Below are positions 1 to 64,000 of a stretch of 64,000 nt of DNA, in pieces. The stretch covers positions 6,610,135 to 6,674,134 of the forward strand of contig NZ_LT607410.1 in assembly GCF_900091515.1 (NCBI RefSeq). Reading direction: 5' to 3'. Made by a program: the position numbers and the translations under genes. The notes under the pieces are model-generated. The model was not told the origin of the DNA. It was given only the letters and a program-made list of their open reading frames with translations, and ran no database searches. The first letter of the stretch is position 1; every line of letters begins with the position of its first letter. The stretch comes from Micromonospora purpureochromogenes. GTDB taxonomy: Bacteria > Actinomycetota > Actinomycetes > Mycobacteriales > Micromonosporaceae.

Positions 1-352
1 CGACCACCTCGGCCGGTGTACGACCGAGCCGGGCGGTGGCCAGCACCGGCCCCATGGCCAGCTTCCGGTACGCGATGTCGGCCCGGACGGCGAGCGGCAC
101 CGCGCGGTCGAGCAGGTGGCCGAAGGCGGCCATCACCACCGTGCCGGACGCGGTCTCGCCGAGGGTGAACATGGCTCCGGCGTGCGGGCCGCCGACGTGG
201 TTGTGGGTGGCCGGCGTGTCGGGCAGCCGGACCACGGCCCGGACCCCGCCCTGGGCCTCCGGGGCGACCTCGACGAACTCGAAGCCGAGGGTACGGGCGA
301 ACGGCACGGCCTGGAGCATCCCGGCCGCCACCTGGCGCGAGTCGATGGACAT
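1..352 (-). CDS. PaaI/DUF4442-type hotdog thioesterase (C-terminus cut by window edge)
   Basis: About 117 residues are visible, starting at the ATG whose first base is 352 and running off the left edge. The segment HNHVGGPHAGAMFTLGE resembles the conserved helix region of single-domain hotdog thioesterases (PaaI/DUF4442 type), and the flanking strands fit that fold. Such proteins hydrolyse acyl-CoA or similar thioesters in the cytoplasm; the substrate cannot be read from sequence. It stands alone here, with about 100 bases separating it from the next gene. The family call is by pattern recognition only. Confidence 0.7.
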   Translation of the reverse strand, partial: MSIDSRQVAAGMLQAVPFARTLGFEFVEVAPEAQGGVRAVVRLPDTPATHNHVGGPHAGAMFTLGETASGTVVMAAFGHLLDRAVPLAVRADIAYRKLAMGPVLATARLGRTPAEVV

Positions 353-449
353 GCCCCGACGTTACTAGTCGGTAACTTCTCCGGCAAGGCGCGGCGGACC
401 AGGAATTTCACCGGGGCGGGCAGCTCTCGCCGCCCGCCCCGGCGACGTG

Positions 450-1451
450 TCAGAACAGGTTGCCGAGGGTGCGCAGGATCTCCGCGTAGAAGTTGCCCTC
501 GATGCTGCGGAACAGCGCGAAGTCCTCGCCCGGGCTGCCGACGAACGGACGCAGGGTCCAGGCGAGCTGGGTGCCGACGAAGCCGAAGAGCAGGATCCAG
601 ACGTACAGCAGGGTCATGCTGGCCGGCCGCTCCGACTCGCCGCGCCGCACCGGCGGGGTGCCCCACGGCCGGCCCGCCCCGGCGTACCCCGGCGACATCA
701 TCCCGGGCGGGAAGGCCGCCACCGGGTGGCCGGCCAGCACGACCGGCTGCGCCGGGACGCCGGCGGCCGGCTGCGCGGGGATGACGGACACCGGCTGCGC
801 CTCGGCGGCCGGCGTGGTGGCGCCGTTCGCGCTCGCCCCCACGGCGACCGGCTCCGCGACCGGCTCACCGGCCGCCGGCTGGGCGGGTACGACGGCCTGC
901 GCGGCCGGAGCCGCGGCGGCGGCCGGTGGGGCGGCGGCGGTCGACGGGGCGAGCAGGCCGTGCGCGTTGAGCACCTGCATCCCGCCGGTGAGGAAGCGCA
1001 GCCCGACCACCGCCGAGAGCGTCAGGATCGCCACGTTCAGCAGCTTGAAGAAGCCGTAGTCCGGCGCCGTGATCAGGAAGAAGAGGCTGATCGGGGCGAA
1101 CGCCACCGCCAGCATCGAGGTCACCGTGATCGCCACCATCACCAGGGCCACCGACTGGCGTACCGAGAGCCGGGCCCCGAAGACCAGGTTGAACAGGTAG
1201 AGCGTGGGCAGGCAGATGGCCAGGGTGATCAGGAAGAGCAGCGGCAGCTTGACCGCCGAGGTCAACGCCATCAGCACGCCGTGGAACGCGCCGAGCACCG
1301 CCCCGTAGCAGGCCAGTGCGACGGCGGAGCTGGCCAGCATCCGCCCGGTCAGCGCGTTCAGGTCGTCGTCGGCGACGATCTGCTGCCAGATGCCCTGCCG
1401 GTCACGCAGGATCCGCTCGATCACGAGCGGGCTCGGACGGTCACCCGACAC
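450..1451 (-). CDS. Multi-pass membrane protein with Pro/Ala-rich linker
   Basis: The 333-residue product starts at a GTG preceded by an AGAGGGG ribosome binding site. It has about four hydrophobic membrane segments between residues 40 and 170, then a long low-complexity Ala/Pro/Val linker (about 170-285) and one more hydrophobic segment near 287-306. The layout recalls Yip1-like actinobacterial membrane proteins, but I see no signature that fixes a function. The linker is probably outside the membrane and disordered. It lies just downstream of the ABC ATPase gene start-to-stop direction but is not obviously its permease, because it lacks an EAA-type loop. Confidence 0.8.
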   Translation of the reverse strand: MSGDRPSPLVIERILRDRQGIWQQIVADDDLNALTGRMLASSAVALACYGAVLGAFHGVLMALTSAVKLPLLFLITLAICLPTLYLFNLVFGARLSVRQSVALVMVAITVTSMLAVAFAPISLFFLITAPDYGFFKLLNVAILTLSAVVGLRFLTGGMQVLNAHGLLAPSTAAAPPAAAAAPAAQAVVPAQPAAGEPVAEPVAVGASANGATTPAAEAQPVSVIPAQPAAGVPAQPVVLAGHPVAAFPPGMMSPGYAGAGRPWGTPPVRRGESERPASMTLLYVWILLFGFVGTQLAWTLRPFVGSPGEDFALFRSIEGNFYAEILRTLGNLF

Positions 1452-1547
1452 GACGGGCCCCTCTCTACAGGCGGTGCTCAGTGGACTGGGTGCGCTGACC
1501 GTAGGGCATGGGCGCGCTCGCCCGCAGCCCCGCCGGAGCCCGAGGGC

Positions 1548-2858
1548 TCAGCGCCAGCCGACGTCGATCCGGTCGCCGCGCTCGTCGAAGAAGTGCAGGG
1601 CGTCCATCCGTACGGCGACCGACATCGGGTGACCCGCCGAGATCGCCGGGTACGGGGCGAGGCGTACCCCGAGCTCGGCGGGACGGCGGTGGTGCCGCCC
1701 CAGGTCGGGGAGCACGCTGGTCCGGTTGCCGCCCCCGCCGGTCGGGGCGGAAGTTGGCTCCAGCTCGCCGGCCCGGCCGGTGAGCCGCTGCATGACCTGC
1801 CCGAAGCGGCGCAGCCCGCGCTGCCCGGCCGGCGCGTCGTCGGTCGTGGCGCCCATCTCGTCCACCACGATCGCGGTGGCGCCGATGTCGAGGAAGGCCA
1901 GCGACTCGTGCCCGTGGTGCTCCAGGTAGCGGACCCGGCCCCGGAGCACGTCGCCGGGGGTGTCCGGGGCGACCGGCGTGAGCGCCTCGGCCCGCATCCC
2001 GACCACGATCCGCTCGCCGTGGTAGTGCGCCACCGCCCGGCTGCGGATGTCGTCCCAGGGCAGGTAGAGCGCCTGCTCGCCGAGGGTGAGGGTCACGTAC
2101 CGGTCGAGGTGGACGTAGACCGACGCCTCCAGCAGGTTCATCCGGGGGCTGCCGAGGAACGCCGCGACGTAGAGGGTGGCCGGCCGGCCGTACACCTGGG
2201 TCGGCGTGCCCACGTCCTGCAGGACGCCCTTGCGCATGATGGCGACCCGGTCGGCCATGGTCAGCGCCTCGGCCTGGTCGTGCGTGACGTAGATGGTGGT
2301 GACACCCAGCTCCCGGGTCAGCCCGGAGATCTCCGCGCGCAGCTCGGCGCGCAGACCGCTGTCCAGGTTGGAGAGCGGCTCATCCATCAGGAAGAGCCCC
2401 GGCCGGCGCACTATCGCCCGCCCCATGGCCACCCGCTGCCGCTGGCCGCCGGAGAGCTGGCTCGGCTTGCGGCCGAGGACGTCGCCGATGCCGAGCGCGC
2501 CCGCGACGTCCTGCACCCGCTCCCCGCGCGGGGCCGGCTCCACCCCGGCCAGTCGCAGCGGAAAGGCGATGTTGTCCCCGACGGTCATGTGCGGATAGAG
2601 CGCGAAGTCCTGGAAGACCATGGCGATCCTGCGCTCCCGTGGCGGCAGGTCGTTGGCGACCTCGCCGTCGAGCATCACGGCACCGGAACTCGGGTCCTCC
2701 AGGCCGGCGACCATTCGGAGCACGGTGGACTTGCCGCAGCCCGACGGACCGAGCAGCACCATGAACTCGCCGTCGTTGACGTCCAGATTGACGCTGTCGA
2801 CCGCGACCGTTCCGTCCGGGAACACCTTGGTGACATCCTTGAGCGCGACGGTGGTCAC
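1548..2858 (-). CDS. Orphan MalK/UgpC-type ABC transporter ATPase
   Basis: The 436-residue protein has Walker A GPSGCGKST at about 37-45, Q-loop in VFQDFALYPH, signature LSGGQRQR, Walker B LFLMDEP, the D-loop SNLD and the switch His in VTHDQ. A C-terminal TOBE-like regulatory region follows, as in CUT1 sugar importers (MalK, UgpC, MsiK). I chose the GTG at 2858 because it follows GGGGGAGGAG; an upstream ATG at 2906 would add 16 residues with no such site. No permease or binding protein is beside it, so it may energise several sugar importers in trans, as MsiK does in Streptomyces. The last 60 residues are less conserved. Confidence 0.88.
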   Translation of the reverse strand: MTTVALKDVTKVFPDGTVAVDSVNLDVNDGEFMVLLGPSGCGKSTVLRMVAGLEDPSSGAVMLDGEVANDLPPRERRIAMVFQDFALYPHMTVGDNIAFPLRLAGVEPAPRGERVQDVAGALGIGDVLGRKPSQLSGGQRQRVAMGRAIVRRPGLFLMDEPLSNLDSGLRAELRAEISGLTRELGVTTIYVTHDQAEALTMADRVAIMRKGVLQDVGTPTQVYGRPATLYVAAFLGSPRMNLLEASVYVHLDRYVTLTLGEQALYLPWDDIRSRAVAHYHGERIVVGMRAEALTPVAPDTPGDVLRGRVRYLEHHGHESLAFLDIGATAIVVDEMGATTDDAPAGQRGLRRFGQVMQRLTGRAGELEPTSAPTGGGGNRTSVLPDLGRHHRRPAELGVRLAPYPAISAGHPMSVAVRMDALHFFDERGDRIDVGWR

Positions 2859-2989
2859 CGTCTCCTCCCCCAGTTCGGCCGACCGCTTGACTGTGACGAG
2901 CATCATCGGATCAGCACATCGGGTAAACGTGCGATGTTGCGGTCATGACGGTCCGATTACCGGCAGCGGCCGCCGCGGCGGGACCACTG

Positions 2990-5167
2990 TCAGGCGGGGT
3001 CGTCGAGGAAGACCCGACGGACCACCCGCTCCGCGGCGTGCCCGTCGTCCAAGGTGCAGAAGCGGTCCCGGAACCGCTGCCGCGCCCGCTGTGCCTCCGC
3101 CCCGGTCACCGCGCCGGAGCGGAAGAGTTCCAACAGCTCGGCGAAGGTGAGCGCGACGGCGCCGGGCGGTTCGGCGGTCACGTCGAAGTAGACGCCCCGG
3201 GCCAGCGCGTACGCGTCGCGGTCCGGCGCGTACACGACGATCGGGCGGTCGAGGACGGCGTAGTCGAACATCGCCGACGAGTAGTCGGTGACCAGCACGT
3301 CCGTCGCGAGATAGAGGTCCTCCACGCTGCCGTGGTCGCTGACGTCGACCGCCCGGCCCCCGGTACGCCGGCGGGCCCGGCCGGCGCGATCGTGGAAGTA
3401 GTGGCTGCGGACCAGCAGCCGCCCCGCCGGCCCGAGCACGTCGAGCAACCGCTCCGGGTCGAACGGCGGGCGGTAGCGGGGCAGGTGCTCGCGGTGCGTC
3501 GGCGCGTACAGCACCACCCGCTCGTCCGGCCCGATGCCGAGCCGGTCCCGGATCTCCCGGACCTCCTCGGCGGTGGCGGTGACCAGCCGGTCGTTGCGCG
3601 GGTAGCCCACCTCCAACGTGGTGTACGAGGCCGGGTAGGCCCGGTCCCACATCTGGGTGGAGAAGCTGTTCGAGGTGATGCTGTAGTCCCAGCGGTCCAC
3701 CCGGCGCAGCAGCCCGGCGAAGTCCATCCCGCCCGCGCCGAGCGGGAAGCGCTGCTGGTCCAGGCCCATCACCTTCACCGGCGTGCCGTGGTGGGTCTGC
3801 ACGTGCACCGAGCCGGGTCGCCTGCGGACGAAGTCGGGGAAGTTGACGTTGTTCACCAGCCACCGGGCCCGGGCCAGCGTCCGGTAGTAGCCGGGGGTGC
3901 CGGCGACCACGAACTCGGTGCCGGGCGGCAGCGTGTCCACCCGGTCCCGCCGGACGATCCACACCCCCCGGACCTGCGGGGCCAGCCGGCCGGCGGCGGC
4001 GTGGATCGCGGCCGGGTTGCAGGCGTACCCGCGGTACCAGTACGCGGCGTAGACCGCCAGCGTCGGGTCGATCGGCCGGCGCAGCTCGGCCCGGTAGTAC
4101 TCGCGCAGCACCGCGTCCCGGGTCAGCCGCGCGGTACGCCGGGCCACCGGCAGCGCCCGCCGGGCAGTGCCGCGGGCCGTCGCCCGGGCCTGGTTCGCCG
4201 CGCGCAGCGCGCTGAACGTCCGCCACCGTCCCGCCGCGACCAGCCGGTGCTTGAGCCCTTCCAGCCCGTCCGGCGCGGGGTAGCCCTCGGCCGGCCGGAA
4301 GCGCCGGTGGTCGGCGGTCATCTGGGCGAAGAACGCCGGGCGCAACGCGGGGGCGATCCGTTCGCCGTTGCCGAGCACGGTCAGGTGGTGCCAGACCATC
4401 CGCTCGAAGACCGCCGGCCGCAGCTCGGCCACCGCCGGCCCCCAGCGGTCCAGCAGCGCGAACACCCGGTGCCACTGCGCGAAGACCTCGAAGTGCCGGT
4501 CCCCCCGGGTCCGGGTGATCGCCCCGGCCCGCCGCTGCCGGTAGTTGACGCAGACCCGGTCGAGCACGGCGATCCGCTCGGCGGCCAGCAGCACCGGATA
4601 GGTGAAGGAGACGTCCTCGTACCAGCCGGGGGCGAAGCGCAGCCCGAGGTCGACCAGGAACTCCCGGCGGACCACCCGGTTCCAGGCGGTGTGCAGCAGG
4701 TGCATGGTCTCCGGGCGGTCCCGCAGCCGGAAGGTGGCCTCGGCGGGCGGCTCCGGGAACACCTCGGTCATGGCGCTGCGGGTGGCGGTGTCGTTCCAGT
4801 GCGCTCGGACGTGGTCCACCACGAGGACGTCCGGGCGGGCGGCCCGCAGCCGGCCGGCGACCTCGGGCAGGCAGTCCGGGGCGAGCCAGTCGTCGCCGTC
4901 GACGAACCAGACGTACTCTCCGACGGCCCGGTCCAGCCCGGCGTTGCGGGCCGGACCGAGCCCGACGTTGCGGGGCAGCCGGAGCGCCCGGACCCGGGGG
5001 TCGCGGGCGGCGTACTCGTCGAGGACGTCGCCGACGGCGTCCGGCGAGGCGTCGTCGACGCCGATCACCTCGAGGTCGTCGAAGGGCTGCCCGAGGATCG
5101 AGTCCAGGCACTCACGCAGGTAGCCCTGCACCCGGTAGGCCGGCACGACGAAGCTGATCAGGGTCAT
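2990..5167 (-). CDS. Bifunctional GT2 glycosyltransferase / CDP-glycerol glycerophosphotransferase (TagF-like)
   Basis: The 725-residue protein has an N-terminal GT2 domain (FVVPAY at 6-11, the metal-binding DGDD at 90-93) and a C-terminal TagF-type domain with the HHGTPVK motif near residue 445. Other TagF marks are YAPTHREH and VTDYSS. Such fusions add a sugar and polymerise glycerol- or ribitol-phosphate from CDP-activated donors on a membrane-bound carrier, building teichoic-acid-like wall polymers. The ATG at 5167 is taken because the GT2 fold begins immediately. It is the last gene of a four-gene operon, 17 bases after the CDP-alcohol phosphotransferase. The exact polyol is unknown. Confidence 0.85.
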   Translation of the reverse strand: MTLISFVVPAYRVQGYLRECLDSILGQPFDDLEVIGVDDASPDAVGDVLDEYAARDPRVRALRLPRNVGLGPARNAGLDRAVGEYVWFVDGDDWLAPDCLPEVAGRLRAARPDVLVVDHVRAHWNDTATRSAMTEVFPEPPAEATFRLRDRPETMHLLHTAWNRVVRREFLVDLGLRFAPGWYEDVSFTYPVLLAAERIAVLDRVCVNYRQRRAGAITRTRGDRHFEVFAQWHRVFALLDRWGPAVAELRPAVFERMVWHHLTVLGNGERIAPALRPAFFAQMTADHRRFRPAEGYPAPDGLEGLKHRLVAAGRWRTFSALRAANQARATARGTARRALPVARRTARLTRDAVLREYYRAELRRPIDPTLAVYAAYWYRGYACNPAAIHAAAGRLAPQVRGVWIVRRDRVDTLPPGTEFVVAGTPGYYRTLARARWLVNNVNFPDFVRRRPGSVHVQTHHGTPVKVMGLDQQRFPLGAGGMDFAGLLRRVDRWDYSITSNSFSTQMWDRAYPASYTTLEVGYPRNDRLVTATAEEVREIRDRLGIGPDERVVLYAPTHREHLPRYRPPFDPERLLDVLGPAGRLLVRSHYFHDRAGRARRRTGGRAVDVSDHGSVEDLYLATDVLVTDYSSAMFDYAVLDRPIVVYAPDRDAYALARGVYFDVTAEPPGAVALTFAELLELFRSGAVTGAEAQRARQRFRDRFCTLDDGHAAERVVRRVFLDDPA

Positions 5168-5184
5168 CCCGGCCGCCCCCTTGG

Positions 5185-7137
5185 TCAGCCCGGCGAACCG
5201 CCTCCGACCGGGACGGCCGTCACCCGCGCGGCGCGGGCCGGCAGGACCACCCAGGCCAGGACGACACTCGCCACGAATCCCACGAGAAGGTACGTACCGA
5301 GTGTAGCCAGACCGATACTCACAATTCCGGCGATCGCCGCCAGTGCCAGCAGCACCGACCGCCCCTCCCAGCCCAGCGTCCAGCGGTGCAGCGGCGGGGC
5401 CGCCTGCCGCTTCTCCAGCCGGGCGGTCAGGTCGTAGTGGTGCAGGGTGAGCACGAGGACGTACGCGAAGACCAGCCAGGCCGGCGCGCCGCCGACCACC
5501 CCGAGGGCGATGGCGAACAGGTACTCCCCGGCCCGCAGCGCGGCCGGGACCAGCCAGTCCAGCGGCCCGTTGTGCGCCGCGCCGGCCCCCAGGCCGCCGA
5601 CCAGCAGCACCAGCAGCGCCGCCGGCACCCACCAGCGCAGCCCGCCGTCGTCGGTCAGCAGCGCCGCGACCAGCAGCGCCGCCGGACCCAGCGCCGCCAG
5701 CACCGCCAGGGTCAGCGGTCCCATCGGGCGGACGACCGGCAGCCGCGCCGCCAGCGGACCGTCGTCGCGGTGCAGCGTGGCGTCGACCGTGTCCAGCACC
5801 GGCACCCACATCCAGCGGGCCCGCAAGGTGCGCAGCGCCCCGGTGTACCCGAACGCCAGCGTCCCCCAGACCAGCACCGCGATCAGGCTGACCAGCGGGT
5901 TGAACAGCGCCACGGTCAGCGCGATCAGCGCCCACCGCTCGCCGATCGGGAAGACCACCGTCCGCTTCAGCCAGTACGACACCGAGCCGGTGTCGGCCTG
6001 CACCCGGGTGGAGGCGGCGTTCAGCCGGTCACCGATGCCACCGCCACCCCCGCCCACCGCCGTCTTCGGCCGGCGGGCCGCCTCGTCGTGCAGCACGCCG
6101 TACCAGGTGTCGGTCATGTGCCGCACGGTCTGCAGCGTCATCGCGGCGATGGCGAGAGCCCAGCCGTACCGGAAGCCGGCGTGCGTCGCCCCGTAGCCGA
6201 GGCCGGCGTAGACCACGTACTCCTTCGCCCGGTCGGCCATCGTGTCCAGCCAGCCGCCCCAGGCGCTGAAGTGCCGGGTGTAGCGGGCCAGTTGGCCGTC
6301 CACACAGTCGAGCACGAAGCCGAGGTAGAGCAGCACCGCCCCGCTGACCAGCGCGGGCCGGCCGCCGGCCCCGAACAGCACCGCCGCGGCGACCGCGAAG
6401 AGCACCGACAGCATGGTCACCGCGGTCGGGCCGAGCCCGATCCGGGCCGCCGCCTTCGTCACGTACGGCGACCAGGTGCTGACGAAGTAGGTGGTGAAGA
6501 AGTCGTCCCGCTCCTTGACCGAGAGCCGCAGCTCGGCCTTGTCCTCGTTCACCCCCGCCAGCGCCGCCTCGGCGGTGTGCAGCCCGGCGGCGTCACCGAT
6601 CCGGTGCGCCACGAGCAGGCGTACCCGGTGGGCGAAGGTCAGCGTGCCGAGCGCGGTGAGCGCGGCGAAGAGCCCGTCCACGGCGGGCCCGGTCGCGGGC
6701 CGGGCGGCGGCGGCCCGGGCGGCGGCCGCCAGGGCCGGCAGATCCTCCACGCCGACCCGCAGCGCGCCGCCGAACACTCCGGTGGCGTCGGCCAGCTCCG
6801 GCCCGGCCTCGACCACCTGGCCGCGCTCCTCGCGCACGGCCGTGCGGCCGGGGACCGGCGGGTCGGTGAGCACCAGGGCCACCGTCGGGCCGACCGGGCT
6901 GGTGGCCAGGTGCTTCAGTACGGCGGTGTGCGCGACCAGGTCGGCCCCGCTGACGATCACCGGGCCGCTGGCGGCGCCCACCAGGGCGGCCAGCTCGTCC
7001 AGGTCGGCGGCGGCGCGCACCTCGTCCGCCCCGGCCCGGCGCCACTGGGCGGCCAGCCGGTCGGCGAGCGTCTCCCCGGCGCCGGTGGGCAGGCCCGCGG
7101 CCGGCGCACCGGCGGCGAGCACGATCGCGAGGGTCAC
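5185..7137 (-). CDS. CDP-alcohol phosphatidyltransferase with N-terminal nucleotidyltransferase-like region (DUF5941 type)
   Basis: The 650-residue membrane protein carries the full CDP-alcohol phosphotransferase signature DGxxAR(x8)GxxxDxxxD at about residues 281-302, flanked by multiple hydrophobic helices that continue to the C-terminus. Residues 1-150 begin VTLAIVLAAG and resemble a degenerate nucleotidyltransferase (IspD/sugar-NTP type) fold; catalytic Lys and Asp residues are not obvious. The GTG start at 7137 overlaps the stop of the ATPase gene by 4 bases (GTGA). The enzyme should transfer a phosphoalcohol from a CDP donor to a lipid or polyol acceptor. Context with TagF and a polysaccharide exporter suggests making a lipid-linked wall polymer or its primer. 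Confidence 0.82.
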   Translation of the reverse strand: MTLAIVLAAGAPAAGLPTGAGETLADRLAAQWRRAGADEVRAAADLDELAALVGAASGPVIVSGADLVAHTAVLKHLATSPVGPTVALVLTDPPVPGRTAVREERGQVVEAGPELADATGVFGGALRVGVEDLPALAAAARAAAARPATGPAVDGLFAALTALGTLTFAHRVRLLVAHRIGDAAGLHTAEAALAGVNEDKAELRLSVKERDDFFTTYFVSTWSPYVTKAAARIGLGPTAVTMLSVLFAVAAAVLFGAGGRPALVSGAVLLYLGFVLDCVDGQLARYTRHFSAWGGWLDTMADRAKEYVVYAGLGYGATHAGFRYGWALAIAAMTLQTVRHMTDTWYGVLHDEAARRPKTAVGGGGGGIGDRLNAASTRVQADTGSVSYWLKRTVVFPIGERWALIALTVALFNPLVSLIAVLVWGTLAFGYTGALRTLRARWMWVPVLDTVDATLHRDDGPLAARLPVVRPMGPLTLAVLAALGPAALLVAALLTDDGGLRWWVPAALLVLLVGGLGAGAAHNGPLDWLVPAALRAGEYLFAIALGVVGGAPAWLVFAYVLVLTLHHYDLTARLEKRQAAPPLHRWTLGWEGRSVLLALAAIAGIVSIGLATLGTYLLVGFVASVVLAWVVLPARAARVTAVPVGGGSPG

Positions 7138-7877
7138 CGCGGGACCGCGGCGTGGTACGCGTCGAGCGCCTCGGCGACCGTGCCGTCCACGGTCAGCCGC
7201 CCGCCGTCGAGGTAGAGCCCCCGACGGCAGAACCGGGTCAGGTCCTTCTCGTTGTGTGACACCAGCACCAAGGTGCGCCCCTCCGCGAGCAGTCGGTCGA
7301 TCGTCGAATAGCACTTCTTGCGGAACTCCGCGTCGCCCACCGCGGTCACCTCGTCCATCAGCAGGATCGGGTGCGGCAGGTGGGAGATGATGGCGAACCC
7401 GAGCCGGACCTTCATCCCGGACGAGTAGTGCCGGACCGAGGTGTCGATGGCCCGCTCCACCTGCTCGCCGGCGAACGAGACGATGTCGTCGAAGTGCCGC
7501 TTCAGGTACGCCGACGACAGCCCGTGCAGGCCGCCGACGAGGTAGAGGTTCTCCCGCCCGGTGAGGTCGTTGGAGAAGCCGGCGGAGAGTTCCAGCAGCG
7601 GCGCGACGTCGCCGCGCACCCGGATCCGCCCCTCGTCGGGGATGAGCACCCCGGCGATGAGCCGCAGCAGGGTGCTCTTGCCGGTGCCGTTGCGCCCGAT
7701 CACCCCGACCGTCTCGCCGGGCTCGACGGTGAAGGAGACGTCCCGCAGCGGCCAGAACTGCCCGGCCGCGGCGCCCCGCCCGCCACGGTGGATGAACAGC
7801 TCACGCAGCCGCAACTGGCGCCGGCGGTTGCGGACGAAGCGGATACCGAGGCCCTCGGCCTCGATGATCGGCGCCAC
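7134..7877 (-). CDS. ABC exporter ATPase, Wzt/TagH type
   Basis: The 247-residue ATPase has Walker A GRNGTGKST, the signature HYSSGMKVRLGF and Walker B ILLMDEV, with the 'YSSGMK' variant typical of polysaccharide and teichoic acid exporters (Wzt, TagH, RfbE). It starts at GTG 7877, one base after the stop of the permease gene, and its own stop overlaps the next start. It lacks the long C-terminal carbohydrate-binding domain of O-antigen Wzt proteins. It should power flipping of the lipid-linked polymer made by the two downstream genes. Confidence 0.9.
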   Translation of the reverse strand: MAPIIEAEGLGIRFVRNRRRQLRLRELFIHRGGRGAAAGQFWPLRDVSFTVEPGETVGVIGRNGTGKSTLLRLIAGVLIPDEGRIRVRGDVAPLLELSAGFSNDLTGRENLYLVGGLHGLSSAYLKRHFDDIVSFAGEQVERAIDTSVRHYSSGMKVRLGFAIISHLPHPILLMDEVTAVGDAEFRKKCYSTIDRLLAEGRTLVLVSHNEKDLTRFCRRGLYLDGGRLTVDGTVAEALDAYHAAVPR

Positions 7878-7878
7878 C

Positions 7879-8706
7879 TCACAGCTCCTTGAGCACGGCG
7901 GGTTCGAGCCGGCGGAACGCCCACCAGCCGGCGACCAGCAGCAGCAGGCTGCCGGCGACCGTGGTGGCCAGCAGCCGGGCGTCGGGAAACTCGTCCGGGT
8001 ACCAGATCGCGTGCTGGAGCTGGAAGATGCCGACCAGCGGGTTGAGCTCGTAGCCGACCTTCACCCAGCCCGGCATCCCGGACTCCCGGACCAGGCTCAG
8101 CGGGTAGATGATCGGCGTGGCGTAGAAGAGCACCCGGATGATCAGCCGCATGAAGCGCTCGACGTCGCGCATCAGCACGTTGACCGCCGAGAGCAGCAGC
8201 GACAGCCCGACCAGCAGGGTGGCCTGCACCAGCACGGCCAGCGGCAGGGCGAGCAGCGACCAGCCGGGGTGAATCCTGCCGTGCGCGGCGTAGCCGGCGG
8301 CGACGGCGAAGAGGATGGGCAGGCCGGCGGCGTACTCGGCGAACCGGCCGGTGACCCGGCCGATCGGGAAGACCTGCCGGGGCACGTTCATCGTGGTGAT
8401 CAGGCGGGACTGGCCGGTCAGCGCGTTGGTCGCCTCGCTCAGCGCCGAACTGGTCCACATCCAGGCGAAGATCCCGGTGATCAGGAAGAGCGGGTACGAC
8501 TCGGCGGCCTGCCCGAGGTGCCGCTCGGTGTCGCCGGAGTAGAGCACGCCGAAGACGAAGAAGTAGATCGCCCCCATGCCCAGCGGCTCGATCAGCGACC
8601 AGAAGTAACCGAGCACCGACTGCTGGTACTTCACCGCCAGGTCCCGCTTGACCAGGATCCGCAGCGAGTTGCGGTGCGACCACAACGCCGCGACGCCAGC
8701 GGTCAC
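7879..8706 (-). CDS. ABC exporter permease, Wzm/TagG type
   Basis: The 275-residue integral membrane protein has about six hydrophobic segments and the ABC-2 type layout of Wzm/TagG. The N-terminal region RDLAVKYQQSVLGYFWSLIEP is the conserved amphipathic cytoplasmic stretch of polysaccharide exporters. It starts at GTG 8706 and is the first gene of the four-gene operon (permease, ATPase, CDP-alcohol phosphotransferase, GT2-TagF). Together with the ATPase it would export a wall polysaccharide or teichoic-acid-like chain across the membrane. Confidence 0.9.
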   Translation of the reverse strand: MTAGVAALWSHRNSLRILVKRDLAVKYQQSVLGYFWSLIEPLGMGAIYFFVFGVLYSGDTERHLGQAAESYPLFLITGIFAWMWTSSALSEATNALTGQSRLITTMNVPRQVFPIGRVTGRFAEYAAGLPILFAVAAGYAAHGRIHPGWSLLALPLAVLVQATLLVGLSLLLSAVNVLMRDVERFMRLIIRVLFYATPIIYPLSLVRESGMPGWVKVGYELNPLVGIFQLQHAIWYPDEFPDARLLATTVAGSLLLLVAGWWAFRRLEPAVLKEL

Positions 8707-8764
8707 CGTCGCCTCCCGCCTCCCAGGACGGACGACAGGTTAGCAGTCGGTGAACGAACGCCCC

Positions 8765-10135
8765 TCAGCACTCGATCACGTTGACGGCCAGGCCGCCGCG
8801 CGCCGTCTCCTTGTACTTGACCTTCATGTCGGCGCCCGTCTCCCGCATGGTCTTGATGACCTTGTCCAGCGAGACGGCGTGCACCCCGTCCCCACGCAGC
8901 GCCAGCCGGGCGGCGGTGATCGCCTTGATGCTAGCCACCGCGTTCCGCTCGATGCACGGGATCTGCACCAGCCCACCGACCGGGTCGCAGGTCAGCCCGA
9001 GGTTGTGCTCCATGCCGATCTCGGCGGCGTTCTCCACCTGCGCCGGCGTGCCACCGAGGGCCTCGGCCAGCCCGGCGGCGGCCATCGAGCAGGCCGAGCC
9101 GACCTCGCCCTGGCAGCCGACCTCGGCGCCGGAGATGGAGGCGTTCTCCTTGAACAGCACGCCGATCGCGCCGGCGGCCAGCAGGAAGCGGACCACGCCG
9201 TCCTCGTCGGCGTGCGGGGTGAACCGGGTGTAGTAGTGCAGCACCGCCGGGATGATGCCGGCCGCGCCGTTGGTGGGGGCGGTCACCACCCGGCCGCCGG
9301 CGGCGTTCTCCTCGTTGACGGCGAGGGCGAAGAGCGTCACCCAGTCCATCGCGCGCAGCGGGTCGGTGGAGTCGATCTCCGCCTCCAGGCTCCGGCGCAG
9401 CTCGGCGGCGCGGCGGCGAACCTTCAGCCCGCCGGGGAGGACGCCGCCGTGCTCGCAGCCGGCCGCCACGCACTCCCGCATCACCCGCCAGATCTCCAGC
9501 AGGCCGGCCCGCACGTCGGCCTCGCTGCGCCAGGAGCACTCGTTGGCCAGCATCACCTCGCTGATCGACAGCCCGGTCGCGGCGGTCACCTCGAGCAGCT
9601 CGGCGCCGGTGTAGAAGGGGTACCGCACCCGCGTCGTGTCGGGCTTGATCCGGTCCGCCCCGGCGGCCGCCTCGTCCACCACGAAGCCGCCGCCCACCGA
9701 GTAGTAGGTACGGGCCCTGACCTGCGCCCCGGCCGCGTCGTAGGCCGCGAAGGTCATCCCGTTCGGGTGGTACGGCAGCGACCGGCGGCGGTGCAGCACC
9801 AGGTCCCGGCCCGGGTCGAAGTCGATCTCCTGCACGCCGAGCAGGTGCAGCCGGCCCTCGGCGCGGATCGCGGCCACCCGGGGGCCGACGGTGTCGGTGT
9901 CGACCGTCTCCGGTGCCTCGCCCTCCAGCCCGAGCAGCACGGCCCGGTCGCTGCCGTGGCCGTGCCCGGTGGCGCCGAGCGACCCGAACAGCTCGGCCTG
10001 GACCCGGACGACGTCGGCGAGCAGCCCGTCGCCCTTCAACCCGGCGACGAACGTCCGCGCGGCCCGCATCGGTCCCACGGTGTGCGAGCTGGACGGCCCG
10101 ATGCCGACGCTGAAGAGGTCGAAAACACTGATCAT
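8765..10135 (-). CDS. sdaA: L-serine ammonia-lyase (iron-sulfur L-serine dehydratase)
   Basis: The 456-residue protein is a single-chain fusion of the beta (N-terminal, [14 protein letters not shown]) and alpha (C-terminal) parts of the 4Fe-4S L-serine dehydratase. The Cys residues in [13 protein letters not shown], in TCDPVGG and in QIPCIERN are those that hold the cluster in this family. It converts L-serine to pyruvate and ammonia in the cytoplasm. The ATG at 10135 follows GAGGAAAG. Its upstream region (10136-10451) was read for a glycine riboswitch, which sometimes controls this gene; I did not find one. Confidence 0.95.
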
Positions 10136-10451
10136 GGCTGCACTTTCCTCGCCGTCGCGCCCGGTGGTGCCGGGTCCGACTCGGGTTCCGCCCGCCGAGG
10201 TCTCCGGCGGCCGTCGGCACCGCCCGGGGTGGTGGACGGCATCCGACCGGCGAGCCTACCCGCCCGCCGCACCTCCCGCCTTTCCACCGCAGGTGACGAC
10301 ACCTTCCAAGGGTGCATCGGGCGGGGGCGGCGCGGGTAACCACCTACGGGTCCGGGGCCGCCGGATCGGTCTTCGGACGGAGGGCGCGGTGGCCACCCCT
10401 TTCTACCGTTGGTTGCAGAGCGGCGGATCGCCGCAGAGTGGGAGTACGACG
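10136..10451. other. Intergenic region between divergent sdaA and PspC gene
   Basis: This 316-base stretch must hold the promoters of both divergent genes. I see no confident -35/-10 pair, riboswitch or open frame with a ribosome binding site in it. A GTG at 10389 could extend the PspC protein, but the ATG at 10452 has the better ribosome binding site. Confidence 0.4.
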
Positions 10452-10652
10452 ATGAGTCGCAAACTGGTCCGGCCCCGCGAGGGGCGCATGCTCGCCGGCG
10501 TCTGCGCCGGCCTGGCCCGCCGGTTCAACACCTCGGCGTTCATGATCCGGCTGCTGTTCCTGCTGTCGCTGCTGCTGCCCGGCACCCAGGTGATCGTCTA
10601 CCTGGTGCTCTGGGTGCTGATGCCGAACGAGGACCGCGCCGCCACCCGCTAG
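10452..10652 (+). CDS. Small PspC-domain membrane protein
   Basis: The 66-residue protein is almost entirely one PspC domain: a basic N-terminus, LAGVCAGLARRF, then a hydrophobic hairpin LLFLLSLLLPG and VIVYLVLWVLMP. The ATG at 10452 follows GGGAG seven bases upstream. PspC proteins sense or respond to membrane stress; in actinobacteria short solo PspC proteins are common and mostly unstudied. It sits alone, just upstream of the decayed TnpB element. Confidence 0.85.
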   Translation: MSRKLVRPREGRMLAGVCAGLARRFNTSAFMIRLLFLLSLLLPGTQVIVYLVLWVLMPNEDRAATR

Positions 10653-10658
10653 CAAGAT

Positions 10659-10956
10659 GCGGGCCAGTGCTCCGCCCTTCAGGGCGGGTGAAGGCCCGCA
10701 CTGGAGGGGCCGCCAGGCCCCGAGCGTGCCATTGACCGTGGTAAAATCTGGGCGGGCTCCAGCGATAACCAAGCTGGAGCCCGCCGCACCAGACGTCGCC
10801 GCAGGGCATGCGGAGACGGAAAACGCCTGTGGAGCGGACGTAAGACCGGAGCACGCTCCGGCTGATCGCGGTGAAGCAGGAACCCAACTGGGCGTTGCGC
10901 GTTCCGCGCGCAGCGCGGAGGGAATCCCCGCCATTCATGGCGGTGGAGGAAGTCAA
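10659..10956 (+). mobile_element. Decayed IS200/IS605-group TnpB element (LE- and RE-like ends, internal deletion)
   Basis: The left part has an imperfect nested hairpin typical of the left end of IS605-group elements: outer arms GCGGGCC (10659-10665) and GGCCCGC (10693-10699), inner arms CCGCCCT and AGGGCGG (10672-10687). The right part ends in the hairpin CCGCCAT/ATGGCGG (10928-10943) followed by GGAGGAAGTCAA, close to the conserved right end of TnpB elements I know. Between them only the last part of a TnpB coding frame survives. A further 13-bp hairpin lies at 10751-10785. The element has no transposase, so any movement would have needed TnpA in trans. It could be a palindrome-type non-autonomous derivative or simply a deletion remnant. 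Confidence 0.65.
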
Positions 10957-10959
10957 TGA
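10780..10959 (+). pseudogene. tnpB C-terminal remnant
   Basis: In the frame that ends at the TGA 10957-10959 the peptide contains AAGHAETENACGADVRPE and then GEAGTQ, which matches the C-terminal tail of actinobacterial TnpB proteins. No zinc finger, RuvC-like DED residues or any upstream TnpB sequence remains. The frame runs through the conserved right-end hairpin, as in intact elements where the tnpB 3' end and omega RNA overlap. The boundary at 10780 is approximate. Confidence 0.6.
10790..10956 (+). ncRNA. Possible omega RNA (reRNA) scaffold of the TnpB remnant
   Basis: In intact TnpB elements the guide RNA scaffold covers the end of tnpB and the right end, with the guide lying just beyond the element. 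Here the corresponding stretch ends at TCAA 10953-10956, so the guide would be the bases from 10957 onward, which enter the region before the terminator at 10970. The call rests on the right-end hairpin and on the TnpB tail; transcription is unknown. Confidence 0.35.
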
Positions 10960-10969
10960 CCTCCCCGCA

Positions 10970-11009
10970 CGGCAGCGCCCGCCCCGATATCTCGGGGCGG
11001 GCGCTGCCG
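10970..11009. terminator. Strong GC-rich terminator hairpin
   Basis: An 18-bp perfect stem (10970-10987 with 10992-11009) and a 4-base loop begin nine bases beyond the stop of the DUF4230 gene. There is no clear U-tract on the minus strand, as is common in high-GC actinobacteria. Confidence 0.75.
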
Positions 11010-11017
11010 GTTTCGGG

Positions 11018-11794
11018 TCAGGGAGCGGCGTACGTGACGGTGATTTTCTCGTAGCCGAGTGAGCGGAGCAGGCCCTCCAGCATCTTGCGGGTGTTCTCCT
11101 CGGCGCGCTGGGTCAACCCGCTGTCGCGCGCCGCCGCGGTGATCCGTTCCTCGGCGAGCTGGTAGACCTGCTGCTGCCGGTTGGGGTCGCCGTTGACCAG
11201 CTCGCCGAGCCGGTTGAGCAGGCCGCGCTCCTCGGCGAAGACGTAGCTCTTCTGCAGGTCGAGGTTGGTCTTGCCGAGCTGCGGCGCCGGCAGCTTGATC
11301 TCGACGGACTTGCCGTCGGCGGATTCGACCACCGCCCCCTCGGAGATCTTGGTGAAGTCGACGTACGCCTCCACGCTGCCCGCCCCGACGAAGAGGGTCC
11401 GCTGCTTGAGCAGGAACTCGGGCACGTTGTTGCGGTCGTTCTGGAGGTCGACCACGACCTGGAAATTGCCCTCGGCGGCGACGTAGCGGCTGAGGTCCTG
11501 GATCGACTTGAGCAGCGGCGGCTGGCTGCGGTCGGTCTGCTCCTTGGCGAACGGGTTGCGGAAGTCGGGGAAGATTCCGGTCGCCTGGGCGCCGAGCAGC
11601 ACCACCACCGCCAGCGCCGCCGCGCCCAGCCACACGAGCAGGCCCCGGGGGGCGGGCCCGCCGGAGGGCGCCGACCCGCCCGGCCGCGGCGGGGAGGTGT
11701 CGTCCGACCGGGCCGGAAGCGTGTCGGCGGTCGGGTAGCCGGGAAACTCCCTGGTGGGCTCGTTGATGTCACCGTCGCGGGCCATGGCCCTCAC
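11018..11794 (-). CDS. DUF4230 membrane-anchored protein
   Basis: The 258-residue protein has a Pro-rich cytoplasmic N-terminus (about 1-50), one membrane helix (about 51-70) and a DUF4230 domain that ends LGYEKITVTYAAP. The domain is extracytoplasmic and of unknown function. The GTG at 11794 follows GAGGACG; an ATG at 11785 is an alternative start and would lose only three residues. It is monocistronic, with the terminator at 10970-11009 just downstream. Confidence 0.85.
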   Translation of the reverse strand: MRAMARDGDINEPTREFPGYPTADTLPARSDDTSPPRPGGSAPSGGPAPRGLLVWLGAAALAVVVLLGAQATGIFPDFRNPFAKEQTDRSQPPLLKSIQDLSRYVAAEGNFQVVVDLQNDRNNVPEFLLKQRTLFVGAGSVEAYVDFTKISEGAVVESADGKSVEIKLPAPQLGKTNLDLQKSYVFAEERGLLNRLGELVNGDPNRQQQVYQLAEERITAAARDSGLTQRAEENTRKMLEGLLRSLGYEKITVTYAAP

Positions 11795-11883
11795 CGTCCT
11801 CGTCAGACACGTCGTCTACCGATGACGGTACGGGCCGGATACGACACCCGCGCGTCGAGCGACCCGATCGGGTGAAGCGTCGG

Positions 11884-13047
11884 TCAGGCGAAGGCGGAGA
11901 CCCCGGTCAGCTTCTGCCCGATGACCAGCTGGTGGATCTCCGAGGTGCCCTCGTAGGTCAGCACGCTCTCCAGGTTGTTGGCGTGCCGCATCACCGGGTA
12001 CTCGCCCGAGACGCCGTTCGCGCCGAGGATCGTGCGGCACTGGCGGGCGATCGCCAGCGCCTCCCGCACGTTGTTCAGCTTGCCCACGCTGACCTGCTCC
12101 GGGCGCAGCTTCCCGGCGTCGGCGAGCCGGCCCAGGTGCAGCGCCAGCAGGTAGCCCTTGTTCCACTCGACGGCCATGTCGGCGAGCTTGGCCTGGGTGA
12201 GCTGGAAGCCGGCCAGCGGCCGGCCGAACTGGGTCCGGGTGGTCGCGTAGTCCAGCGCCGTCGACAGGCAGTCGCGGGCCGCGCCGAGCGCACCCCAGAC
12301 GATGCCGTGCCGGGCCTCGGTCAGGCAGCTCAGCGGGGCCTTCAGCCCGATCGCCCCGGGCAGCTGGGCGTCCGCCGGCAGCCGGACGTCGTCGAGGGCG
12401 ATCTCGCCGGTCAGCGAGGCGCGCAGCGACATCTTCCGCCGGATCTCGCGCGCCGTCACCCCCGGCGTGTCCATGGGTACGGCGAAACCGCGTACCCCCT
12501 CGTCGGTGCGCGCCCAGATCACGCCGACCTCGGCGATCGGCGCGTTGGTGATCCACATCTTGGCGCCGTTGAGCACCCAGTCGTCGCCGTCGCGGCGGGC
12601 CCGGGTGGCCATCGAGGCCGGGTCGGAGCCGTGGTCGGGCTCGGTCAGGCCGAAGCAGCCGATCGCCTCGCCGGCCGCCATCGCCGGCAGCCAGCGCTGC
12701 TTCTGCTCCTCGCTGCCGTAGCGCCAGATGGCGTACATGGCGAGCGAGCCCTGCACCGAGACCAGCGAGCGGATGCCGGAGTCGCCGGCCTCCAGCTCCA
12801 GGCAGGCCAGCCCGTACGCGACCGCCGAGGCGCCGGCGCAGCCGTACCCGGTCAGGTGCATGCCGAGCAGGCCGAGCTTGCCGAACTCCCGGGCCAGCTC
12901 GCGGGCCGGCACGTGGCCCTGCTCGTACCAGTCGGCGACGTGCGGGCGTACCCGGTCGTCGATGAGCTGGCGCACGACGGCGCGGATCTGCCGCTCCTCC
13001 TCGCTGAGCGAGGCGTCCACGTCGAGCAGGTCCAGGGGTGCGGTCAT
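11884..13047 (-). CDS. Acyl-CoA dehydrogenase, glutaryl-CoA dehydrogenase-like
   Basis: The 387-residue flavoprotein has FGLTEPDHGSDP and WITNAP, the FAD/acyl-CoA motifs of the family, and the catalytic Glu in the C-terminal YEGTSEIHQLVIGQ at the position used by glutaryl-CoA dehydrogenases. SVQGSLAMYAI is close to the substrate loop of the same subgroup. It would dehydrogenate, and possibly decarboxylate, glutaryl-CoA in lysine or tryptophan breakdown. The ATG at 13047 follows AAGGTGG; a GTG three codons upstream is possible. No other lysine-degradation gene is adjacent, so the exact substrate is an inference. Confidence 0.87.
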   Translation of the reverse strand: MTAPLDLLDVDASLSEEERQIRAVVRQLIDDRVRPHVADWYEQGHVPARELAREFGKLGLLGMHLTGYGCAGASAVAYGLACLELEAGDSGIRSLVSVQGSLAMYAIWRYGSEEQKQRWLPAMAAGEAIGCFGLTEPDHGSDPASMATRARRDGDDWVLNGAKMWITNAPIAEVGVIWARTDEGVRGFAVPMDTPGVTAREIRRKMSLRASLTGEIALDDVRLPADAQLPGAIGLKAPLSCLTEARHGIVWGALGAARDCLSTALDYATTRTQFGRPLAGFQLTQAKLADMAVEWNKGYLLALHLGRLADAGKLRPEQVSVGKLNNVREALAIARQCRTILGANGVSGEYPVMRHANNLESVLTYEGTSEIHQLVIGQKLTGVSAFA

Positions 13048-13079
13048 GGGGGCCACCTTAACCAGTCGTCAGGAGGGCG

Positions 13080-13385
13080 TCATCCCTCGTGGCCGCCGAG
13101 CACCAGCACCCGGGCGTGGATCTGGTTGCGCTGCTGCAACGCCGCGCGCAGCGCCCGGTGCAGCCCGTCCTCCAGGTAGAGCCCGCCGTTCCACTGCACG
13201 ACGTGCGGGAAGAGGTCGCCGTAGAAGGTCGAGTCCTCGGCGAGGAGCTTGTCCAGCGCCAGCTCCCGCTTGGTGGTGATGAGCTGGTCCAGCCGCAGCG
13301 GGCGCGGCGGGATCTCCGCCCACTGCTTGAGCGTGTAGTTGTGCTCCGGGTACGGACGCCCGTCCCGGACCGCTCTGAAGATCAC
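13080..13385 (-). CDS. Conserved actinobacterial small protein (ParB/Srx-like flavour)
   Basis: The 101-residue protein starts at GTG 13385 after GGGGAG. It contains RLDQLITTKRELALDKLL and YLEDGLHRALRAAL, a pattern that recalls ParB N-terminal/sulfiredoxin-like folds (the DGxHR element). I know close homologues as conserved hypothetical proteins of actinobacteria; no function is established. It stands between the acyl-CoA dehydrogenase and nitroreductase genes without evident coupling. Confidence 0.75.
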   Translation of the reverse strand: MIFRAVRDGRPYPEHNYTLKQWAEIPPRPLRLDQLITTKRELALDKLLAEDSTFYGDLFPHVVQWNGGLYLEDGLHRALRAALQQRNQIHARVLVLGGHEG

Positions 13386-13564
13386 GGCACGCTCCCCTCC
13401 CCGTGGCCGGGCCGACCGACGGCGCGGAGCCGGGTCACGCCGTGGTGCCGCGAGGTGCGGCACCGATGACCGTGCCAGCCTAACCGCCTCCGCCACACTG
13501 CGTTTTACTCCCTCATGTCGCTTTCGCTTCCGCCGATACCCACCCGGGACCGCATGAACCACGC

Positions 13565-14167
13565 TCAACTCCACCGGCCGCGCCGGACCACCTCGCCGAC
13601 CGGGCGACGCCCCCGACGCAGTGACGGTGACCGGTGGTCGGGCGCCCGGTAACCCACGGTCACCGCGCCGATCGGCTGGTACTCCTCGGGCACCCCGAAC
13701 GCCTCCCGGTAGGCGTCCAGCCGCTGTGGCGGGATGCCGAAGAAGCAGGCCCCCAGCCCCTCGTCGACGGCGGTGAGCAGCATGAGCAGCGCGGCGAAGC
13801 CGGTGTCGACGTACCAGTAGGGCACCGGCCAGCGTTCCGCCGTCCGGTCCGCCCAGCCCTTGTCCGGCTCGGCGTAGCGCTCCAGGTAGGCGGAGCGGTT
13901 GGCGTGCGGCACCACGATCAGCGGGGCCCGCCGCATCCCGGCCAGCCAGCGCTCCCGACCACCGCCGCCCGGGGTGGCCGCCGTCCAGAACCGCTCCCGG
14001 TCCGCCGGGGTCTCCAGCACCAGGAAGCCCCAGCCCTGCGCGAACCCGGCCGACGGCGCCCGGACCGCGTGGTCGAGCAGCCGGTCCACCACGTCCGGCG
14101 GGACCGGGCGGTCCGGGTCGTAGTTGCGCACCATCCGCCGTCGCCGGACGACCTCGCCGAACTCCAT
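13565..14167 (-). CDS. Nitroreductase family protein
   Basis: The 200-residue protein begins MEFGEVVRRRRMVRNYD, the usual nitroreductase start with the FMN-binding Arg residues, and has APSAGFAQGW and LGACFFGIPP, matching the FMN-binding and dimer regions. It would be a cytoplasmic FMN-dependent NAD(P)H oxidoreductase of unknown substrate. The ATG at 14167 lies 11 bases after the stop of the aldose epimerase gene, so the two are probably cotranscribed. Confidence 0.88.
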   Translation of the reverse strand: MEFGEVVRRRRMVRNYDPDRPVPPDVVDRLLDHAVRAPSAGFAQGWGFLVLETPADRERFWTAATPGGGGRERWLAGMRRAPLIVVPHANRSAYLERYAEPDKGWADRTAERWPVPYWYVDTGFAALLMLLTAVDEGLGACFFGIPPQRLDAYREAFGVPEEYQPIGAVTVGYRAPDHRSPSLRRGRRPVGEVVRRGRWS

Positions 14168-14178
14168 GCCCCCGCCGC

Positions 14179-15108
14179 TCAGACGCCGGGCCGCAGGCCC
14201 CAGGCGCCCTGCCAGGTGCCGCCGGGCTTCAGCGTGATCAGGTCCTTGCCGGAGCGGAACGCGTCCGCCGGGCAGGTCATGGGCTCCACCGCCACCGACC
14301 GCCGGTGCCGCTCTCCGGTCAGCGTGTCCCCGGTGAAGACCTGCCACCAACCGAACTCCCGATCCGCCCAGATGTGCACCGCGGCGGAGCCGTCCGGGGC
14401 GGCCAGGGTGACCGCCGAGCCCCCGTCGGCGTCCCGCACCAGGTCACCGAAGGCCAGGTCGAGCACCGCGTCGCCGATCGGGCGGGGCTCGGTGAAGTCG
14501 TATTCGGTGCCGGCCACCGGCGCGGCGGCGATGGGGAGCAGGCGGCCGTCCAGCAGCACCCGGATCCGCCCCGGTACGCGCAGCGACACCTCGTCCACCG
14601 GCACGCCGGGCAGCCGCAGGTAGGGGTGCATCGAGTAGCCGTACGGGGCATCCTCCGCGCCGAGGTTCGTCACCTCGTGCTCGACCCGCAGGCCGTCCGC
14701 GCCGACGCTCCACCGGTTCCGCAGCCGCAGCGGCCACGGGTAGCCCGGGCTGGGCGGCAGGTCGTACCCGACGGTGACCGCGTCGGCGGACTGCTCGACG
14801 AGGTGCCACGACACCCAGTTGACCAGGCCGTGGATCGCGTTGCGCCGGGCCGGCTCGCTCAGGTCGAGCTGCAACGAGCGCTCCCCGAAGGTGTACTGCC
14901 CGTCCCGGATCCGGTTCGGCCAGGGCGCCAGCACGTGCCCGGCCGATCCGGGGCAGATCTCGTCGACGGCGTACCCGTCGACGTAGTCCACGCCGTCGTG
15001 CCGGTACGACCGCAGCCCACCGCCGACCTCGACGATGACCGCCTCGTGGCCGTCGGCGGCAATGGTCCACTGTGTCCCGGACGGCGGGCGGGTTCCGGCC
15101 TTCTCCAT
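14179..15108 (-). CDS. Aldose 1-epimerase family protein
   Basis: The 309-residue protein has the galactose mutarotase pattern: NAIHGLVNW, the catalytic His in YSMHPYLRLP and a Glu in VAVEPMTCPADAF near the C-terminus, within GWWQVFTG and related strands. It should interconvert alpha and beta anomers of aldoses in the cytoplasm. The ATG at 15108 is the first in frame before the conserved beta-sandwich. It precedes the nitroreductase gene by 11 bases. Confidence 0.88.
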   Translation of the reverse strand: MEKAGTRPPSGTQWTIAADGHEAVIVEVGGGLRSYRHDGVDYVDGYAVDEICPGSAGHVLAPWPNRIRDGQYTFGERSLQLDLSEPARRNAIHGLVNWVSWHLVEQSADAVTVGYDLPPSPGYPWPLRLRNRWSVGADGLRVEHEVTNLGAEDAPYGYSMHPYLRLPGVPVDEVSLRVPGRIRVLLDGRLLPIAAAPVAGTEYDFTEPRPIGDAVLDLAFGDLVRDADGGSAVTLAAPDGSAAVHIWADREFGWWQVFTGDTLTGERHRRSVAVEPMTCPADAFRSGKDLITLKPGGTWQGAWGLRPGV

Positions 15109-15214
15109 GTCAGGGGACCTTAGTCGCCCGCCCCCGCCCCCGTCGGACCCGCCGAGCCGCTTCCCGCCCAGCGGTCGCCCGGTCCGCCGCGACCCACCCG
15201 CCCGCGGCGGAGGG

Positions 15215-16510
15215 TCAGTCCCGGTCGGCGGCCGGGGTGGCCCGGTAGCGCAGCAGCGCCGGGAAGACCACCACCAGCGCGACGGCGAGCACCGCGGAGA
15301 CCAGACCGCCGCCCACCCAGGCCACGCCGGTGCCGAACCCGGCCGCCACCGCGCCGGCGCGCAGGTCGCCGAGGCGTGGCCCGCCGGCGATGACCACCGT
15401 GTTGACGCCCTGCAGTCGGCCGCGCATCCGGTCCGGCGCGTAGACCAGCAGCATCGACTGCCGCAGCACCGCGCTGACCAGGTCGGACGCCCCGGCGACG
15501 GCGAGCAGCAGCACGACCAGCCAGAGCTGGCGGGCCAGCCCGGCCGCGGCGACCGCGAGGCCCCAGCCGACCACCGCCACCACCAGCACCAGGCCCTGCC
15601 GGCGGAGCCGGCCGATCCAGCCGGAGGTGAGCCCACCGAGCATCGCGCCGAGCGAGATCGCGCCGTACAGCCAGCCGATCGCCGCGCCACCGCCGAACCG
15701 CTCCTGGGCCACCTCGGGGAAGAGCGCCCGGGGCATGGCCAGGATCATCGCGATCAGGTCGATGGCGAACGAGAGCATCAGCACCGGCGTGGTGGCCAGG
15801 TAGCGGAGCCCGTCGACGATGCTGGCCAGGCCCGCTCTGCGAGGGCTGCCGTCGCCGTCCGGGTCCGGCTCGGGCGGCAGCGCCGGCATCCGCACGGTCG
15901 CCCAGACGGCGGCGGTGAACAGGACCGTGTCCAGGCCGTACGCGATCGGCAGCGCGACGTCCGTCCGCCAGCTCGCGAAGATCAGCCCGGCCAGCAGCGG
16001 CCCGGCCACCGACGCGGCGGTGTACGTGGTGAAGTTCAGCGTGCTGGCGGCCGGCACCAGCTCGGCCGGCACGAGCCGGGGAAGGCTCGCCGTGCGGGCC
16101 GCCCCGCTGACCGCGAAGCCGACCGACTGGAGCGCCACCAGGGCCAGCAGCAGCACCGGGCTGCCCACCCGGAGCACCGCCTGCAGCAGCAGCGCCAGCA
16201 TCGAGGCCCAGAGCAGCGCCTGACTGACCAGCAGCACGCCCCGCCGGTCCCGGGCGTCGGCGACCGCCCCGCCCCAGAGCCCGAAGACCAGCAGCGGCAG
16301 GAACGCGGCCACCCCGAGCAGGCCGACCCAGAACGAGTCCCGGGTCAGCGCGTACATCTCCACCGGCACGGCCACCGCCGTGAACTGGAAGCCGAGCATG
16401 GCGATGCCGCCGCCCAGCCAGATCCGCCGGAACTCCGGCACCGCCAGCGGACGCAGGTCGATCGCCCAGCGGCGCGCCCCGCGCGGCCGGGTCTCCTTGG
16501 TCGCGGTCAC
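15215..16510 (-). CDS. MFS transporter
   Basis: The 431-residue protein has 10-12 hydrophobic segments and the loop [13 protein letters not shown] between helices 2 and 3, as in the MFS_3 (EntS-like) efflux group. The GTG start at 16510 overlaps the pdxH stop by 4 bases (GTGA), so the two are translationally coupled. The substrate is unknown. Export of a small hydrophobic compound is the usual guess for this subgroup. Confidence 0.87.
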
Positions 16511-17166
16511 GGGGCCAACCGCTCCACGATCCAGTCGCCGCCGTCGGCACGGCGGAACCGCAGCCGGTCGTGCAGCCGGCTCACCCGGCCCTGCCAGAAC
16601 TCCACCGACTCGGGCCGGACCCGGAAGCCGCCCCAGTGCGGTGGCGCGGGGATCTGCGCCACGTCGGCGAAGCGCGCCACCACCGCCTCGTACGCCTCGT
16701 CCAGCGCCGCCCGGTCGGGGATGATCTGGGACTGGGCGCTGGCCCAGGCCCCGAGCTGCGACCCGCGCGGCCGGCTGGCGAAGTACGCCTCGGTCTCCGC
16801 CCGGTCGACCCGCTCCACCGGACCGGCGACGACCACCTGCCGCTGCATCGGGAACCAGGGGAAGACCAGGCTGGCGTGCGGATTGGCGGTCGCCTCGCCG
16901 CCCTTGCGGGAGGTGTAGTTGGTGTAGAAGACGAAGCCCTCCGGGTCGTAGCCCTTGAGCAGGACGGTGCGGCCGCTGGGGCGGCCGGCGGCGTCGGCGG
17001 TGCCGACGATCATCGCGTTCGGCTCGGGCAGCCCGGCGGCGACCGCGTCGGCGAACCAGCGGTCGAACTGGGTGTACCAGTCCGCGGCCAGATCGGCCTC
17101 GGAAAGGCCCAGGTCGGCGGCGTACTCGTTACGCATGGCCGCCGGCGGTGGTGTGTCGCCCGTCAC
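16507..17166 (-). CDS. pdxH: Pyridoxamine 5'-phosphate oxidase
   Basis: The 219-residue FMN enzyme has the N-terminal [16 protein letters not shown], then [19 protein letters not shown] (FMN binding), [17 protein letters not shown] and the C-terminal WIVERLAP, all characteristic of PdxH. It oxidises pyridoxamine or pyridoxine phosphate to pyridoxal phosphate. The GTG at 17166 is preferred because GAGGGAG precedes it; an earlier in-frame start would add 38 poorly conserved residues. An MFS gene follows with a 4-base overlap. Confidence 0.95.
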
Positions 17167-17409
17167 GTCGCTTCTCCCTCTCGCGGCGGCGCCCACGTCC
17201 CCCGACGCTGGCCAGCCCCCAGGAAAGAGTGTCACCGAGGGCGTGACGGCCTCCACCGGCGGGGATGTCACGTGCGGCACAGTCGCAGCGGGTCGCGCAT
17301 TTGGTTACCGAGCAGGCAAGATGTCACGAAACCATCCCTGAGGGTCGCCTAAGGTCTGGGCCGGACAGAGCCCGCGGCGGGCGCACCGAGCCGGAAGCCA
17401 GGAGACGAC

Positions 17410-18516
17410 ATGTCTGACTTCAAACCGGGCCTGGAGGGCGTCGTAGCCTTCGAGACCGAGATCGCCGAACCGGACCGCGAGGGTGGCGCGCTGCGCTACC
17501 GCGGCGTCGACATCGAGGATCTGATCGGCCAGGTCTCCTTCGGCAACGTCTGGGCACTGCTGGTCGACGGGCGGTTCGGCCCGGGCCTGCCGCCGGCCGA
17601 GCCGTTCCCGGTGCCGGTGCACTCCGGCGACATCCGCGTCGACGTGCAGTCCGCGGTCGCCATGCTGGCCCCGTACTGGGGGCTCGACCAGCTGCTGGAC
17701 ATCTCCGACGAGCAGGCCCGCGAGGACCTCGCCCGGGTCTCCGTCACCGCGCTGTCCTTCGTCGCCCAGTCGGCTCGCGGCCTCGGCCTGCCCGCCGTGC
17801 CGCAGAAGGAGATCGACAAGGCCGAGACGATCGTCGAGCGCTTCATGAAGCGCTGGCGCGGCGAACCCGACCCCCGGCACGTCAAGGCCGTCGACGCGTA
17901 CTTCATCTCGGCCGCCGAGCACGGCCTGAACGCCTCCACCTTCACCACCCGGATCGTCGCCTCCACCGGCGCCGACGCCGCGGCCTGCATCTCCTCCGGC
18001 ATCGGCGCGCTCTCCGGCCCGCTGCACGGCGGCGCCCCCAGCCGGGTGCTGAGCATGCTGGAGGCCGTCGAGCGCAGCGGCGACGCCGAGGGGTACGTCA
18101 AGGGCGTCCTCGACCGCGGCGAGCGGCTGATGGGCTTCGGTCACCGGGTCTACCGGGCCGAGGACCCGCGCGCCCGCGTGCTGCGCCGTACCGCCAAGGA
18201 GCTGGGCGCGCCGCGCTTCGAGATCGCCGAGGCGCTGGAGAAGGCCGCGCTGGCCGAGCTCCAGGCCCGCCGCCCGGACCGGGTGCTCGCCACCAACGTC
18301 GAGTTCTGGTCGGCCGTGGTGCTGGACTTCGCCGAGGTGCCCGCGCACATGTTCACCTCGATGTTCACCTGCGCCCGGATGGGCGGCTGGAGCGCGCACA
18401 TCCTGGAGCAGAAGAAGCTCCAGCGGCTGGTCCGGCCGTCCGCCCGCTACGTCGGCCCCAACCCCCGCAAGCCGCGGGAGGTCGAGGGCTGGGACGCCAT
18501 TCCGCACGGCGTCTGA
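17410..18516 (+). CDS. citA: Citrate synthase 2
   Basis: The 368-residue protein has the citrate synthase residues GPLHGGAPSRVL and MGFGHRVYRAEDPRA. NVEFWSAVVLDFAEVP stands where other synthases have NVDFYSG; the Glu for Asp change is also found in the actinobacterial second citrate synthase (CitA). It condenses acetyl-CoA with oxaloacetate. It starts at ATG 17410 after CCAGGAGACGAC, and a strong terminator follows its stop. It is divergent from pdxH. Confidence 0.93.
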   Translation: MSDFKPGLEGVVAFETEIAEPDREGGALRYRGVDIEDLIGQVSFGNVWALLVDGRFGPGLPPAEPFPVPVHSGDIRVDVQSAVAMLAPYWGLDQLLDISDEQAREDLARVSVTALSFVAQSARGLGLPAVPQKEIDKAETIVERFMKRWRGEPDPRHVKAVDAYFISAAEHGLNASTFTTRIVASTGADAAACISSGIGALSGPLHGGAPSRVLSMLEAVERSGDAEGYVKGVLDRGERLMGFGHRVYRAEDPRARVLRRTAKELGAPRFEIAEALEKAALAELQARRPDRVLATNVEFWSAVVLDFAEVPAHMFTSMFTCARMGGWSAHILEQKKLQRLVRPSARYVGPNPRKPREVEGWDAIPHGV

Positions 18517-18530
18517 CCCGCGTACCCGTC

Positions 18531-18564
18531 GAAGGGGCCCCGTCCGCGCGGACGGGGCCCCTTC
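18531..18564 (+). terminator. Palindromic terminator after citrate synthase
   Basis: A perfect 34-base palindrome (17-bp arms, 18531-18547 and 18548-18564) lies 14 bases beyond the stop codon and ends in CCCCTTC. Confidence 0.8.
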
Positions 18565-18749
18565 GCGTGCCCCCGGCTCCCGCGGCGGCCGGGTTGTGGC
18601 GCATCCCTCAGCGCGCGGGGCGGGACCAGCCGCCGGACGGCCGGGGCGAAGTGCGAGGATGAAGGCTCGGCAGTGCCGCCGGACCGGGCTGGAGATCCCG
18701 GCCGCCCGTGCGTCCGCGCACGCGTCCGCCGCAGGTCCCCGCCCGGTGA

Positions 18750-19919
<1,170 letters not shown>

Positions 19920-19923
19920 ACAG

Positions 19924-19967
19924 TCACGGTGGGTGGCCGACGGGGCTCCGTCGACCACCCACCGTGA
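19924..19967 (+). terminator. Terminator after serC
   Basis: Outer arms TCACGGTGGGTGG (19924-19936) and CCACCCACCGTGA (19955-19967) enclose a second small hairpin CGACGG/CCGTCG (19938-19953), five bases beyond the serC stop. Confidence 0.7.
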
Positions 19968-20103
19968 TCATCGTCGCAGCTCAGTCCCGACATGCGGGTG
20001 TCGCATCCCCCACCTTCGGGTAGGAGAGCGTACGGTGGTCCGAGGACGCCCGGGTGGCCGGCTCGTGGCGTGACGGCCAGCGAAGCGGGACGGAGGCTAC
20101 GCC

Positions 20104-21183
20104 ATGCGCCCAGTACGCTTCGTCGCCCTCTCCGAGGACGGCCAGGCTCTGGTGCTCGCCGACGAGGTCGGGCGCCTGCTCGCCCTCCCCATCGACGAAC
20201 GCATCGCCACGGTGCTGCACGCCGAGCCCGGCGCGGCGCCGCTCGCGGTGGTGCCGACCGCCGCCGACCCGACACCGTCGCTCTCCCCTCGGGACATCCA
20301 GGCCCGGATCCGCTCCGGCGAGTCCGCCGAGGACGTCGCCCGCATCGCGGGGGTCCCGGTCGACCGGGTGCTGCGCTACGCCGGCCCGGTGCTCCAGGAG
20401 CGGGCCATGCTCGCCCAGCACGCCCGGCGCACCCGGCTCAAGGGCGCGGAGAAGCCGACCCCGCTGGCCGAGGTGGTCAACGGCCGGCTGGCCCAGCACG
20501 GGATAGACACCGAGAAGATCTCCTGGGACGCGTACCGGCGCGACGACGGCACCTGGCGGATCATCGCCACCTGGCCGTCGGGCAAGGCCACCGCACAGGC
20601 GGTCTGGGACCTCGACAAGCTGCGGCAGAACGTCACCCCGCACGACGACATGGCGCAATACCTGTGCGCCGAGCGTCCGACGCCGATCCTCGGCCAGGAG
20701 CCGGCGCCGGAGCGGGGCGGGCACGCGCTGCCCGGCCCGTCGCGCGGCGAGCCGAGCCGGGGCGGGCACGGCCTGCCGGCGGCCGGCGAGCACAGCCGTC
20801 CCGGGCGGGACCCGATCCGGGCCGGGCGGGACGCCCTGCTCGCCTCCCTCGACCGGCCGCTCGGCGGCACCTCGGGTCGCGGGCTCGACCCGCGTTCCCC
20901 GGCCGCGCTGGCCGGCGCCGACGCACCCCGGCAGCGGGCCGTCGGCGGGGGCGCGGCGGCACTGCTCGGCGGCGGTCAGGGTTCGGCGTTCGACGACGAC
21001 TCGGACGCGCCGAAGGAGGTCCCGGCCGTACCGTCGCTGGCGGTGCTCCGGCCCCGCCGCACGGGTTCGGCGGCGGCCGCCGGCGGCGACTCCACCGACG
21101 CCTCCGGCAAGCCGCGCAAGCGGCTGCCGAGCTGGGACGACGTCCTCTTCGGCAGCGGCCCGGCGGCCCGCGAGTCCTCCTGA
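20104..21183 (+). CDS. sepH: Septation protein SepH (DUF3071)
   Basis: The 359-residue protein has the N-terminal DUF3071/SepH domain, MRPVRFVALSEDGQALVLAD, followed by a helix-turn-helix-like segment (ESAEDVARIAGVPVDRVLRYAGP, split here by its turn) and a conserved region to about residue 190. A long Gly/Arg/Pro-rich disordered C-terminus ends with LPSWDDVLFG. SepH is known to bind FtsZ and promote its assembly at division septa in Streptomyces and mycobacteria. The ATG at 20104 follows GGAGG. It is probably monocistronic. Confidence 0.93.
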   Translation: MRPVRFVALSEDGQALVLADEVGRLLALPIDERIATVLHAEPGAAPLAVVPTAADPTPSLSPRDIQARIRSGESAEDVARIAGVPVDRVLRYAGPVLQERAMLAQHARRTRLKGAEKPTPLAEVVNGRLAQHGIDTEKISWDAYRRDDGTWRIIATWPSGKATAQAVWDLDKLRQNVTPHDDMAQYLCAERPTPILGQEPAPERGGHALPGPSRGEPSRGGHGLPAAGEHSRPGRDPIRAGRDALLASLDRPLGGTSGRGLDPRSPAALAGADAPRQRAVGGGAAALLGGGQGSAFDDDSDAPKEVPAVPSLAVLRPRRTGSAAAAGGDSTDASGKPRKRLPSWDDVLFGSGPAARESS

Positions 21184-21245
21184 CCCATCGGCCGGCCACC
21201 CTGGTACGCGAGGCACTCTAAGTGCGCGCGTGCCAGGGTGGACCC

Positions 21246-22232
21246 ATGGAGTACACGAATCTGGGACGCACCGGTCTGTCGGTGAGCCGGCTCTGCCTCG
21301 GCACGATGAACTTCGGGCCGCAGACCACCGAGCCGGACAGCTTCGCCATCATGGACCGGGCGCTGGAACACGGCATCAACTTCTTCGACACCGCCAACGT
21401 GTACGGCTGGCAGACCGGTGAGGGCATCACCGAGCAGATCATCGGCCGCTGGTTCGCCCAGGGCGGCGGCCGGCGCGACAAGGTGGTCCTCGCCACCAAG
21501 GTCTACGGCAAGATGGGCGACTGGCCCAACGAGCAGGGCCTGAGCGCCCGCCACATCATCCGGGCCTGCGAGGACTCGCTGCGCCGGCTCCAGACCGACG
21601 TGATCGACCTCTACCAGATGCACCACGTCTCCCGGAGCACGCCGTGGGAGGAGATCTGGCAGGCGATGGAGACCCTGGTCGCCCAGGGCAAGGTGATCTA
21701 CGTCGGATCGTCCAACTTCGCCGGTTGGCACATCGCCCAGGCGCAGGCGGCCGCGGGCCGGCGCAACTTCCTCGGCCTGGTCGCCGAGCAGTCCATCTAC
21801 AACCTGCTCACCCGGCACGTCGAGCTGGAGGTCATCCCCGCCGCGCAGCACTACGGGCTGGGCGTCATCCCCTGGTCGCCGCTGCACGGCGGCCTGCTCA
21901 GCGGGGTCCTGCGCAAGATGGCCGAGGGCGGCGCCGCGCGGGGTGCCAGCGGACGCTCCGCCGACGCGCTGGCCGAGCACCGGGCGACCATCGAGGCGTA
22001 CGAGAAGCTCTGCGCGGACCTCGGGCACGATCCGGCCGACGTGGCGCTGGGCTGGCTGCTCTCCCGGCCCGGGGTGACCGCCCCGATCATCGGCCCGCGC
22101 ACCGTGGACCAGCTCGACCGGAGCCTGGGCGCGCTGACCGTCGACATCGACGAGGCGACGGAGAAGCGCCTCGATGAGCTGTTCCCGCCGGTCGGCAACG
22201 GCGGCCCCGGCCCGGAGGCCTGGGCCTGGTGA
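21246..22232 (+). CDS. Aldo/keto reductase
   Basis: The 328-residue TIM-barrel enzyme has the AKR tetrad: Asp and Tyr in FFDTANVYGW, Lys in LATKVYG and His in QMHHVS. The C-terminal GWLLSRPGVTAPIIGPR is the cofactor-binding region. It reduces or oxidises carbonyl substrates with NADP(H). The ATG at 21246 is the start fitting the conserved MEYTNLGRTGLSVS. It is alone, with a hairpin downstream and the thpR gene convergent. Confidence 0.9.
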   Translation: MEYTNLGRTGLSVSRLCLGTMNFGPQTTEPDSFAIMDRALEHGINFFDTANVYGWQTGEGITEQIIGRWFAQGGGRRDKVVLATKVYGKMGDWPNEQGLSARHIIRACEDSLRRLQTDVIDLYQMHHVSRSTPWEEIWQAMETLVAQGKVIYVGSSNFAGWHIAQAQAAAGRRNFLGLVAEQSIYNLLTRHVELEVIPAAQHYGLGVIPWSPLHGGLLSGVLRKMAEGGAARGASGRSADALAEHRATIEAYEKLCADLGHDPADVALGWLLSRPGVTAPIIGPRTVDQLDRSLGALTVDIDEATEKRLDELFPPVGNGGPGPEAWAW

Positions 22233-22266
22233 CCCAAGCCGGTTAGGCACCTGCTCCGCACCGGTT

Positions 22267-22311
22267 GCGGCGTGTCGCGGTTCGCGGTCCCGGATGACCT
22301 CGACACGCCGC
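22267..22311. terminator. Hairpin between convergent AKR and thpR genes
   Basis: Arms GCGGCGTGTCG (22267-22277) and CGACACGCCGC (22301-22311) lie between two convergent stops and could end transcription in both directions. Confidence 0.55.
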
Positions 22312-22343
22312 ATCTCGGGGCCTCCCCGAACTCGGAGGGCCGG

Positions 22344-22922
22344 TCAGAGGGGCCAGGCCGCTAGCCGGTCGTACGTCGGCCGGGGGCCGGGGTGGCTGCG
22401 GACCAGCACCAGCTCGGTCGCCGGCCACTCCGGCCCCTCGTAGCCGCCGAGCGCGGCCCGGTCGGCCTCCACGTCGGTCGGGTCGATCCGGTCACCGGGG
22501 CGGGCGATCGTCAGGTGCGGGCGGAACGGCTTCTCGTCGTGCGGGAGGCGGTTGCGGCGCAGCCCCATCCGGATCAACCGGCCCAGCACGTTCAACGCCT
22601 CGACGTCGCCGAGCAGGTCCACCCAGAGCACGGTGAAGCGGCCCCGGCCGAACCGGCCGCCCCCGCCGAGCCGGAGCCGGGGTGCGCCGACGCGCCCCGC
22701 GCGGGATGTCTCGGCGGCGAGCCCGAGGGTGCTCTCCACGTCCACCAGCCGGTCCGCCTCCACGTCACCGAGGAAGGCGAGCGTGACGTGCAGGTTCGCC
22801 GGGTCGGCGAGGCGTACGTTGATGCCGGCGGCGGAGGCGGCACCGATCCGCAGCCCGGCGAGCCGGTCGGTCAGGTGGGCGACCGCGGCGGGCGGCGGGT
22901 AGACCGCGACGAAGAGTCTCAC
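22344..22922 (-). CDS. thpR: RNA 2',3'-cyclic phosphodiesterase (2'-5' RNA ligase family)
   Basis: The 192-residue protein begins MRLFVAVYPP and has the two catalytic HxT motifs of the 2H phosphoesterase superfamily, HVTL and HLTI. FLGDV and PFRPHLTIAR fit ThpR/LigT. It opens 2',3'-cyclic phosphates on RNA ends. The GTG start at 22922 overlaps the stop of the upstream membrane protein gene by 4 bases (GTGA), so the two are coupled. Confidence 0.88.
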   Translation of the reverse strand: MRLFVAVYPPPAAVAHLTDRLAGLRIGAASAAGINVRLADPANLHVTLAFLGDVEADRLVDVESTLGLAAETSRAGRVGAPRLRLGGGGRFGRGRFTVLWVDLLGDVEALNVLGRLIRMGLRRNRLPHDEKPFRPHLTIARPGDRIDPTDVEADRAALGGYEGPEWPATELVLVRSHPGPRPTYDRLAAWPL

Positions 22923-23434
22923 GCCCGCCGGTGACGGGGTCGGCGGCCGGCAGCGGCGGCCGGCAGCGCCAGCCCCGCCTGGGCGAGCAGTCCTTCGACC
23001 CGGACCCGCTCGATCTCCCGGTCCACGCCCTCCAGCTCGGTGAGGTGCTCGGTGATCGCCAGCGCCCGGCAGGCGGCCCGGAGCCGGTCGTCGTACGCGT
23101 CGATGACCGAGGTGTGCCAGACCACCGAACGGCCGCGGGCGGCGAGCCGGTGCCCGCCGAGGCGGCGCAGGTCGGCGGCGATGCGTTCCAGGGGTTGCCG
23201 GTCGTCCCGGTCGAGCTGGGTCAGGTCGATGTCGCGGGTGAGGGCGTCCGCCTCGATCGCCCGGTCCAGCCGGGCGATGGTGCGCCGCTCGCGTCGCCCG
23301 TCGCGCCACTCGGCCCAGCCGCAGGCCACCCGGTCGAAGATCTCGTCGAGGCAGAAGAGCAGAGCGAACGCCGCCGGCAGACATGCCACGGCGAGGATCG
23401 CCAGTACCAGCGTCAGTGCGCCACCGCCTGCCAC
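22919..23434 (-). CDS. Membrane-anchored protein of unknown function
   Basis: The 171-residue product has one N-terminal hydrophobic helix (about 7-30) and then a soluble, charged, helical region with a coiled-coil look (RRTIARLDRAIEAD; LTELEGVDREIERV). I do not recognise a family. Translation is coupled to thpR by a GTGA overlap. A role near the membrane in RNA processing would be a guess from context only. Confidence 0.7.
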   Translation of the reverse strand: MAGGGALTLVLAILAVACLPAAFALLFCLDEIFDRVACGWAEWRDGRRERRTIARLDRAIEADALTRDIDLTQLDRDDRQPLERIAADLRRLGGHRLAARGRSVVWHTSVIDAYDDRLRAACRALAITEHLTELEGVDREIERVRVEGLLAQAGLALPAAAAGRRPRHRRA

Positions 23435-23539
23435 ATATCGACGCTAAGGCCCACGCCCGGCTCCCGCCACCGGATTGCCGGTATCTGACGCGAAACCGGC
23501 CCACCTTTCCGTGGCGGGGGCGGGCCGGCGGCGCGTCGG

Positions 23540-24826
23540 TCAGCAGTCGGGCGACGAGACCACGTAGAAGCGCGGCATGGGCAGCACCCGGAAGCGCAGC
23601 CGGGCACCGGACCGCCGCAGCTGCCAGGTGAGCGCGAGCAGGGCGGTGGCCAGCGAGATCAGGCCGCCCATCCAGATGCTCGCCCCGGCGCCGTAGGTCT
23701 CGGCGACCCAGCCGATCAGCGGGGCGCCGACCGGGTTGGTGCCGAGGAAGACCAGCACCCAGAGGGCCATGACCCGGCCCCGGAAGGCGGCGTCGACGCC
23801 GAGCTGCACCCGCTGGTTGGCGGCCTGGGCGAAGAAGACCATGAAGAAGCCGGTGGGCAGCAGCAGCGCCACCACCAGCCAGTACGCCGAAGCCAGCCCG
23901 ACCAGGGTGCCGAAGACGGCACAGCCGACCGCCGCGCCGAGCACCACCCAGACCGAGGGGCGGCTGCGTCGCCCGGTGCCGGCCAGCGCCCCGACCAGGG
24001 CGCCGATCGCCAGCGCGGTGCTGAACAGGCCGAACGAGGCGGCACCGGTACGGAACACCGTCTTGGCCAGCGCGGCCAGGGTGAGCTGGAAGTTGAACAG
24101 GGTCATCCCGATGACCGACATCACCGCCATCGGCAGCAGCAGGTCGGGACGGCGGAAGACGTACCGCAGCCCGTCGACCACCTTGGCCGAGTCGCGCTCG
24201 CCGACCGGCGGGAGGTCCTTGCGGTGCAGTTCGGCGGGGCGCATCCGTACCACGGTGGCCAGTGGGGCGATCGAGCTGACCGCGGTGAAGAGGAACACCG
24301 GGCCGACGTCGAAGGCGGCGATCGCCAGGCCGGCCACCGCCGGGCCCACGATCCGCGCCGAGTTGAACACCGCCGCGTTGAGCGAGAGCGCGTTGGGCAG
24401 CAGGGACATGCCGACCAGCTCGGAGACGAACGCCTGCCGGACCGGGGTCTCGACGGCGTTCGCGACGCCGAGCAGGGCGGCGAAGGCGAAGACGTGCCAG
24501 AGCTGCACCAGGTCGGTGAGGACCAGCACGCTCATCCCGAGCGCGAGCACCGTCCAGAAGGCGTTGGCGACGAAGAGCAGCAGTCGCTTGTCGTACCGGT
24601 CGGCGAGCCGGCCGGAGAGCAGGGTGAGCAGCAGCACCGGGGTGAACTGGAGCGCCGTCACCACGCCGAGCGCGGTGGCGGAGTCGTCGGAGAGCTCGAG
24701 GACGAGCCAGTCCTGGGCGATGAACATCATCCAGACGCCGATCAGCTTGATCAGCTGCCCGGATGCGAATAGCCGGTAGTTACGGACCTGTAGGGACTGG
24801 AACATCGTCGTCAGCTTCGCCTGCAC
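23540..24826 (-). CDS. MFS efflux transporter (EntS-like, MFS_3)
   Basis: The 428-residue protein has about 12 hydrophobic helices and the MFS_3 loop GRLADRYDKRLLL. FQSLQVRNYRLFASGQLIKLIG is the typical N-terminus of this drug/siderophore exporter group. A GTG at 24826 starts it; an ATG seven codons later is possible. It lies 69 bases downstream of a marR gene on the same strand, so a MarR-controlled efflux pair is likely. Confidence 0.88.
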   Translation of the reverse strand: MQAKLTTMFQSLQVRNYRLFASGQLIKLIGVWMMFIAQDWLVLELSDDSATALGVVTALQFTPVLLLTLLSGRLADRYDKRLLLFVANAFWTVLALGMSVLVLTDLVQLWHVFAFAALLGVANAVETPVRQAFVSELVGMSLLPNALSLNAAVFNSARIVGPAVAGLAIAAFDVGPVFLFTAVSSIAPLATVVRMRPAELHRKDLPPVGERDSAKVVDGLRYVFRRPDLLLPMAVMSVIGMTLFNFQLTLAALAKTVFRTGAASFGLFSTALAIGALVGALAGTGRRSRPSVWVVLGAAVGCAVFGTLVGLASAYWLVVALLLPTGFFMVFFAQAANQRVQLGVDAAFRGRVMALWVLVFLGTNPVGAPLIGWVAETYGAGASIWMGGLISLATALLALTWQLRRSGARLRFRVLPMPRFYVVSSPDC

Positions 24827-24895
24827 TCTTGGTGCGCCTCCTCAGTGGTACGCCTCATCCACAACGGACGGTGCGGACCCCGAGGTGCGGGTGTG

Positions 24896-25357
24896 TCAGG
24901 CTCTTGCCAGCTGCTGGAGGATCTCGGCGGCGCGCCGCAGCGTGTCGCGTTCGTCCTCCGTGAGCGCGGCGAGTCGGCTGGCCAGCCACTCGTTCCTGGC
25001 CCGCTCGAACTGTTCGAGCACGGCGAGGCCCCCCTCGGTCGCCGCCAGGATGACCTGACGACCGTCGGTCGGGTGGGGGGTGCGCTGCACGAGGCCGCGC
25101 TCCTCCAACTTCGCGACGATCTTGGTCATCGTCGGTGGCTGCACCCGCTCGACGTCGGCCAGTTCCCGGGGCGTCAGCGCGCCCGCCAGCTTGAGGCTGG
25201 TGAGCGCGGAGAGCTGGGTGACCGTCAGGTCGCCGACCGGGCGGGCCTGTCGGACCCGCCGGTTGAGTCGGGTGATCGCATCACGCAGCTGAGGGGCCAG
25301 CTGCGCCGGTGGCACGCGTTTCGCCGTCACCGTCCGCTCCGTCACAGTAGTTAGCAT
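24896..25357 (-). CDS. MarR-family transcriptional regulator
   Basis: The 153-residue protein has the MarR winged helix: QLSALTSLKLAGALTPRELADVERVQPPTM is helix-turn-helix (cut here by its loop), then KLEERGLVQRTPHPTDGRQVIL is the wing with the DxRxxxL-type DGRQ. The ATG at 25357 overlaps a perfect palindrome, and GTG codons at 25345 and 25333 are alternative starts, the last with GGAG seven bases upstream. It likely represses itself and the downstream MFS exporter until a ligand is bound. Confidence 0.9.
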   Translation of the reverse strand: MLTTVTERTVTAKRVPPAQLAPQLRDAITRLNRRVRQARPVGDLTVTQLSALTSLKLAGALTPRELADVERVQPPTMTKIVAKLEERGLVQRTPHPTDGRQVILAATEGGLAVLEQFERARNEWLASRLAALTEDERDTLRRAAEILQQLARA

Positions 25358-25362
25358 AACTA
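25348..25362. promoter_or_regulatory. Probable MarR operator
   Basis: The perfect inverted repeat TAGTTAGCATAACTA (arms TAGTTA and TAACTA, 3-base spacer) overlaps the first possible start codon of marR. Size and AT-rich character fit MarR operators and stand out in this GC-rich DNA. A further TTAGC-like half-site (GGCTAACG) follows at about 25370. Confidence 0.6.
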
Positions 25363-25464
25363 ATGAGCCTGGCTAACGACACGCGATATGACCGGGCTCA
25401 CGAGGGGTTTGTGCTGCTCCGGGCCGGGTATCCGGTTCGGCCCCGGCCCGGAGCGGCGGTCGAG

Positions 25465-26943
25465 CTACAGCACCGCGGACTCGATCGGCCCGCGCAGGAA
25501 GTAGAGCACGAACAGCGCGGCCACCCCGTAGAGCAGCGGGTGGATCTCCCGCGCCTTCCCCTTGGCCAGCTTCAGCACCACGTAGCTGATGATGCCGGCA
25601 CCGATGCCGTTGGAGATCGAGTAGGTGAACGGCATGAAGGTGATGGTGAGGAACGCCGGGATGGCGATCTCGTAGTCGGTCCAGTCGATGGTGCGCACCG
25701 CGGTCATCATCAGGAAGCCGACCACCACCAGCGCCGTCGAGGCCGCCTCGAAGGGCACCACCACCGACAGCGGCGCCAGGAACATCGCCAGCAGGAACAT
25801 GGCGCCGGTGACCAGGTTGGCCACACCGGTCCGGGCGCCCTCCCCCACACCGGCGGCGCTCTCGATGTACGACGTGTTGCTGGAGACGCTCGCCGCGCCA
25901 CCGGCTGCGGCGGCGATCGAGTCGACCAGCAGGATCTCCTTCGCCCGCGGCGGGGTGCCCTGCTCGTCGAGCATGCTCCCCTCCTGGCCGATCGCCACCA
26001 TCGTGCCCATGGTGTCGAAGAAGTCGGTGATCAGCAGGGTGAAGACGAACATCAGCGGCACCAGCCAGCCGGCCCGGCTCCACGAGTCCAGCACGTTGAA
26101 GTTGCCCAGCAGCGACAGGTCGGGGACGTCCACGATCTGCTTGGGCAGCTCCGGCACGTTCAGCGACCAGCCCTTGGGGTTGGGCTTGCCGTCGACGAAG
26201 GACGGCCCGACGTTGGCGACCGCCTCCACGATGATCGCCAGCACGGTCGAGGCCAGGATGCCGATCAGGATCGCGCCGCGCACCCGGCGTACCACCAGCA
26301 CCAGGGTCAGCAACAGGCCGACCACGAAGACCAGCATCGGCCAGCTGACGATCTTGCCGTTGATGCCCAGGCCCACCGGCACGGTGGTGTTGGCCACGTC
26401 CGGAACGCGTCGGACGAAGCCGGCGTCGACCAGGCCGATGATGGTGAGGAAGAGGCCGATGCCGACGCCGATGGCCGTCTTCAGCTGGGTGGGGACCGAG
26501 CGGAAGACCGCGGTACGCAGCCCGGTGAGGACCAGCACGGCGATGATCACACCCTCGATCACCACCAGGCCCATCGCGTCCGCCCAGGTCATCTCCGGGG
26601 CGATCTCGTACGCGACCAGCGCGTTCACGCCGAGACCGGCGGCCAGCGCCATCGGGAATCGTCCGACGACGCCCATCAGCATCGTCATCAGGCCGGCGAC
26701 CAGGGCAGTTGCGGCGGCCAGTGCGGGGATCGAGAGCTTCTTGCCGTCACCGTCGACGGCGCCGCCCAGGATCAGCGGGTTCAACACCACGATGTACGCC
26801 ATCGTGAAGAAGGTCGCCAGACCACCCCGTACCTCGCGGCTCATCGTCGAACCGCGGGCGGTGATCTCGAAGAACCGGTCGAAACCGGTGCGGGGGTGGG
26901 CGGGATCGGGTGGAGTGCCGTTGTCCGGCGGCGCAATGGCCAT
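25465..26943 (-). CDS. NCS2-family purine permease (AzgA-like)
   Basis: The 492-residue membrane protein belongs to the AzgA subgroup of nucleobase:cation symporters: GGLATFFTMAYIVVLNP, LAAGLGVNALVAYEI, and the motif FDTMGTMVAIG with SSNTSYIESAAGVGEGARTG (each under 21 residues). It probably imports adenine, guanine or hypoxanthine with protons. The ATG at 26943 follows GAGGGACCTG. It is divergent from the DUF2530 gene. Confidence 0.92.
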   Translation of the reverse strand: MAIAPPDNGTPPDPAHPRTGFDRFFEITARGSTMSREVRGGLATFFTMAYIVVLNPLILGGAVDGDGKKLSIPALAAATALVAGLMTMLMGVVGRFPMALAAGLGVNALVAYEIAPEMTWADAMGLVVIEGVIIAVLVLTGLRTAVFRSVPTQLKTAIGVGIGLFLTIIGLVDAGFVRRVPDVANTTVPVGLGINGKIVSWPMLVFVVGLLLTLVLVVRRVRGAILIGILASTVLAIIVEAVANVGPSFVDGKPNPKGWSLNVPELPKQIVDVPDLSLLGNFNVLDSWSRAGWLVPLMFVFTLLITDFFDTMGTMVAIGQEGSMLDEQGTPPRAKEILLVDSIAAAAGGAASVSSNTSYIESAAGVGEGARTGVANLVTGAMFLLAMFLAPLSVVVPFEAASTALVVVGFLMMTAVRTIDWTDYEIAIPAFLTITFMPFTYSISNGIGAGIISYVVLKLAKGKAREIHPLLYGVAALFVLYFLRGPIESAVL

Positions 26944-27032
26944 CAGGTCCCTCGCAGGTGATCTTCGGTTGTCGCGCGCATCGTCCCAGATCACCGGCCG
27001 GCAGGAAAAGTTGATCGCGTACGCTTTTCCCC

Positions 27033-27290
27033 GTGCCACAGGAGCAAGCGCCGCGGCCCGAGCCGCTCGACCCGCCGATGGTCCCGTTCGCGGTCGCCGG
27101 GCTGATCGCCTGGGCGGTCGTCGGCCTCGTCCTGCTGGTCTTCTTTCGGGGCTGGCTCACCGAGCACGGGCACCAGAACTGGCTCTGGACCTGCCTGGCC
27201 GGTTTCCTGTGGGGCTTTCCCGGCCTGGCCGTGATGATGCGGCACGACGCCAACCGGCGCCGCCGTCGCGAATCGTCCCCGCGGGACTGA
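27033..27290 (+). CDS. DUF2530 small membrane protein
   Basis: The 85-residue protein has a Pro-rich N-terminus, two membrane helices (about 17-39 and 50-68) and a basic tail RRRRRESSPRD. Length and pattern fit DUF2530, an actinobacterial family without known function. It starts at GTG 27033 with no visible ribosome binding site and may be leaderless. Its stop lies three bases before the convergent stop of the DUF3027 gene. Confidence 0.8.
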   Translation: MPQEQAPRPEPLDPPMVPFAVAGLIAWAVVGLVLLVFFRGWLTEHGHQNWLWTCLAGFLWGFPGLAVMMRHDANRRRRRESSPRD

Positions 27291-27293
27291 CCG

Positions 27294-28133
27294 TCAGGAG
27301 TGGCCGTACGGCTCCGCCGGCTCGGCCGACTCCACCGACCCGGGCGCGCGACTGACCGACACGGCCTCCACCGCGCTGTCGTCGTAGACCGTGGGCGCCT
27401 CGTCGACCGGGGACTCCGCCGCTTCGACCAGCGCCTCGGAGTGCGCGCCACAGCCGTGGTCGGCGCTGACCACCCGGCCGTCGTCCGGGGCGTAGAAGTT
27501 GCCGCAGGCGCCGAAGGCCTGCCGCATCGCGCCGGCCAGCGGCAGGTAGAAGCCACAGGTGCCGCAGCGGGCGGCGGCGGGTGCCGCCACCGAGATCGGC
27601 GCGGACGGGCCGTGGTCGCCCTCGTACCAGCGTTCGGCGGTCTCGGAGCGCCCCTCGCGGGACAGCACCCGGGGCCGGCCGAGACCGAGCTCCCAGGAGA
27701 CCTCCTCGACCGCCGGGTCGTCGGAGAGCAGGTAGCCCGGGGCCAGCCGCTCGTCGTCCGGCGCGGTGGGCAGCAGGTCGCCCGGGCCGAGGTCGCCCGG
27801 CTTGAGCCGCTCCTGCCAGGGCAGCCAGCTCGGGGCGAGCAGAGCGTCGGAGCCGGGCAGCAGCACGGTCTCGCAGACCGTGACGTGCTTGCTGCGCGGC
27901 ACCCGGGTCACGGTGACCGCCCACCGCCAGCCGCGGTAGCCGGCGAGCCGGCACTCGAAGTAGTGCGTGACGACCCGGTCGCCCTCGGCGACGGCGCGCA
28001 GGTGATCACCGACGTCGGAGGGCTCCACCTCGGTGATGGCGTCGCGCGCCACGTCGACGGCGGCGGCGCAGACCTGGTCGAGGCGGGCGGCGCGGGTGGA
28101 GGCGGGCCTGGTCACCCGTCCATTGTTCCCCAT
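27294..28133 (-). CDS. DUF3027 protein
   Basis: The 279-residue protein has the DUF3027 pattern: ARDAITEVEP near the N-terminus, THYFECRLAGYRGWRW, then SWLPWQERLKPGDLGPGDLLP, and a zinc-ribbon-like CGTCGFYLPL with a second Cys pair region FGACGNFYAPDDGRVV and HGCGAHSE. Function is unknown; such proteins are conserved across actinobacteria. ATG 28133 is used; GTG 28115, giving MTRPAST, is equally possible. It is divergent from the MFS gene and convergent with DUF2530. Confidence 0.85.
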   Translation of the reverse strand: MGNNGRVTRPASTRAARLDQVCAAAVDVARDAITEVEPSDVGDHLRAVAEGDRVVTHYFECRLAGYRGWRWAVTVTRVPRSKHVTVCETVLLPGSDALLAPSWLPWQERLKPGDLGPGDLLPTAPDDERLAPGYLLSDDPAVEEVSWELGLGRPRVLSREGRSETAERWYEGDHGPSAPISVAAPAAARCGTCGFYLPLAGAMRQAFGACGNFYAPDDGRVVSADHGCGAHSEALVEAAESPVDEAPTVYDDSAVEAVSVSRAPGSVESAEPAEPYGHS

Positions 28134-28220
28134 GCGCGTCGCCGCCTGACAGGGACTCCCCGATGACGTCTTCCGCAGGTGGCGCGACGGGCGTGGATCA
28201 GATGGGCGAGGATGGTGCAC

Positions 28221-30017
28221 ATGCCGCTCTCCTCCCGCTCCGGGCGGTCCGTCCTCGGCCGGACCGTCGGCACGGGCATCCGCTCCGTACGTCTGCTGTT
28301 CCGCGGATCACTGCGCGGAGGACGCTGGATGACCCGCCGGGCGGGATCCGCGCGGGCCCGGGGAGCCGGCGGTGAGGTCGGCATGGTCCGCCTCTTCGAC
28401 CTGCACGCGGTCTCCTGCGCCGGTGACACGCTTATCGCGATCGGCCTGGCGGGGACGATCTTCTTCGACGTCCCGCTCGGCGAGGCGCGCAGCAAGGTCG
28501 CGCTCTACCTGCTGGTCACGATGGTGCCGTTCGCCATGCTCGCGCCGGTGGTCGGCCCGCTGCTCGACCACTTCCGGCACGGCCGCCGGTACGCCCTGGC
28601 CACCACCATGCTCGGCCGGGCGTTCCTGGCCTGGTTGATCTCGGACTACATCGGCGGCCTCGGGCTCTACCCGGCCGCGTTCGGCGTGCTCGCGCTCTCC
28701 CGGGCGTACGGGGTGGCCCGCTCGGCGGCCGTGCCCCGACTGCTGCCCGAGGGGCTCGGCCTCTCCCAGGTGGGTGCCCGGGCCAGCGTCTACGGCACGG
28801 TGGCCGGCGCGCTGGTGGCGCCGATCGGGCTGGCCGCGTTCTGGTTCGGGCCGCAGTGGCCGCTGCGGGTGGCCTCGGTGATCTTCCTGGTCGGCATGGT
28901 GATCGCGTTGCGGCTGCCACCGAAGGCGGACTCCGAACCGCCGGAGCGGGTGCCCCGCCCGTGGCGCGGGCTGAACCCCGACCGGGACCGGCCCCTCGGC
29001 CGGGGTCGCCCGGCCGGCCGCCTGGTGATCGCCACCCTGATCGGCGCGGCGGCACCGCGTGCGCTCTACGGCTTCCTGCTGCTCTTCCTCGCGTTCGCGC
29101 TCAAGAAGGGCGACCTGAACACCGACTTCTTCGGTCGGGAACTCAACGGCCAGGCTGCCTTGGGCCTGGTCGGCGGGGCGCTGGCGGTGGGCGGCTTCCT
29201 GGCCACCGCGCTCGGCACCCGGCTGCACATCCACCGGCCCGCCGCGATCCAGTCGAGCAGCATGGTCATCGTGGCCGGGGTGGCCGTCCTGGCCACGGTG
29301 AAGTTCTCCCTGCCGATGGTGGCGGTGCTCTGCCTGGTCGCCGCGCTGACCAGCGGAATCTCCAAGCTGGCCGTGGACGCCTCGATCCAGGAGCGGATCC
29401 CGGAGCGGCTGCGGGCCAGTTCCTTCGCCCACTCGGAGACCGCGTTGATGCTGGCCTTCGTGGCCGGCGGCGGTCTGGGCCTGGTCCCCTTCGAGGGTCG
29501 GGTCGGCATCGCGGTCGCCGCCGGGGTGGGCGTGCTCGCCGCCGTCCGCGGCATCGTGGTCGCCGGTCGACTGCGCGGCGAACGGCTGATCGGTCGCCCG
29601 CTCACCGACGAGGAACTGGCGGACCACGACGTGCCGGAGGACGCGACACCCGGCACGTCGGCCCCGGACGGCCCGGACGGCGACCGACCCGGGCCGGCCC
29701 ACGGCCCGAACGGCGACCGACCCGGGCCGGCCCACGAGCCGCACGGCGCCGGCCGGGACCGGCCGGGGCGGACCCACGAGCCGCACACCGCCGGTTCGCA
29801 CGATCGCGACGCGGCGGAGGAGGCCGCCACGGCGGCCGCCGCCCAGGCCGCGCCGACCTCACCGGCACCGACCGGCCACCGCTCCCCCGACACCGCCGGC
29901 GACGACGCCGGGCTGGCGCCGCCCGGGTACCACATCTACCGGCCGTCCTCCGCCGTGGCGCGTCCCGGCGGGGCGGACGACGACCAGCGGCGGCAGTCGC
30001 CGGGGTCGGTGTCGTGA
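28221..30017 (+). CDS. MFS-type transporter with long disordered C-terminus
   Basis: The 598-residue protein has an Arg-rich N-terminus, about ten to twelve hydrophobic helices (about residues 60-460) and a C-terminal tail rich in Asp, Gly, Pro and His. The tail holds an 11-residue tandem repeat (GDRPGPAH), encoded by a 33-bp duplication starting at 29678 and 29711. ATG 28221 is chosen, nine bases after GAGG; an ATG at 28212 is an alternative. It overlaps mqnB by 4 bases (GTGA). Coupling to a menaquinone gene is typical in this group, but the substrate is unknown. Confidence 0.85.
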   Translation: MPLSSRSGRSVLGRTVGTGIRSVRLLFRGSLRGGRWMTRRAGSARARGAGGEVGMVRLFDLHAVSCAGDTLIAIGLAGTIFFDVPLGEARSKVALYLLVTMVPFAMLAPVVGPLLDHFRHGRRYALATTMLGRAFLAWLISDYIGGLGLYPAAFGVLALSRAYGVARSAAVPRLLPEGLGLSQVGARASVYGTVAGALVAPIGLAAFWFGPQWPLRVASVIFLVGMVIALRLPPKADSEPPERVPRPWRGLNPDRDRPLGRGRPAGRLVIATLIGAAAPRALYGFLLLFLAFALKKGDLNTDFFGRELNGQAALGLVGGALAVGGFLATALGTRLHIHRPAAIQSSSMVIVAGVAVLATVKFSLPMVAVLCLVAALTSGISKLAVDASIQERIPERLRASSFAHSETALMLAFVAGGGLGLVPFEGRVGIAVAAGVGVLAAVRGIVVAGRLRGERLIGRPLTDEELADHDVPEDATPGTSAPDGPDGDRPGPAHGPNGDRPGPAHEPHGAGRDRPGRTHEPHTAGSHDRDAAEEAATAAAAQAAPTSPAPTGHRSPDTAGDDAGLAPPGYHIYRPSSAVARPGGADDDQRRQSPGSVS

Positions 30018-30664
30018 CGGGTCTGCTGGTGCTGACCGCCGTGCCGGCCGAGGCGGAGGCGGTCCGGGCCGGCCTCACCGACCCGACGGTGACCGTACGG
30101 CCGGTCGGGGTGGGGCCGGCGGTGGCCGGTGCCGCCACCGCGCGGCTGCTGACGCTGGCCGAGGCGGCGGGTCGCCCGTACCGGGCGGTGGTGAGCGCCG
30201 GGATCGGCGGTGGCTTCGCCGGCCGGGTGGCGGTCGGCGCGACGGTCCTCGGCACCCGCAGCGTGGCGGCGGACCTGGGCGCGGAGTCGCCCGAGGGGTT
30301 CATCCCGGTCGACGAGCTGGGCATGCCGCCGGAGCTGCTGGGTGGCGGTCCGACCGTCGACGCCGACCCCGAGCTGCTGGCCACCCTGTGCGCGGCGCTC
30401 CCCGAGGCGGTCGTCGGCGCGGTGCTGACCGTCAGCACCGTGACCGGCACGGCCGCGAGCACCCGCGCCCTAGCCGACCGTCACCCGGACGCCGTGGCCG
30501 AGGCCATGGAGGGGTACGGCGTGGCGGTGGCCGCCGCGCACGCCGGCCTGCCCTTCGCCGAGCTGCGGACCATCTCCAACCCGATCGGCCCCCGGGACCG
30601 GGGGGCGTGGCGGATGCGGGAGGCGTTCACCGCCCTCACGGCGGCCGCCCGCGTCCTGCGCTGA
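30014..30664 (+). CDS. mqnB: Futalosine hydrolase (menaquinone biosynthesis)
   Basis: The 216-residue protein has the nucleoside phosphorylase/hydrolase fold signs: LVLTAVPAEAEAVRAGL at the start, VSAGIGGGF, and the substrate Glu-Met pair in EAMEGYGVAVAA, followed by ELRTISNPIGPRDR. This is characteristic of MqnB, which removes the base from futalosine in the alternative menaquinone route. The GTG start at 30014 overlaps the MFS stop (GTGA). MqnD is encoded 1.6 kb downstream. Its 3' end overlaps the convergent XRE-GNAT gene by 29 bases. Confidence 0.9.
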   Translation: MTGLLVLTAVPAEAEAVRAGLTDPTVTVRPVGVGPAVAGAATARLLTLAEAAGRPYRAVVSAGIGGGFAGRVAVGATVLGTRSVAADLGAESPEGFIPVDELGMPPELLGGGPTVDADPELLATLCAALPEAVVGAVLTVSTVTGTAASTRALADRHPDAVAEAMEGYGVAVAAAHAGLPFAELRTISNPIGPRDRGAWRMREAFTALTAAARVLR

Positions 30665-31586
30665 CCGGCCGGTCGAGCCGGAGCGCTTCGGGTCGGCCGG
30701 CCTGGAGGCGGTAGCCGCAGGCGAGGAGGAAGGCGATCCCGCCGCACTCGGCGATCGCGTGGACCGTGGTGACGCCGAACCGGTCCATCTCCGTGACGAG
30801 CATGTCGAGCAGCCGGCGGCCGATGCCGAGCCCACGATGGTCGGCGGCGACCAGCACGCCGTCGAGCAGCAGCTCCCGCCGATCGCCGAGGTCGTAGCCC
30901 AGCAGGAGGTCCACGCTGCGCTCGTGCGCCCGAAGTTCGCCGACCAGCTCGCCGTCGGGCAGCTCCGCGATCAGACGCCAGGACGTCGCCGGCAGCTCGT
31001 CCCGGCCGACGCGCCGTACCTGGACCTCGCGCCGGACCCGTTCCCGGCGACGGCTCCGGTCCCGGCGTTCCCGGTTCCGCTCGTAGGTGACGGCGGGCAA
31101 CGGCGCCGGCCACCGCTCGGGCGGCAGGTCGTAAAACCGCGCCCACCAGGCGCCCGGCCAGTCCTTCGGTTCCCGCACCTCACGGGCGTCCAGGTGCGCG
31201 GGGCAGTGCCGCCCCGCGCCGTCGCGTAGCTCCTCGTGCGGCACGGCCGGCAACGCGCCGTTCCGTTGCTCCTCGTGCGGCACGGCCGGCAACGCGCCCT
31301 CCCTCACCTCGCCGCCATTCGCGCCACCTGCGGAGCGGTCCGGGCCGCCCACGTCCACGGGTGCACCAGGGGCCGCCAACGAGATGCGGAGCTGCCCGGA
31401 CGCCGCTCGGACGAGTTGCTCGACCGTGCGGAACCTCGGGTCGGTCGTCCGCCCCGACTCGATCCGCGCGATGGTGGCCTGCGGCACCCCCGACTGCTCG
31501 GCCAGCTCCCGCTGGCTCAGATCGGCCTGCCGGCGCAGCGCCCGCAGCGCCGCGGCGAGATCGACCGAGGGTGTCCGCTCCGTCAC
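30636..31586 (-). CDS. XRE regulator fused to a GNAT acetyltransferase-like domain
   Basis: The 316-residue protein has an XRE helix-turn-helix at about 8-65 (LSQRELAEQSGVPQATIARIESG), a low-complexity linker with the direct repeat GALPAVPHEE twice, and from about residue 185 a GNAT-like domain with the acetyl-CoA loop LVAADHRGLGIGRRLLDML. The C-terminal GIAFLLACGYRL is typical of GNAT. The GTG at 31586 is preferred; the preceding codon is also GTG. It may bind DNA and acetylate an unknown partner. It splits mqnB from mqnD and seems a lineage-specific insertion. Confidence 0.82.
   Translation of the reverse strand: MTERTPSVDLAAALRALRRQADLSQRELAEQSGVPQATIARIESGRTTDPRFRTVEQLVRAASGQLRISLAAPGAPVDVGGPDRSAGGANGGEVREGALPAVPHEEQRNGALPAVPHEELRDGAGRHCPAHLDAREVREPKDWPGAWWARFYDLPPERWPAPLPAVTYERNRERRDRSRRRERVRREVQVRRVGRDELPATSWRLIAELPDGELVGELRAHERSVDLLLGYDLGDRRELLLDGVLVAADHRGLGIGRRLLDMLVTEMDRFGVTTVHAIAECGGIAFLLACGYRLQAGRPEALRLDRPVSAGRGRPP
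31229..31298. repeat. 31-bp direct repeat (39-bp period) in the XRE-GNAT linker
   Basis: Two exact copies (31229-31259 and 31268-31298) of a 31-base unit lie 39 bases apart, preserving frame and encoding the two GALPAVPHEE segments. Confidence 0.9.
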
Positions 31587-32308
31587 CACACCATGCTCGA
31601 CCGCGCGGCCTCCCGTTTTCAACAGCCCACCGGAACCTGTGGAAAACCCTGTGGACAACGCTCGGAGCTGGGGACAAGGGCCCCGGAGAGTCGCTACCGA
31701 CCTGATGACGGGGATGACTCACCGTTCCGTCGCGGTTGACATGCGGCCGACGGCGGCCCCGGGCACCTGGCACCGACACGCCAAGTGCGCTTCTCACCCG
31801 GAGCTGGCAAGCCGGCAGCTGTCCACTCCCGCACCGGCAGCCAGGGCGTCAATCACCGCCCGCCGCGACGTCGCCCTGGTGGCGGGGACTCGGCTGTGAG
31901 GTGTCGGCGCTACGCGGTGTCACCGGACCGTCGTGCCGGTGATTCGTCCACGTCATCAGATTGGTAGCGCGATACACGCACACCTCACGTCCCGTCGGGG
32001 GGCCGCGGAAAGGCCGGGCGGGTCGCGACGCCGGGCCGGACGCGACGCCGGGCGGGTGACATGGCGGCAAACCAGGGGCGGCAGGTGACGGCGGCGGGAA
32101 GCAGCGGGCGCTGGGAAGCAGCGCGGCGGCGAGCGGGAAGCAGCGGGCGCTGGGAAGCAGCGCGGCGGCGAGCGGGCAGCGGCGGGCGCTGGGAAGCAGC
32201 GCGGCGGCGAGCGGGCAGCGGCGGGCAACCGGCGGCGGCGAGCGGGTGGGGTCACAGGGGGGTGGGCGGGGTGGAGTGGGGGCGCGCGGGCGGGGCTACC
32301 GTGGGAGC
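31587..32308. other. 722-bp gene-free region upstream of XRE-GNAT and mqnD
   Basis: This is the largest intergenic gap outside the mobile parts. It holds two DnaA-box-like 9-mers, TGTGGAAAA (31638-31646) and TGTGGACAA (31650-31658), and the 39-bp minisatellite at 32099-32246. It must also hold the promoters of the two divergent genes. I saw no convincing small gene: the open frames here lack ribosome binding sites and come from base composition. Confidence 0.5.
32099..32246. repeat. 39-bp tandem repeat (minisatellite), 3.8 copies
   Basis: Three full units (32099-32137, 32138-32176, 32177-32215) and a shortened fourth (32216-32246) are contiguous. The unit contains GGGCGCTGGGAAGCAGCG and GGCGGCGAGCGGG. 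Copies 1 and 2 are identical; copy 3 starts with CAGCGGC in place of AAGCAGC and is otherwise the same. There are no spacers, so it is not CRISPR. Confidence 0.92.
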
Positions 32309-33223
32309 GTGGCGCTCTCCCTGGCGATCTCGCCCTGCCCCAACGACACGTTCGTCTTCCACGCGCTGGTACACGGCCGGGTGCCCGGCGCGCCGCCGGT
32401 CGAGGTGACCTACGCGGACGTGGACGTCACCAACACGGCCGCCGAGCGGGGCGCGTTCGACCTGGTCAAGGTGAGCTACGCGGCACTGCCCTGGCTGCTG
32501 GACGACTACCACCTGCTGCCCTGCGGCGGAGCGCTCGGCCGCGGCTGCGGTCCGCTGGTGCTCACCCGCAGCGCAGCCGGCGACAGAGCAGCCGGCGACA
32601 GCGCAGCCGGCGACGGAGCGACCGCCGGTGCCGGCCGGCCGGACCGGGCCGACCTGAGCGGGGCCACGGTGGCGGTGCCCGGTGACCGGACCACGGCGTA
32701 CCTGCTGTTCCGGCTCTGGTCAGCGGAGCGGCCGCCGGCGCGGATCGAGGTGGTGCCGTTCCACGAGATCATGCCGGCGGTGGCCGCCGGGAAGTACGAC
32801 GCGGGGCTGGTCATCCACGAGGCGCGGTTCACCTACCACCGGCACGGGCTCACCGCGCTGGTGGACCTGGGCGAGTGGTGGGAGGGCGACACCGGCCTGC
32901 CGATCCCGCTCGGCGCGATCCTGGCCCGCAAGGGCGCCGTCGACCCGGTGGCGGCGGCCGGCTGGATCCGGGAGTCCGTCCGCCAGGCCTGGGCCGATCC
33001 GGCCGCCAGCCGGGACTACGTGCTCTCGCACGCGCAGGAGATGGAGCCCGACGTGGTGGACCGGCACATCGGCCTCTACGTCAACGAGTTCACCGCGGAC
33101 CTGGGGGACGCGGGCTTCGCCGCCGTGGAGGCGCTGCTGGGCCGGGCCGCCGACGCCGGGCTGATCCCACCGACCTCCGGCCCTCAGACCTCGAGCTCGC
33201 GCGCCACCGCGTGGACCAGTTGA
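32309..33223 (+). CDS. mqnD: 1,4-dihydroxy-6-naphthoate synthase (menaquinone biosynthesis)
   Basis: The 304-residue protein begins VALSLAISPCPNDTFVFHALVHG, the MqnD hallmark (split here around its turn; CPNDTF is the core), and later has DLVKVSYAALPWLL and VIHEARFTY. MqnD converts cyclic dehypoxanthine futalosine to 1,4-dihydroxy-6-naphthoate. GTG 32309 follows GTGGGAGC. Near residue 90-105 a triplicated 15-bp unit (32573-32617) inserts AAGD repeats not usual for the family. Its last 40 bases overlap the convergent cold-shock gene, so the C-terminal tail is probably dispensable. Confidence 0.9.
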   Translation: MALSLAISPCPNDTFVFHALVHGRVPGAPPVEVTYADVDVTNTAAERGAFDLVKVSYAALPWLLDDYHLLPCGGALGRGCGPLVLTRSAAGDRAAGDSAAGDGATAGAGRPDRADLSGATVAVPGDRTTAYLLFRLWSAERPPARIEVVPFHEIMPAVAAGKYDAGLVIHEARFTYHRHGLTALVDLGEWWEGDTGLPIPLGAILARKGAVDPVAAAGWIRESVRQAWADPAASRDYVLSHAQEMEPDVVDRHIGLYVNEFTADLGDAGFAAVEALLGRAADAGLIPPTSGPQTSSSRATAWTS

Positions 33224-33570
33224 GCGACCTTCTGCGCGGTCTTCTTGTCCGGGAACCGGCCCCGGCGCAGGTCCGGCTGGACCTTCGCCTCCAGCACCTT
33301 GATCATGTCTTCGACCAGGCCGTGCAGCTCCTCGGCCGGGCGCCGGCGCAGCTCCGCCATCGACGGCGGCGCGTCCAGCAGCTTGACCCCCATCGCCTGG
33401 GCGCCCCGGCGGCTGTCCACCACGCTGAAGTCGACCCGCTGCCCACCCTTCAGGTCGGTGACACCCGCGGGTAGCGCGCCCTTGGGCAGGAACACGTCGC
33501 CACCCTCGTCACTGGTGACGAACCCGTATCCCTTGGCCGCGTCATACCACTTCACTCGACCCGTCGGCAC
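33184..33570 (-). CDS. Cold-shock domain protein with C-terminal extension
   Basis: The 128-residue protein has a cold-shock domain at 1-65: GRVKWYDAAKGYGFVTSD (RNP1 is KGYGFV) and DVFLPKGAL in place of the usual DVFVH RNP2. A second helical region of about 60 residues follows (MAELRRRPAEELHGLVEDMIKVLE, split by its loop). Actinobacteria have this long CspB-like type; it should bind single-stranded nucleic acid. The ATG at 33570 has no strong ribosome binding site nearby apart from AGGGG. Confidence 0.87.
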   Translation of the reverse strand: MPTGRVKWYDAAKGYGFVTSDEGGDVFLPKGALPAGVTDLKGGQRVDFSVVDSRRGAQAMGVKLLDAPPSMAELRRRPAEELHGLVEDMIKVLEAKVQPDLRRGRFPDKKTAQKVAQLVHAVARELEV

Positions 33571-33598
33571 CTGAGAACCCCTGCTTCGCTTGAGACGT

Positions 33599-34225
33599 CT
33601 ACTGCTGCCTCAAGGCTAGCCCGATGATCCGGTCCAGCGCCGCCGGGAATCCGGTGAGATCGTCCAACACCTGGTACGCCCCGGCGGCCCACAGCTCGTC
33701 CGTGCTGCACGGCCCGCTGGCAACCCCGACGCCGGGCACCCCGGCCGCGCCCGCCGCCGCCATGTCCGCCACATGATCGCCGACGTAGAGGGTCGCGCCG
33801 TGCTCGCGCAGCGCGGTCGCCTTCTCCTTGGCGAAGAGGTCCCCGGCCACCTCGTCGACGCTCAGCCCGAGGTGCTCCAGGTGCAGCCGGGCCAGCCGGC
33901 CGAGCTTGGCGGTCACCACCATCACCCGGCCGCCGCGCGCGTGCACCGCCTCGACCACCTCCCGCGCGCCCGGCAACGGGACGGTCGGGGTGATCGCGTA
34001 CGCCGGGTACAGCTCGCGGTAGATCGTCACCGCCTCCTCCACCCGCTCAGGCGGGAACCAGTGCGCGATCTCGGTGCGCAAGGGCGGCCCGAGCCGGGAG
34101 ACCGCGAGGTCCGCGTCGACGGGTACGCCGGTCTGCGCGGTGAGCGCCCGGAAGCAGGCGGCGATGCCGGGGCGGGAGTCGACCAGGGTCATGTCGAGGT
34201 CGAAACCGACCATCAGTGGAAGCAC
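33599..34225 (-). CDS. HAD-superfamily phosphatase (phosphoglycolate phosphatase-like)
   Basis: The 208-residue protein has HAD motif I FDLDMTLVDS, motif II VVTAKLG, a Lys in FAKEKATAL and motif III YVGDHVADMAAA. It should be a cytoplasmic Mg-dependent phosphatase of a small molecule such as phosphoglycolate. GTG 34225 is taken as the start; ATG 34213 is also plausible. It is divergent from the helicase-associated gene. Confidence 0.87.
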   Translation of the reverse strand: MLPLMVGFDLDMTLVDSRPGIAACFRALTAQTGVPVDADLAVSRLGPPLRTEIAHWFPPERVEEAVTIYRELYPAYAITPTVPLPGAREVVEAVHARGGRVMVVTAKLGRLARLHLEHLGLSVDEVAGDLFAKEKATALREHGATLYVGDHVADMAAAGAAGVPGVGVASGPCSTDELWAAGAYQVLDDLTGFPAALDRIIGLALRQQ

Positions 34226-34309
34226 CCCGAGAACGTACCCGCCCAAGCCGGACCGAGCCGGACGTCCGAGGGGCGGGACAGGCTCGCAGCGGGCTAGCGT
34301 GGAACGACG

Positions 34310-36778
34310 ATGACCACCTCACTCGCCGACCACCTGCGCGCCCTGCCCGACGAGTCGCTGGCCGCCCTGCTCCAGCTGCGGCCCGACCTCGTGGTGCCGG
34401 TGCCCGCCGACGTCTCCGCCCTCGCCATCCGGGCCGAGTCGCGGGTCTCCGTGGCCCGCGCGCTGGACGGGCTCGACCAGTTCACCCTCCAGATCCTCGA
34501 CGCCGCCCGACTCACCCGGCACCCCGAGGAGGGCACCACCTCCACCGACGCCGTCCTCGCGATGGCCACCGCCGGGCCGCACCCGCCCGCCCCGACCACC
34601 GTCCGGGGTGCAGTGGACCGGCTGCGCGCGCGCTTCCTGCTGTACGGCCCGGAGCACGCCCTGCACGTCGCGGGCAGCGTCGACGAGGTCTCCGCGTACC
34701 CGGCGGGGCTGGGGCGACCGGCGGCGGAGCTGGACGCGCGGACGGCGGCGCTCTGCGCGGACCCGGCGAAGCTGCGGCGGACGCTGCTGGCCGCTCCGCC
34801 CTCGGCCCGGGCGATCCTGGACCGGCTCGCCGCCGGGCCGCCGGTGGGCAGCGTGCCGCCGGGCGCCCTCCAGGCGCCCCCGGTCGGCGCGGAGGACGAC
34901 CTGCCGCCGGACGCCACCAACGGCGGCGCGCCCACCGGCTCGCCCATCCGCTGGCTGGTCGACGCCCGGCTGCTCGTGCCGGTCTCGGCCGGCACCGTGG
35001 AGCTGCCCCGCGAGGTGGGGCTGCTGCTGCGCCGGGACAGCGGCCCGCTGGGCCCGCTGCGCACCAGCCCGCCGTCGGTCACCGCGCCGCCGCGCGAGCC
35101 GAAGGCCGTCGACTCCGCCGGGGCCGGGCAGACCATGGAGCTGGTACGCCACACCGAGGCGCTGCTGGAGAGCCTGGCGGCCGAGCCGGCCCCGGTGCTG
35201 CGTTCGGGCGGTGTCGGCGTCCGTGACCTGCGCCGGCTGGCCCGCGGCGTCGGGCTGGACGAGCCGGCCACCGCGCTGGTCTTCGAGGTGGCGTACGCGG
35301 CCGGGCTGGTCGGCGAGCTGGACCTGCCCGGGACCACCACCGGCCGCTACGGCGCCGACCAGCAGGTGCTGCCCACCGGCGGGTACGAGGTGTGGCGGGC
35401 GATGTCGCTGGCCCACCGCTGGGAGCAGCTCGCCCGGGCCTGGCTGACGATGACCCGGCAGGTCGGGCTGGTCGGCCAGCGCGACGACCGGGACCGGCCG
35501 ATCAGCGCCCTCTCCGCCGAGGCGGAACGGGCCGGTGCGCCGGCCGCCCGGCGGGCGGTGCTCGGGGTGCTGGCCGACCTGGAGCCGGCCACCGCACCCA
35601 CCCCGGACGAGGTGCTGGAGCTGCTGGACTGGCGCGCTCCCCGGCGCAGCCGGGGCCGGGAGGCCGCGCACCGGGAGGTGTTGGCCGAGGCGGCCCAGCT
35701 GGGCGTCACCGGGCTCGGCGCGCTCACCTCGTACGGGCGGCTGCTGCTGGCCGACGTCACCGAGGCGGACGAGCGCGGCGGCGACGACCCGCTCGGCCTG
35801 CGCTCGGACGCCGAGAGCGGCGACCCGTCGAACGCCGTGCGGGCGCTGGACGCGCTGCTGCCCGCCCCGGTCGACCACTTCCTGGTGCAGGCCGACCTGA
35901 GCGTGGTGGTGCCCGGCCCGCCCGACCCGGCGCTCGCCGCCGAACTGGACGTGGTGGCCGAGCACGAGTCGGCCGGCGGGGCCAGCGTGCACCGGATCAC
36001 GACGGCGAGCGTGCGGCGCGCCCTGGACGCCGGGTACACCGCCGACGACCTGCACGCCCTGTTCCGCCGCCGGTCGCGCACCCCGATCCCGCAGGGGTTG
36101 ACGTACCTGGTGGACGACGTGGCGCGCAAGCACGGCGGGCTGCGCCTCGGCTCCGCCGGCGGGTACGTGCGCAGCGACGACGAGGCGCTGCTCGCCGAGG
36201 TGCTGGCCGACCGGCGGCTGGAGTCGATGGCGTTCCGCCGGCTGGCGCCGACGGTGCTGGTCACCCCGTACCAGGTGGGGCGGATGCTGATCGCGCTGCG
36301 CGACGCCGGGTACGCGCCGGTGCCGGAGGACACCAGCGGCGCGACGGTGCTGTCCCGGCCGAAGACCCGGCGGGCGCCCGCCCGGGCGTCGGTGAGTACC
36401 CGCGCGCTGGATCCGCTGGCCGCGCCGAAGCTGGCGATGCCCCGGCTGCTGGGCGTGGTGGAGCAGATCCGGCGGGGCGACGCGGCGGCGCGGGCGGCCC
36501 GGCGGGCCCCGGCGGTGGTGCGCGGCAGCGCGGCCCGGGTGGCCGCCGGCCCGATGCCGGCGCACAGCCACAGCGAGGCCCTGGCGGTGCTGCAACAGGC
36601 GGTACGGGACAAGGCGCTGGTCTGGGTCGGCTACGTCGACGCGCACGGGGCGACCGCGTCCCGGCTGCTCCGGCCGGTGTCGATCGGCGCCGGTTACCTG
36701 CGCGCCGAGGACGACCGGACGGAGATGCTGCACACCTTCGCGCTGCACCGGATCACCGCGGCGGTGCGGGAGGACTGA
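34310..36778 (+). CDS. Helicase-associated (XPB/Ssl2-like) protein with WYL-like C-terminus
   Basis: The 822-residue protein begins SLADHLRALPDESLAALLQLRPDL, typical of actinobacterial helicase-associated proteins, with several winged-helix-like regions and an XPB/Ssl2-like helicase_C_3 domain (about 500-640; HFLVQADLSVVVPGPPDP). The C-terminal 60 residues (LVWVGYVDAHG; RLLRPVSIGAGYL; FALHRITAA) look like a WYL fold. No Walker motifs are present. It lies 1.4 kb upstream of the XPB helicase, and the pair is conserved in this phylum, which suggests joint action in DNA repair or transcription-coupled remodelling. Confidence 0.85.
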   Translation: MTTSLADHLRALPDESLAALLQLRPDLVVPVPADVSALAIRAESRVSVARALDGLDQFTLQILDAARLTRHPEEGTTSTDAVLAMATAGPHPPAPTTVRGAVDRLRARFLLYGPEHALHVAGSVDEVSAYPAGLGRPAAELDARTAALCADPAKLRRTLLAAPPSARAILDRLAAGPPVGSVPPGALQAPPVGAEDDLPPDATNGGAPTGSPIRWLVDARLLVPVSAGTVELPREVGLLLRRDSGPLGPLRTSPPSVTAPPREPKAVDSAGAGQTMELVRHTEALLESLAAEPAPVLRSGGVGVRDLRRLARGVGLDEPATALVFEVAYAAGLVGELDLPGTTTGRYGADQQVLPTGGYEVWRAMSLAHRWEQLARAWLTMTRQVGLVGQRDDRDRPISALSAEAERAGAPAARRAVLGVLADLEPATAPTPDEVLELLDWRAPRRSRGREAAHREVLAEAAQLGVTGLGALTSYGRLLLADVTEADERGGDDPLGLRSDAESGDPSNAVRALDALLPAPVDHFLVQADLSVVVPGPPDPALAAELDVVAEHESAGGASVHRITTASVRRALDAGYTADDLHALFRRRSRTPIPQGLTYLVDDVARKHGGLRLGSAGGYVRSDDEALLAEVLADRRLESMAFRRLAPTVLVTPYQVGRMLIALRDAGYAPVPEDTSGATVLSRPKTRRAPARASVSTRALDPLAAPKLAMPRLLGVVEQIRRGDAAARAARRAPAVVRGSAARVAAGPMPAHSHSEALAVLQQAVRDKALVWVGYVDAHGATASRLLRPVSIGAGYLRAEDDRTEMLHTFALHRITAAVRED

Positions 36779-36782
36779 GCGG

Positions 36783-37019
36783 TCAGCGCCGGCTGCGGCG
36801 CACGGTGCCGATCACGGAGACGGCGAGCAGCAGGGCGAACGCGGCGCCGGCGGTCTCGCCGCCCGAGGCGACGAAGCCCTGCCGCTGCACCAGCCAGCCG
36901 AAGAGGAACCAGGCGACGAGGGCGAGCGCGGCGGCGGTGTAGCCGACCAGCGTCGCCGTGGAGACCTCGTCGGCCGGCGGCGGCTCGTCGTCGGTGGCCG
37001 TTTCCTGGTCGACGCTCAT
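36783..37019 (-). CDS. Small two-helix membrane protein
   Basis: The 78-residue protein has an acidic N-terminus (about 1-20) and two hydrophobic helices (about 22-43 and 51-70), ending in VRRSRR. No family is recognised. It stops four bases from the convergent stop of the helicase-associated gene, and the terminator of the L,D-transpeptidase gene lies upstream of it. Confidence 0.75.
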   Translation of the reverse strand: MSVDQETATDDEPPPADEVSTATLVGYTAAALALVAWFLFGWLVQRQGFVASGGETAGAAFALLLAVSVIGTVRRSRR

Positions 37020-37097
37020 TGCCAGCCCTCCCGCCCCGTCCGGCTCCCGCCCTCCAGCGTGGCACCCGGATTCCTGGCCGCCCAGGGGCCAAAACCC

Positions 37098-37140
37098 TGA
37101 ATCGCCGCCCCGACAGTCGGACTGTCGGGGCGGCGATTCA
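37098..37140 (-). terminator. Rho-independent terminator of the L,D-transpeptidase gene
   Basis: A perfect 20-bp stem (37098-37117 with 37121-37140) and 3-base loop lie 17 bases beyond the stop. On the minus strand the stem is followed by GGGTTTTGG. Confidence 0.85.
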
Positions 37141-37156
37141 TGTTGCGGGCCGCGGC

Positions 37157-38047
37157 TCAGGTGCCGGGGCGGCGGCCGACCAGCGTCACGCGGGAGCCGA
37201 CCGAGCCGAGCTCCCACCAGCGGACCGCGTCGGTGTGCAGCAGGTTGACGCAGCCGTGCGAGCCGATCGAGGAGTTGTGCAGGTAGGTGGTGGTCTCGTG
37301 GAAGCCGATCCCGCCGTTGAAGCGCTGCCAGTAGGGCAGCCACACGTCGTACGGGTCCGACCACTCCTTCAGCTTCCGGAGGTTGACCTTGTAGGTGCCC
37401 GCGGGAGTGGCGTAGCCGGACATGCCGGTGCGGGTGACCGTCGGCTTGGCCACCACCTTGCCGTCGCGCATCACCCAGGTGGTCTGCTTGGTCAGGTCCA
37501 CACAGAAGGTGGTGCCGGAGCCGGCGTTGCACCGGCTGGTGTCCGTGTTCGCCAGCCGCTTCGCCACGTCGTACGTGAGCGGTCCGGCCCGGCCGGCGGC
37601 CGGGCGGATGTCGTACCGCTGCTGGAACTTCTTGATCGCCGCGCAGTCGGCGTCGGACTGCCGGCCGTCGACGCTGACCGTGCCGAACCCGCCCAGCCGG
37701 GCGAGGTAGCCCTCCACCTCGCGCTGGTACTCCCCCTGCTCGCAGCGGGTCTTGTTCTGCGGCGTCGGGTTGGCGATCCGGCGGCCGCGCTCCGGCTTCG
37801 GCGGCGTGGTGAGGCGCGGCGTCGTCGCCGCGGCCTTCAGCTTCGGGGCCGGGGTGGTGGGCTGGGTCAGCTGGTCGGGCGGCGCGACGCCGCTCGCCCC
37901 CGTTACCTGTTCCGCATTGCCGACCGGGGCGAGCCCTCCTCCAGTGCCACCCGGATCGGCCTGCGGGTCGAGCGCGCATCCACCGGCGCCGACCAGCGTG
38001 ACCACCGCCAGGGCGGCCATCCGGATGGTGAAACCTCTATGCCTCAT
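37157..38047 (-). CDS. L,D-transpeptidase lipoprotein (YkuD)
   Basis: The 296-residue protein has an N-terminal signal with a probable lipobox ending at Cys24 (GAGGC), a Pro/Thr-rich linker, a peptidoglycan-binding domain 1 (about 118-165; CAAIKKFQQRYDI) and a YkuD domain with catalytic IGSHGCVNLL, His264 and Cys266. It should cross-link peptidoglycan stems 3-3 at the outer face of the membrane. GGGAGG precedes ATG 38047. It is divergent from the XPB gene, 178 bases apart. Confidence 0.93.
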   Translation of the reverse strand: MRHRGFTIRMAALAVVTLVGAGGCALDPQADPGGTGGGLAPVGNAEQVTGASGVAPPDQLTQPTTPAPKLKAAATTPRLTTPPKPERGRRIANPTPQNKTRCEQGEYQREVEGYLARLGGFGTVSVDGRQSDADCAAIKKFQQRYDIRPAAGRAGPLTYDVAKRLANTDTSRCNAGSGTTFCVDLTKQTTWVMRDGKVVAKPTVTRTGMSGYATPAGTYKVNLRKLKEWSDPYDVWLPYWQRFNGGIGFHETTTYLHNSSIGSHGCVNLLHTDAVRWWELGSVGSRVTLVGRRPGT

Positions 38048-38225
38048 TGAGCCTCCCGATAGCCGTCCCACTGGGTAGACGTTCGGCCGTTGGGAAACGT
38101 TGCGTCGTTTGGGCATTTTTCTGTGCGCCCCCGACCCCGTGCAACACTGGATGGTCGGCCTGCGGCGGGGGTGTCCCCGCCGATGACGGGTAGCCGACAA
38201 GCCCGGCCGAGGAGAGGACGCTGGC

Positions 38226-39905
38226 GTGAGCGGTGGACCACTGATCGTGCAGTCGGACAAGACCCTGCTGCTGGAGATCGACCACCCCGACGCGCAGGCC
38301 TGTCGGATGGCGATCGCCCCCTTCGCCGAGCTGGAGCGCTCCCCGGAGCACGTGCACACCTACCGGCTCACCCCGCTGGGGCTGTGGAACGCCCGGGCCG
38401 CCGGCCACGACGCCGAGGCGGTGGTGGACGCGCTGATCAAGTACTCCCGCTACCCCGTGCCGCACGGGCTGCTGGTGGACGTCGCCGAGACGATGGACCG
38501 GTACGGCCGGCTCCAGCTCGCCAACGACCCGGCGCACGGCCTGGTGCTGCGGGCACTGGACCGGCTGGTGCTGATCGAGGTAGCCAAGAGCAAGAAGCTC
38601 GCCGGCATGCTCGGCAACAAGATCGACGACGACACCATCCAGGTGCACCCCTCCGAGCGCGGCCGGCTCAAGCAGGCGCTGCTCAAGCTCGGCTGGCCGG
38701 CGGAGGACCTGGCCGGGTACGTCGACGGCGAGGCGCACCAGATCGAGCTGGCCGAGGCCGGCAAGGACGGCCGCAAGCCGTGGACGCTGCGGTCGTACCA
38801 GCGGGAGGCGGTGGAGGCGTTCTGGGCCGGCGGGTCGGGCGTGGTCGTGCTCCCCTGCGGCGCGGGCAAGACGCTGGTCGGGGCGGCGGCCATGGCCGAG
38901 GCGAAGGCCACGACGCTGATCCTGGTCACCAACACGGTCGCCGGCCGGCAGTGGAAGCGGGAGCTGATCGCCCGCACCTCGCTGACCGAGGAGGAGATCG
39001 GCGAGTACTCGGGCGAGCGCAAGGAGATCCGGCCGGTCACCATCGCGACGTACCAGGTGCTCACCTCGCGGCGCGGCGGCGCCTTCACCCACCTGGACCT
39101 GTTCGGCGCCCGCGACTGGGGCCTGGTCGTCTACGACGAGGTTCACCTGCTGCCCGCGCCGATCTTCCGGTTCACCGCGGACCTCCAGGCCCGCCGCCGG
39201 CTGGGCCTGACGGCGACTCTGGTACGCGAGGACGGCCGGGAGGGCGACGTGTTCAGCCTGATCGGCCCCAAGCGGTACGACGCGCCGTGGAAGGACATCG
39301 AGTCGCAGGGCTGGATCGCCCCGGCCCAGTGCACCGAGGTACGGGTGACGCTGACCGACGCCGAGCGGATGTCCTACGCGACGGCGGAGGCCGAGGAGCG
39401 CTACCGGATGGCGGCGACCGCCCGGACCAAGCTGCCGGTGGTGAAGGCGCTGGTCGACCGGCACCCGGCCGAGCAGACCCTGGTGATCGGTGCGTACATC
39501 GACCAGCTGCATCAGCTCGGCGAATACCTGGACGCGCCCATCATTCAAGGCTCGACCACCAACAAGGAGCGGGAACGGCTCTTCGACGCGTTCCGCTCGG
39601 GTGAGCTGCGGACCCTGGTGATTTCGAAGGTCGGCAACTTCTCCATCGACCTGCCGGAGGCGGCGGTGGCGATTCAGGTGTCGGGGACGTTCGGGTCGCG
39701 GCAGGAGGAGGCGCAGCGGCTGGGACGGGTGCTGCGGCCGAAGGCCGACGGCCGGCAGGCGCACTTCTACACGGTGGTGTCCCGGGACACGATCGACACG
39801 GAGTACGCGGCGCACCGGCAGCGGTTCCTGGCGGAGCAGGGGTACGCGTACACGATCGTGGACGCGGATGACGTACTGGGGCCGAAGCTGCCCACCGTCG
39901 ATTGA
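38226..39905 (+). CDS. DNA repair helicase, XPB/Rad25-like
   Basis: The 559-residue SF2 helicase has an N-terminal XPB-type damage-recognition region, Walker A LPCGAGKTLVGA at about 209-220, DEVH at 304-307, motif III LTATLVRED and motif VI QEEAQRLGRVLRPK. Bacterial XPB proteins unwind DNA 3'-5' and are linked to repair. It starts at GTG 38226. Its 3' end marks the sharp change into the low-GC island, so it may be the fixed flank of an insertion hot spot. Confidence 0.93.
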   Translation: MSGGPLIVQSDKTLLLEIDHPDAQACRMAIAPFAELERSPEHVHTYRLTPLGLWNARAAGHDAEAVVDALIKYSRYPVPHGLLVDVAETMDRYGRLQLANDPAHGLVLRALDRLVLIEVAKSKKLAGMLGNKIDDDTIQVHPSERGRLKQALLKLGWPAEDLAGYVDGEAHQIELAEAGKDGRKPWTLRSYQREAVEAFWAGGSGVVVLPCGAGKTLVGAAAMAEAKATTLILVTNTVAGRQWKRELIARTSLTEEEIGEYSGERKEIRPVTIATYQVLTSRRGGAFTHLDLFGARDWGLVVYDEVHLLPAPIFRFTADLQARRRLGLTATLVREDGREGDVFSLIGPKRYDAPWKDIESQGWIAPAQCTEVRVTLTDAERMSYATAEAEERYRMAATARTKLPVVKALVDRHPAEQTLVIGAYIDQLHQLGEYLDAPIIQGSTTNKERERLFDAFRSGELRTLVISKVGNFSIDLPEAAVAIQVSGTFGSRQEEAQRLGRVLRPKADGRQAHFYTVVSRDTIDTEYAAHRQRFLAEQGYAYTIVDADDVLGPKLPTVD

Positions 39906-40051
39906 TTTCGTGCCAGTCGACCGCTCCCGCGATATTGCGGCGTCGGGCTCACCCCACACGCACCCTCTTGCTCTTCCGCAACGCGCTCCTACCGCCCATG
40001 CGAATGGAGACCAAGAGCACGCCTCTCATTTTCGCTATGCTGCAGTAGGGG

Positions 40052-40663
40052 CTACCTGGGCGCCGGGGTTGGCCACCGCTTCAACTGTTCCCGACTCATC
40101 GGCAACACGAGCCCTCCAGTGAGGCCCTTGTCGCTAAGTTGCTCCCACATGCTTCTCAACTTAACGCGCGCGATTGCGTCCTCCTGCAGAGCAGCAATCA
40201 AAACATCTACGGTGCTATGCGCTCGAATTCCCAGATTATCGGCCACTTTCCGTGCCGGGCTCTCGTCGATCAGCGCTATAGACGCCGTCTCCTGCGCAAA
40301 CACTAGAGTTTCCGACTCACCGAGATCCGTATTTCCTGCGGACGGCTCCCGCTGTTCGGCACGAACAAGGTCCCGCATTTTGTCAACCTGTGCGCGGTCC
40401 GCGCACACATGCGGTTCCCCCAGAGCGCTCCTGCTGGTTCCGATCCACGGTCGTGCAGCAGCAGCAAGCTCAAGGTTCCGCTGGCTTGAGGGACGCCTCT
40501 GCGCGTGATGTGCAACCTCGTCCGCAACCGCTGCAGTCCATCGCATGCGCTGGTGGTATCTACTTCGAATAAATCGAACTCCGCCAGGCATGCCGCCAAA
40601 GCACAAAAGCGGGCCAGTGTCGAACGCGACCATCTTCGTTGGGAAAGACGCTGTCTCAGACAT
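40052..40663 (-). CDS. PIN-domain nuclease-like protein (operon gene 4)
   Basis: The 203-residue protein has acidic residues in PIN order: Asp15 in MVAFDTGPLL, Glu49 in VADEVAHHA, Asp113/Glu116 in TDLGESETL, and Asp133-Glu134 in ALIDESPARKVA; DESPAR is common in PIN proteins of the DUF3368 type. It should be a Mg-dependent RNase or DNase. ATG 40661-40663 overlaps the stop of the receiver gene by 8 bases (ATGTCTGA), so translation is coupled. There is no antitoxin beside it. As the last gene it may be the effector, held or triggered by the upstream receiver protein. Confidence 0.75.
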   Translation of the reverse strand: MSETASFPTKMVAFDTGPLLCFGGMPGGVRFIRSRYHQRMRWTAAVADEVAHHAQRRPSSQRNLELAAAARPWIGTSRSALGEPHVCADRAQVDKMRDLVRAEQREPSAGNTDLGESETLVFAQETASIALIDESPARKVADNLGIRAHSTVDVLIAALQEDAIARVKLRSMWEQLSDKGLTGGLVLPMSREQLKRWPTPAPR

Positions 40664-41783
40664 CTTGGCTGCCCGCCTCCGCTCGCCGCCTGTCGCCTCG
40701 CGCAATCATACGGTATAGAGCCCGGTCGTCCTGGAGCTCGTCGAACCGAGCCCACGGTTCCTGAGCGAAAACTGGCCAGAAGTCAGGCGCTAAGCGGACA
40801 CAGCTAGAGGCATCTGCAACGTCAATCGGGGCGTAGTCGCTGTCAATGGTCATAACGGGCGCGTCCATGCTGAGCGTGCGCACCGGCTGTCCGTGCATCG
40901 CTGTCATTTGTTCCGCGAGGGCCGCCGCCTCGGTGAGCTCGGGGGACGCCTCCATCAGGAGATCGTCAACCAACGCATCCAGACCCGCACGCCACCAACG
41001 CCCATCGCTCAATGCTGCGAGGTGGCCCGTATACCTACACTCACCCAGCGCGGCCGAGAGCGGGGACGTGCCTCGGAGGATCGCATCGAAGTCAACCACG
41101 TCGAGCCGGAGAAGGGTCGCCGCCCAATGCCTGGGGAGGAGGAACGTCGGGAAAGGAAGGATGCGATGTGCGAACCATCGGAGCCAAGCGGTGCCCGCGG
41201 TATATGCGGCAACAGTATTTTCGGGGGGATTGCACACCTGAACGTCCGCTAATGCCCCCTCGGTCCATTTCGCGTCGGGCAAGTTCAACCAACCCTTACC
41301 CTCGTTCCATCGCAACGGATCAGAAAGCAGTGGCCGTAGCCCTTCGACCGCTTCGGCAAGGCTGTGGAGCTGATCCGCAACATTGCCGTCCTCCTTCTTA
41401 AGGACCCAGTCCAGGCCGTATTGGGCGGCGATGGCAGGCTTGCGGATCTCTACTGGAAGTCCATCGGCAAGTGCAGGAAGTTCGCCCGTGCGCAGGACTA
41501 CCGCAGCGTGATGGTCACGTTTCCGCAGGTGACCCGAAACCACGGCAGCAATCGCGAGACCATCCTGAGGCCAGTACAGGCACTCAGGAGGATGCGAGAT
41601 CGTCGACCAGTCAAACCGATGGTCGATCGCGATGACGTCAGCCCACTGCATTTCATCTGCCGTTACCGCGTCCGGCGGGCGCACCTCTACCTCGAGATTG
41701 GACGCACGCAGGCCAGCGGCAACTGATTCCTCCTTCTTGACCTCGTCGTCGATCACAAGAACTCGAGGGGTGTTTGAGCTCAC
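40656..41783 (-). CDS. Receiver-domain protein with novel C-terminal region (operon gene 3)
   Basis: The 375-residue protein starts RVLVIDDEVKKEESV. The receiver residues are all present: acidic pair Asp12-Asp13, phospho-acceptor Asp54 in ADVIAIDHRFDW, Thr99 in AVVLRTGE and Lys119/Lys120 in DWVLKKEDG. Residues about 140-375 match no DNA-binding output domain I know; they are rich in Trp and Arg (WNEGKGWLNLPDAKW; AWLRWFAHRILPFP). The GTG start at 41783 overlaps the kinase-like gene stop by 4 bases. It is likely the phosphorylation target of the GHKL protein and may control the PIN protein. Confidence 0.78.
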   Translation of the reverse strand: MSSNTPRVLVIDDEVKKEESVAAGLRASNLEVEVRPPDAVTADEMQWADVIAIDHRFDWSTISHPPECLYWPQDGLAIAAVVSGHLRKRDHHAAVVLRTGELPALADGLPVEIRKPAIAAQYGLDWVLKKEDGNVADQLHSLAEAVEGLRPLLSDPLRWNEGKGWLNLPDAKWTEGALADVQVCNPPENTVAAYTAGTAWLRWFAHRILPFPTFLLPRHWAATLLRLDVVDFDAILRGTSPLSAALGECRYTGHLAALSDGRWWRAGLDALVDDLLMEASPELTEAAALAEQMTAMHGQPVRTLSMDAPVMTIDSDYAPIDVADASSCVRLAPDFWPVFAQEPWARFDELQDDRALYRMIARGDRRRAEAGSQDV

Positions 41784-44158
41784 TCGCCTATCCTCCGACC
41801 CGGCACTCGTATCTCGATTGCGGTCTGGTATTCGGGGGACGGCTCAACGAACCGTACGCTCCCGTTGTATTCGGTGAGAAGCCGCCGCACGATCGGCAAA
41901 CCCATGCCCATGCCTTGACCTAGGACAGTGTCAACGTCAGTGGTTGTAGACTCGAACGGCCTGAACCACCGTTCCGCGTTCGCGAGGTCAACCTTAACGC
42001 CGGTATTCTCGACACGCAGAATAAGCCCCCCGTCGCTAGATGGTTCTGCCCGTATAAGGATCCGGCCTTTGTCTCCCGCTGCCTTGATTGCATTGGTGAG
42101 AACATTCGTCATGATGATGGTAATCTCAGCCGGGAAGATTGGAGGCGTCCTTGCGCTGCCTTCAAGCTGCTGTAAGACCTCGATTTGGCGATCCCTAATG
42201 GAGGTAGTAAGCAACCGAAGGCTTGGCTCAATCGCCTGACCATACGGCAGACGACGCCTTCTTCTCCGTGCGTCCGGGCCTACAACCTCCACTAGATAGC
42301 TACTTTGGCGAGCGAGGGACTGGACGAGTTCGTCAGCTGCAGCCTCGGCATCCTTGAGCAGTGATCTACGTCGAGTAGCATCATCTTCTCGCCGGGCCGC
42401 CACGGCGAGTGTGCGGACCGACTGGGCAAGTCCAAGAATGCCATTGATATCGTGCACGAACGCAGCGAGCTGCAGTCCAACACCGGCGAGAATCTGAAGG
42501 GTGGCTCGCCCTTCATCACCTTTTTGGGCTTCTTCAATATAGTCGATCGCCCGCTCAATTATCTCCAGTCGTACACTTGCCTCCGATTCACTGCCGAATT
42601 CACTCTGCAGACTTTTTAGCTGCCGACGGGTTACTGAGATGGACATCTTGATGTCTTCGTTCACACTGACATCGCCCGAAGGGGGGGCCGTTGAGCTTGG
42701 CCGCTCTCCCGGATCCGCAGTAGGCGTTTGGGTGCCAGACGAGGAAACAGCGCGCTGCAGGTCCTCCTTCAGTGCGCTTTGTCGCTGTTGCTTTGCTGCG
42801 TTCCTGTGAGCCGCTCGAACCCGCGTAAGCAAATCAATGCCGTTACGGACCAGTTCCCGGAGTGTCTCGAACGCAGCATCTTGCACGAAGCCTTCGCGGT
42901 TAACCACAGGGCGTAACGACGCAGCGTCATCCCCAGTCATAAAGACGGCGCCAGCGTATTGATCGTTGCCTTGCATCAAGAAGGTTTCGGTGCCAACTGG
43001 TTCCAATAGCCGGCTCGACGCGGCATCAAGCTTTGGATCCTCGAAACTTCGCTCCCGCCGCGAGTAGTCTCGGTCAAGGTAGAGCCAGTCGTCACCACCA
43101 TCGCCATAGGGCAGGACGCGAAAACCTTCGACGTAGACGCGTACCCCACGCGATGCCCTTGCGAACTTTTGAAGCGCTGCAGTTCGCTCCCCGATTCCGC
43201 CGATCCGCCCAACGCGGGCGTAGATTCTCGCGGAAAAGAACGGCCCATTCTTTGGGTCTGGATGCTCCCGCCGAAGCTTGTACGAACGCAGCTCGTGGTC
43301 GCTAGTCTGCTGCGCTATCGATGGTTGGATGTTGAAGCGGACACCGTCCGGCCGGGCGGATATTTCAAGTAACCAATCCGCCTGCTCAAGAAGTAGCGGC
43401 CAGAGATCGTCACCTGCATTGAGATCGCCCTCGAATTTGATGCGAAAGCCTGGGTCTCCGTCGGTCTGAGAGGAGACGGTCAACTCGCCCAAGAACGCTT
43501 CGGGAGCAAATAGCTTTCCGGGTGGATCAATTAGAAGCTCATTCGGCGGCCTGCATGAGGCAACCTGCGTAACGAAGGTCGACAGAGCCTGCGAAGTCCA
43601 CCGCCGCCTGAGCTTCTCTAGCCTGAGTTCTGTACCATGCGATTGATCGTGCCGCACGTCGAAGGTGAAAACATCAAGACCATTTTTGGCATCGTCGATG
43701 GTTTCATAGTCGTTTTCGACTCGCTCCCAGTCGATCAGCGCTTGTACGCCTCGGCGCACAGTGAGTGCCTGTGCTGGTATGGACTTGATGGTTAGACGTC
43801 GGGCGAGTTTGTGGGCGCTGAGGCGACCGACGCCCTTCGCGCCCGTGTACTGGCGGCCGTACTTTGGGCTTCGCCTGCTGCCTCTCTCCTTATAACGTCC
43901 CGCGATGCGCAGGAAGGCGCCGCGAAACACCTCGGGAGTCATACCAACGCCGTTGTCACTGACGACGATATGTCCGTCGTCGTAGCGGAGTCTTTTACCA
44001 CGTACCACGACCAAGGATGCGTCCGCGTCATACGCATTCTTGATCAGCTCGATCAAGGCAGTGCTATCGCGGCCCACGAGAAGCTCGCCCAACTCTCTGA
44101 AGAGGTGGGTGTCTACCGAGAAGCCGAACTGCTCCCGGATCTCCCGTTGCGCCAACAC
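41780..44158 (-). CDS. Dual-GHKL protein: Hsp90/MORC-like ATPase plus histidine-kinase-like core (operon gene 2)
   Basis: The 792-residue protein has two Bergerat-fold modules. The first has N-box ELIKNAYDADA (Glu37, Asn41, Asp44), G1 DNGVGM (68-73) and the G2 lid GAKGVGRLSAHKLA (from 106), as in Hsp90, MutL and MORC ATPases. The second has a HisKA-like segment AAFVHDINGILGLA (His569), N-box MTNVLTNAIKAA (Asn685, Asn689), G1 VENTGVKV, F-box RWFRPFEST and G2 GQGMGMGLPIV (from 747). A disordered Ser/Pro linker (about 480-510) separates them. GTG 44158 follows AAAGGAG; an earlier GTG at 44194 is possible. No membrane helix is present, so it is cytoplasmic. Confidence 0.85.
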   Translation of the reverse strand: MLAQREIREQFGFSVDTHLFRELGELLVGRDSTALIELIKNAYDADASLVVVRGKRLRYDDGHIVVSDNGVGMTPEVFRGAFLRIAGRYKERGSRRSPKYGRQYTGAKGVGRLSAHKLARRLTIKSIPAQALTVRRGVQALIDWERVENDYETIDDAKNGLDVFTFDVRHDQSHGTELRLEKLRRRWTSQALSTFVTQVASCRPPNELLIDPPGKLFAPEAFLGELTVSSQTDGDPGFRIKFEGDLNAGDDLWPLLLEQADWLLEISARPDGVRFNIQPSIAQQTSDHELRSYKLRREHPDPKNGPFFSARIYARVGRIGGIGERTAALQKFARASRGVRVYVEGFRVLPYGDGGDDWLYLDRDYSRRERSFEDPKLDAASSRLLEPVGTETFLMQGNDQYAGAVFMTGDDAASLRPVVNREGFVQDAAFETLRELVRNGIDLLTRVRAAHRNAAKQQRQSALKEDLQRAVSSSGTQTPTADPGERPSSTAPPSGDVSVNEDIKMSISVTRRQLKSLQSEFGSESEASVRLEIIERAIDYIEEAQKGDEGRATLQILAGVGLQLAAFVHDINGILGLAQSVRTLAVAARREDDATRRRSLLKDAEAAADELVQSLARQSSYLVEVVGPDARRRRRRLPYGQAIEPSLRLLTTSIRDRQIEVLQQLEGSARTPPIFPAEITIIMTNVLTNAIKAAGDKGRILIRAEPSSDGGLILRVENTGVKVDLANAERWFRPFESTTTDVDTVLGQGMGMGLPIVRRLLTEYNGSVRFVEPSPEYQTAIEIRVPGRRIGE

Positions 44159-44196
44159 CTGCTCCTTTCGACGGCTCGTTGAACGTAGCGGCACCG

Positions 44197-46038
44197 CTAC
44201 GCTCGGTCTAGACGCTCCAAGACTTCGACCGGGATCTGCAGCTGAGCCAGGTCTCGTGGCTCGATCTTGAGAGTGCCACCACCATGCTGTCGGGCGAGTT
44301 CCGAAAGTGCCCGTTGCCCCAAGGGGCCCCGAATCCAGTTCCCAAGGATTTCAATGGAATCCATACTAGCCGGTCGACGTCGGAACGTAATGCCATAGAA
44401 AGTGTTCGTCGGGATGGCTCCGATGTCATTTCGAATTATCCGGAATCGCCCCTTGGCCATCGGTCCGAACAGCAGGTCGGGTGCCGGGATTCGCTCGACG
44501 GCGTACCAAGGATCGCGACTCGAGCACAGGTACGATTCGTGGACACGATTGAACTTGCCTAGATCAATAAGCTGGCTGACAGCTGGATCGTTTGCGTCCT
44601 CCTTCGTCAGCCAGAGGAGCCACCGGCGATCGCCCTTCAGACCTAGCGCGTCGTGGGTCGGGTGGTCCAACGTGTCGCTGGCTAGATCTCGTAGACGAGT
44701 GGCGGCCGGGACGAATGTGCCGGGAGGGAGGCAGCGCACCTGATCGTCCGTAAGCAGAAAGAAGCGGTTGGCACCGGTAGCAACACCTCGTCGTATCTGC
44801 ACAAGGCGGGCAAGTTCCACCGCTTGTCCCGACTCCTTACAACCACCGGACTGCTTCCTACTAAACAGGAAGCTCTTTGGAGCTATACCGACTCGGTCAC
44901 GTGCTTCAGTCTGCACCGTCCGAAACCCCGAGCTCAAGTGCCCCTCTAGCCGGTGAACCAGAAGCGGGGATTCGCGCCCCGTCTCAGGCCCCACCCAAAT
45001 GACCATCGCAGCAACCGACGCGACGGGAAAGAGGTTAAGTCCGTGTGGAAATATGTGCAGTTCAATCGGCCGCCTAGTTGCGCGCCACAGATACTCACGG
45101 ACAGATTGTGCATACTCCGCCTCAAGCCAGTTCGAAGGCAATAGAAGACACAAGCTGTCTTGGGGTGCTAGGTTTGCGAGAGAGGCGGCGAGGAAATAGG
45201 TCGAGAGCCCTGCGCGGCCGCCCGGTGCGAGGTTTCCTGATGCAGCGCGAGCGCGCAACTTCACCTCTGGTTTCAAGCCTTGGTGTCTGGTGTACGGGGG
45301 GTTTCCCCAGATAAGCCGGGGCCCAGGGGTTCCTTTCCACCCGTTAAACAGCCACTCTAAAAAGTCCTGGTCATGCAAGCTCAGCCGGTTAGGCACGTAT
45401 GAGCTGATGGCTGGTGTCGCAGCCAGAAGGCCGAGTGTCACCACATTGACATCGATCGCGTGTACGTGGGCATTCGGCCACGCTTCAAGCGCTGATCGAG
45501 TGAAAGCGCCCACTCCTGCACCGGGATCGGCAACCGTAGCGAACCGCAGTCCGCGGGACTTAACGAGTTCCGTCATGTAAGTTGAAATTGACGGAGGCGT
45601 AAAGAATGTGCCGAGCGGCCGGCGTCGCGGGGCGGCAACGAGGCGCTCGTATACCTCAGCAAGAGGTTCCAAGCCACGCTCTAAGTTGCGGCGAAGTTCA
45701 TTAAGGAGATCGGTGTCTAATCGAGGAGCGGAACTTGCCCAAGCAACCACAGTAGGCGGCAAGTTTCGCGTGTCGCCTTCATCGATGGTGTCGAGTAGAG
45801 CACCGGCAACCCCTCCCAGCGCGGCTAGCAAGCCGCGCTCCTTCTCGGTAGGACCGGGAACCGCCGACTTAGGCATGGGATCACGCCTATTGGCGCGGCA
45901 CCACGACGCGAGCCGCCGTATGAACCGTTCACTTTCAGAAGGGTTGATCTGGTGCCTAGGCGCGAATTGGCGGGTCACACGTTGAAGGGAGACCTTAGCC
46001 GACTGCTCTGCGCTGCCACCCTCGGCGAGCCGGCTCAT
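44197..46038 (-). CDS. N6-adenine DNA methyltransferase, Eco57I/TaqI-like (operon gene 1)
   Basis: The 613-residue protein has GTFFTPPSISTYM (143-155), SAM motif I DPGAGVGAF (171-179) and catalytic NPPY (246-249), the order of gamma-class adenine methylases. The C-terminal half holds TaqI-type specificity features: IRRGVATGANRFFLL and, near the end, GGGTLKIEPRDLAQLQIP. I see no PD-(D/E)XK nuclease motif, so it is probably a methylase only, or a modified recognition module. ATG 46038 follows GAGGACA; an ATG at 46083 is possible. The next gene starts 38 bases downstream. It would mark self DNA or recognise target sites for the operon. Confidence 0.88.
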   Translation of the reverse strand: MSRLAEGGSAEQSAKVSLQRVTRQFAPRHQINPSESERFIRRLASWCRANRRDPMPKSAVPGPTEKERGLLAALGGVAGALLDTIDEGDTRNLPPTVVAWASSAPRLDTDLLNELRRNLERGLEPLAEVYERLVAAPRRRPLGTFFTPPSISTYMTELVKSRGLRFATVADPGAGVGAFTRSALEAWPNAHVHAIDVNVVTLGLLAATPAISSYVPNRLSLHDQDFLEWLFNGWKGTPGPRLIWGNPPYTRHQGLKPEVKLRARAASGNLAPGGRAGLSTYFLAASLANLAPQDSLCLLLPSNWLEAEYAQSVREYLWRATRRPIELHIFPHGLNLFPVASVAAMVIWVGPETGRESPLLVHRLEGHLSSGFRTVQTEARDRVGIAPKSFLFSRKQSGGCKESGQAVELARLVQIRRGVATGANRFFLLTDDQVRCLPPGTFVPAATRLRDLASDTLDHPTHDALGLKGDRRWLLWLTKEDANDPAVSQLIDLGKFNRVHESYLCSSRDPWYAVERIPAPDLLFGPMAKGRFRIIRNDIGAIPTNTFYGITFRRRPASMDSIEILGNWIRGPLGQRALSELARQHGGGTLKIEPRDLAQLQIPVEVLERLDRA

Positions 46039-46366
46039 GCGGTGTCCTCGCGGCGCAGGCTGTGCAGCGTTCATGGTCGGCATGGACAGAGTCTGCCAGA
46101 CGGCGCACCCAAGAAGCACATGCGCGTCGGCAAAGGACGGCGGCAAAAGACCATGGTCTCGCCGTCGCCGCGCTTGCGGCGTTACGGGGCATCATCCAGA
46201 GTCGCCTCTCCGCGACCGTAACACCGACGAAGATCCCCGGCCGGCCGGTCAACCGGCTTCCGCGCAGCGGGCCCGGATGCCCACATCGTCATCACGCTGC
46301 CAGCGGCATGGCGAGGCAGGTCAGCGTTGTGGGTTCTGAGCGGCGACAAAGACGCCGCGACCTGGC

Positions 46367-47701
46367 CAGGGCTCCGGCAAAGTCGTGAGGGGTGTCCGGC
46401 TTGAGGTGGTTGGTGCAGACGCGCCCTGGGTGTGGGTAGCAAGGCGGGCATGACCGCTCCGGAAGATCATCGAGGTTCTCGAGGCCTGTTGATCTATCTG
46501 AAGTGAGTCATGCCCGCGTTGCCATCATCGCTGATCTCATCGTTGTCAACCGCACCGGCCGGGACCTCTGTGGAGGATGGTGCGGGTGGGCTGCTCACGG
46601 CGTTGGCGGATCTGCCCGATCCTCGCGCCCGCCGTGGAGTACGGCACCGTCTGGTGACCGTGGTCGCCGCGGCGGTCTGCGCGGTCGTGGCCGGTTACCG
46701 CTCCTACACGGCGATCGGGGAGTGGGTCGCTGACCTGCCCGCCGATACCGCCGTCCTGCTCGGGATCGACGCAAGCCGCCGGCCGTCCGAGGCCATGATC
46801 CGCCGACTGCTGCAGGCCCTGGACCCCGAGGTGCTCGCCGTCGTGATCGGGACCTGGCTGGCCGGATGCACTCCCGCAGCGCCGGCAGGGTCGAGCAGGG
46901 CGATCGCCGTGGATGGCAAGACGATCCGCGGTTCCCGCACCGGCGACACGACCGCCCGGCACGTCCTCGCCGCCGCCGACCAGGCCAGTGGTGTCGTGCT
47001 GGCCAGCACCGACGTCAACGGTAAGACCAACGAAATCACCCGCTTCGCACCCCTGCTCGACCAGATCCCAGACCTGCACGGCGTGGTCGTGACCGCCGAC
47101 GCGTTGCATTGCCAACGTGAGCACGTCGCCTACCTCGCCGAGCGCGGCGCCCACTGGATCCTCACGGTGAAGGGCAACCAGCCCAGCCTGCACCACCAGT
47201 TGGCCGCTCTGCCCTGGCGGGCCGTGCCTGACGCCGACCGTGACACCTGCCGCGGCCATGGCCGCCGGGAGATCCGCACCCTGAAGATCCTGTCCGTCTC
47301 CACCGGGATCGATTTTCCCCACGCCGCCCAGGCGTTGCAGATCCGACGGCGTCGACGCCGGCTCGACCAGCCGAAACGCTTCACCACCGAGACCGTCTAC
47401 GCGATCACCGACCTGCTCGTTCACCAGGCCAGGCCGGCGCAGCTCGCCTCGTGGATCCGCGGTCACTGGTCGATCGAGAACAGAGTCCACTGGGTCCGCG
47501 ACGTGACCTACGACGAAGACCGATCCCAGATCCGTACCGGCACCGGACCCCAGGTCATGGCAGCCCTACGCAACGCCGCCATCGGCGCCCTACGCCAGGC
47601 CGGCGTCACCAACATCGCCGCCGGCAACCGCCACCACGCCCGCGACAGCAACCGACCACTGGCCCTACTCGGCATCACCTGACGACTTTGCCGGGGCCCT
47701 G
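46367..47701 (+). mobile_element. ISAs1-family insertion sequence, complete
   Basis: The 1335-bp element has 20-bp terminal inverted repeats with one mismatch (46367-46386 and 47682-47701, outer end CAGGG). The 10-bp direct repeat GCGACCTGGC flanks it at 46357-46366 and 47702-47711. It carries one intact transposase whose stop codon touches the right repeat. The gene-free left part (46387-46509) holds its promoter. Intact repeats, frame and target duplication point to a recent insertion. Confidence 0.93.
46510..47682 (+). CDS. ISAs1-family DDE transposase
   Basis: The 390-residue protein has the family's N-terminal domain ([18 protein letters not shown]) and the DDE residues: Asp135 in [11 protein letters not shown], Asp197 in [10 protein letters not shown] and Glu323 in [14 protein letters not shown] with the following [12 protein letters not shown]. 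Length is normal for the family and no frameshift is seen. It starts at ATG 46510. It mobilises only its own element here. Confidence 0.93.
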
Positions 47702-47896
47702 GCGACCTGGCCGGCCGACCAGCACGCCCTGCTCGCGCAACGCCGCTACCGCCCGGTGGATCGTCGAGACCGACACGTCATAGTGGTCAGCCAGCTGTTG
47801 CGTGGACGGTATCTGCGACGCTGGCGGGAACTCACCCACCTCGATCCGCCTCAGCAGATCGTTGATCAACTCGTTCATGGTCGGCGGAATCGGCAC

Positions 47897-48262
47897 GTGG
47901 AGGCCCCTTGCAGTCGGTTGGCCCTCCCAGTATCGAGCAACAGGTGAAACAGCGGCAATAACTGACGTAGGAGCAGCAGGCAGGAGCATCAGCCAGATTC
48001 GACAGGTAAGAGAGCGTTGACAGAGGTGAGAGGTGTCGGTAGCGTCGCTCTCGGTGATGCGGTGCTGCTGCGGTCGGTTGGCGCCTCTCGTACCGGTCTC
48101 GCATCGCCGCCGAGACCCCACCCTCCGCGCTCCCCCGGCGCGGCCCTGCTGCCGTACCGCCGATCGAGGCTGCGGTGGCAGGGCGGGGCGGTCTCCGTCG
48201 ACCGCAACCGGCGGAGGCCGCCCCCTCCACTCCGACGCGACCCGACGAAGGGCGGTCCCCCC
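47897..48262. other. Divergent promoter region between gntR and the DivIVA-like gene
   Basis: This 366-bp region separates the two divergent transcripts. It holds a good plus-strand promoter (48017-48045). A weaker minus-strand one may lie at 47929-47958, with TTGCCG and GATACT 18 bases apart. The right half (48050-48250) is very GC-rich and I see no further element in it. Confidence 0.5.
48017..48045 (+). promoter_or_regulatory. Sigma-70-type promoter of the DivIVA-like cassette
   Basis: TTGACA at 48017-48022 and TAGCGT at 48040-48045 are 17 bases apart, a near-consensus housekeeping promoter for actinobacteria. The transcript would have a leader of about 210 bases. Confidence 0.6.
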
Positions 48263-48550
48263 GTGCGCGACCTGATCCGCCGGCTGGTGAGCCGACGCGA
48301 GGAAAGACCACCGATGGCAGCAGCCAACCAGAAACACCCCCTCCGGCCCTGGCAGATCCGCGAGCGGTGCTTCAACGTGCGCCGGCGCGGCCTCGACCCC
48401 GTCGAGATCCGCACCTTCCTGCACCGCGTGGCCGACGAACTCACCGTCGCGCAGACCGCCCTGGTCGCGGTGCAGGAGGAGAACGTACGGATCAAGAACG
48501 CGCTGCGCGCATGGCAGAGCGCCCAGTCGGCGAACCACCGCTACCGATGA
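48263..48550 (+). CDS. Small DivIVA-domain protein
   Basis: The 95-residue protein has a basic N-terminus and then RPWQIRERCFNVRRRGLDPVEIRTFL, here divided by its turn, the DivIVA N-terminal pattern (RR.G.D..EV..FL), followed by a coiled-coil VADELTVAQTALVAVQEENVR. Start GTG 48263 is preferred; ATG 48314 with GAGGAAAG would give a 78-residue form. Short proteins of this type are common beside small gntR genes in Micromonospora-like genomes. The stop overlaps the next start (ATGA). Confidence 0.78.
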   Translation: MRDLIRRLVSRREERPPMAAANQKHPLRPWQIRERCFNVRRRGLDPVEIRTFLHRVADELTVAQTALVAVQEENVRIKNALRAWQSAQSANHRYR

Positions 48551-48813
48551 GCGACCGCTGGGTGATCCATCTGCCGGTCACCGCACCCGACCTGCTCCGG
48601 GCCCGGATCTTCGCCCGGACCGCCGCCCGGGTGCTGGCCCGGCTCAGCGCCCGCGTCGAGCCGGGCGGGGTGACCGTCTCGGCCGAGGACCAGCAGGGCG
48701 TACGCCACTGGGTCTTCTGCGACCGGCGACTGCCCGGCGGCGGGCGGTGTGCCCTGCCGGCCGACCACACCGCGCCCTGCTCCCGGCGCGCGCCCTGGCT
48801 CAACCGGCGGTGA
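48547..48813 (+). CDS. Small Cys-containing hypothetical protein
   Basis: The 88-residue product begins MSDRWVIHLPVTAPDLLRARIFARTAARVLARL (a helix; only its first part is diagnostic) and ends with three Cys residues in FCDRRLPGGGRCALPADHTAPC, which together with His could bind a metal. It is coupled to the DivIVA-like gene by an ATGA overlap. I recognise the arrangement but not a function. Confidence 0.7.
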   Translation: MSDRWVIHLPVTAPDLLRARIFARTAARVLARLSARVEPGGVTVSAEDQQGVRHWVFCDRRLPGGGRCALPADHTAPCSRRAPWLNRR

Positions 48814-48844
48814 AAGGGGCCGGGAACGTGGGCGCAACAGGAAA

Positions 48845-48881
48845 GGGGCTGGCGGGCCGCTGAGTGCGGCCCGCCAGCCCC
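48845..48881. terminator. Bidirectional terminator
   Basis: A perfect 16-bp stem (48845-48860 with 48866-48881) and 5-base loop lie between two convergent stops. On the minus strand CTTTCC follows, serving the metalloprotease gene. Confidence 0.8.
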
Positions 48882-48895
48882 CGGCAATGCTTGGG

Positions 48896-49861
48896 TTACT
48901 TGGTGCCGCCGGCCCGGAACGCCACCCAGGCGTCGCTCATCCGGTCCGCCTGTCCAGCGGTGAACATGTCCATGCAGGAGTCCTGCGAGTAGTCCATGAA
49001 GTTGTGGATCGGGTCCACCCCGGGTGCGGTGCAGGTGTCCGCGCCCACCGGGCAGTTGAACTGCGGGTGCGCCTCACGCGGGGTGTCCGCGACGTAGTCG
49101 CCGGAAGCAGAGCACCCGTGCGCGAAGGTGTGCTCCAGCATCAGCCAGTGCCCGACCTCGTGCGTCAGGGTGTCACCCAGGGCGTACTTGCCGGCGGTGC
49201 CGCCCGGCATCGACTCGTCGAGCATCACCACGCCGTCGATGAAGTCGCGGCCGTTGTTGTAACCCTTCGGGAAGTACGCCCAGCCGAGCAGCCCGCCGCC
49301 GATGTTGGCCGCGTACACGTTCAGGGTGCGGGCGTCGCCGGTGTACAACGCCTGCTTCATGTCCCGCTCGTTCTTGCCCGGCACGACCGTGTACCAGTCG
49401 CTGTTCACCGTCCACGTCGTGTTGACGAGGTCGAACCGGAACGGCGTGTCGGCGGCGTTCGCGGCGGTGCTGCCGGCGAACGAGTCGTTGAGCACCTTCA
49501 TCTGGTTGGCGATCAGGGTGTTGAACCTGGTCGTCTCGGCCGCGCTGAGCGGGTGGTCGGAGACCATGTGGAAGACCGTCGGCACGGTGACGCTGCCGTT
49601 GGCCAGGCGCGGCGAATCCTTGATCACGCCGTAGGCGTTCGCCTCGTTCTTCGAGTACAGCTCCGGCTCCTGGGCAGTGGCGCCCTCGGCTACCCGGGCC
49701 ACGCTCTGCGCCTCAGCTCCGGGCGCACAGGCCGCGGCACCCGGCGAGGTCGTCGCGGGCGCTGCCGAGGCAACCGCCCCGGAAGCTCCGCCGGCCCCCA
49801 GGAAGGTGGCGGCGGTGGCGGTCAGGACCGCCAGTTGGAAAGCCGATCTTCTTCTGCGCAT
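48896..49861 (-). CDS. Secreted M43-family zinc metalloprotease
   Basis: The 321-residue protein has a Sec signal peptide (RRRR, hydrophobic 8-33, cleavage near ASAAP) and the metzincin site HEVGHWLMLEH (zinc His224, His228, His234) with the Met-turn region NFMDYSQDSCM. This is the pappalysin/cytophagalysin (M43B) type. DTCTAPGVDP and HGCSASGDY supply Cys pairs for disulfides. It would act outside the cell on protein substrates. ATG 49861 precedes the signal directly. Confidence 0.92.
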   Translation of the reverse strand: MRRRRSAFQLAVLTATAATFLGAGGASGAVASAAPATTSPGAAACAPGAEAQSVARVAEGATAQEPELYSKNEANAYGVIKDSPRLANGSVTVPTVFHMVSDHPLSAAETTRFNTLIANQMKVLNDSFAGSTAANAADTPFRFDLVNTTWTVNSDWYTVVPGKNERDMKQALYTGDARTLNVYAANIGGGLLGWAYFPKGYNNGRDFIDGVVMLDESMPGGTAGKYALGDTLTHEVGHWLMLEHTFAHGCSASGDYVADTPREAHPQFNCPVGADTCTAPGVDPIHNFMDYSQDSCMDMFTAGQADRMSDAWVAFRAGGTK

Positions 49862-50076
49862 AGTTGCCCTTTCACGTACGGGGGATGAGCCACGTCAGCG
49901 GCAGGGACGAGGGTCACCGGGATACGGGACCGACATCGTCGTTCCGTCATAACAACACGTCAGCGGCGTTAACAACAGACCACGAGCGGGTCGATTGCCA
50001 GATGGCAAGGGCCGGTTTCGCAACGGTCGGACCGACGACGCTTCCCGGCTCGCCCGCGGCGGCCTACGGTCGACGG

Positions 50077-50544
50077 ATGGTCCTTTCCGAGTTCGCCGGG
50101 TCCTGGGTGGGCAGCAACGGCTTCCGGCTGATGCCCGATCATCTGCTCGCCGAGTTTCCCGCCACGATGACCGTGGCGACGGCCGCCGGCGGACACCTCA
50201 CCTCGATCGCCTACTCCTGGCGGCACCCGGACGACGGACACCAGAACGGCCTGCTCCTCATCGCCGCTGCCGGCGAGGACGGCTCACTCACGGCCGTGTG
50301 GGGCGACTCCTGGCATCAGAAGCCGGTGCCGATGTCGCGCTGCCCGGCGGGCCGGGGGGCGGGCGACACGTTCCAGTTCGAGGGCGACTACGGCGGCGGT
50401 TGGCGCTGACGGATCGTGTTCGACGCCGCCGACACCGCGACCCTGCGAATGCGGATGGACAACGTGATCCCCGCCGACCAGGCCACGGCCGCGATGGCCG
50501 CCGGGCCGTACCCGGTGATGGTCATGGAGGTACGCCGCGCCTGA
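50077..50544 (+). pseudogene. DUF1579/lipocalin-like gene broken by a TGA nonsense codon
   Basis: From ATG 50077 the frame reads VLSEFAGSWVGSNGFRLMPD to GGGWR, then TGA at 50407-50409, then continues in the same frame RIVFDAADTATLRMRMDN to MVMEVRRA and a TGA at 50542-50544. The two halves form one 155-residue beta-barrel-like protein, and the expected residue at the stop is Trp (a W-R-W-R run), so a single TGG to TGA change explains it. Without read-through the product is 110 residues and lacks the last strands. Homologues are of unknown function. Confidence 0.72.
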
Positions 50545-50562
50545 CCGGGCGCGGTGCGGGGT

Positions 50563-51309
50563 TCAGAGGACGTGGGTGGCCCTTTCGGTGGCGAGCCGGT
50601 CGGCGTCCACGGTGCGGTGAATGAGCACGGACGCGCCGACCGACAGCGGGGCGAGCAGCCACTTCAGCGGTTGCTCGTGCTCGCCCGCGTCGACCAGGAG
50701 GCGGTCGCCCGCCCGCAGGCCGAGCTGGGCGGCGACCTCGTGCGCCAGCGCGCCCCACTCGCCATAGCTGGTGCCGTCCGGGGTGGCCGGGTCGGCGGGA
50801 TGGATGGCGCGGTGGTCGGGCGGGGTGGCCGGGTGCCGGAGCACCTCGGCCGACCAGTCCAGCCAGCCCACCGGCACGTCGGTCAGCGACCCCGGCCCGG
50901 TGCCGACCAGGTAGCGGTGCGTCCCGTCGGGCACGTCCTCCAGCCAGTCGTCCAGCCGCCCCGGGGTCACGAACACCGCGTCGTACGGGCGGTCGCCGCC
51001 CGGCTCGAGCACCGGCAGCCCTGCGGTGGCCCGCGGCCGGAACGACACCGCCAGCCCGACCGACCAGGCCCCGAGCAGCACCGCGGCGGTACGCCAGTGC
51101 GGCGGCAGCAGCACCGCCACCCGGCTGCCCGGGCCCAGCCCGCAGCCGTCGCGCAGCAGCCCGGCGCAGCGCGCCGCCCAGCCGCCGAGCTGGTGCGCGG
51201 TCAGCGCGGTCCGTTCGCCGGTCGCCCCGTCCAGGTACGTCAGCAGCGGCGGGCCGCCGCCGTCCGCCGCAGCCCGCCCCCACACGACCGGGTCCTGGAC
51301 GGTGTCCAT
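50563..51309 (-). CDS. TIGR03089 family protein (acyl-CoA synthetase-like fragment)
   Basis: The 248-residue protein resembles the N-terminal part of AMP-binding enzymes: LTYLDGATGERTALTAHQLGGW (interrupted by its strand break) and LGPGSRVAVLLPPHWRTAA. It lacks the P-loop TSGTTG and the C-terminal lid, as expected for TIGR03089, an actinobacterial family of uncertain function. It is alone and divergent from the next gene. Confidence 0.85.
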   Translation of the reverse strand: MDTVQDPVVWGRAAADGGGPPLLTYLDGATGERTALTAHQLGGWAARCAGLLRDGCGLGPGSRVAVLLPPHWRTAAVLLGAWSVGLAVSFRPRATAGLPVLEPGGDRPYDAVFVTPGRLDDWLEDVPDGTHRYLVGTGPGSLTDVPVGWLDWSAEVLRHPATPPDHRAIHPADPATPDGTSYGEWGALAHEVAAQLGLRAGDRLLVDAGEHEQPLKWLLAPLSVGASVLIHRTVDADRLATERATHVL

Positions 51310-51442
51310 CGGGCGTCCTCCTCGTGACGACGACGCCTCACCCTACCGACCGAGCGGGACCAGCGAGAACGCCGACGGCGCCGGCCACCACGCCAGGCCG
51401 ACTACACTCGCGGCCACATCCGCTCTGGAACGGGGCAGTCGA

Positions 51443-52180
51443 ATGGGCGAACTGTTGTCGACAGTCGTGCAGCTCGTCAGCTCGTATTTCACCAGGATGC
51501 TGGACCGGCGGGCGGTGTCCCGGGACGCGAAGGTCGCCGCCGAACTGATGGCCGTCGTCCTGGCCCTCCAGGAGGTGTGCCTCACCGGACACCGGATCCT
51601 CGCCCTCGCCACCACGATCGTCTCGGGCACCGCGCGACCCGACGACGTGACGGAGTTCGCCGCCGCCCTCCGCCGGCAGTCCACGCTGGTGGACCAGCTC
51701 AGAAGCCGGATCGAGACCGCGCGCCCGCTGCTCGCCACCGTCGAGGTGGAGTTCGCCCTGAGCGTGGCGCCGTTCCTCGACGCGAAGTCGGGGCTCCTGA
51801 CCCGCTGGCAGCAGCAGGCGGCCACGAGTCAGTTCTCCACCACCACGCTGCTCTTCCTGCCCGCCGAGAGCGTCACCCGGGCCGTGGCGGCGAGCCGGCC
51901 CCGCCCCGACGCCACCTCGCTCGACCTGGACCGGACAGATTTCGTGCTGGTGGTGGCCGACGAGATGCGCAGCGTGCGCCGGCGGGAGGTACGGGACATC
52001 CGCACGGCCACCGACGCCGAGCGCGACCCGGTGCTGCGGGACATCGAACAGGCCCGGGCCAGGCTGGAGACCGCGACGCAGCTCTGCGCCGGGTTGCTCA
52101 CGGCGACTCGGGAGACCGTCGGGCCGGAGGCGTTCGCCGAGTTGCGGCGAAACCTGGCGGGTCGGGAGCTTCGCCGCTGA
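51443..52180 (+). CDS. Hypothetical helical protein
   Basis: The 245-residue product begins MGELLSTVVQLVSSYFTRMLDRR and is mostly alpha-helical with coiled-coil-like stretches (AAALRRQSTLVDQLRSRIETARPLL is one, split by a turn). There is no signal peptide or clear membrane helix. I do not recognise a family. The ATG 51443 is the first with no better rival. Its 3' end overlaps the convergent GNAT-like gene by 83 bases, unusually far. Confidence 0.65.
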   Translation: MGELLSTVVQLVSSYFTRMLDRRAVSRDAKVAAELMAVVLALQEVCLTGHRILALATTIVSGTARPDDVTEFAAALRRQSTLVDQLRSRIETARPLLATVEVEFALSVAPFLDAKSGLLTRWQQQAATSQFSTTTLLFLPAESVTRAVAASRPRPDATSLDLDRTDFVLVVADEMRSVRRREVRDIRTATDAERDPVLRDIEQARARLETATQLCAGLLTATRETVGPEAFAELRRNLAGRELRR

Positions 52181-53264
52181 GCCCACCCGACCGGCGCAGC
52201 TCCGGGTCCCGGGGATAGCCGCCGTACCTGGCCAGCGCGTACGAGCCGACGCCCGTGGCCAGGACGCTGAGCGAGGCCATGCCGAGTTCCCGGCTGAGTT
52301 CCTCGGTGTTGAACATGAGTCGTTGGAACAGCCCGGTGCCCCTTGCCTGGTCGGTGAGGCGGATCTCGTCGAGCGACGCGCGCCGCTCCGGGAAGGAGAA
52401 CCGCATTCCGAGCAGGGCGTGCACGGTGCCGGCCGGCGCGATCCGCAGGTCGACGGCACAGCCGCCGTCGGGGTAGAGCGAGACCTCGAACCGCGCCTCC
52501 GGCAGACCCGCCGACATCAGCTCGCGGAACCGGCGCGGCGGAATCGGCACCCAGCGCCGCCACGACGCGATGAACTCCTCGTCCGCCCGAGCCACCGTCA
52601 TCACCGGCTCCATCGCCGTCAGGTCGGCGATCGTGATGGCGTCGATCTCGGCCCGGAGATCCCGCGCCGGGGGTGGCGCCGGGTGGAGCAGTCGTACCCC
52701 GCCGGCCTCCGCCAGCAGCCCGTCCCAGTCCCGGTCGGGTCGGAACCGCCCGAGGCAGAAGTCGTCGCCCAGTTTGGCGGCGAGGTGCTGCCACCAGGCC
52801 GCCGCGCGTACCGGCCGCAGCCCGAACCGCATGGCGCCCACGATGAAGCAGCGGTGCAGCACGAGGGTGGCGCTGACGGCATCCACGTCGACCATCGGCC
52901 CGTCCATGGCGCGCGCCGCGCCGACGGCGTTCCGTTCCATCTCCGTGTACGCGACGAGCGGCGGCGCGTCCGCGATCCGTACCGGGATGACGCTGTCGAG
53001 CTGGGCGGCGGGGTCGACCGGTGCCCACACCACGTCGTCGTTCAGGACGATCAGTGGCAGCAGCGCCTCGTCCTGCCGCACCACCAGCTCCAAGGCCGGA
53101 TCTCCGCGCGGGGAGAAGATTTGTGAAGCGCGGAGAACGGAGTCCGGGTGCAGCCGTACGGCGTCGGCGATGGCCGGCACGGCCACGCGCAGCTCGGGAC
53201 CGTCGGGCCGAACCTGGAGCGCCGGCAGGGTGCGCAGTGCGCTGACGAGTTCACCGCTGTCCAT
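52098..53264 (-). CDS. GNAT-like acetyltransferase-domain protein
   Basis: The 388-residue protein has a large N-terminal region of unknown type and a GNAT-like C-terminus (about 270-355): LDEIRLTDQARGTGLFQRLMF resembles the acetyl-CoA loop, followed by ELGMASLSVLATGVGSYALARYGGYPRDP, in pieces. The last 30 residues (RRSGGLSGEAPDPPG onward) are encoded antisense to the neighbouring gene and look unstructured, so the true end of the conserved protein is near 52180. ATG 53264 is preferred over a TTG two codons upstream. Confidence 0.7.
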   Translation of the reverse strand: MDSGELVSALRTLPALQVRPDGPELRVAVPAIADAVRLHPDSVLRASQIFSPRGDPALELVVRQDEALLPLIVLNDDVVWAPVDPAAQLDSVIPVRIADAPPLVAYTEMERNAVGAARAMDGPMVDVDAVSATLVLHRCFIVGAMRFGLRPVRAAAWWQHLAAKLGDDFCLGRFRPDRDWDGLLAEAGGVRLLHPAPPPARDLRAEIDAITIADLTAMEPVMTVARADEEFIASWRRWVPIPPRRFRELMSAGLPEARFEVSLYPDGGCAVDLRIAPAGTVHALLGMRFSFPERRASLDEIRLTDQARGTGLFQRLMFNTEELSRELGMASLSVLATGVGSYALARYGGYPRDPELRRSGGLSGEAPDPPGFAATRRTPPARRSPESP

Positions 53265-53303
53265 GCGCAACTGTATCGGGACATCGACCCGCGAGGATGC
53301 CCC

Positions 53304-54218
53304 TCAGGGCGCGGGCAGCTCCGGGCCGCCCTCGAGCAGCGGGGCGAGCAGGTCGCCCTGCTTCTCCACCCGCTTGAGCACCTCGGTCGCCGTGTACGGC
53401 TTCGTCGCCGGTCGCTTCCCGGCCGCCCCGGCCTCCACCTCGTCCCAGGTCAGCGGCGTCGACGCCGACGGCACCGACTGGGCGCGCAGCGAGTACGGCG
53501 CCACCGTCGTCTTCGCCGCGTTGTTCTGGCTCCAGTCGATGAAGACCTTCCCCGGCCGCAGGTTCTTCGCCATCTTCGACACGATCAGCTTGGGGTGCGC
53601 CTTCTCCAGTTCCTGTGCGATGCGACGCGCATAGGCGGACACGTCATCGGCGGACTGGGTGCCGCGTATAGGGCAGCAGAGCTGCATGCCCTTCTTGCCC
53701 GACGTCTTGGGATAGGACTCCACCCCGTCGCCGGCCAGCCGATCCCGCATCAGCAGCGCCACCTGGCAGCACTGCCGCAGCGCCGCCGGCGCGCCCGGGT
53801 CCAGGTCGACCACCATCATGTCCGGGTGCTCGCCGACCTTCCACTGCGGCGTGTGCAGCTCCAGCGCGGCGAGGTTGGCCAGCCAGACCAGGGTGGGCAG
53901 ATCGTCGGCGACCACGTAGTCGATGGTCTCCCGTCCCTTGCTCGACCCCGGGGCGGGCAGGGTCTCGGTGCGTACCCAGTCGGGGGTCGCGGCCGGGGCG
54001 TTCTTCTCGAAGAACGAGCCGCCGGTGACCCCGTTGGGGAAGCGGATCCGGGTCAGCGCGCGGTCGGCCAGGTGCGGCAGCAGGACCGGGGCGACCCGGG
54101 TGTAGTAGTCGATCACCTCGCCCTTGGTGAACCCGGCCTCGGGATAGAGCACCTTGTCCAGGTTGGACAGCTCCAGCGTCCGCCCCTCGACCTCGACCCG
54201 GAACCGCTCAGCCGGCAT
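53304..54218 (-). CDS. ligD-pol: NHEJ DNA polymerase (LigD polymerase domain)
   Basis: The 304-residue archaeo-eukaryotic primase-type polymerase has LSNLDKVLYPEAGFTKGEVIDYY, in parts, MVVDLDPG (metal-binding Asp pair), TSGKKGMQL and FIDWSQN. This is a stand-alone LigD polymerase; it fills gaps with preference for ribonucleotides. ATG 54218 lies inside the 3' end of the ligase gene (11-base overlap), so the two are coupled. Confidence 0.93.
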   Translation of the reverse strand: MPAERFRVEVEGRTLELSNLDKVLYPEAGFTKGEVIDYYTRVAPVLLPHLADRALTRIRFPNGVTGGSFFEKNAPAATPDWVRTETLPAPGSSKGRETIDYVVADDLPTLVWLANLAALELHTPQWKVGEHPDMMVVDLDPGAPAALRQCCQVALLMRDRLAGDGVESYPKTSGKKGMQLCCPIRGTQSADDVSAYARRIAQELEKAHPKLIVSKMAKNLRPGKVFIDWSQNNAAKTTVAPYSLRAQSVPSASTPLTWDEVEAGAAGKRPATKPYTATEVLKRVEKQGDLLAPLLEGGPELPAP

Positions 54219-55149
54219 CGTCGACCTCCTCCGCTGGCTTGTCCGGCCGCAGCCGCAGCACCCGGGGGAACCGCAGCCGCCCGTCGGGCGTGCGCTGGCC
54301 GTACTTGACCTCCACCACGACCCAAGGTGTTACCCAGATCGCGCCCCGGGCATCCTCGCGTGGCACGTCACCGGAGAACGGCGACGCCGCCGCGCGCAGC
54401 GGCTCCAGCTCGCGCAGCAGCTCCCGCTCCAGCGCCGCGCCGATCCCGCCGCCGACCCGGCCCCGGTAGATGAGCCGCCCGTCCGGCCCGGGCACCCCCA
54501 CCAGCAGCCCGCCGATCTTCCGCGCGCCGGGCCGCCAGCCGCCGATCACGAAGTCGCCGGTCACCTCCAGCTTGACCTTGAGCCAGTCGGGCGAGCGCAC
54601 GCCGGCCCGGTAGACCGAGTCGACCCGCTTGGCCATCACCCCCTCCAGCCCGTGCTCGCCGGCCGCCTCGTAGGTGGCCGCGCCGTCGGCGAAGCCCGGG
54701 GGCACCGCCCACCGGGCCGCGCCGAGCCCGAGCGCCTCCAGGGCCGCCCGCCGCTCCCGGTAGGAGCGTCCGGTCAGGTCCTCGCCGCACAGCCGGAGCA
54801 GGTCGAAGATCATGTACGTCACCGGGGCCGCCGCCGCGAGCCGGGCCGCCTTCGCCGGGTCCCGGACGTGCATCCGCTCGGCCAGTGCGGTGAACGAGGG
54901 CTGCCCGGTCTGGTTGAGCAGCACCACCTCGCCGTCGAGCAGCGCGTCGTCGACCTGCTCGGCCAGGGTGATCAACTCGGGGTACGCGGCGGTGATCTCC
55001 ACGCCGCTGCGGGCGTACATGTGCTGCCGGCCGCCGGTGATGTCGGCCAGCGCCCGGACGCCGTCCCACTTGAACTCGTACGCCCAGCCGTCACCCACCG
55101 GGAGCGGCCCGGTCATCGCGAGCATCGGCTTCAGCGGCGCGCCGGGCAC
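54208..55149 (-). CDS. ligD-lig: NHEJ ATP-dependent DNA ligase (LigD ligase domain)
   Basis: The 313-residue protein has the nucleotidyltransferase motif I EFKWDGVRA with the catalytic Lys, motif III YMIFDLLRL, motif IV LEGVMAKRVDS and motif V DWLKVKLE, then an OB-fold region. It seals breaks brought together by Ku. Start is GTG 55149. No phosphoesterase (PE) nuclease domain is present in this or the polymerase protein. It is divergent from ku, 86 bases apart. Confidence 0.93.
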   Translation of the reverse strand: MPGAPLKPMLAMTGPLPVGDGWAYEFKWDGVRALADITGGRQHMYARSGVEITAAYPELITLAEQVDDALLDGEVVLLNQTGQPSFTALAERMHVRDPAKAARLAAAAPVTYMIFDLLRLCGEDLTGRSYRERRAALEALGLGAARWAVPPGFADGAATYEAAGEHGLEGVMAKRVDSVYRAGVRSPDWLKVKLEVTGDFVIGGWRPGARKIGGLLVGVPGPDGRLIYRGRVGGGIGAALERELLRELEPLRAAASPFSGDVPREDARGAIWVTPWVVVEVKYGQRTPDGRLRFPRVLRLRPDKPAEEVDDAG

Positions 55150-55235
55150 CTTTCGACTGTAGTTGGGCAGCGAAGAGCGTGCGCCCCGTTCGATCGTTTG
55201 GGATCCTTGGGCAGAACCGGGGAGAGGAGCGCGGC

Positions 55236-56258
55236 ATGCGGGCGATCTGGAAGGGGGCTGTGTCCTTCGGGCTGGTGTCGATCGGGGTGAAGCTCTACTC
55301 GGCCACCGAGGAGAAGGACATCCGATTCCACCAGGTGCACCGGGCCGACGGCGGCCGGATCCGCTACAAGCGCACCTGCCAGGTCTGCGGCGAGGAGGTC
55401 ACCTACGACGACATCGCCAAGGGCTACGACCTCGGCGGCGGCGAGATGGTGATCCTGACCGACGAGGACTTCGCGGAACTGCCGCTGACCAGCTCGCGCG
55501 CGATCGACGTGCTGGAGTTCGTCCCCGCCGAGCAGGTCGACCCGATCCTCTACAACAAGGCGTACTTCCTGGAGCCGGAGGGCTCGGCGACCAAGCCGTA
55601 CGTGCTGCTGCGGGACGCGCTCGCCGACTCGGAGCGGGTGGCGATCGTCAAGGTGGCGCTGCGCCAGCGCGAGCAGTTGGCCACCCTGCGGGTCCGCGAG
55701 GGCGTGCTGCTGCTCAACACGATGCTCTGGCCCGACGAGGTGCGTACCCCCGACTTCGGCTTCCTGGACGAGGACCTGAAGGTCCGTCCCCCGGAGCTGG
55801 CGATGGCCAGCTCCCTGATCGACTCGATGGCCGGCACGTTCGAGCCGGACGCCTTCACCGACGACTACCGGGCGGCGTTGCAGGAGGTCATCGACGCCAA
55901 GGTCGAGGGGCGCGAGGTGGTGCAGCCGGAGGAGGTAGAGGCCGCGCCGGCCGCCGCGGTGGACCTGATGGCGGCGCTGAAGGCCTCGGTCGAGCGGGCC
56001 CGGTCCGCCCGGGGCGAGCAGCCAGCCGCTGGCGCGGGTGAGCCGACGCCGATCTCGTCGGCCCGTTCCGCGCAGCAGGCGGCGAAGGCGGCGAAGAAGG
56101 CGGCCCCGGCGAAGAAGGCGGCGGAGAAGAAGGCCGCCGCCAAGAAGGCCGAGCCGGCGAAGAAGGCCGCCGCCAAGAAGACCGCCGAGAAGAAGGCCGC
56201 CAAGGCGCCGGCGAAGAAGGCCGCAGCGAAGAAGGCCGCGCCCCGCAAGACCGCCTGA
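55236..56258 (+). CDS. ku: Ku protein with lysine-rich C-terminal tail
   Basis: The 340-residue protein begins MRAIWKGAVSFGLVSIGVKLY, the bacterial Ku start (only its first part is quoted), and has the core to about residue 255. The last 70 residues are AKKAA-type repeats encoded by many copies of AAGAAGGCC; such tails in bacterial Ku bind DNA and modulate end threading. ATG 55236 follows GGGGAGAGGAG. It is divergent from the two LigD genes. Confidence 0.94.
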   Translation: MRAIWKGAVSFGLVSIGVKLYSATEEKDIRFHQVHRADGGRIRYKRTCQVCGEEVTYDDIAKGYDLGGGEMVILTDEDFAELPLTSSRAIDVLEFVPAEQVDPILYNKAYFLEPEGSATKPYVLLRDALADSERVAIVKVALRQREQLATLRVREGVLLLNTMLWPDEVRTPDFGFLDEDLKVRPPELAMASSLIDSMAGTFEPDAFTDDYRAALQEVIDAKVEGREVVQPEEVEAAPAAAVDLMAALKASVERARSARGEQPAAGAGEPTPISSARSAQQAAKAAKKAAPAKKAAEKKAAAKKAEPAKKAAAKKTAEKKAAKAPAKKAAAKKAAPRKTA

Positions 56259-56263
56259 ACGCC

Positions 56264-56294
56264 GGGGTCTCCGCCGTCGTACGCCGGAGACCCC
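56264..56294 (+). terminator. Terminator after ku
   Basis: Arms GGGGTCTCCG (56264-56273) and CGGAGACCCC (56285-56294) lie six bases beyond the ku stop, before the convergent PPOX gene. Confidence 0.6.
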
Positions 56295-56303
56295 GCCGGC
56301 GGG

Positions 56304-56696
56304 TCAGCCGCGGCCGAGCTTCTGGGTGGGGGTGATCCGGACGATCACCCGCTCCTCGCCCGGCTGCCGGAACGGGTAGGTGTCCTGCCCGAGGTACTTC
56401 TTGGCCATCCGGTCGATGTGCTCGTCGGCGCCCTCGGTGATCAGCTCGGCGGTGCCCTTCACCCAGAGGGTGCGGAAGTCGTCGGCCTTGTCCACCACCG
56501 AGACCGCCACCACCGGGTTGCGCTCGATGTTGGTGTACTTCTGCCGCCCCCGGGCGGTGTTGAACACGATGTGCTCGCCGTCGGTGTCCACCCACACCGG
56601 GGTGACGTGCGGGGTGCCGTCGGCTTCGACGGTGGCCACGTGGGCCAGCTGGGGCTCGGAGAGCAGGGCCAGGTCTTCGTCGGTGAGGATCGCCAT
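56304..56696 (-). CDS. PPOX-class F420-dependent oxidoreductase
   Basis: The 130-residue split-barrel protein has LSEPQLAHVATVEADGTPHVTPVWV and FNTARGRQKYTNIERNP, in parts, typical of actinobacterial F420/FMN-binding PPOX proteins. ATG 56696 begins MAILTDEDL. The substrate is unknown. It is convergent with ku and divergent from the FKBP gene. Confidence 0.87.
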   Translation of the reverse strand: MAILTDEDLALLSEPQLAHVATVEADGTPHVTPVWVDTDGEHIVFNTARGRQKYTNIERNPVVAVSVVDKADDFRTLWVKGTAELITEGADEHIDRMAKKYLGQDTYPFRQPGEERVIVRITPTQKLGRG

Positions 56697-56878
56697 GGTC
56701 AAGAACCTACCGCCGGAAGCGCTCCGGCACCCGGACGAACCGGGATGACGGGGAGGCGCGGGACGGCGGGTGGGAGAGCGGGCGGGCGACGGGACACCGG
56801 CGGCATCGATCCGGGTACCGTGTGCGCTGGCCGCGGGTCGTCGGGCCGGTCCACCCACACCAGCAGGGAGTCGAGGAC

Positions 56879-57520
56879 GTGAGCGAGCGTACGCAGAACC
56901 GGTCGGCGGGCCAGGGCCCGGAGACGAAGGCGCAGCGGCGGCTGGCCGCCCAGCTCGCGGCGCAGAAGGCCGCCGAGGCGAAGAAGCGCCGGCAGGCCTG
57001 GCTGGGGGCGCTCGCCGGCCTCGCGGTGATCGCGGTGATCGTCGGCGTCTTCGTGGTGACCCGGGGCGGTGACGACGACGCCGCGAAGCCGGCCGCGTCG
57101 CCCGCCGGCTGCCCGGGCGGCTTCCCGACCCTGCCCGACGGCGCCGACCGGGCACTCTGCACCAAGCCGCCGGCCGGCAAGGGCGAGGGCGAGCTCAGCG
57201 GCCTGAAGGCCACCCCGCTGATCCGGGGCACCGGCGCCGCCGCCCAGAGCGGCCAGCAGATCACCGTGAACTACGTCGGGGTGTCGTACCGGACGGGCGA
57301 GGAGTTCGACGCCTCCTGGAAGCGCTCGGAGCCGTTCTCCTTCATGCTCGGCCAGGGCAACGTGATCCCGGGCTGGGACCAGGGCCTGCAGGGGCAGACC
57401 GTGGGCAGCCGGGTGCAGCTCGACATCCCGGCCGACCTCGCGTACGGCGACAAGCCGCAGCGCCCGGGCGCGCCGTCCGGCCCGCTGCGCTTCATCGTCG
57501 ACGTGCTGGCGGTGCAGTAG
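56879..57520 (+). CDS. Membrane-anchored FKBP-type peptidyl-prolyl isomerase
   Basis: The 213-residue protein has an Ala/Lys/Arg-rich cytoplasmic coiled-coil N-terminus, one membrane helix (about 41-61) and an extracytoplasmic FKBP domain (about 110-213) with VNYVGVSYRTGEEFDASW, GNVIPGWDQGLQG and DLAYGD. It should assist folding of exported proteins. GTG 56879 follows GGAGTCGAGGAC. Confidence 0.92.
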   Translation: MSERTQNRSAGQGPETKAQRRLAAQLAAQKAAEAKKRRQAWLGALAGLAVIAVIVGVFVVTRGGDDDAAKPAASPAGCPGGFPTLPDGADRALCTKPPAGKGEGELSGLKATPLIRGTGAAAQSGQQITVNYVGVSYRTGEEFDASWKRSEPFSFMLGQGNVIPGWDQGLQGQTVGSRVQLDIPADLAYGDKPQRPGAPSGPLRFIVDVLAVQ

Positions 57521-57624
57521 CCCACAGAGGTCTTCCCGGCTGTCACCTACGCGCAGTAGGTTCGGGGTCACCGTGGGCGGTCCACACCGCCGCACGGTGA
57601 CCCCTCACCATCGTGGAGGTACGC

Positions 57625-58488
57625 GTGCCGGCGCTGGACGACCCCGGGCGGACCGCCCGGCTCATGTGGACGCACTTCGAACCCGTCCACGCGGTCACCT
57701 ACTTCCATCCGCGCGCCCGCGCCGCGTACGAGGCGGTCGGGCTACGCGGCTACTGGCGGGGGTACTTCGCCGGCCGGGCCGCCCCGCTCGGGCCCACCGA
57801 GGCGGCCCCGGTGCTCGCCGCGTTCTTCAACTTCGCCCCGCCGATGGTGAGCCGGGCGCTGCCGGCGGTCTGGCGGCTCGCCACCCCGCAGGAGGCGCTG
57901 CGGGCCCGGCTGACCGGCGCCGTGCAGGCGCTCGCCGAGCTGACCTACGAGCTGCCCGAGTCCCACCTGGTCGAGGCCGCCGACCTGCTGGAGGAGGCGG
58001 CCGCGGCGGTGGAGCCTGCCGGCCGGGTGCTCGGCGCGGCCAACGCCGCCCTGCCGCGCGGTGAATACCCGCTGGCCCGGCTCTGGCAGGCCGCCACCAC
58101 GCTGCGCGAGCACCGGGGTGACGGGCACGTCGCCGCCCTGGTCGCCGCCGACCTCGATCCGGTGGAGACGCTGGCCTGGCGGGTCGCGGTGGACATGCCC
58201 CTGCAGAACCTGCTCGGCCGGGGCTGGTCCGAGGAGCAGTGGCAGGCGGCGCGGGGCCGGTTGGCCGAGCGCGGCTGGCTCGGCCCGGACGGCGAGCCGA
58301 CCGACGTCGGGCGGGCCCGGTTCCAGGCCGTCGAGGATGCCACCGACCTCGCCGCCGCCCGCCCCTGGCGCACCCTCGGGCCGGACCGCACCGACCGCCT
58401 GCGCGAACTGCTCGAACCGATGGCCCGCGCCTGCCACACGGTGATCCCGGAGAACAGCCCGATCGGCCTGCCCGCCCTGCAGGGCTGA
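57625..58488 (+). CDS. SCO6745/SalK-like helical protein
   Basis: The 287-residue protein has TARLMWTHFEPVHAVTYFHPRA near the start (split here by its loop), AFFNFAPPMVSRALPAVW, and a C-terminal winged-helix-like region (WQAARGRLAERGWLG). This is the SCO6745 family, annotated without firm function. GTG 57625 is taken for its GGAGGT site, rather than GTG 57613. The HAD gene starts 38 bases beyond. Confidence 0.82.
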   Translation: MPALDDPGRTARLMWTHFEPVHAVTYFHPRARAAYEAVGLRGYWRGYFAGRAAPLGPTEAAPVLAAFFNFAPPMVSRALPAVWRLATPQEALRARLTGAVQALAELTYELPESHLVEAADLLEEAAAAVEPAGRVLGAANAALPRGEYPLARLWQAATTLREHRGDGHVAALVAADLDPVETLAWRVAVDMPLQNLLGRGWSEEQWQAARGRLAERGWLGPDGEPTDVGRARFQAVEDATDLAAARPWRTLGPDRTDRLRELLEPMARACHTVIPENSPIGLPALQG

Positions 58489-58526
58489 CACCCCCGCCCC
58501 CGGCCCCGGTCGGGGAGGATGGGCGG

Positions 58527-59183
58527 GTGACGGTGGATGCGGTGGTGTTCGACCTCGACGGCGTGATCGTGGACTCCGAGCCGGTCTGGGAGGAGGTCCG
58601 GCGGGCGTACGTGGCGGCGCACGGCGGCACCTGGCAGCCGGACACCCAGCGCCGGCTGATGGGGATGAGCACCGGCGAGTGGGCCGACTACCTCAGCGGC
58701 GAGCTGGGCGTCGACCGCGACGCCGGGCAGGTGGCCACCGAGGTGGTCGAGGAGATGACCCGGCGGTACGCGCGGCACGTACCCCTGATCGACGACGCCG
58801 ACCGGGTCGTGCGCGGGGTGGCCGCGCGGTGGTCGCTGGGGCTGGCCAGCTCGTCGCCGACCCGGCTGATCGCCGCGGCGCTGACCGCCATGGACCTGAC
58901 CGACGCCTTCCGGGTGACGCTCTCCACCGAGGAGACCGCGCGGGGCAAGCCCGCGCCGGACGTCTACCTGGCCGTCGCCGACCGGCTCGGCGTCGACCCG
59001 ACCCGCTGCGTCGCGGTGGAGGACTCCTCCAACGGGGTACGCTCCGCGGCCGCCGCCGGCATGCGGGTGGTGGCGATCCCGCACGGGTCGTACCCGCTGG
59101 ACCCGGATGCGGCGGCCCTCGCCGCCGTGGTGCTGTCGTCGGTGCACGAGCTCACTCCGGACCTGGTGGCCGGGCTCGGCTGA
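58527..59183 (+). CDS. HAD-superfamily hydrolase (beta-phosphoglucomutase-like)
   Basis: The 218-residue protein has motif I VVFDLDGVIVDSEPVWE, motif II LASSSPTRLI, Lys in GKPAPDVYL and motif III AVEDSSNGVRSA, the GmhB/PGMB-like C1-capped group. It is a Mg-dependent phosphatase or phosphomutase. GTG 58527 follows GGGGAGGATGGG. Confidence 0.9.
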   Translation: MTVDAVVFDLDGVIVDSEPVWEEVRRAYVAAHGGTWQPDTQRRLMGMSTGEWADYLSGELGVDRDAGQVATEVVEEMTRRYARHVPLIDDADRVVRGVAARWSLGLASSSPTRLIAAALTAMDLTDAFRVTLSTEETARGKPAPDVYLAVADRLGVDPTRCVAVEDSSNGVRSAAAAGMRVVAIPHGSYPLDPDAAALAAVVLSSVHELTPDLVAGLG

Positions 59184-59214
59184 CCCGCCTCCGCCCGGCG
59201 CAGGCGGCCGGCCG

Positions 59215-59394
59215 TCAGATCCGGCGGCTGCGGCTGGACCGGGGCAGGAACGGGGTGTCGCGGCGGTCGCCGGCCGGGGCCGGACCCGGTTCGCCGGTCG
59301 CCTCAGCCGGTGCCGCGCACCCGGCGTCGGTCGGACCGGCCCCGCCACCGAGCGTCACGGGTGGCGTCGACGCCACCTCTGGTACGTCCCGCAT
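59215..59394 (-). CDS. Small disordered hypothetical protein
   Basis: A 59-residue product, MRDVPEVASTPPVTLGG onward, ends in RRDTPFLPRSSRSRRI. ATG 59394 has a strong GGAGGGG ribosome binding site, which is the main support. The sequence is low complexity and no family is recognised. Confidence 0.45.
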   Translation of the reverse strand: MRDVPEVASTPPVTLGGGAGPTDAGCAAPAEATGEPGPAPAGDRRDTPFLPRSSRSRRI

Positions 59395-59623
59395 GACCCC
59401 TCCTCCGCCGGCTATCCGGTGATACGGACGGCGGGCCCGGCGGGATCGGTCGGGCGGCACCGGACCCCGCACTCCAGCCCGGCGACGTCACACAGGGTGA
59501 GGTCGACGGTCGCCCCGGTGAGGTGCGGGTGCGCGGGCCGGAGGTGATCGCGACCGGCGACGCCACCCCGACCCGCGCGGGATCGGCGAAGATGGGGGAC
59601 GCGACTGTCGGAGGGAGACGGGG

Positions 59624-60637
59624 ATGAAGGCGATCGTCTACGAGGAGACCGGCGACCCCTCGGTGCTGAAGCTGGTGGACCGGCCGGTGCCGGAACCCGG
59701 GCGCGGCGAGGTGCTGGTCCGGGTGGCCGTCTCCGGGGTGAACCCGACCGACTGGAAGGGTCGCCGGCAGTGGCCGCTGCCGGCCGGCTGGCAGACCCCC
59801 GGCCAGGACGGCGCCGGGGTCATCGAGGCGGTCGGCGAGGGCGTCGACCAGATCCTGATCGGCAAGCGGGTGTGGCTCTGGGAGGCCGCCTGGCAGCGCC
59901 CCTGGGGCACCGCAGCCGAGTACACCGTGGTCCCGGTGCGCCAGGCGGTAGGCCTCGGTTCCGCCGACTTCGACCTGGGCGCCTGCCTCGGCATCCCGTT
60001 CCTCACCGCGCACCGCTGCCTGACGGCCGGGGAGTACATGCCGACCAAGCTGCACGCCGGTGCGCTCAGCGACCACGTGGTGCTGGTGCAGGGCGGCGCG
60101 GGCGCGGTGGGCAACGCGGCGATCCAGCTCGCGCGCTGGGCGGACGCCTGCGTGATCACCACCGTCAGCAGCCCGGAGAAGGCGCAGCTCGCGGCGGCGG
60201 CCGGCGCGTCCTTCGTGATCAATTACCGGGAACAGGACGTGGTCGAGGAGGTCCGCAAGATCGCCCCCGAGGGGGTGCACACGATCGTCGAGGTCTCCGC
60301 CGCCCGCAACGCCGCCACCGACGTCCAACTGCTCCGCCCCGGCGGCGCGGTCTGCGTGTACGCCGACGACGGGGGCGCCGAGGTCACCCTGCCGATCCGG
60401 CCGCTCATGGTGCCCAACGCCCGCTGGCAGTTCGTGCTGGTCTACACCGAGCCGGCGGCGGCCAAGGCGCGGGCGGTCACCGACGTGGCGGCGGCGGTGG
60501 CACAGGGCGGCGTACGGGTGGGCGGGGAGGTCGGCCTGCCCCTGCACCACTACCCGCTGGCCGAAACGGCTGCCGCGCACCAGGCGGTGGAGGATTCGGT
60601 GGTCGGCAAGGTGCTGATCACCACCAGCGCGCAGTGA
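59624..60637 (+). CDS. Medium-chain alcohol dehydrogenase/quinone reductase-like protein
   Basis: The 337-residue protein begins MKAIVYEETGDPSVLKL and has SGVNPTDWKGR, GQDGAGVIEAVGEGV and the NADP loop GGAGAVGNAAIQLA, typical of zeta-crystallin-type quinone reductases without structural zinc Cys residues. ATG 59624 follows GGAGGGAGAC. It is convergent with the DUF1801 gene, three bases apart. Confidence 0.9.
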   Translation: MKAIVYEETGDPSVLKLVDRPVPEPGRGEVLVRVAVSGVNPTDWKGRRQWPLPAGWQTPGQDGAGVIEAVGEGVDQILIGKRVWLWEAAWQRPWGTAAEYTVVPVRQAVGLGSADFDLGACLGIPFLTAHRCLTAGEYMPTKLHAGALSDHVVLVQGGAGAVGNAAIQLARWADACVITTVSSPEKAQLAAAAGASFVINYREQDVVEEVRKIAPEGVHTIVEVSAARNAATDVQLLRPGGAVCVYADDGGAEVTLPIRPLMVPNARWQFVLVYTEPAAAKARAVTDVAAAVAQGGVRVGGEVGLPLHHYPLAETAAAHQAVEDSVVGKVLITTSAQ

Positions 60638-60640
60638 CGG

Positions 60641-61051
60641 TCACTCGGCGCGGGCCTGGGCGACGGAGGCGCGGACCAGCTCGGTCAGCACGTCGAGATC
60701 GACGTCGGCGAGCTGCTTGACGTAGAGGCAGCCCTTGCCGACGGTGTGCCGGCCCAGCCGGGCCGTCAACTGCTCCTTCTCGGGGAATCCCTCGCCGAGG
60801 TAGAGGGTGGTGGCCGCCTTGCGCGGCGAGAACCCGACCAGGAACCAGTCCAACTCGCGACCGCTGGCGTAGCGCAGGTGCCGCTGCCCGAAGCCGACGA
60901 TGGCGTCCCCCCACATGGTCGGCGGCTCGCCGGTGACCTGCCGCATCAGGTCGCGGACGGCGATGGCGTCGCGGCGGCGGGTCTCGTCCGGCACGGCGGC
61001 GAGGAAGTCGTCCACGCTGGCGGCGGTCGGTGCGGTCTTCAGGGTTGCCAT
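60641..61051 (-). CDS. DUF1801 (YdhG/iron chaperone-like) protein
   Basis: The 136-residue protein has FLAAVPDETRRRDAIAVRDLM, in part, MWGDAIVGFGQRHLRYASGRE and WFLVGFSPRKAATTLYL, the DUF1801 pattern. GKGCLYVKQLADVD is the usual C-terminal strand. Structure-based relatives are frataxin-like, but no function is certain. ATG 61051 is the first good start. Confidence 0.88.
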   Translation of the reverse strand: MATLKTAPTAASVDDFLAAVPDETRRRDAIAVRDLMRQVTGEPPTMWGDAIVGFGQRHLRYASGRELDWFLVGFSPRKAATTLYLGEGFPEKEQLTARLGRHTVGKGCLYVKQLADVDLDVLTELVRASVAQARAE

Positions 61052-61203
61052 GACGTCTCCGAACTCGACGGCGGGCCGACCCGGGGGCGGCCGGTTCAAG
61101 CCGATCGTACGAGCCGGCACCGACACCGTGAGCTGGGTGGATTTCCCCGTCAGCGGGACAGAGGCGAACATGTTTCGCAAGAATGACTGTGCGGGTCGCC
61201 CCG

Positions 61204-61249
61204 CAAAAAAGCGGGCGGCCCCGGCGCGGTGCGAACGCCGGGGCCGCCC
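61204..61249 (-). terminator. Rho-independent terminator of the acyl-CoA synthetase locus
   Basis: A 14-bp stem (61213-61226 with 61236-61249) is followed on the minus strand by GCTTTTTTGCGG, a clear U-tract. It lies 64 bases beyond the stop at 61313. Confidence 0.85.
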
Positions 61250-61312
61250 CTGGGGAGGGATGCTTCTTGGAGTACGTCCCTGCCCCTAACGGCGACGAGC
61301 CGCCGGAAAACG

Positions 61313-62952
61313 TTACGGCCCGGTCAGTTCCCGCACCTCGAGCCCGCCGTCGGCGTAGCGGGACCGGACCACCTTCTTGTCGAACTTGCCGACGCTCGTC
61401 TTCGGCACCGCGTCGATGAACGCCCACCGCTCCGGCAGCTGCCAGTGCGCCACCGACTTCGCCAGGAACGCCCGCAGTTCCTCCGCGGTCACCGAGGCGC
61501 CCTCGCGGATCACCACGGTGGCCAGCGGACGCTCGTCCCACCGCTGATCGGGCACCCCCACCACGCAGGCCTCCTGCACGTCGGGGTGAGCCATCAGCGC
61601 GTTCTCCAGCTCCACCGAGGAGATCCACTCCCCACCCGACTTGATCACGTCCTTGGCGCGGTCGGTGAGGGTGATGTAGCCGTCCGGCGAGAGGGTGCCC
61701 ACGTCACCGGTACGCAGCCAGCCGTCGCGGAACTTCTCCTCGTCCGGGTTGTCGTCGCCGACGTACCGTGCGGTCACCCACGGGCCCCGGACCTCCAGCT
61801 CGCCGACGGACGTCCCGTCGGCGGGCAGCGGCTCGCCCAGCGGGCCGACGATCCGCGCGGCCACCCCGGCCGGCACCCGGCCCTGGGTGTAGCGGTAGCG
61901 CCAGGCGTCGTCGCCGGCGGCGCCGGCCGGCGGCCGGGACACCGAGCCCAGCGGGGACATCTCGGTCATCCCCAGGCGTGGATGACCTCGATGCCGTGCC
62001 GCTCGGCGAACGCGTGCATCAGCGCGGGCGGGCAGGCCGAACCGCCGACGATCACCTCCGTCAGCGAAGACGTGTCCACGTCGTGGTTGTCCAGGTAGGA
62101 GAGCAGGTCGTTCCAGATGGTCGGCACGGCGCCGGCCAGGGTGGGCCGCTCCGCGGCGATCATCTCGGCGATCGGCGCGGCCTGGAGGAACCGGTCCGGC
62201 ATGATCAGCGACGCGCCGGAGAGGAAGGCCGCGTACGGCAGGCCCCACGACATCGCGTGGAACATCGGCACGATGGCCAACTCCCGGTCGACCGGACCGA
62301 GGCCGAAGCCCTCCGGCATGCAGACCTGCAACGAGTGCAGGTAGATCGAGCGGTGCGAGTAGGCCACGCCCTTGGGGTTGCCGGTGGTGCCGGAGGTGTA
62401 GCAGAGGGCGGCGGCGTCCCGCTCGTCCACCTCGGGCCACTGGTAGCTGTCGGGGCGGCCGGCCAGCAGCTCGTCCCAGTGGTGCACGGTGATCCGGTCG
62501 CCGGCCGCCGCGACCAGCGGGGCGGGGTCGCCGCCGCCGACCACCACCACGTGCCGCACGGTGGTCATCTCGCCGAGCACCCGGCCAGCAGCGGGATCAG
62601 CGTCGAGTCGACCAGCACCACCCGGTCCTCGCGTGGTTGGCGATGTAGCGACCTGGTCCGGAAGAGCCGGATGTTCAGGGTGTGCAGCACCGCGCCCATG
62701 CTGGGCACGGCGAAGTACGCCACCAGGTGCTCGTTGTTGTTCCACATGAAGGTGGCGACCCGTTCGTCGCCGGTCACCCCGCACTCGTCGCGCAGGGCGT
62801 GGGCCAGCCGGGCGGCGGCGCGGCCCACCTCGGCGTACGACATCCGGCGGGCTCGCCGCCGGTCCACGTGACGACCTCGCCGTGCCGTGCACGGTGTGCG
62901 TGTTCGAGGATCCGGGAGACCTGGAGGGGGCGTCCATCATCGTGCTACGCAT
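61313..62952 (-). pseudogene. Acyl-CoA synthetase (FadD-like) with multiple frameshifts
   Basis: Across three frames the full AMP-binding fold can be read from ATG 62952: the N-terminal RRMSYAEVGRAAARLAHAL, the P-loop CYTSGTTGNPKGVAYSH, IHAWG joined to MTEMSPLGS, RTGDVGTLSPDGYITLTDR, and the catalytic Lys in TSVGKFDKK. Frame breaks occur near 61972, 62592, 62618-62648 (three within 30 bases), 62850 and 62925. Each fits loss of one C of the coding strand inside a C or GC run. An intact gene would give about 545 residues and activate a fatty acid with CoA. The clustering suggests sequencing or assembly error rather than decay. Confidence 0.85.
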
Positions 62953-63035
62953 GAGTAACAAGCTAGTGTCGCCGGTCACAGGTTGGGAACCCCGGAACGC
63001 CGGAGGCGCCGCGGGAAGCTGCGTAAATTGGCCGG

Positions 63036-63515
63036 GTGAGCATCTCGTGGGCCGATTCGTACGTGGGCAGCTGCGGGCCCTGGCCGGTGACCGGACGCTG
63101 ATGTTCGTCGGGGCCCGTGCCGTGGTCCGCGACAACGCGGCCGGGTGCTGCTGATCCAGCGCTCCGACAACGGCCACTGGGCCCTGCCGGCGGGCGCGAT
63201 GGAGCTGGGCGAGTCGGTCGCCGACTGCGCCGTCCGCGAGGTCCGCGAGGAGACCGGGCTGCGCGCGCTGCGGGTCGGCGCGTTCGCCCTCTACACCGGG
63301 CCGGACCGCACCCACACCAACATGTACGCCACACCTACCAGATCTTCACCACCGCGTTCCGGGTCGAGGACTGGACGGCGACCTGGCCGGGTCACCGACG
63401 AGACGACCGACGCCGATTTTCCCCCGCGACGCGTTCCCTCGCGCTCTCGCTCGGTCCCGGAGACCTCGCCGACCTGGACGTCTTCGAGCAGACCAACCGC
63501 CTGATCCTCAAGTAG
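63036..63515 (+). pseudogene. NUDIX hydrolase with multiple frameshifts
   Basis: From GTG 63036 (SISWADSYVG) the frame must be shifted near 63064, 63142, 63331, 63390 and beyond to keep the protein. Its pieces include the full Nudix box [14 protein letters not shown] plus REVREETGL (63199-63270), then [14 protein letters not shown] and a C-terminal [14 protein letters not shown]. As in the neighbouring synthetase, the breaks fit single C or G losses. An intact protein would be about 160 residues and hydrolyse a nucleoside diphosphate derivative. Confidence 0.8.
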
Positions 63516-63554
63516 CGCGGACCCCGGGCGGCCTGCGATCGCCCGGGGCCCGCG
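63516..63554. terminator. Bidirectional terminator
   Basis: Arms of 15 bases (63516-63530 and 63540-63554) pair except for one A-C mismatch, between the convergent NUDIX and surface protein genes. Confidence 0.65.
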
Positions 63555-63567
63555 TACGGAGTGTGGT

Positions 63568-64000
63568 CTACGGAGCCGGGATCACCCCGACGTCGACGAC
63601 CACGGTGCCGCCGTCGGTCACCTCGATCACCGTGCTGTCCGCGTACGGAGCGTTGTACGGGGCGGTGGGCACGGACGTGACGTCGGAGTCGGTGGCGTCG
63701 TCGCCCACGTTCGGCGTGGTCACCTGCCAGCCGTAGCGCAGGTTCACGCGCACCACGTACCGCCCCGGCGGCACCGCGCGCGCGTACGCGCCCACGTACG
63801 GGTACGCACGGAGTTCGGTGGTCGCCGCACCTTCGGGAAGGAACTCGACGTTGTACGTCGCCTCGCCGTAGCCACCCAGCGGCTCACCCGCGTCGCGCTG
63901 CCCGTCGCGGTCCTCGTCGTACCAGACGGTGCCTTCGATGGTGCCCTGCGGGCGGTAGCTGGTGACCGCCTGGCGCGAGTTGTTCGCCGGGTTCAGGTCG
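63568..64000 (-). CDS. SdrD B-like repeat surface protein (N-terminus beyond window)
   Basis: The last 144 residues are visible, open to the right edge. The segment GTIEGTVWYDEDRDGQRDAGE, here cited as VWYDEDRDGQRDAGEP, is the calcium-binding start of an SdrD B-like (Cna-B related) domain, followed by PPGRYVVRVNL and a C-terminal VIEVTDGGTVVVDVGVIP. Such domains occur in secreted or wall-linked proteins. No sorting signal follows the domain, so it is probably secreted or anchored elsewhere. Confidence 0.85.
   Translation of the reverse strand, partial: DLNPANNSRQAVTSYRPQGTIEGTVWYDEDRDGQRDAGEPLGGYGEATYNVEFLPEGAATTELRAYPYVGAYARAVPPGRYVVRVNLRYGWQVTTPNVGDDATDSDVTSVPTAPYNAPYADSTVIEVTDGGTVVVDVGVIPAP

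Follow-up and report, generated by a model that had tools for sequence, protein, structure and literature searches.

A likely mobile defense operon of Micromonospora purpureochromogenes combining a DNA methyltransferase, a dual-GHKL histidine kinase, a receiver protein, and a PIN-like protein

Four adjacent minus-strand genes in Micromonospora purpureochromogenes were read in a first-pass annotation as a candidate defense operon of an undescribed kind. Do these genes form a genuine unit, is that unit new, and might it link the recognition of DNA to its destruction by a phosphorelay? The 64-kb stretch of DNA that contains the genes was analyzed as a whole and is referred to here as the window; all coordinates are positions within it.

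RESULTS

Four coupled genes form a GC-poor island

The operon consists of four intact open reading frames on the minus strand (40052 to 46038), whose recomputed coordinates agree to the base. Gene 1 (44197 to 46038) encodes an Eco57I-type DNA methyltransferase of 613 residues, gene 2 (41780 to 44194) a dual-GHKL, paraMORC-like histidine kinase, gene 3 (40656 to 41783) a receiver protein of 375 residues, and gene 4 (40052 to 40663) a PIN-like protein of 203 residues. The frame of gene 2 is open to 44194, and its probable start is the GTG at 44158, which is preceded by AAAGGAG. The proposed coupling was reproduced, with a gap of 38 bases between genes 1 and 2 and overlaps of 4 and 8 bases at the following two junctions. 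The low GC content was confirmed as well: it is 0.593 in the island versus 0.731 across the remainder of the window, and at third codon positions it is 0.62 to 0.67 in the operon versus 0.96 in the adjacent gene for an XPB-type helicase. Chance assembly of the island is ruled out, as the gene set recurs in 26 other loci. Upstream of the operon, and outside the system, lies an ISAs1-family insertion sequence (46365 to 47703, plus strand; NF033564, E = 7.3e-60) with its transposase at 46510 to 47682 and 22-bp terminal inverted repeats (46365 to 46386 and 47682 to 47703) that are 95.5% identical.

Genes 1 to 3 carry the residues of a methyltransferase and a two-component pair

Gene 1 matches the Pfam model Eco57I (E = 4.4e-7) and the model MTase_II (E = 4e-37) of PADLOC 2.0.0, which supplied the defense models; judged by family, its product probably modifies adenine at N6. 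Both motifs ascribed to it in the first-pass annotation were found. The S-adenosylmethionine-binding motif I spans residues 171 to 179 (45502 to 45528, minus strand), with G175 conserved in all 26 rows of an alignment of the window and 25 loci. The catalytic NPPY motif occupies residues 246 to 249 (45292 to 45303, minus strand), its NPP being present in the same 26 rows, followed by Y in 25 of them and by F in the other.

The two GHKL modules predicted for gene 2 correspond to an N-terminal HATPase_c_3 domain (residues 45 to 166; 43697 to 44062, minus strand; Pfam E = 1.9e-15) and a C-terminal kinase ATPase domain, HATPase_c (residues 691 to 798; 41801 to 42124, minus strand; Pfam E = 1.5e-25). 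The presumed phospho-accepting histidine, H581 (42452 to 42454, minus strand), lies in the H-box FVHDIN and is histidine in every row of an alignment built from the query, the 26 loci, and 119 listed homologs; the N, G1, F, and G2 boxes of the kinase are conserved in the same alignment.

Gene 3 encodes a receiver domain at about residues 6 to 145 (41349 to 41768, minus strand), assigned by hhalign and by its residues, with D54 as the phospho-acceptor. The receiver residues claimed for it are all present (D12, D13, D54, T99, and K130). All 27 receivers keep D12, D13, and D54; T/S99 is kept in 26 and K130 in 25, so that the former position is lost in one protein and the latter in two. Profile comparison with receivers of the same genome gave a modest match (hhalign, 70.1%, E = 4.1e-5). 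The similarity to a receiver in the PDB did not reach significance (E = 0.53). The C-terminal domain of about residues 155 to 375 (40659 to 41321, minus strand) features the conserved motifs LPFP, RWWRAG, and PDxWP and has no match in Pfam, PADLOC, or NCBIfam; nor did these collections reveal any known output domain in gene 3, be it DNA binding or enzymatic. The residue set of a two-component system is present across the pair, with the H-box histidine and the N, G1, F, and G2 boxes in gene 2 and the DD, D, T/S, and K positions in gene 3.

The fourth gene is PIN-like in one clade and different in another

The PIN identity of gene 4 is the weakest point of the gene assignments. The protein of the window has no Pfam match, finds at best a weak counterpart in the PDB (E = 0.18), and over about its C-terminal half matches five PADLOC models of PDC-S70 (best E = 3e-11), a family reported to encode a PIN nuclease domain, although most single-gene candidates of this sort are without experimental validation (PMC12988326). 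PDC-S70 is a single-gene candidate, whereas the PIN-like gene studied here is the last of four. The acidic residues proposed earlier hold up, D15, E49, and E116 each being conserved in 15 of 15 and D/E134 in 14 of 14 (E134 in the window). PDC-S70 is matched by 9 of the 15 PIN-like gene 4 proteins; those of loci L002 and L015 have no PADLOC match, and the Pfam PIN model gave single weak matches to PIN-like proteins (E = 0.0031 and E = 0.0067). An identity as a VapC-type PIN protein was rejected, since a profile comparison with 20 VapC-type PIN domains was negative. The intended comparison set DUF3368 (PF11848) matched in 0 of 13 genomes, with the control genomes silent too. In two validated defense systems, PIN domains are required (PMC13092281).

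Across the 26 receiver loci, the fourth gene is PIN-like in 13 and encodes a different protein of 250 residues, in which no nuclease is recognizable, in 11 (the X clade). Because gene 4 outside the PIN clade is an unrelated protein, the PIN-like gene is one of at least two fourth-gene types.

The operon is conserved across phyla and moves horizontally

In the 26 receiver loci, which come from five phyla, the GHKL kinase gene adjoins the receiver gene in every case, and the methyltransferase gene is present in 25 (25/25 where it could be read). Co-inheritance of the operon genes is high (r = 0.83 to 0.95 over 12 rows), their distribution is patchy, the copies are GC-poor and occupy different sites, and two are plasmid borne. 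The view of the four genes as a conserved, co-inherited, and horizontally moving unit is thus supported. Defense genes were seen as neighbors in one relative, from Galbitalea, where BREX and AbiEi genes adjoin the operon; the control for such neighbors covered one genus and one site. A pattern scan of viral contigs revealed no operon copies, and among 50,697 phage records 3 showed similarity, in each case partial, confined to gene 2, and short of 80% coverage. Two ideas on the insertion site were discarded: fragments of a copied XPB 3′ end were found in other genomes, with none beside the operon here, and the XPB interval varies in content, but 78 open reading frames located there in relatives gave no PADLOC match at E ≤ 1e-8 and do not mark it as a defense hotspot.

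The retention of the methylase in all these settings is what a host-protecting enzyme would lead one to expect. On genomic grounds, the operon is likely to be a mobile defense system. It is unlikely that it instead regulates methylation as an epigenetic switch, with the kinase and receiver controlling the methyltransferase or other genes and the PIN-like protein acting on RNA. The lack of a known output domain in gene 3 leaves room for such a role, and control of restriction-modification (R-M) systems was also weighed in 2021 for related operons (PMC8011034); the patchy, GC-poor, and plasmid-borne occurrence at differing sites, the BREX and AbiEi neighbors in the one relative, and the retention of a fourth gene speak against it. 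An improbable alternative is a selfish addiction module, in which loss of the methylase would unleash the PIN-like protein and thereby stabilize the mobile unit, phage protection being incidental. The constancy of the methylase and the two plasmid copies would fit this idea, as would the fact that no separate antitoxin gene was recognized in the operon, but simple addiction needs neither kinase nor receiver, and addiction is in any case compatible with defense.

The operon is related to, but distinct from, systems already described

The kind of system had been thought undescribed. This does not hold, as operons combining a methylase, a paraMORC histidine kinase, a receiver, and a nuclease were reported in 2021, namely, a C5-methylase with a HEF_HK kinase, a Response_reg_2 receiver, and often Vsr (Bellieny-Rabelo et al., PMC8011034). 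Common to both are a methylase, a soluble kinase with HATPase_c_3 at the N terminus and HATPase_c at the C terminus of one protein, as in gene 2, a receiver-like protein, and a nuclease. Kinases of the 2021 family are detectably related to gene 2 in three of four fetched loci (phmmer, E = 1.8e-10 to 2.9e-7), one of them also by BLASTP (2e-11). At E ≤ 1, however, HEF_HK (PF19191) matched neither gene 2 nor two X-clade kinases (positive control, E = 1.8e-22), and Response_reg_2 (PF19192) did not match gene 3 (positive controls, E = 1.6e-33 and 6e-31). A profile comparison of gene 3 with the 2021 receivers, represented by four rows only, gave 0.1%; PF19192 had no match in 60 genomes of the phylum and 14 locus-carrying genomes, where the controls were silent too. 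The methylase is Eco57I-type here and a C5-cytosine enzyme there, the fourth protein is PIN-like instead of the frequent Vsr, and the kinase (804 versus about 1,000 residues) and receiver protein (375 versus about 590) are shorter. The absent domains, the unrelated receiver profile, and the other methylase and fourth gene rule out membership in the PF19191/PF19192 family. Because its kinase is a distant relative and its other three genes belong to other families, the operon is, by sequence, a variant related to the 2021 family and not a member of it.

The N-terminal GHKL module of gene 2 also resembles the BbrUII/HgiDII restriction enzymes, although the match to NF050001 (E = 2.3e-21) is confined to residues 24 to 211 and reaches 76 bits against an NCBIfam cut-off of 550. 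As with the BbrUII/HgiDII enzymes and the MORC/paraMORC R-M operons, such a module stands beside a methylase; however, the place taken by a nuclease in some of those proteins is occupied in gene 2 by a histidine-kinase core, and the excerpts of Iyer et al. 2008 (PMC2292703) used here describe no kinase and receiver partner for them. A GHKL-nuclease protein protects Vibrio cholerae from phage and requires its ATPase site (PMC12137116). The likeness of the N-terminal GHKL module to type II restriction enzymes, together with the DNA endonuclease Vsr as the fourth gene of the 2021 family, would suit a multisubunit restriction enzyme lacking a relay, in which the GHKL protein would be the motor that engages DNA and the PIN-like protein the DNase, the receiver protein serving as a structural partner. 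We consider this quite improbable, since a purely structural role would not need the near-invariant histidine, kinase boxes, and receiver aspartates that are kept across phyla. As type II R-M systems do, the operon encodes a DNA methylase bearing motif I and NPPY; apart from the GHKL similarity and the PIN-like gene, Pfam, PADLOC, and NCBIfam revealed no cognate restriction endonuclease domain in any of the four proteins.

Detocs consists of a kinase, a receiver, and a nucleosidase effector. Like Detocs, the operon joins an effector gene to genes for a kinase and a receiver; unlike it, the operon carries a methylase. The likeness drawn in the first-pass annotation proved weak, and the analogy was set aside, as none of the four proteins showed a purine-nucleosidase-type domain in searches of the same three collections.

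DISCUSSION

A mobile R-M-like defense operon in which a His-Asp phosphorelay stands between DNA recognition and a nuclease is a reading to which we give an even chance. Gene 1 would mark host sites, probably with N6-methyladenine, and so protect self DNA. Going by its families, the paraMORC/HgiDII-like GHKL module of gene 2 and its middle domain might form a clamp, driven by ATP, that acts on foreign DNA or DNA lacking the modification. The clamp would turn on the C-terminal kinase, which would phosphorylate H581 and hand the phosphate on to gene 3 at D54, a chemistry deduced from the active-site residues. Finally, the phosphorylated receiver may activate the PIN-like protein via the C-terminal domain of gene 3, resulting in cleavage of nucleic acid. 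DNA sensing and output are steps that we infer. Many PIN proteins cut RNA, which makes the arrest of an infected cell a somewhat likelier outcome than the cutting of phage DNA.

R-M is usually pictured as recognition and cleavage combined in a single enzyme or complex. If a family places a phosphorelay between the two, it would distinguish self from nonself DNA by another kind of logic, and the MORC-like histidine kinases that were described in 2021 with no function would gain a testable one. Being compact, the four-gene version lends itself to such work, as point mutations at H581 and D54, at NPPY, and at D15 would disentangle relay, marking, and output. More tentatively, these operons could constitute a class of R-M systems whose recognition and destruction are split by the His-Asp phosphorelay, with a methylation-licensed MORC-like clamp as the kinase sensor and exchangeable fourth proteins that answer the phosphorylated receiver. 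If so, the methylation status of DNA would be converted into an intracellular signal able to arrest the cell. The fourth proteins of such a class would be the PIN-like protein in one clade, the 250-residue family in the other, and Vsr in the distant relatives with a C5-methylase.

Organization and composition of the operon

The window forms the terminal part of one contig of 6,674,134 bases, and its positions 40052 to 46038 carry four intact genes on the minus strand. They encode a methyltransferase (gene 1, 44197-46038), a dual-GHKL histidine kinase (gene 2, 41780-44158, frame open to 44194), a receiver protein (gene 3, 40656-41783), and a PIN-like protein (gene 4, 40052-40663), with 38 bases between the first two genes and overlaps of 4 and then 8 bases at the next two junctions. 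The operon has a GC content of 0.593 versus 0.731 in the remainder of the window, and third-position GC of its genes is 0.62 to 0.67 versus 0.96 for the neighboring XPB-type helicase gene. The first-pass annotation had described this four-gene set, its strand and spacings, and the low-GC island, and the recomputed values match. Among named relatives, those nearest to gene 3 are from Micromonospora. About 330 bases separate the operon from an upstream ISAs1-family insertion sequence (46365-47703), which has terminal inverted repeats of 22 bp. Because 14 of 20 related regions have all or some of the stretch from 47703 to 48895 downstream of XPB, it probably represents a native element or a repeat and not a piece of the island.

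Conservation as a unit in two arrangements

One genome per species (84,980) was surveyed, yielding 24 loci, and a plasmid collection contributed two more. The GHKL kinase adjoins the receiver in all 26, and the methylase was found in 25; the remaining locus, L027, is truncated within the receiver gene. In the first arrangement, present at 13 actinobacterial loci, the order is methylase-GHKL-receiver-PIN; this count includes a truncated locus (L018) and one with a weak Pfam PIN_4 match alone (L015, E=0.0067). The second, mostly GHKL-receiver-X-methylase, occurs in Pseudomonadota, Acidobacteriota, Myxococcota, and Planctomycetota and comprises 11 loci, counting one Pseudonocardia locus and a Rhizobium plasmid (methylase there on the opposite strand), with L023 placed by position and by a homologue on a contig of equal length; L013 and L027 fall outside both counts. 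X is a 250-residue family with conserved HFHxQ and PRLP motifs that replaces the PIN gene in these 11 loci, encoded among others at L021:7358-8110, L016:11094-11867, L020:11110-11853, L026:11126-11863, and L003:11122-11829. Six of six X proteins scanned had no Pfam match, the one scanned against PADLOC had none there, and none of 95 homologues carried a listed Pfam domain. Behind the Rhizobium plasmid copy sits a gene for a protein with the annotation GIY-YIG nuclease and a DUF4357 domain (L003:11842-12771).

A tree of 30 kinases, from which the partial L019 kinase was left out, places the PIN rows together to one side of a single branch (support 87/98, not starred). Across 12 rows, made up of the window and 11 loci, the four proteins have correlated pairwise distances (r=0.83-0.95), a result that shows shared inheritance and not function. 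The kinases of L021, L023, L024, and L025 are very similar under assembly labels of Myxococcales, Acidobacteria, and Lysobacterales, reflecting either recent inter-phylum transfer or mis-binned metagenome contigs.

Predicted functions of the four proteins

Gene 1 encodes an Eco57I-type methyltransferase (Pfam E=4.4e-7; PADLOC MTase_II E=4e-37), and NPP[YF] is kept in all 26 aligned methylases. Gene 2 contains HATPase_c_3 and HATPase_c (Pfam); its residues 24 to 211 resemble BbrUII/HgiDII restriction enzymes, yet score 76 bits against a cut-off of 550 (NCBIfam). When gene 2 was aligned with the 26 loci and 119 listed homologues, H581, N697, N701, N730, G732, F744, and the G2 glycines stood at 1.0 and the main residues of the N-terminal GHKL module at about 0.99.

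Scans of gene 3 against Pfam, PADLOC, and NCBIfam gave no match. The profile of its family scored 70.1% (E=4.1e-5) against an alignment of receivers from the same genome, of which 20 had been extracted, and 0.2% and 0.1% against two unrelated alignments; the power of this comparison is limited, because the four-row Response_reg_2 alignment itself reached only 2.7% in the same series. In a search of 300 same-family genomes, the profile matched an OmpR-type regulator over positions 3 to 118 (E=5.0e-4), the sole one inspected among four weak partial matches. The best PDB match, the RegX3 receiver, was not significant (E=0.53). D12, D13, and D54 occur in all 27 receivers, T/S99 in 26, and K130 in 25. 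The C-terminal domain of gene 3 may serve as an output domain.

For gene 4, the window protein matches PADLOC PDC-S70 (E=3e-11), as do 9 of 15 gene-4 proteins overall; of three relatives scanned singly, those of L002 and L015 had no such match. PDC-S70 is said to encode a PIN nuclease domain (PMC12988326), and profile comparison with 20 VapC-type PIN domains gave no match, so the assignment as a PIN protein is likely, though not proven. All 15 gene-4 proteins have the acidic residues D15, E49, and E116; position 134 is acidic in 14 of 14, the other protein being truncated. Galbitalea soli has two tandem PIN-like genes behind the receiver (L010:11145-11768 and L010:11753-12385), at a locus with BREX and AbiEi.

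Taken as a whole, a mobile R-M-like defence operon is the best explanation, to which we give about an even chance. A His-Asp phosphorelay (H581 to D54) would stand between DNA recognition and a PIN-like nuclease: methylation would act in licensing, DNA would be sensed, phosphotransfer and PIN activation would follow, and the role would be anti-phage. What the sequence analysis establishes is the four-gene unit with its conservation, its patchy and mobile occurrence, and its kept active-site residues.

Mobility and genomic neighborhood

The distribution is patchy and mobile. Matches at E<=0.001 were found in 10 of 300 same-family genomes (six full-length, four weak and partial), and GC of the three-gene span was below that of the flanks in all 23 loci tested. 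Twenty XPB-downstream regions of related genomes, one of them only 1.4 kb long, gave no match to any of the four genes at E<=1e-5; 11 of these regions also showed the right-hand metalloprotease, and in them the length of the interval varied between about 60 bases and about 11 kb. A version next to the same XPB gene exists in Micromonospora phytophila, its three larger proteins being 34 to 42% identical and its gene 4 product 22%. Several Micromonospora-like genomes (L087 in G477, L082 in G502, L088 in G523, and L089 in G550) have fragments of the XPB-helicase gene downstream of its intact copy, as if insertions there had repeatedly carried or copied the XPB gene.

At the Galbitalea soli locus, PglZ and BrxL immediately precede the operon, and AbiEi is found downstream of it. 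Among neighboring ORFs (78 of 151 scanned), 93 PADLOC families were matched at E<=1e-8, a count of families and not of ORFs, many of them being models that overlap on the same handful of proteins; among the 25 of 93 listed, each occurred in one ORF. The 78 control ORFs, drawn from one genus and one site, had no PADLOC match at this threshold. The defence-gene context of the operon is suggestive only.

Relation to published systems

In the literature searched, mostly open-access with few preprints and without supplementary tables, no description of an Eco57I-type methylase with a paraMORC kinase, a receiver, and a PIN protein was recognised. Iyer et al. 2008 describe paraMORC R-M operons (PMC2292703), and a DefensePredictor figure legend on unvalidated predictions names HATPase and REC (PMC13092281), sameness of the system not being evident from it. 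Among published kinds, the closest is the operon type of Bellieny-Rabelo et al. 2021, which comprises a C5-methylase, a HEF_HK kinase, a Response_reg_2 protein, and often Vsr (PMC8011034). Its kinase is detectably related to gene 2 in three of four loci with Response_reg_2, whereas its receivers are unrelated to gene 3 by profile, and its methylase and nuclease are not those of the window operon; the latter is a parallel, more compact variant and not a member of the 2021 family. Of 150 genomes from the phylum to which the Variovorax locus L020 belongs, 4 gave a Response_reg_2 match, and at L032, a locus of the 2021 family, all four Pfam assignments of that operon type were confirmed.
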